11,360 nt of DNA from Chloroflexota bacterium. GTDB lineage: Bacteria > Chloroflexota > Limnocylindria > Limnocylindrales > CSP1-4. The DNA lies in NCBI GenBank assembly GCA_021785115.1, contig JAJYGO010000172.1, positions 1 through 11,360 on the forward strand. The letters run 5' to 3'. Below, piece after piece: positions 1-11,360 of this stretch. Within the stretch, counting starts at the first letter, position 1. Every line of letters starts with the position of its first letter. Below the pieces are notes generated by a model that was given only the letters and a program-made list of their open reading frames with translations, was not told where the DNA came from and searched no databases. Position numbers and translations under genes: made by a program.

Positions 1-559
1 AACCGCCACCTGCGCCGGCACCGGAGCTGCCGGCGGCCGGCGTCGCGGTCGTACCGCTCGTCGACGCGGTCGTGACCTTCGCGACATGCCAGACGCCGCC
101 GTTCGCCCTGATGCCCTCGCCGTTGGTCTGCCCGGGCGCCGTGTCGTTCGCGAAGTAGTACAGGGCGCGGCCGTTGTACGTGACCTGCGAGGCGCCATCG
201 TCCGGGCGCGTGAACGTGGCAAACGTGCCGCTCACCCCGGACGCTCCGGCGGACCCGCCCGTCGGGACGACCAGGGCCGGCCAGAACGAGAGGCACTGCC
301 CGGTGCAGATGCTTCCGTTCGCCGGGTCGGACGAGAGCGTGTAGAGCGTCATCCCGTTCGGCCCCACGAGGAACGTGCCGAGCGAGGTCGTCGAGCGCGT
401 GCCGAGCGTGGCATGGGAGGACATGACGGGCGCGGACGTCGCCCCGCCTCCGTAGGACTGTGCCGCCGCCGGCAGGGCGGCGACGAGCCAGATCACGACG
501 AGCGCAGCACTGGACAGCAGCACGTCGGCGATCGAGCGGCGGGGGACGCGAGCGTGCAT
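1..559 (-). CDS. Secreted COG4315-type repeat protein (Lipoprotein_15-like), 3' end outside window
   Basis: The first 186 residues are visible and the C-terminus lies beyond base 1. Residues 1-33 form a Sec signal peptide: Arg-rich start, hydrophobic stretch about 13-30, then a PAAA-Q cleavage site. There is no lipobox cysteine, so it should be exported but not lipidated. Residues about 60-162 match the secreted repeat family COG4315/PF03640: LGTFLVGPNGMTLYTL, then CTGQC (C85, C89, a likely disulfide) followed by FWPAL, then YNGRALYYFANDT and GGVWHVAKV. Residues 163-186 are Thr/Ala/Gly/Ser linker, so a C-terminal anchor or further domain may follow. The ATG at 559 is chosen because GGAGG lies 8 bases upstream and the signal peptide begins there. 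It diverges from an ECF sigma/anti-sigma pair and is a plausible target of it. The biochemical role of the family is unknown. Confidence 0.88.
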   Translation of the reverse strand, partial: MHARVPRRSIADVLLSSAALVVIWLVAALPAAAQSYGGGATSAPVMSSHATLGTRSTTSLGTFLVGPNGMTLYTLSSDPANGSICTGQCLSFWPALVVPTGGSAGASGVSGTFATFTRPDDGASQVTYNGRALYYFANDTAPGQTNGEGIRANGGVWHVAKVTTASTSGTTATPAAGSSGAGAGGG

Positions 560-620
560 CTGGTGCACCTCCTCGATCTGCAGGGAGACCTCGCGGCGCG
601 AAGCCTCGCCAACACACGGC

Positions 621-650
621 TCCTACGCCGGCTCGCCGCCCGCGGTTTCG
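621..650 (-). promoter_or_regulatory. Candidate ECF-type promoter of the secreted protein gene
   Basis: On the minus strand CGAAACC is followed by 16 bases and then CGTAGGA, about 62 bases upstream of the ATG at 559. The layout matches the plus-strand element at 749-780 (GGAAATCC, 16 bases, CGTATGGA). ECF promoters typically have a GGAAC-like -35 and a CGT-containing -10 at about this spacing. It is a pattern match in very GC-rich DNA with no transcript evidence. Confidence 0.3.
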
Positions 651-748
651 GCACCCGTTCTGGGAAGCCGGAGACGCACGCGCGCTCGATCGACGCGCAG
701 CGAGGCCAGTGCGAAAGGCGGGTATGCTCCCGAGCCACCGACGGACGC

Positions 749-780
749 GGAAATCCGGCCGGGGCCGGCCCGCGTATGGA
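749..780 (+). promoter_or_regulatory. Candidate ECF-type promoter of the sigma/anti-sigma operon
   Basis: GGAAATCC (749-756), 16 bases, then CGTATGGA (773-780). It is built like the divergent element at 621-650. If used, transcription would begin near 787, giving a leader of about 75 bases that contains the 13-bp direct repeat. It fits autoregulation by the ECF factor, which is inference. Confidence 0.3.
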
Positions 781-791
781 AGGGCGCGGGC

Positions 792-822
792 CACGTGAGC
801 TCGACGGGTCACGTGAGCTCGA
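792..822 (+). repeat. 13-bp perfect direct repeat upstream of the sigma gene
   Basis: CACGTGAGCTCGA occurs at 792-804 and again at 810-822, an 18-base period. Each copy contains two overlapping-scale palindromes, CACGTG and GAGCTC. The pair ends 39 bases before the GTG start. It could be a tandem operator or a recent duplication; nothing in the window identifies a binding protein. Confidence 0.75.
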
Positions 823-861
823 GATGGGAGTCGGGGAGGGCGACGAGCAGACGGTGGACAC

Positions 862-1644
862 GTGTCGCAGGCCATCCACGTTCCGGTGGCAGCTCCGATC
901 GGCGTCGGCAGGCTGACGCCTGCTGCCGGTCGCGCGATGGAACCCGCCGGCAACGAGCGGACGCCGCCGCGCGTGGACGAGGTGGCGTCGCGGGTCGACG
1001 ACGAGAGGGTTCAGTTCGATCGCGAACTGGTCGCCCGCATTGCGAACGGCGACGAACGGGCCCTCGGCGTCGCGTACGATCGCCACGCGGCGGTCCTCTA
1101 CGCCGCGTCCGTCCGGATGCTCGCCGATCCGCTTGCGGCCGAGGAGGTCGTCCAGGACACGTTCCTGGCGTTGTGGAGCCACGCCGGGAGCTTCGACGGG
1201 GCGCAGGGCTCCCTGGCCGCGTGGCTCTTCGCGATCGCCCGGAACCGGACGCTCGACCATCTCCGCCGCGCGTCCCGGCGGCCTCGAACGGAACCGACGA
1301 CGGCCCGGGAAGACGAAACCGACGACCTGTTGGAGACGCGGCTCGCGTCGGGCATGCCGGTGGGTGATGGCAGCACCGCGACCGATCCGGCGGAGACCGT
1401 GTCGCGCCGGTGGGCGGCGGCCGTCGTCCGGGCCGTGCTCCAGACGATGCCGCCGCTGGAGCGCGCGCCGCTCGAGCTCGCGTACGACGCCGGTCTCACG
1501 CAGCAGGAGGTCGCGGTGCGCCTCGGGTGGCCCGTCGGGACGGTCAAGACGCGGACCCGACGGGGCCTGCTACGGCTGCGCGAGCTGCTCGAGGGCAGCG
1601 GCGCGCTCGACGACCTGTTGGAGGTGCAGCGTGGAGCACGCTGA
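862..1644 (+). CDS. ECF RNA polymerase sigma factor
   Basis: A group IV (ECF) sigma-70 factor of 260 residues that directs RNA polymerase to a small regulon. Region 2 spans about residues 56-138, including the DRHAAVLY segment, the ADPLAAEEVVQDTFLALW core and the AWLFAIARNRTLDHLRR end. An acidic linker (about 140-185) leads to region 4 (about 190-245), with the helix-turn-helix LTQQEVAVRLGWPVGTVKTR. GTG 862 is the first start available after an in-frame stop, but it lacks a good ribosome-binding site. ATG 937 is an alternative that drops 25 poorly conserved residues and loses no domain. The stop overlaps the anti-sigma start by 14 bases, giving translational coupling. The RskA-like partner points to SigK-like ECF factors, whose activity is released by proteolysis of the membrane anti-sigma factor. 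Confidence 0.93.
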   Translation: MSQAIHVPVAAPIGVGRLTPAAGRAMEPAGNERTPPRVDEVASRVDDERVQFDRELVARIANGDERALGVAYDRHAAVLYAASVRMLADPLAAEEVVQDTFLALWSHAGSFDGAQGSLAAWLFAIARNRTLDHLRRASRRPRTEPTTAREDETDDLLETRLASGMPVGDGSTATDPAETVSRRWAAAVVRAVLQTMPPLERAPLELAYDAGLTQQEVAVRLGWPVGTVKTRTRRGLLRLRELLEGSGALDDLLEVQRGAR

Positions 1645-2587
1645 CGCGCGCGAGCGACTGGTCGGCGCAGCGGCGGATCCGAGCGCGCTTGACCGCCTCG
1701 CCGCCCTCCTCGGATCGCCGGCCACCACGGCGGACACGGCGGACGGGCGCGCGGTGACCGCCGGCGCGGATGCATCTGCCGGTGTGCCCGATCCATCTGC
1801 CCCCGCGGCCGACGCACCTGAGGCGGCCGATGCGCGAGCCGACTCCGACCTGCGTGCGCACCTCGAGACGTGCGCGGCGTGCCGCGCGGACCTGGAGGGA
1901 TGGCGGGCGACCGCAGCCGCCATCCGCGGCGCGCTGGCGTCGCCAGACCCGCGTCCAGACGCCGTGCCCGCCGATCCGGCCGCGCTGCGCGCTGTGACCC
2001 TCGCGCGGGTCCGCGAGTCCGGCGTCCGCACCGACCTCCCGGCCCGGCCCCTCGTGACCGGGATCCGGTCCGGCTGGGCGAGTCGCCTGCGACGGGGGGC
2101 GTTCTCCAACCCCCTTCGACTCGCCGGCGTGGCTGCGGCCGTGGTCGCGCTCGTGCTCGGCACGGCCGTCATCCGCGATCTGTCCGCGGAGCGGGACCGG
2201 GCACAGCAGACCGCCCGCGCGGCGGCGTCGCTGGCCGCGACCGTGGACCAGGTGCTGCAGGAACCGGGTGCGCGGGTCGTGACGTTGCATGGGCCTGCGA
2301 GCTCATCCGCGAGCGGCGTGCTGCTGTGGGGCCCATCCTCGGGCCAGGTCGTGGTGATGACCCAGGCGCTGGCGCCGCCGCCGGCCGGATCCTCGTACGA
2401 CTGTTGGTTCGAGCAGGCCGGACGGCGCGTCGTGGTCGGTCGGATGACGTTCTCGGGCGACCTCGCCTATTGGGCGGGCCCGCTCGACGTGTGGACCTCC
2501 GGAGATCCTTCGGGCCTGCCGTTCGGCGTCAGCCTCGCGACCGCCGGAGGATCGCCCGGCGCTCCGATGCTGGTCGGCCGGTTGTGA
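1631..2587 (+). CDS. Membrane anti-sigma factor with zinc-finger motif and RskA-like C-terminal domain
   Basis: A 318-residue partner of the upstream ECF sigma factor. The GTG at 1631 has GGAGG at 1620-1624, a 6-base spacing, inside the end of the sigma gene. The N-terminal cytoplasmic part carries the ZAS signature H-x3-C-x2-C (H77, C81, C84). One transmembrane helix covers about residues 164-181, followed by a short charged coiled-coil-like segment (183-210). The outer domain (about 215-318) resembles PF10099 (RskA): GVLLWGPSSGQVVVM, the YDCWFEQ region and a GxPFGVSLA end. In this family the cytoplasmic domain holds sigma at the membrane until regulated proteolysis. The Ala/Asp/Pro-rich insertion at residues 29-72 pushes the zinc motif unusually far from the N-terminus. 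An open frame continues upstream of 1631, but it only shadows the sigma gene. Confidence 0.92.
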   Translation: MEHADARERLVGAAADPSALDRLAALLGSPATTADTADGRAVTAGADASAGVPDPSAPAADAPEAADARADSDLRAHLETCAACRADLEGWRATAAAIRGALASPDPRPDAVPADPAALRAVTLARVRESGVRTDLPARPLVTGIRSGWASRLRRGAFSNPLRLAGVAAAVVALVLGTAVIRDLSAERDRAQQTARAAASLAATVDQVLQEPGARVVTLHGPASSSASGVLLWGPSSGQVVVMTQALAPPPAGSSYDCWFEQAGRRVVVGRMTFSGDLAYWAGPLDVWTSGDPSGLPFGVSLATAGGSPGAPMLVGRL

Positions 2588-2596
2588 CGGGCGTCG

Positions 2597-2615
2597 CCCG
2601 CGGGTTCACCGCGGG
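2597..2615. terminator. Hairpin at the convergent gene junction
   Basis: CCCGCGG (2597-2603), a 5-base loop, then CCGCGGG (2609-2615): a perfect 7-bp all-G/C stem. A second 5-bp stem, CGGGC/GCCCG, sits at 2588-2600 directly after the anti-sigma stop. The structure overlaps the stop codon of the minus-strand regulator. No T-tract follows on either strand, so it would be a non-canonical bidirectional terminator. Confidence 0.4.
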
Positions 2616-3361
2616 TCGAGCGCGGAGCCGGGCGGCGGGGGCTCGTGGCTGACGTGACGCCGCGCGCCGTCCGCCGGATCGGATGCCACGCGCAGCTCGA
2701 CGCAGCACGCGTCCGGTGACGGCGCGAACACGGGCTCTGCCCGGGCGTCCGGGAAACCCGCGGTCAGCCCCTGCAGCAGCGCCAGATTCATCGAGCAGGT
2801 CAGCTCGCGGTGCGTCGCAAGGAGGGCGTCGAACGGGCAGTTCCTGAGCCTGATCGTCGCCGCGTCCGAGCCCGTTTCGGGCTCGTAGCCGGATCGTTCG
2901 AGGCAGGCGACCAGGGCGCCGGCGCCGCCGGCCGGGTTCCCGGCGGCGGCAGCGATCCTGGCCCCGCGGGCTCGGGCGACCTCGAGCACGCCCGTGCGTC
3001 GGGTGCCCTCCGCACCCTGCTCGATCGCCGTCGCGAGGACGTCCGCCGCCAGCCCGTAGCGGCGCTCCGGCAGCGACACGGCGACCTCGCCGGGGACGCG
3101 CGCGTACAGCTTCGCGGGTCGTCCTGCACCCGGCCCGGACCGGCCGGTGAGCCGTCGGTACTCGACCCGAAGGAGCCCCGCGTCGACGAGACGGTCCAGG
3201 TGGAACGCGGCCAGCTTCCGGCCGATCCCGGTGCCGGCAGCCGCCTCGTCCCGACCGACGGGCGCATGGCGCGACGACACGAACTCGTACAGGCGCCGCC
3301 GGGTGGGCTCTGCGAGCGTCCCAACGGCAGACAGCCGGTCCGCCGGTACAGGTGCGTCCAT
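2606..3361 (-). CDS. ArsR/SufR-like (COG2345) transcriptional regulator, probable Fe-S cluster sensor
   Basis: A 251-residue DNA-binding regulator. Residues about 9-65 form a winged helix-turn-helix (AEPTRRRLYEFV, then GRKLAAFHLDRLVDAGLL) with a wing ending GRPAKLYAR (80-88), the classic COG2345 layout. The C-terminal domain has cysteines C175 (NCPF), C189 and C219/C220 (ACCVEL). SufR, in the same broad family, binds a 4Fe-4S cluster through three C-terminal cysteines with similar spacing, so a cluster sensing oxygen, NO or Fe-S status is likely. It diverges from the folE operon across 116 bases and is the obvious regulator of it. A -10-like TAGAGT ends 6 bases before the ATG, suggesting a leaderless mRNA, and no properly spaced ribosome-binding site is seen. 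Family is fairly certain; cluster and signal are inferred. Confidence 0.9.
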   Translation of the reverse strand: MDAPVPADRLSAVGTLAEPTRRRLYEFVSSRHAPVGRDEAAAGTGIGRKLAAFHLDRLVDAGLLRVEYRRLTGRSGPGAGRPAKLYARVPGEVAVSLPERRYGLAADVLATAIEQGAEGTRRTGVLEVARARGARIAAAAGNPAGGAGALVACLERSGYEPETGSDAATIRLRNCPFDALLATHRELTCSMNLALLQGLTAGFPDARAEPVFAPSPDACCVELRVASDPADGARRHVSHEPPPPGSALDPR

Positions 3362-3395
3362 CCCCTGACTCTACTACCAAAATGCGCTGGCACAA
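3362..3395 (-). promoter_or_regulatory. Candidate leaderless promoter of the SufR-like regulator
   Basis: On the minus strand TTGTGC (3390-3395), 16 bases, then TAGAGT (3368-3373). Transcription would start at or next to the A of the ATG at 3361. AGGGG touches the ATG directly and cannot serve as a normally spaced ribosome-binding site, which supports leaderless initiation. Confidence 0.35.
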
Positions 3396-3428
3396 GTGTT
3401 GACACACCCCGAGATCCGATGCTATAGC
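3396..3428 (+). promoter_or_regulatory. Sigma-70-type promoter of folE with embedded inverted repeat
   Basis: TTGACA (3399-3404) is a perfect -35, followed after 18 bases by TATAGC (3423-3428), giving a leader of about 43 bases. The inverted repeat GTGT-TG-ACAC (3396-3405) covers the -35 and adjoins the -35 of the divergent regulator promoter, so one bound dimer could block both. GCTATAGC at 3421-3428 is an 8-bp palindrome over the -10. The operator role is inference. Confidence 0.55.
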
Positions 3429-3477
3429 TAGTGCGTACTGGCGTTAGAGACACGTCAGCCGCGGTGGAGGATCACTC

Positions 3478-4221
3478 ATGGCAGCACCCGACCTCGAACT
3501 CCCTCGGCTGGCGGTCGCGGCGCCGGGCCTGCTTGCACAGGAGGCGCGCCCGCCTGCGCAGCAGCCAGGCCTGCGCGCGCAGGGGCGGACGGCGGAGCCC
3601 TTGGCAGGCGCCGCCACGCGGCCTCCGTTGAGCGACCGCGAGCGGCGGCGATTCGAGCAGTACCTCGGGGAGGTGCTCGGCCGCCTGGGGCTGGACTTCG
3701 CGACGCCGGCGACCACCGATACGCCGCGCCGATTCCTGCAGGCGCTCGTCGACGCCACCGACGGGTACGAGGGCGACCCGAAGCTGGTCACGACGTTCCC
3801 GACCGAGTGCCACGGCGGTTCGGCGTGCGAGCTCGACCAGGTGGTCGAAGGGCCGATCCCGTTCTCCGCCCTCTGCGAGCACCACGCGCTGCCGTTCATC
3901 GGCGAGTCCTACGTCGGGTACGTGGCGCACGAGGAGATCCTCGGGATCAGCAAGTTGACGCGTCTCGTCCGCGTGGTCACGCACCGCTTCGGCGTCCAGG
4001 AGCGCATGACGGAGCAGATCGCCGACGAGCTCACGCGGATCGTGTCACCGCACGGCGTGGCCGTCCGGCTCGTGGCGCACCACGCGTGCACGCAGATCCG
4101 CGGCGTTCGGGAGATGTCGGCACGGACGCGGACGACGGCATACCGGGGCGTGTACGTCCGCGATGCCGCATTGCGGCGGGAGTTCCTCGAGCTGTCCGGT
4201 GTCGGAAGGGGTGCGTCATGA
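3478..4221 (+). CDS. folE: GTP cyclohydrolase I
   Basis: Converts GTP to 7,8-dihydroneopterin triphosphate, the first step to folate and other pterins. Aligned to the E. coli enzyme with a constant offset of 23 residues, all key positions are kept: zinc ligands C133, H136 and C204, catalytic H135 and H202, and active-site K159, Q174, E175 and R208. Motifs are CEHHALPFIG, GISKLTRLV and HHACTQIRGVRE. ATG 3478 has GGAGG at 3466-3470, 7 bases away. The first 50 or so residues are a Pro/Ala/Gln-rich extension before the LSDRERRRFEQYLGEVLGRLGL core, making the protein (247 aa) longer than the usual 185-225. It is the first gene of a coupled operon, its stop overlapping the next ATG as ATGA. A second folE elsewhere in the genome could not be excluded. 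Confidence 0.96.
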   Translation: MAAPDLELPRLAVAAPGLLAQEARPPAQQPGLRAQGRTAEPLAGAATRPPLSDRERRRFEQYLGEVLGRLGLDFATPATTDTPRRFLQALVDATDGYEGDPKLVTTFPTECHGGSACELDQVVEGPIPFSALCEHHALPFIGESYVGYVAHEEILGISKLTRLVRVVTHRFGVQERMTEQIADELTRIVSPHGVAVRLVAHHACTQIRGVREMSARTRTTAYRGVYVRDAALRREFLELSGVGRGAS

Positions 4222-5180
4222 CGGTCGCGTCGACGGAAGCCACCGATGGCGCACGCGTCGGTTCGATCGATCTCGCGCCGACTGTCGAGGCCGGCGCCCC
4301 GCTTGCACCGCTGTCGGTTCGTCCGGTCCCGCTCGAGCTCGCATGGGACGCCGTCGATCCCGCCGCGTCCTCGCGCGGCGGCCTTCCGGACTCGCTGCGC
4401 GCCCGGTACGGCGGGGATCTGTTCGTGGCGCTGCACCCGGCTCGACCGATCGTGATCGCCAACTTCGTCTCGACCATCGACGGCGTCGTCGCCTTCGATC
4501 GCGAGGGTAGGACGGGCGGCGGCGAGGTCAGCGGCTACTCGGAGCCCGACCGGTTCGTCATGGCGCTGCTTCGCGCGCTCGCCGACGTCGTGATCGTGGG
4601 CGCCGGAACCGTGCGAGCCGGTGGCGGCGAGCCGTGGACGCCGGCGGGCATCCATCCGGAAACGGCGGTCGAGACCGCGGCGTGGCGAGCCGCGCTGGGC
4701 CTCGCGCCCCACCCGACGACCGTCGTGTTGACGCGTGGCGGGGAGCTCGACGTGTCGGTCCCGGGACTCTCGGCGCCCGATATGCCGGTCATGGTGCTCA
4801 CGACGCCTGCGGGCTCCCGGCGCATCGCGCCCCAGGCTCGTGCCGGCCTCGTGGTCGCGGAGACGGGCTCGGACGTGGTCGATCCATCCGCCGTGCTCGA
4901 CCTCGTGTCGGCGATCGGCGGTCGCGTCGCGCTCTGCGAGGGCGGGCCGCACGTCCTCGGGGAGTTCGTCCGTGCCAGGCTCGTCGACGAGCTGTTCCTG
5001 ACGCTCTCTCCCCGGCTCGCCGGCCGCGACCCGCGCTCGCCGCGCCTGGGTCTCGTCGAGGGGTCCGCATTCGGCCCGTACGACGCGCCATGGCTCGGGC
5101 TGCGGTCTGCACGTCGCGCCGGAGACCACCTGTTCCTGCGCTACGCGAGACGGACCGTGATGGAGGAGGGGGCCGCGTGA
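4218..5180 (+). CDS. RibD C-terminal / dihydrofolate reductase-like NADPH reductase
   Basis: A 320-residue protein with a RibD_C (PF01872) fold, the dihydrofolate-reductase-like domain that reduces pyrimidine or pterin substrates with NADPH. About 75 N-terminal residues of weak similarity precede the domain. Visible motifs are IVIANFVSTIDG (78-89, substrate strand and S-x-x-D-G), VIVGAGTVRAGG (125-136, cofactor), ALCEGGPHVLGEF (238-250) and VDELFLTLSPRLAG. There is no deaminase domain, so it is not a full RibD. The ATG overlaps the folE stop by 4 bases, with GGAAGGGG 6 bases upstream. Related stand-alone reductases include M. tuberculosis Rv2671, reported to stand in for dihydrofolate reductase. 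Coupling to folE suggests it reduces a pterin made from the FolE product. A riboflavin-type pyrimidine reductase remains possible. Confidence 0.88.
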   Translation: MTVASTEATDGARVGSIDLAPTVEAGAPLAPLSVRPVPLELAWDAVDPAASSRGGLPDSLRARYGGDLFVALHPARPIVIANFVSTIDGVVAFDREGRTGGGEVSGYSEPDRFVMALLRALADVVIVGAGTVRAGGGEPWTPAGIHPETAVETAAWRAALGLAPHPTTVVLTRGGELDVSVPGLSAPDMPVMVLTTPAGSRRIAPQARAGLVVAETGSDVVDPSAVLDLVSAIGGRVALCEGGPHVLGEFVRARLVDELFLTLSPRLAGRDPRSPRLGLVEGSAFGPYDAPWLGLRSARRAGDHLFLRYARRTVMEEGAA

Positions 5181-6414
5181 TGGACCGGCTGGGGACCGTG
5201 GCGATCGTGGGCGGCGGACTGGCCGGTGCGACGGCGGCGCGGGCGCTGCGCGACGAGGGTTTCGACGGCGGGCTCGTGTCGTCGGGGACGAGAGCGAGTT
5301 CCCGTACGACCGGCCTCCACTCTCCAAGGGCTATCTCCGCGGCGAGATGACACGCGCCGCGCTCGGCGTGAACGAGCCGGCCTGGTACGAGCGGCAGTCG
5401 ATCGACTGGCGGTGCGGCCTGGCCGTCGTCGAGCTCGATGCGGCTGCCCGCGTGCTGCGCCTGTCGGACGGTTCCCGTGTGCGCTTCGACGCTCTGCTGC
5501 TCGCCACCGGTGCTGCGCCGCGAATCCCGGACGTGCCGGGGGCGCACCTGCGCGGCGTACATGCCCTCCGGACGGCCCGCGACGCGGACGAGATCCGGGA
5601 AGCCGCAGCGGCCGCCTCGCGCATTGCCGTTGTCGGGGGCGGCTGGATCGGCGCAGAGGTCGCGGCGTCGCTGCGTCAGCTCGGCTGTGACGTCGCGCTG
5701 GTCGTGCCCGGGCAGGCGCCGCTGGAGCGCGTCCTCGGGTCACACGTCGCCTCCGTGTACCGCGAGCTCCACGAGTCGCACGGCGTCGACGTCATGGCCG
5801 CGGAGCGGGCTGCCTCGTTCGAGGGCGGCGGGCGCGTTGCGGCCGTGCGCATGGCTTCGGGCCGTCGGATCCCTGCCGACCTCGTCGTCGTCGGCACCGG
5901 CGTCGAGCCTCGAACCGACCTCGCGACGGCGGCAGGCCTGCCCGTCGATGGCGGGATCGTCGCGAGCGAGTACCTCGAGACCGGCGCGCCCGGCGTGTTC
6001 GCGGCCGGCGACGTCGCAGCCGCGTGGCACCCACGCCTCCGGGTGCGGCTGCGTCTCGAGCACTGGGACAACGCCATCCGGCAGGGCCGGACCGCGGCGC
6101 TGAACATGCTCGGCCGCCGCACCGCCCACGATGCCGTCCCGTACTTCTATTCGGACCAGTACGACCTCGGGATGGAGTACTTCGGCCACGCCTCGGGGTC
6201 GGAGCGAGCCGTGCTGCGGGGCGTTCCTCGCGATGGCGCATTCATGGCGTTCTGGCTGCGCGACGGCGCGATCGCCGCCGCAATGCACGCGAACGAGTGG
6301 GACGCGGCCGACGACCTGCGCCGGCTCGTCGAGCAGTCGAGCCGGGTGGATCCCGCGCTCCTGGCGGACGAGAAAGTGCCGCTCGGGGTGCTCGGCACCG
6401 AGCAGGCCGCCTGA
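5180..6414 (+). pseudogene. FAD-dependent NAD(P)H reductase (putidaredoxin-reductase type) with apparent one-base frameshift
   Basis: Class of ferredoxin/rubredoxin/putidaredoxin reductases that pass electrons from NAD(P)H through FAD to a small redox protein. ATG 5180 overlaps the previous stop by one base (TGATG), with GGAGGAGGGG just upstream. The first 33 codons encode the FAD-binding VAIVGGGLAGATAA segment. At about 5278 the frame breaks: the expected L-V-V-V-G-D-E continues only in the next frame (GDESEFPYDRPPLSKGYLRG), consistent with one lost base in GTGGTCGTC-like sequence. Downstream the protein is intact to 6414: LLLATGAAPRIPDV, the NAD-binding VVGGGWIGAEVA, TGVEPRTDLA, GVFAAGDVA and a Reductase_C domain starting YFYSDQYDLGMEYFGHA. 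The repaired length is 411 residues, normal for the family. This is either a sequencing/assembly error or a recent inactivation. An internal ATG at 5347 would lack the FAD motif. Confidence 0.9.
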
Positions 6415-6441
6415 CGGGGAAGGGGACTCGGCCGCGCGCGA

Positions 6442-6915
6442 CGAGATAGCGCAGCCGATCCCGCCCTTGCCACCACGATGTGGCGCGCCGCGCCGGTGAA
6501 CCGGCCCGAGGGCAGGATCCTCGGCGCGCAGTACGTCGGCGTCCTCGGCTCGGGCTTCACCCGGTACGACCTCACGGTGACGTCCGGGATGCCGAAGGAG
6601 CTGCTGGCGGGAACCGGTTGGCGGACCGGGACCGTCATCCACGGTCTCCTGCTCGGCGAGGGGGACGCCGCGTACGCGGGCTCGGGCGGGATCGCGATCA
6701 TGCGCGGCGATGCCGTCGACACGAAGGGCGCCCCGCTTCCGACGACGGTCACCATCCGCACGTCACCGGCCGGCGCGCGCGTGTTCGATGCCGGCACGTT
6801 CGCATGGGCAGACGGGTTCGCGCCGCCCGCGATTGCGCTCGGCGTGAGCGCGGCGAGCTTCGACCGCTTCAACAGGAACCTGCTGACCTGGTTGGGATTC
6901 CCGCCGAAGGGATGA
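6442..6915 (+). pseudogene. 5'-truncated fragment resembling the N,N-dimethylformamidase large-subunit C-terminal domain
   Basis: From ATG 6478 the frame encodes 145 residues: MWRAAPVNRPEGRILGAQYVG, then LLAGTGWRTGTVIHGLLLGEG, IAIMRGDAV, GARVFDAGTFAWADGF and the end FDRFNRNLLTWLG. From memory this matches the C-terminal end of the N,N-dimethylformamidase beta-subunit-like family (PF20254-like), whose members run to several hundred residues. Family-like sequence continues upstream of the ATG (DPALATTMWR), no ribosome-binding site precedes the ATG, and the stop of the flavin reductase lies only 63 bases away. I therefore read it as the tail of a gene whose front was deleted. The exact left breakpoint is uncertain. 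A short functional protein is possible but less likely. Confidence 0.6.
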
Positions 6916-6940
6916 GCGTCGGGCGGCCCGGGTTGCGGCC

Positions 6941-7366
6941 CTACTGCGTGGCGAGGCTCGCCGCCGGGGCGCGGAGCTCGGCCGGCCGCCACGTCCACGA
7001 CCACCGGGCGATCGCCAGGCAGCCGAGGGTCTCGAGGGCCGCGATGAACACGTAGTGCGGCGTGGCCGAGCCCAGCCCGAGCACGTATGCCACCGTCACC
7101 ACGGCGGCGGCGATGTTCGCCCACCGCGCGGTCCGCTGCGGCAGCAGCAGCGAGAGCAGGACCATCGCGATCGGCACCTCCGCGACGACCGCGGCGATCA
7201 GCAGGAAACCAGGGGTGATCTGGATGCCGTCCGCGCTGCCCGTCAGGACCTGCTGGAGCGTGCCCGGGCTCATGAACGACAGGATGTCCGCGAAGATCAT
7301 GTTGAGCATGACGAACACCCACGCCGCGGACAGGCGCGCCCTGATGCCGACCGGTTCGGTATGCAC
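6941..7366 (-). CDS. Small four-helix membrane protein, DUF6326-like
   Basis: A 141-residue integral membrane protein with four hydrophobic helices at about residues 12-32, 52-74, 80-99 and 104-121. The opening LSAAWVFVMLNMIFADILSFMSPGTLQQVLTG and the middle ITPGFLLIAAVVAEVPIAMVLLSLLLP resemble the DUF6326 family of unknown function. GTG 7366 is chosen because AAGGAG (7372-7377) lies 5 bases upstream. The frame is open to an ATG at 7438, but that start falls inside an operator and would add 24 low-complexity residues. It diverges from a TetR gene and shares two palindromic operators with it, so it is probably the repressor's target. It ends 25 bases from the convergent fragment upstream. Function and ligand are unknown. 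Confidence 0.85.
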   Translation of the reverse strand: MHTEPVGIRARLSAAWVFVMLNMIFADILSFMSPGTLQQVLTGSADGIQITPGFLLIAAVVAEVPIAMVLLSLLLPQRTARWANIAAAVVTVAYVLGLGSATPHYVFIAALETLGCLAIARWSWTWRPAELRAPAASLATQ

Positions 7367-7418
7367 GATGACTCCTTCGGCCGGACGGGGCGAGCCGGTG
7401 CCGGCGGGCGTCGATGCG

Positions 7419-7439
7419 GATACTAACGCTGTTAGCATC
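7419..7439. promoter_or_regulatory. TetR-type operator 1
   Basis: GAT-A-CTAAC-GCT-GTTAG-C-ATC, a 21-bp inverted repeat that is perfect apart from one inner pair. The core CTAAC-N3-GTTAG (7423-7435) recurs at 7458-7470, centres 35 bases apart. It lies 53 bases upstream of the membrane-protein start, and its left half reads TAGTAT on the minus strand, a possible -10 for that gene. Confidence 0.85.
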
Positions 7440-7456
7440 GACTGCAGGCATCCTGG

Positions 7457-7471
7457 ACTAACGGTGTTAGT
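7457..7471. promoter_or_regulatory. TetR-type operator 2
   Basis: ACTAAC-GGT-GTTAGT, a perfect 15-bp inverted repeat with the same core as operator 1. It lies about 51 bases upstream of the chosen TetR start. TAGTAT at 7468-7473 faces the TetR gene as a possible -10, mirroring operator 1. The 6-bp palindrome CTGCAG lies midway between the two sites. Confidence 0.85.
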
Positions 7472-7522
7472 ATGTCAAGCGGGCCGTTCGGCCCGTCCGG
7501 GAGCACACGACATGGAGGCGTG

Positions 7523-8209
7523 GTGCCGCGCAGGAAGCGCGAGGGTGAACCGTTCGAGACGGTGAGCCGCGAGCGCGTGCTGCGGGCGGCGGTCGCGCTG
7601 GTGGACGAGCGCGGGATCGAGGCCCTCACGATGCGCGATCTCGCCGGCCGGCTCGGCATCGAGGCCGCGTCGCTCTACAACCACGTCTCGGGCAAGGACG
7701 ACCTCCTCCTCGGGATGGCGGACCTCGTCATCGCGGAGATCGACCTGCCGTCAGAAGGCACGGGCTGGCGCGAGGCCATGCGACGCCGGGCCATGTCGGC
7801 GCGCCAGCTCTTCGCGCGTCACCCGTGGGCGGCCGCGCTCATCGACACCCGCATGCAGGCTCAGCCGAGCGGCCTCGCGTACGCGGACCGCGTCCTGGGC
7901 ACGCTCCTTCGCGCGGGCCTCTCTCCGGCCGTCGCGGGCAACGCGTTCCTCGTCCTCGACAGCTACATCTACGGCTACGAGCGCCAGCGGTCGATCCTGG
8001 CCAGGGATGACGGCGGCGACTCCACGGACACGGCGCAGGAGGTCGCCGATGCGATCGAGCCGGGCGCCTTTCCGGCGCTCATGCAGGTGGCGGCGGCGTA
8101 CGCGGAGGAGCCGTTCGACGAGGATGCCGGGTTCGCGTTCGGCCTCGACCTGCTGCTCGACGGGATCGAGCGGCTGCTGCCGGCAGGTCAGCCGCAGAAG
8201 AGGCCATGA
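7523..8209 (+). CDS. TetR/AcrR family repressor (TetR_C_1-like)
   Basis: A 228-residue TetR-family regulator. Residues about 15-62 form the N-terminal DNA-binding domain: RERVLRAAVALVDERGIEALTMRDLAGRLGIEAASLYNHVSGKDDLL. The rest is the all-helical ligand-binding and dimer domain. The segment WREAMRRRAMSARQLFARHPWAAALID and the later FLVLDSYIYGYERQ fit the TetR_C_1 group, which includes the tetracycline repressor. GTG 7523 is chosen because GGAGG is at 7514-7518. GTG 7520 and ATG 7472 are in frame, but the ATG abuts operator 2 and would add residues unlike the family. It diverges from the DUF6326-like gene across twin CTAAC-N3-GTTAG sites, the pattern of a local autoregulated repressor. The ligand is unknown. 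Confidence 0.93.
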   Translation: MPRRKREGEPFETVSRERVLRAAVALVDERGIEALTMRDLAGRLGIEAASLYNHVSGKDDLLLGMADLVIAEIDLPSEGTGWREAMRRRAMSARQLFARHPWAAALIDTRMQAQPSGLAYADRVLGTLLRAGLSPAVAGNAFLVLDSYIYGYERQRSILARDDGGDSTDTAQEVADAIEPGAFPALMQVAAAYAEEPFDEDAGFAFGLDLLLDGIERLLPAGQPQKRP

Positions 8210-8251
8210 TGGACGCGATACCTCCCTTGGCGGCGTGCGCCCGATACGTGT

Positions 8252-8273
8252 CGTGCGGCTGAACGGCCGCACG
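8252..8273. terminator. Hairpin between tetR-like and dehydrogenase genes
   Basis: CGTGCGGC (8252-8259), 6-base loop, GCCGCACG (8266-8273): a perfect 8-bp stem 43 bases after the TetR stop and 74 bases before the dehydrogenase start. No T-tract follows, so it may be a non-canonical terminator or an mRNA/protein-binding element. Confidence 0.4.
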
Positions 8274-8347
8274 CGCCTCGCGCTGCACGTCCGAATCGGC
8301 GCGACGGCGACCGTCGACCCTTCCTTCACCCGCACTTCGGAGCCTGC

Positions 8348-9394
8348 GTGACCATGCGAGCAGCGATCTTCAACGGACCGCACAGGATCGAATACGGCGA
8401 ACGGCCGGATCCGGTCATCCTGGAGCCGACCGACGCGATCGTGCGAGTCACGCTCGCGTGCGTCTGCGGCTCGGACCTCTGGTACTACCGTGGCCTCACC
8501 CCGCACGAGCGCGGCCCGATCGGGCACGAGTTCATGGGCGTGGTCGAGGAGGTCGGCGCGGCCGCCACCGATCTGGCCAGGGGCGATCTCGTGGTCGCGC
8601 CGTTCACGTACAGCGATGGCACCTGCCCGATCTGCCGGGCCGGCGTGACGTCGCAGTGCCTCCACGGTGGGGGGTTCGGAAACCACGGCATCGACGGGGG
8701 TCAGGGTGAGGCGGTCCGCGTGCCGCTGGCAGCCTCGACACTCGTGAAGGTGCCCGGCTCCGGTCATTCGGACGAGACCCTGCGCTCGGTGCTCGCGCTG
8801 TCCGACGTCATGTGCACCGGGCACCACGCCGCGATGAGCGCGGGCGTGAAGCCGGGCGACACAGTGGCCGTGGTCGGCGACGGCGCGGTCGGGCTCTGCG
8901 CCGTGATCGCCGCCTGCCGCCTCGGCGCATCGCGCGTCATCGCGCTCAGCCGCAACCCCGCGCGCCAGGCGCTCGCGCGAGCGTTCGGCGCGACCGACGT
9001 CGTGAGCGAGCGAGGCGAGGCCGCCAACGCCGCGGTGCTCGAGCTCACCGGCGGGCTCGGCGTGAACGCCGCGCTCGAGTGCGTCGGGACGGGGGAGTCG
9101 ATGGCGACCGCCTTCGCGATCGCGCGGGCGGGCTCGACGGTGGGGGCCGTCGGCGCACCGCACGACGTCCGGGTCCCGATCGAGACGGTGATCTTCAGGA
9201 ACGTCGGACTCCGCGGGGGTGTCGCGCCGGCTCGCGTGTACATCCCCGAGCTCCTCCCGGACGTCCTCGAGGGCCGCATCGAGCCGGGCCGCGTGTTCGA
9301 CTTCGAGACGGAGCTCGAGCACGTCGCGGAGGCCTACGCGGCGATGGACGAGCGGCGGGCGATCAAGAGCCTCCTGCGCGTGGGCGCGGCGTGA
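8348..9394 (+). CDS. Zinc-dependent alcohol dehydrogenase family (MDR) oxidoreductase
   Basis: A 348-residue medium-chain dehydrogenase oxidising an alcohol (or reducing an aldehyde) with NAD(P). The GroES-like catalytic domain has zinc ligands C40 (CGSD) and H60-E61 (GHEFMGVVEEVG). The structural-zinc loop, YSDGTCPICRAGVTSQC, has C93, C96 and C104, but D90 stands where the first cysteine is expected. The Rossmann fold has VAVVGDGAVGLCAV, and its second strand ends ALSRNPAR without the usual acidic residue, which may favour NADP. GTG 8348 has GGAG at 8339-8342, 5 bases away. ATG 8354 is equally plausible and gives the common MRAAIFNGP start. It lies 126 bases before a cupin gene on the same strand. 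Substrate cannot be read from the sequence. Confidence 0.93.
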   Translation: MTMRAAIFNGPHRIEYGERPDPVILEPTDAIVRVTLACVCGSDLWYYRGLTPHERGPIGHEFMGVVEEVGAAATDLARGDLVVAPFTYSDGTCPICRAGVTSQCLHGGGFGNHGIDGGQGEAVRVPLAASTLVKVPGSGHSDETLRSVLALSDVMCTGHHAAMSAGVKPGDTVAVVGDGAVGLCAVIAACRLGASRVIALSRNPARQALARAFGATDVVSERGEAANAAVLELTGGLGVNAALECVGTGESMATAFAIARAGSTVGAVGAPHDVRVPIETVIFRNVGLRGGVAPARVYIPELLPDVLEGRIEPGRVFDFETELEHVAEAYAAMDERRAIKSLLRVGAA

Positions 9395-9414
9395 CGGCCC
9401 ACGAAGGGAGTCCC

Positions 9415-9438
9415 ATGCCTGCGCACCGCGGCGAGTGA
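9415..9438 (+). other. Seven-codon open frame with a ribosome-binding site, possible leader peptide
   Basis: AAGGGAG (9404-9410) precedes ATG 9415 by 4 bases. The frame reads MPAHRGE and stops at the TGA inside the first copy of the tandem repeat. It could be a leader peptide, or the relic of an older start for the cupin gene. It could also be chance. Confidence 0.25.
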
Positions 9439-9484
9439 CCCTCCCGCGGAGAGTGACCGTCCCGCGGCGAGTGACCGTCCCGCG
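9431..9484 (+). repeat. Three tandem 18-bp repeats between dehydrogenase and cupin genes
   Basis: Copies at 9431-9448, 9449-9466 and 9467-9484 follow GCGAGTGACCGTCCCGCG, with one mismatch in the first copy and one in the second. A fourth, decayed start (GCGAGC) follows at 9485. Each unit contains TGACC, and the unit junctions make CCGCGG-type palindromes. It lies 35 bases before the cupin start and could affect its expression or simply be slippage. Confidence 0.9.
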
Positions 9485-9519
9485 GCGAGCTGACGGATCA
9501 GCGAACAGGAGACGAAGGA

Positions 9520-9921
9520 ATGGAGTTCACACCGAAGCCCCCGACCTCGAAAGCGCCGGCCGACACGTTCACCGGCGATGCCTGGGTCGACATGATCGTG
9601 CGTGGCGAGGCGCCGTCGCGCGTCCGCGCGGCGATCGTGCGCTTCGCGCCCGGCGCCAGGAACGCCTGGCATGTCCATGCCCTCGGGCAGACCGTGCACG
9701 TGACCGAGGGCGTCGGGCTCATCCAGTCGCGCGGAGGGCAGGTCGCCGAGATGCGTCCCGGCGACACGGTCGTCACGCCTCCCGGCGAGTGGCACTGGCA
9801 CGGCGCCGCGCCCGACCGGTTCATGACCCACCTCGCGATCTGGGAGGCGCCGGACGACGGAGGCCCGGAGACCGAGTGGGGCGACCTCGTCACGGACGAG
9901 GAGTACGGCGCCGCACCGTGA
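9520..9921 (+). CDS. Single-domain cupin, hydroxynitrile-lyase-like
   Basis: A 133-residue cupin. Motif 1 is NAWHVHALGQTVHVTEG with metal ligands H51, H53 and Q57, and motif 2 is PGDTVVTPPGEWHWHGAAP with H92 and a nearby H94. This set (H, H, Q, H) and the ending MTHLAIWE resemble the small manganese cupins that include the bacterial hydroxynitrile lyase of Granulicella (H53, H55, Q59, H94), so the fold and metal site are well supported. The family also holds proteins of unknown function, so cyanohydrin cleavage is only a candidate activity. ATG 9520 has AGGAG at 9507-9511, 8 bases away. It follows the dehydrogenase on the same strand after 125 bases containing an 18-bp triple repeat. The pair could act on related aldehydes. 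Confidence 0.9.
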   Translation: MEFTPKPPTSKAPADTFTGDAWVDMIVRGEAPSRVRAAIVRFAPGARNAWHVHALGQTVHVTEGVGLIQSRGGQVAEMRPGDTVVTPPGEWHWHGAAPDRFMTHLAIWEAPDDGGPETEWGDLVTDEEYGAAP

Positions 9922-9929
9922 GCGCTCAC
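9918..9929. other. 12-bp perfect palindrome over the cupin stop codon
   Basis: GTGAGCGCTCAC is perfectly self-complementary and includes the TGA stop. As RNA it would make only a very short hairpin, so a terminator role is doubtful. It could be a protein-binding site. Confidence 0.5.
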
Positions 9930-10326
9930 CGCGAGTCTGTCCAGGCCGGCCCCGACGCGCGCCGAGTACCGCAACGACGGTCTACGGTGTCACCACTGAG
10001 CCAGCCGAGCCCGAAACCCGGGGACCACGTGTCCGGCCGACAGTGCGTAGGTCGGGCCGAACGTCCACCTCGACGCGCCACGGCTGACGCTCCGGTGGTC
10101 GACGAGCCATGAGATTGGCACGGGGTGAATAGTGACCGACGCCCATTGCTGACCCGCGCGTCATCGCCTGGTGGACCACCCGCATCTGCTCGTCAGTCAC
10201 GACCATCGGCACGTTGCAGGTTGACTTGCAGGTTGCATGCTTGCGTGAAATGACAAGTCCGGTCCCTTGTGCCCGGCGATCGTGCGGGCCCCGGACCGAC
10301 GGGGGCGCCGTTCACTGCCTCCGCGG
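9922..10326. other. 405-base intergenic region, possible decayed gene and repeats
   Basis: No convincing gene. On the minus strand a frame starting near 10206 reads VVTDEQMRVVHQAMTRG, faintly like the N-terminal helix-turn-helix of some transposases, but the similarity fades within about 20-40 residues. A 10-bp direct repeat sits at 10214-10235 in a less GC-rich stretch (about 10210-10260) likely to hold the promoter of the sensor gene. GACTTG (10223-10228) and CAAGTC (10254-10259) form distant inverted arms. Confidence 0.5.
10214..10235 (+). repeat. 10-bp direct repeat upstream of the sensor gene
   Basis: TTGCAGGTTG occurs at 10214-10223 and 10226-10235, a 12-base period. It includes TTGACT (10221-10226), which could be a -35 element, but no good -10 follows at standard spacing. 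It could be a tandem binding site in the promoter of the downstream sensor. Confidence 0.6.
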
Positions 10327-11360
10327 ATGCGCGTGAGCGGCTACACGCTGACGCCCTCGGTCTGGCTGACCCTCGCGTCGGCGGGCTTCATGCTGCTGCT
10401 CTCAGCACTCCTGTGGCGTCGCCGCGACGTCCGAGGTGCACTGCCGCTGTCGATCCAGGCCGTCCTCATCGCGGTCCTGTGCGTGGCGCTGGCCGCCGAG
10501 ACGGCCGCCATCGACCCTGCGGAGCGCGCCTCCTGGTTTCTCGTCCGAAGCGCGCTCATCCTCCCGGGCGGGCTCGTCATTCTCTGGTTCGCCATCGAGT
10601 ACGCCTCGTTCGAGCGCTGGCTGACGCGCCCGGTGGTGGCGTTCTTCGTCGGATCGGTGGTGCTGCACCTCGCCCTGTACCTGCCGGGGGGTGGCACGCT
10701 GATGTGGTCGCGGGTGTGGTGGGACGGCGAGGAGCGCGGCACGCTGACGCTGCTCGGAGGCGTCTTCACCGCGGGCGCGCTGGCGGCCTTTGTGCTCGCG
10801 ACGGCGATCCTCCTCGTGCTGTTCGTCCGCTCGCCCGCGCACCGCGCGCCGGTCGCCCTCATCCTCGCCGGCCAGATTGCCGTGCGCCTCGTGTACCCGG
10901 TCGCGACGCTGAAGCTCATCGAGCTGCCCAACGCCGCGACCGTGCTCGTGTTCGACTTCGCCGCCCTCATGTACGCCGTGGCCCTGCTGCGGTTCCGCCT
11001 GTTCGACCTCGTGCCGGTGGCCCGCGAGACGATCCTCGCGCGCATGCCCGACGGCCTCCTCGTGCTCGACGGGCAGGGCAGGATCGCCGACCTCAACGAG
11101 GCTGCGCTGCGCCTGCTCGGACGTGACCGGTGCTCGATGCTCGGCCAACCGGCCGCACTGGCGCTGGCCGCCTCCCCCGATCTCGCGCGCTGCGTGCTCG
11201 ACGCGGACACCGCCGGCGAGGCCGCCTACGAGTCGTCCGACGGCACGCGCACCTGCCAGGTCAGCAGCACCCCGCTGGCCGACTGGCAGGGCCGGCCGAT
11301 GGGGCGGCTCGTCCTGCTCCACGACATCACGGCGCTGCGCCGCGTCGAGGCGCAGAGATC
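10327..11360 (+). CDS. 7TM-PAS sensor protein, probable histidine kinase, N-terminal part (3' end outside window)
   Basis: The visible 344 residues start with a multi-helix membrane domain (about 10-225) of the histidine-kinase N-terminal 7TM type (PF16927-like), with helices near 10-30, 41-57, 71-93, 102-119, 144-167, 175-195 and 203-222. It ends in the typical join RFRLFDLVPVARETILARM. A PAS domain follows (about 236-340): DGLLVLDGQGRIADLNEAALRLLG, then a second half ending GRLVLLHDITALRRVEAQR. The output domain is beyond the window. Histidine kinase, GGDEF or other outputs occur with this front end, so the exact class is open. ATG 10327 is used although its ribosome-binding site is weak (GGGGG 11-12 bases upstream). 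GTG 10282 and GTG 10333 are in frame. The 405-base gap upstream suggests its own promoter. Confidence 0.85.
   Translation, partial: MRVSGYTLTPSVWLTLASAGFMLLLSALLWRRRDVRGALPLSIQAVLIAVLCVALAAETAAIDPAERASWFLVRSALILPGGLVILWFAIEYASFERWLTRPVVAFFVGSVVLHLALYLPGGGTLMWSRVWWDGEERGTLTLLGGVFTAGALAAFVLATAILLVLFVRSPAHRAPVALILAGQIAVRLVYPVATLKLIELPNAATVLVFDFAALMYAVALLRFRLFDLVPVARETILARMPDGLLVLDGQGRIADLNEAALRLLGRDRCSMLGQPAALALAASPDLARCVLDADTAGEAAYESSDGTRTCQVSSTPLADWQGRPMGRLVLLHDITALRRVEAQR

Follow-up and report, generated by a model that had tools for sequence, protein, structure and literature searches.

In Mycobacterium tuberculosis, Rv2671, annotated as a "pyrimidine reductase family protein", is an analogue of dihydrofolate reductase (DHFR) and, going by the titles of structure entries 4xt4 and 4xt6, binds dihydro- and tetrahydropteridine rings. 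To our knowledge, it is not known to sit beside folE. In the tetrahydromonapterin pathway of FolX and FolM, a branch that starts from the FolE product runs alongside folate synthesis and ends, by reduction, in a tetrahydropterin (PMC1971073), and in PruA-PruR-DcpA signaling a reduced pterin acts outside folate (PMC13259868, available portion). SufR, described in Synechocystis and as Rv1460, carries an N-terminal helix-turn-helix (HTH) and three spaced C-terminal cysteines, which in Rv1460 are arranged as C203-x12-C216-x27-C244 (PMC6034842, according to an excerpt of its text), and is encoded divergently from its target. Finally, the ferredoxin reductases AndAa and HcaD combine Pyr_redox_2 with Reductase_C. 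In searches of the open-access PMC literature, we recognized no published FolE-RibD_C operon.

Elements reminiscent of these systems stand together in the window, by which we mean the whole 11,360-nucleotide stretch of DNA from an uncultured member of the Chloroflexota analyzed here, 99.7% identical to a contig of the Chloroflexota MAG WH2.bin114. A SufR-like HTH regulator of 251 residues (2606..3361, minus strand) faces three plus-strand genes in the order FolE-II (3478..4221), a divergent GTP cyclohydrolase I of 247 residues; RibDC (4218..5180), a stand-alone, Rv2671-like RibD_C reductase of 320 residues; and a FAD-dependent reductase with a Reductase_C domain (5180..6414). FolE-II and RibDC share 4 bases (ATGA) and the end of RibDC shares 1 base with the start of the next gene (TGATG), making translational coupling plausible, as the initial annotation had supposed for the first overlap. 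Its remark that no further folate or riboflavin gene is present also holds among the 13 window proteins scanned.

FolE-II matches PF01227 (E 2e-46, 158 bits, cut-off 27) and contains LCEHH at residue 132, SKLTR at 158, QER at 174, and HHACTQIRG at 201, which we take to be the motifs used in catalysis by GTP cyclohydrolase I, bearing out the initial identification. Since it scores under the NCBIfam folE equivalog cut-off (TIGR00063, 139.9 versus 181.6 bits), it is a divergent family member; in our tree, its clade lies apart from canonical FolE with support of 100/100. Genome G001 has three folE-type genes, including an ordinary folE besides FolE-II, and no folA match, so that looking for a second folE and a missing folA, as had been advised, found both. 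The FolE-II counts leave out the canonical gene of G001 (L004) and also that of locus L127, where the FolE preceding RibDC belongs to the ordinary clade.

RibDC (PF01872, E 2.6e-19) has Rv2671 as its best PDB match by sequence and by fold (model versus 4xrb), although a second fold comparison ties Rib7 and Rv2671. Its N82, D111, and E241 are invariant across 34 sequences and align with Rv2671 N44, D67, and E193, which are antifolate contacts in the accessible part of PMC10530724 (the paper's numbering plus 12, by our reading). Thus, RibDC has both the RibD_C fold and the antifolate-contacting Asn, Asp, and Glu of an Rv2671-type DHFR analogue; identity is nevertheless about 28 to 30%, and the Rv2671 equivalog of NCBIfam gives 92 of 226 bits. 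In the FolX-FolM pathway, the reductase is a short-chain dehydrogenase/reductase (SDR) with TGX3RXG, whereas the window encodes one of the RibD_C type; nor did we see FolX in the window. PruA is the pteridine reductase of another system, and neither PruR nor DcpA was recognized in the window.

Conservation counts, both of FolE-II/RibDC adjacency and of neighboring genes at FolE-II loci, place the association of these genes above chance. In 400 Chloroflexota genomes, FolE-II lies directly upstream of RibDC at 58 of 84 FolE-II genes (all 84 listed FolE-II places against 126 RibDC places, weaker listed RibDC matches excluded). RibDC is present in 68 of the 74 genomes with FolE-II versus 76 of the 326 others, all 144 RibDC genomes being taken in; Fisher values throughout ignore kinship, many genomes are incomplete, and some contigs end near the gene. 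Pairs with overlapping ends also occur on plasmids (megaplasmids) of three Streptomyces strains. The initial annotation had proposed a neighborhood search for the four-gene set. This recovered the complete set in the window species and at three further loci in two genera: the exact set is rare, and it is the FolE-II/RibDC unit that is conserved. P0055, considered as a FolE-RibD_C fusion, was set aside, as it lacks the FolE N terminus and may be a frameshift.

Around 56 FolE-II loci, cysteine-cluster HTH regulators occur within 3 kb in 15, SDR genes are near 12 (versus 2 far), FAD reductases are near 10 (versus 2 far), and a bacterial globin is near 2. RibDC is found at 40 of the 56, a biased figure in that the loci were partly collected via RibDC, for which 58/84 is fairer. 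An SDR encoded between FolE-II and RibDC (L130 to L134) was considered as a dihydropteridine reductase and dropped, its PDB and NCBIfam matches being those of a generic SDR. Aromatic amino acid hydroxylases do not track FolE-II (5/74 FolE-II genomes versus 37/326 others, p 0.30) and were rejected as the client of the pathway.

The window regulator was correctly described as SufR-like, divergent, and bearing C175, C189, C219, and C220. It matches PF12840 at 27.9 bits (cut-off 27), and its motif, NC-x13-C-x29-CC, is kept in 120 of 120 listed homologues out of 7945 found. Like SufR family members, it has an HTH at its N terminus and, toward the C terminus, three cysteines set apart from one another; the spacing C-x13-C-x30-C is close but not identical to that of Rv1460, whose x12 spacing recurs exactly in the regulators of L117, L122, L139, and L142. 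SufR is also defined by lying at a suf operon and controlling it, and there were 0 suf genes among the 13 window proteins scanned. No PDB sequence match (E up to 1) or NCBIfam match was obtained for the regulator, and fold comparison gave HTH-level matches, none at E 0.001 or better. In the divergent spacer (3362..3477), read by eye, TTGACA (3399-3404) and TATAGC (3423-3428) lie 18 bases apart, and CTAG/CTAAC-type sites at 3427-3432 and 3443-3447 form a candidate operator. Over six regulator-facing spacers, CTA[AG]C occurs 14 times versus 4.0 expected, a pattern picked post hoc after inspection of the spacers, while plain CTAG occurs 8 times versus 3.7 expected (p 0.024).

For the FAD reductase, the identity given initially stands (the open part, 5347-6414, matches PF07992 at 179.2 bits and PF14759 at 65.6 bits), but its start is 5180 rather than 5347, the frame being broken near 5275-5285. 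The same frame is open throughout in contig L006 (99.68% identity to the window), and the break may be an assembly error or a real lesion. Pyr_redox_2 and Reductase_C are both present, as in AndAa-type enzymes, and AndAa is the best NCBIfam match; however, the open part of the broken gene reaches 243.9 bits, below the cut-off of 650, and the window has neither a dioxygenase nor a ferredoxin gene. At locus L071, the regulator is frame-broken and the FAD-reductase match is a fragment.

We propose, at roughly even odds (about 0.5), that the locus specifies a redox-regulated pathway dedicated to making a reduced pterin at the tetrahydro level. Because FolE-II/RibDC recurs both elsewhere in the phylum and on plasmids of Streptomyces, redox-controlled formation of a reduced pterin is more probable than ordinary folate or riboflavin synthesis. 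The dedicated pathway suggested by the initial annotation survives in part, in a FolE-reductase unit apart from the genome's ordinary folE and in a redox setting marked by the cysteine-cluster regulators and globins of some loci. Directly observed are the genes present, their motifs and overlaps, the separate clade of FolE-II, and the conservation; each reaction, the Fe-S cluster, the operator, and a role in stress are inferred. FolE-II would convert GTP to 7,8-dihydroneopterin triphosphate, and RibDC, as an Rv2671-type NAD(P)H enzyme with a DHFR fold, would reduce this compound, either as such or after dephosphorylation, to a tetrahydropterin. By passing electrons to the oxidized pterin or to a redox partner protein, the FAD reductase could keep the pool reduced. 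The regulator, with a labile Fe-S cluster probably on C175, C189, and C220, would repress the operon and release it when oxygen, NO, or iron shortage strips the cluster.

We counted in favor of this pathway the adjacency and co-occurrence of FolE-II and RibDC, the Streptomyces plasmid pairs, and the separate ordinary folE of G001. The Rv2671 likeness of RibDC, the nearby SDR and FAD reductases, the cysteine-cluster regulators, whose cysteine spacing resembles that of Rv1460 SufR, and the globin near two loci were counted likewise. More speculatively, and with a lesser chance of being right as a whole, FolE-II and RibDC may form an undescribed bacterial tetrahydropterin pathway, across Chloroflexota and on Streptomyces plasmids. 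Its product would serve oxygen/NO defense as a soluble redox mediator or as a cofactor, with SufR-like Fe-S regulators as the switch and either a DUF2231-Rieske membrane protein or an FAD reductase keeping it reduced.

An alternative that we regard as unlikely is that RibDC is the stand-in DHFR of a folA-less lineage, with FolE-II as a stress-time folate booster. Rv2671 is itself a DHFR analogue, folA has 13 strong matches across the 400 genomes of the phylum and none across the 126 of the order, and extra FolE enzymes of Cupriavidus metallidurans serve folate synthesis under metal stress (PMC10882993, from a section of that paper). Yet of the order's 126 folA-less genomes only 42 have RibDC (14 among the 37 good genomes), and RibDC is equally common with folA (4/13) and without it (140/387, p 0.78). 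Four genomes of the phylum hold both, and in G280, G403, and G468 folA coexists with the FolE-II-RibDC pair. Therefore, RibDC does not simply replace folA; we reject it as the general DHFR of the order and do not favor the folate salvage initially put forward. Moreover, ThyX, which lessens the need for DHFR, is present in 8 of 9 genomes checked.

It is doubtful, too, that RibDC is a riboflavin pyrimidine reductase whose adjacency to FolE-II merely co-regulates two GTP-derived cofactor routes. This reading is kept alive by the 7 of 9 genomes checked that lack a canonical RibD over cut-off, and it agrees with the tied fold scores and with the name "riboflavin biosynthesis pyrimidine reductase" that many sources give to relatives. 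However, in the established pathway riboflavin is not fed by FolE-type enzymes, and RibDC falls far under the riboflavin equivalog cut-offs (TIGR01508, 49.3 of 186.45 bits; TIGR00326, 28.6 of 156.35 bits), has no deaminase domain, is missing from most genomes of the order, and in G004 and G403 accompanies a canonical RibD.

Least probable, and in our view very unlikely, are mixed FolE-II islands supplying dihydroneopterin triphosphate to locus-specific products (deazapurine via a QueD-like enzyme, other pterins) with no single redox pathway: third genes do vary by locus, and a PTPS/QueD-family gene with CxxxHGH follows FolE-II in L144 and L146, but PTPS is near only 2 of 56 loci, RibDC is adjacent in 58/84, and among 21 family pairs, 6 have the regulator, 5 the FAD reductase, and 4 both (p 0.011, uncorrected for kinship). 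CxxxHGH is the PTPS-I/QueD motif, and the consulted part of PMC5041015 warns against tetrahydrobiopterin misassignment; L146 gave a rat-like PTPS match (E 6e-30), and the tetrahydrobiopterin pathway that this had suggested was accordingly dropped. The PTPS-II motif CxxxxxHGH is absent from L144 and L146, and no PTPS was found among the window proteins scanned.

If the reduced-pterin pathway is correct, it would add a RibD_C route to those of SDR and DHFR enzymes, assign a function to the many proteins of a large family that currently go by "dihydrofolate reductase family protein" or by "riboflavin biosynthesis pyrimidine reductase", and place bacterial pterin synthesis under Fe-S-type control. 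The plasmid-borne pair of the three Streptomyces strains makes the idea testable in cultured organisms. The remaining window proteins are an ECF sigma factor, RskA_C, DMFA2_C, DUF6326, TetR, and Zn-ADH proteins, a mandelonitrile-lyase-like cupin, Lipoprotein_15, and the N terminus of a 7TM-PAS histidine kinase.

The closest genome, G001 (completeness, 76%; 450 contigs), has a contig, C46, that aligns with window positions 383 to 8870 at 99.68% identity with one gap. C46 is also public as JAKAAV010000072.1, from the MAG Chloroflexi bacterium WH2.bin114, and some close relatives of its proteins are labeled Candidatus Limnocylindrales. The forward strand carries the genes for the divergent GTP cyclohydrolase I FolE-II (3478 to 4221), the stand-alone RibD_C reductase RibDC (4218 to 5180), and an FAD reductase (5180 to 6414). 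Every stop overlaps the following start. In the window, the FAD reductase frame is disrupted near 5275 to 5285; L006, the G001 counterpart of the locus, has it open. A 251-residue HTH_20 regulator, identified by domain match, is encoded on the reverse strand (2606 to 3361), and the spacer between it and FolE-II, as read by eye, contains TTGACA and TATAGC with 18 bases between them. Just upstream of the regulator gene, on the opposite strand, lie genes for an ECF sigma factor and then an RskA_C anti-sigma factor (862 to 2587); a small cupin (9520 to 9921) scores 169.4 bits, above the NCBIfam (R)-mandelonitrile lyase cut-off of 140.

The window FolE does carry the GTP cyclohydrolase I motifs claimed for it, and its bit score is below the folE cut-off. 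A second folE, which the initial annotation proposed looking for, is indeed present: PF01227 matches three G001 genes, with 250, 167, and 158 bits, the first being the ordinary folE and the last the window's FolE-II. In a midpoint-rooted tree of 58 rows, the 56 FolE-II rows, which include the Streptomyces gene of L150, split from the ordinary G001 gene and the L127 gene with support of 100/100. A third folE-type gene, found in G001 (L005, contig C213) and at L149, is 52 to 55% identical to FolE-II and has no RibDC alongside.

FolE-II is present in 74 of 400 phylum genomes (84 places, E up to 1e-40), and at 58 of the 84 a RibDC gene of the same orientation comes next, no more than 1.5 kb away. 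The gap is within 150 bases in 47 of these and about 700 to 750 bases in nine, of which the five examined (L130 to L134) have an SDR gene in between. RibDC itself (E up to 1e-15) occurs in 144 of the 400 genomes; for the order, the count is 42 of 126, or 14 of 37 when limited to good genomes. In the phylum, it is found in 68 of the 74 FolE-II genomes versus 76 of the 326 without FolE-II (P = 5.6e-29 by Fisher's test, uncorrected for kinship); those 76 count against a strict tie. Three Streptomyces plasmid records also carry the pair; there the two genes overlap at their ends and are annotated as folE and "dihydrofolate reductase family protein," and roughly 1 kb downstream comes a DUF488 gene. 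In the complete or near-complete relatives L125, L126, and L128, RibDC directly follows a gene whose sequence resembles that of a phosphatidylserine decarboxylase, with no FolE-II nearby.

A dedicated reduced-pterin pathway would fit these parts better than folate or riboflavin synthesis, a reading we hold with moderate confidence. One reason is that FolE-II is partnered by an Rv2671-type, pterin-binding reductase. A riboflavin role of RibDC would agree with the lack of a canonical RibD over the cut-off in seven of nine genomes checked, several of the seven being incomplete (G004 and G403 have one); the reduced-pterin reading is preferred to it because the FolE product is no riboflavin precursor. 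A folate role fits less well because G001 has an ordinary FolE for folate. No folA (PF00186) match was obtained in the 126 genomes of the order, with or without RibDC. Across the phylum, folA was matched in 25 of 400 genomes at E up to 1e-3 and in 13 at E < 1e-10; RibDC is present in 4 of these 13 versus 140 of the remaining 387, and FolE-II in 5 of the 13. ThyX is found in eight of the nine genomes checked and is absent from G403, a folA carrier. An aromatic hydroxylase occurs in 42 of the 400 genomes, five of which have FolE-II.

The four-gene composition described initially is real but patchy. Regulator, FolE-II, RibDC, and full-length FAD reductase recur outside the window species at two G097 loci, L049 (the same as L043 from MAG MnB_4) and L072, and at one G057 locus, L078, with FAD reductase identities of 55, 53, and 48%, respectively. 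L083 and L110 have the three enzymes (FAD reductase, 51 and 48%) without this regulator type. L053 and L071 have regulator (frame-broken in L071), FolE-II, and RibDC; they also encode a bacterial globin, between regulator and FolE-II in the former and downstream in the latter. Among 21 family pairs, the regulator is present in six, the full-length FAD reductase in five, and both in four (one-sided P = 0.011).

We propose, with moderate confidence, a redox link of the pathway from the kind of regulators and neighbors. All 15 regulator loci encode a C-terminal cysteine cluster, of three spacing types: C-x13-C-x29-CC (L006, L049, L053, L071, L072, L078, L144, and L146), C-x12-C plus two to five more cysteines (L117, L122, L139, and L142), and C-x5-C-x32-C-x4-C (L145, L147, and L148). 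Among the 120 listed of 7945 homologues of the window regulator, all keep NC-x13-C and a later CC, and in 110 the distance between the second cysteine and the last is 30 residues. For Rv1460, C203, C216, and C244 are described as required, and cluster binding is reported (PMC6034842). The pattern CTA[AG]C, chosen post hoc, occurs 14 times on both strands of six regulator-facing spacers versus 4.0 in shuffles.

Around the 56 FolE-II loci, we compared the stretches within 3 kb (316 kb in total) with those farther away (342 kb). The regulator model REG matched at 13 loci near versus 1 far, and another model, derived from L117 and L122, at 4 versus 0, two of them new, which gives the 15. The other near and far counts were SDR (12 versus 2), FAD reductase (10 versus 2), the DUF2231 type (9 versus 0), HxlR (8 versus 1), DUF488 (5 versus 1), the unnamed secreted protein C33 (4 versus 0), PTPS (2 versus 0), and globin (2 versus 0); the names of globin, HxlR, and one DUF2231-Rieske protein were assigned from Pfam. 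The DUF2231 type and the FAD reductase never share one of the 56 loci. A DUF2231 and Rieske membrane protein lies beside FolE-II in L111 and L114, its Rieske part being Pfam confirmed in L111 only, and DUF2231-type matches also occur at L053, L140, L142, L144, L145, L147, and L148. C33, secreted or lipoprotein-like and from a family without a Pfam match, is encoded upstream of FolE-II in L071, L072, L110, and L136. The DUF488 genes within about 3 kb of FolE-II (L135, L137, L138, L121, and L150) span Chloroflexota and a Streptomyces plasmid.
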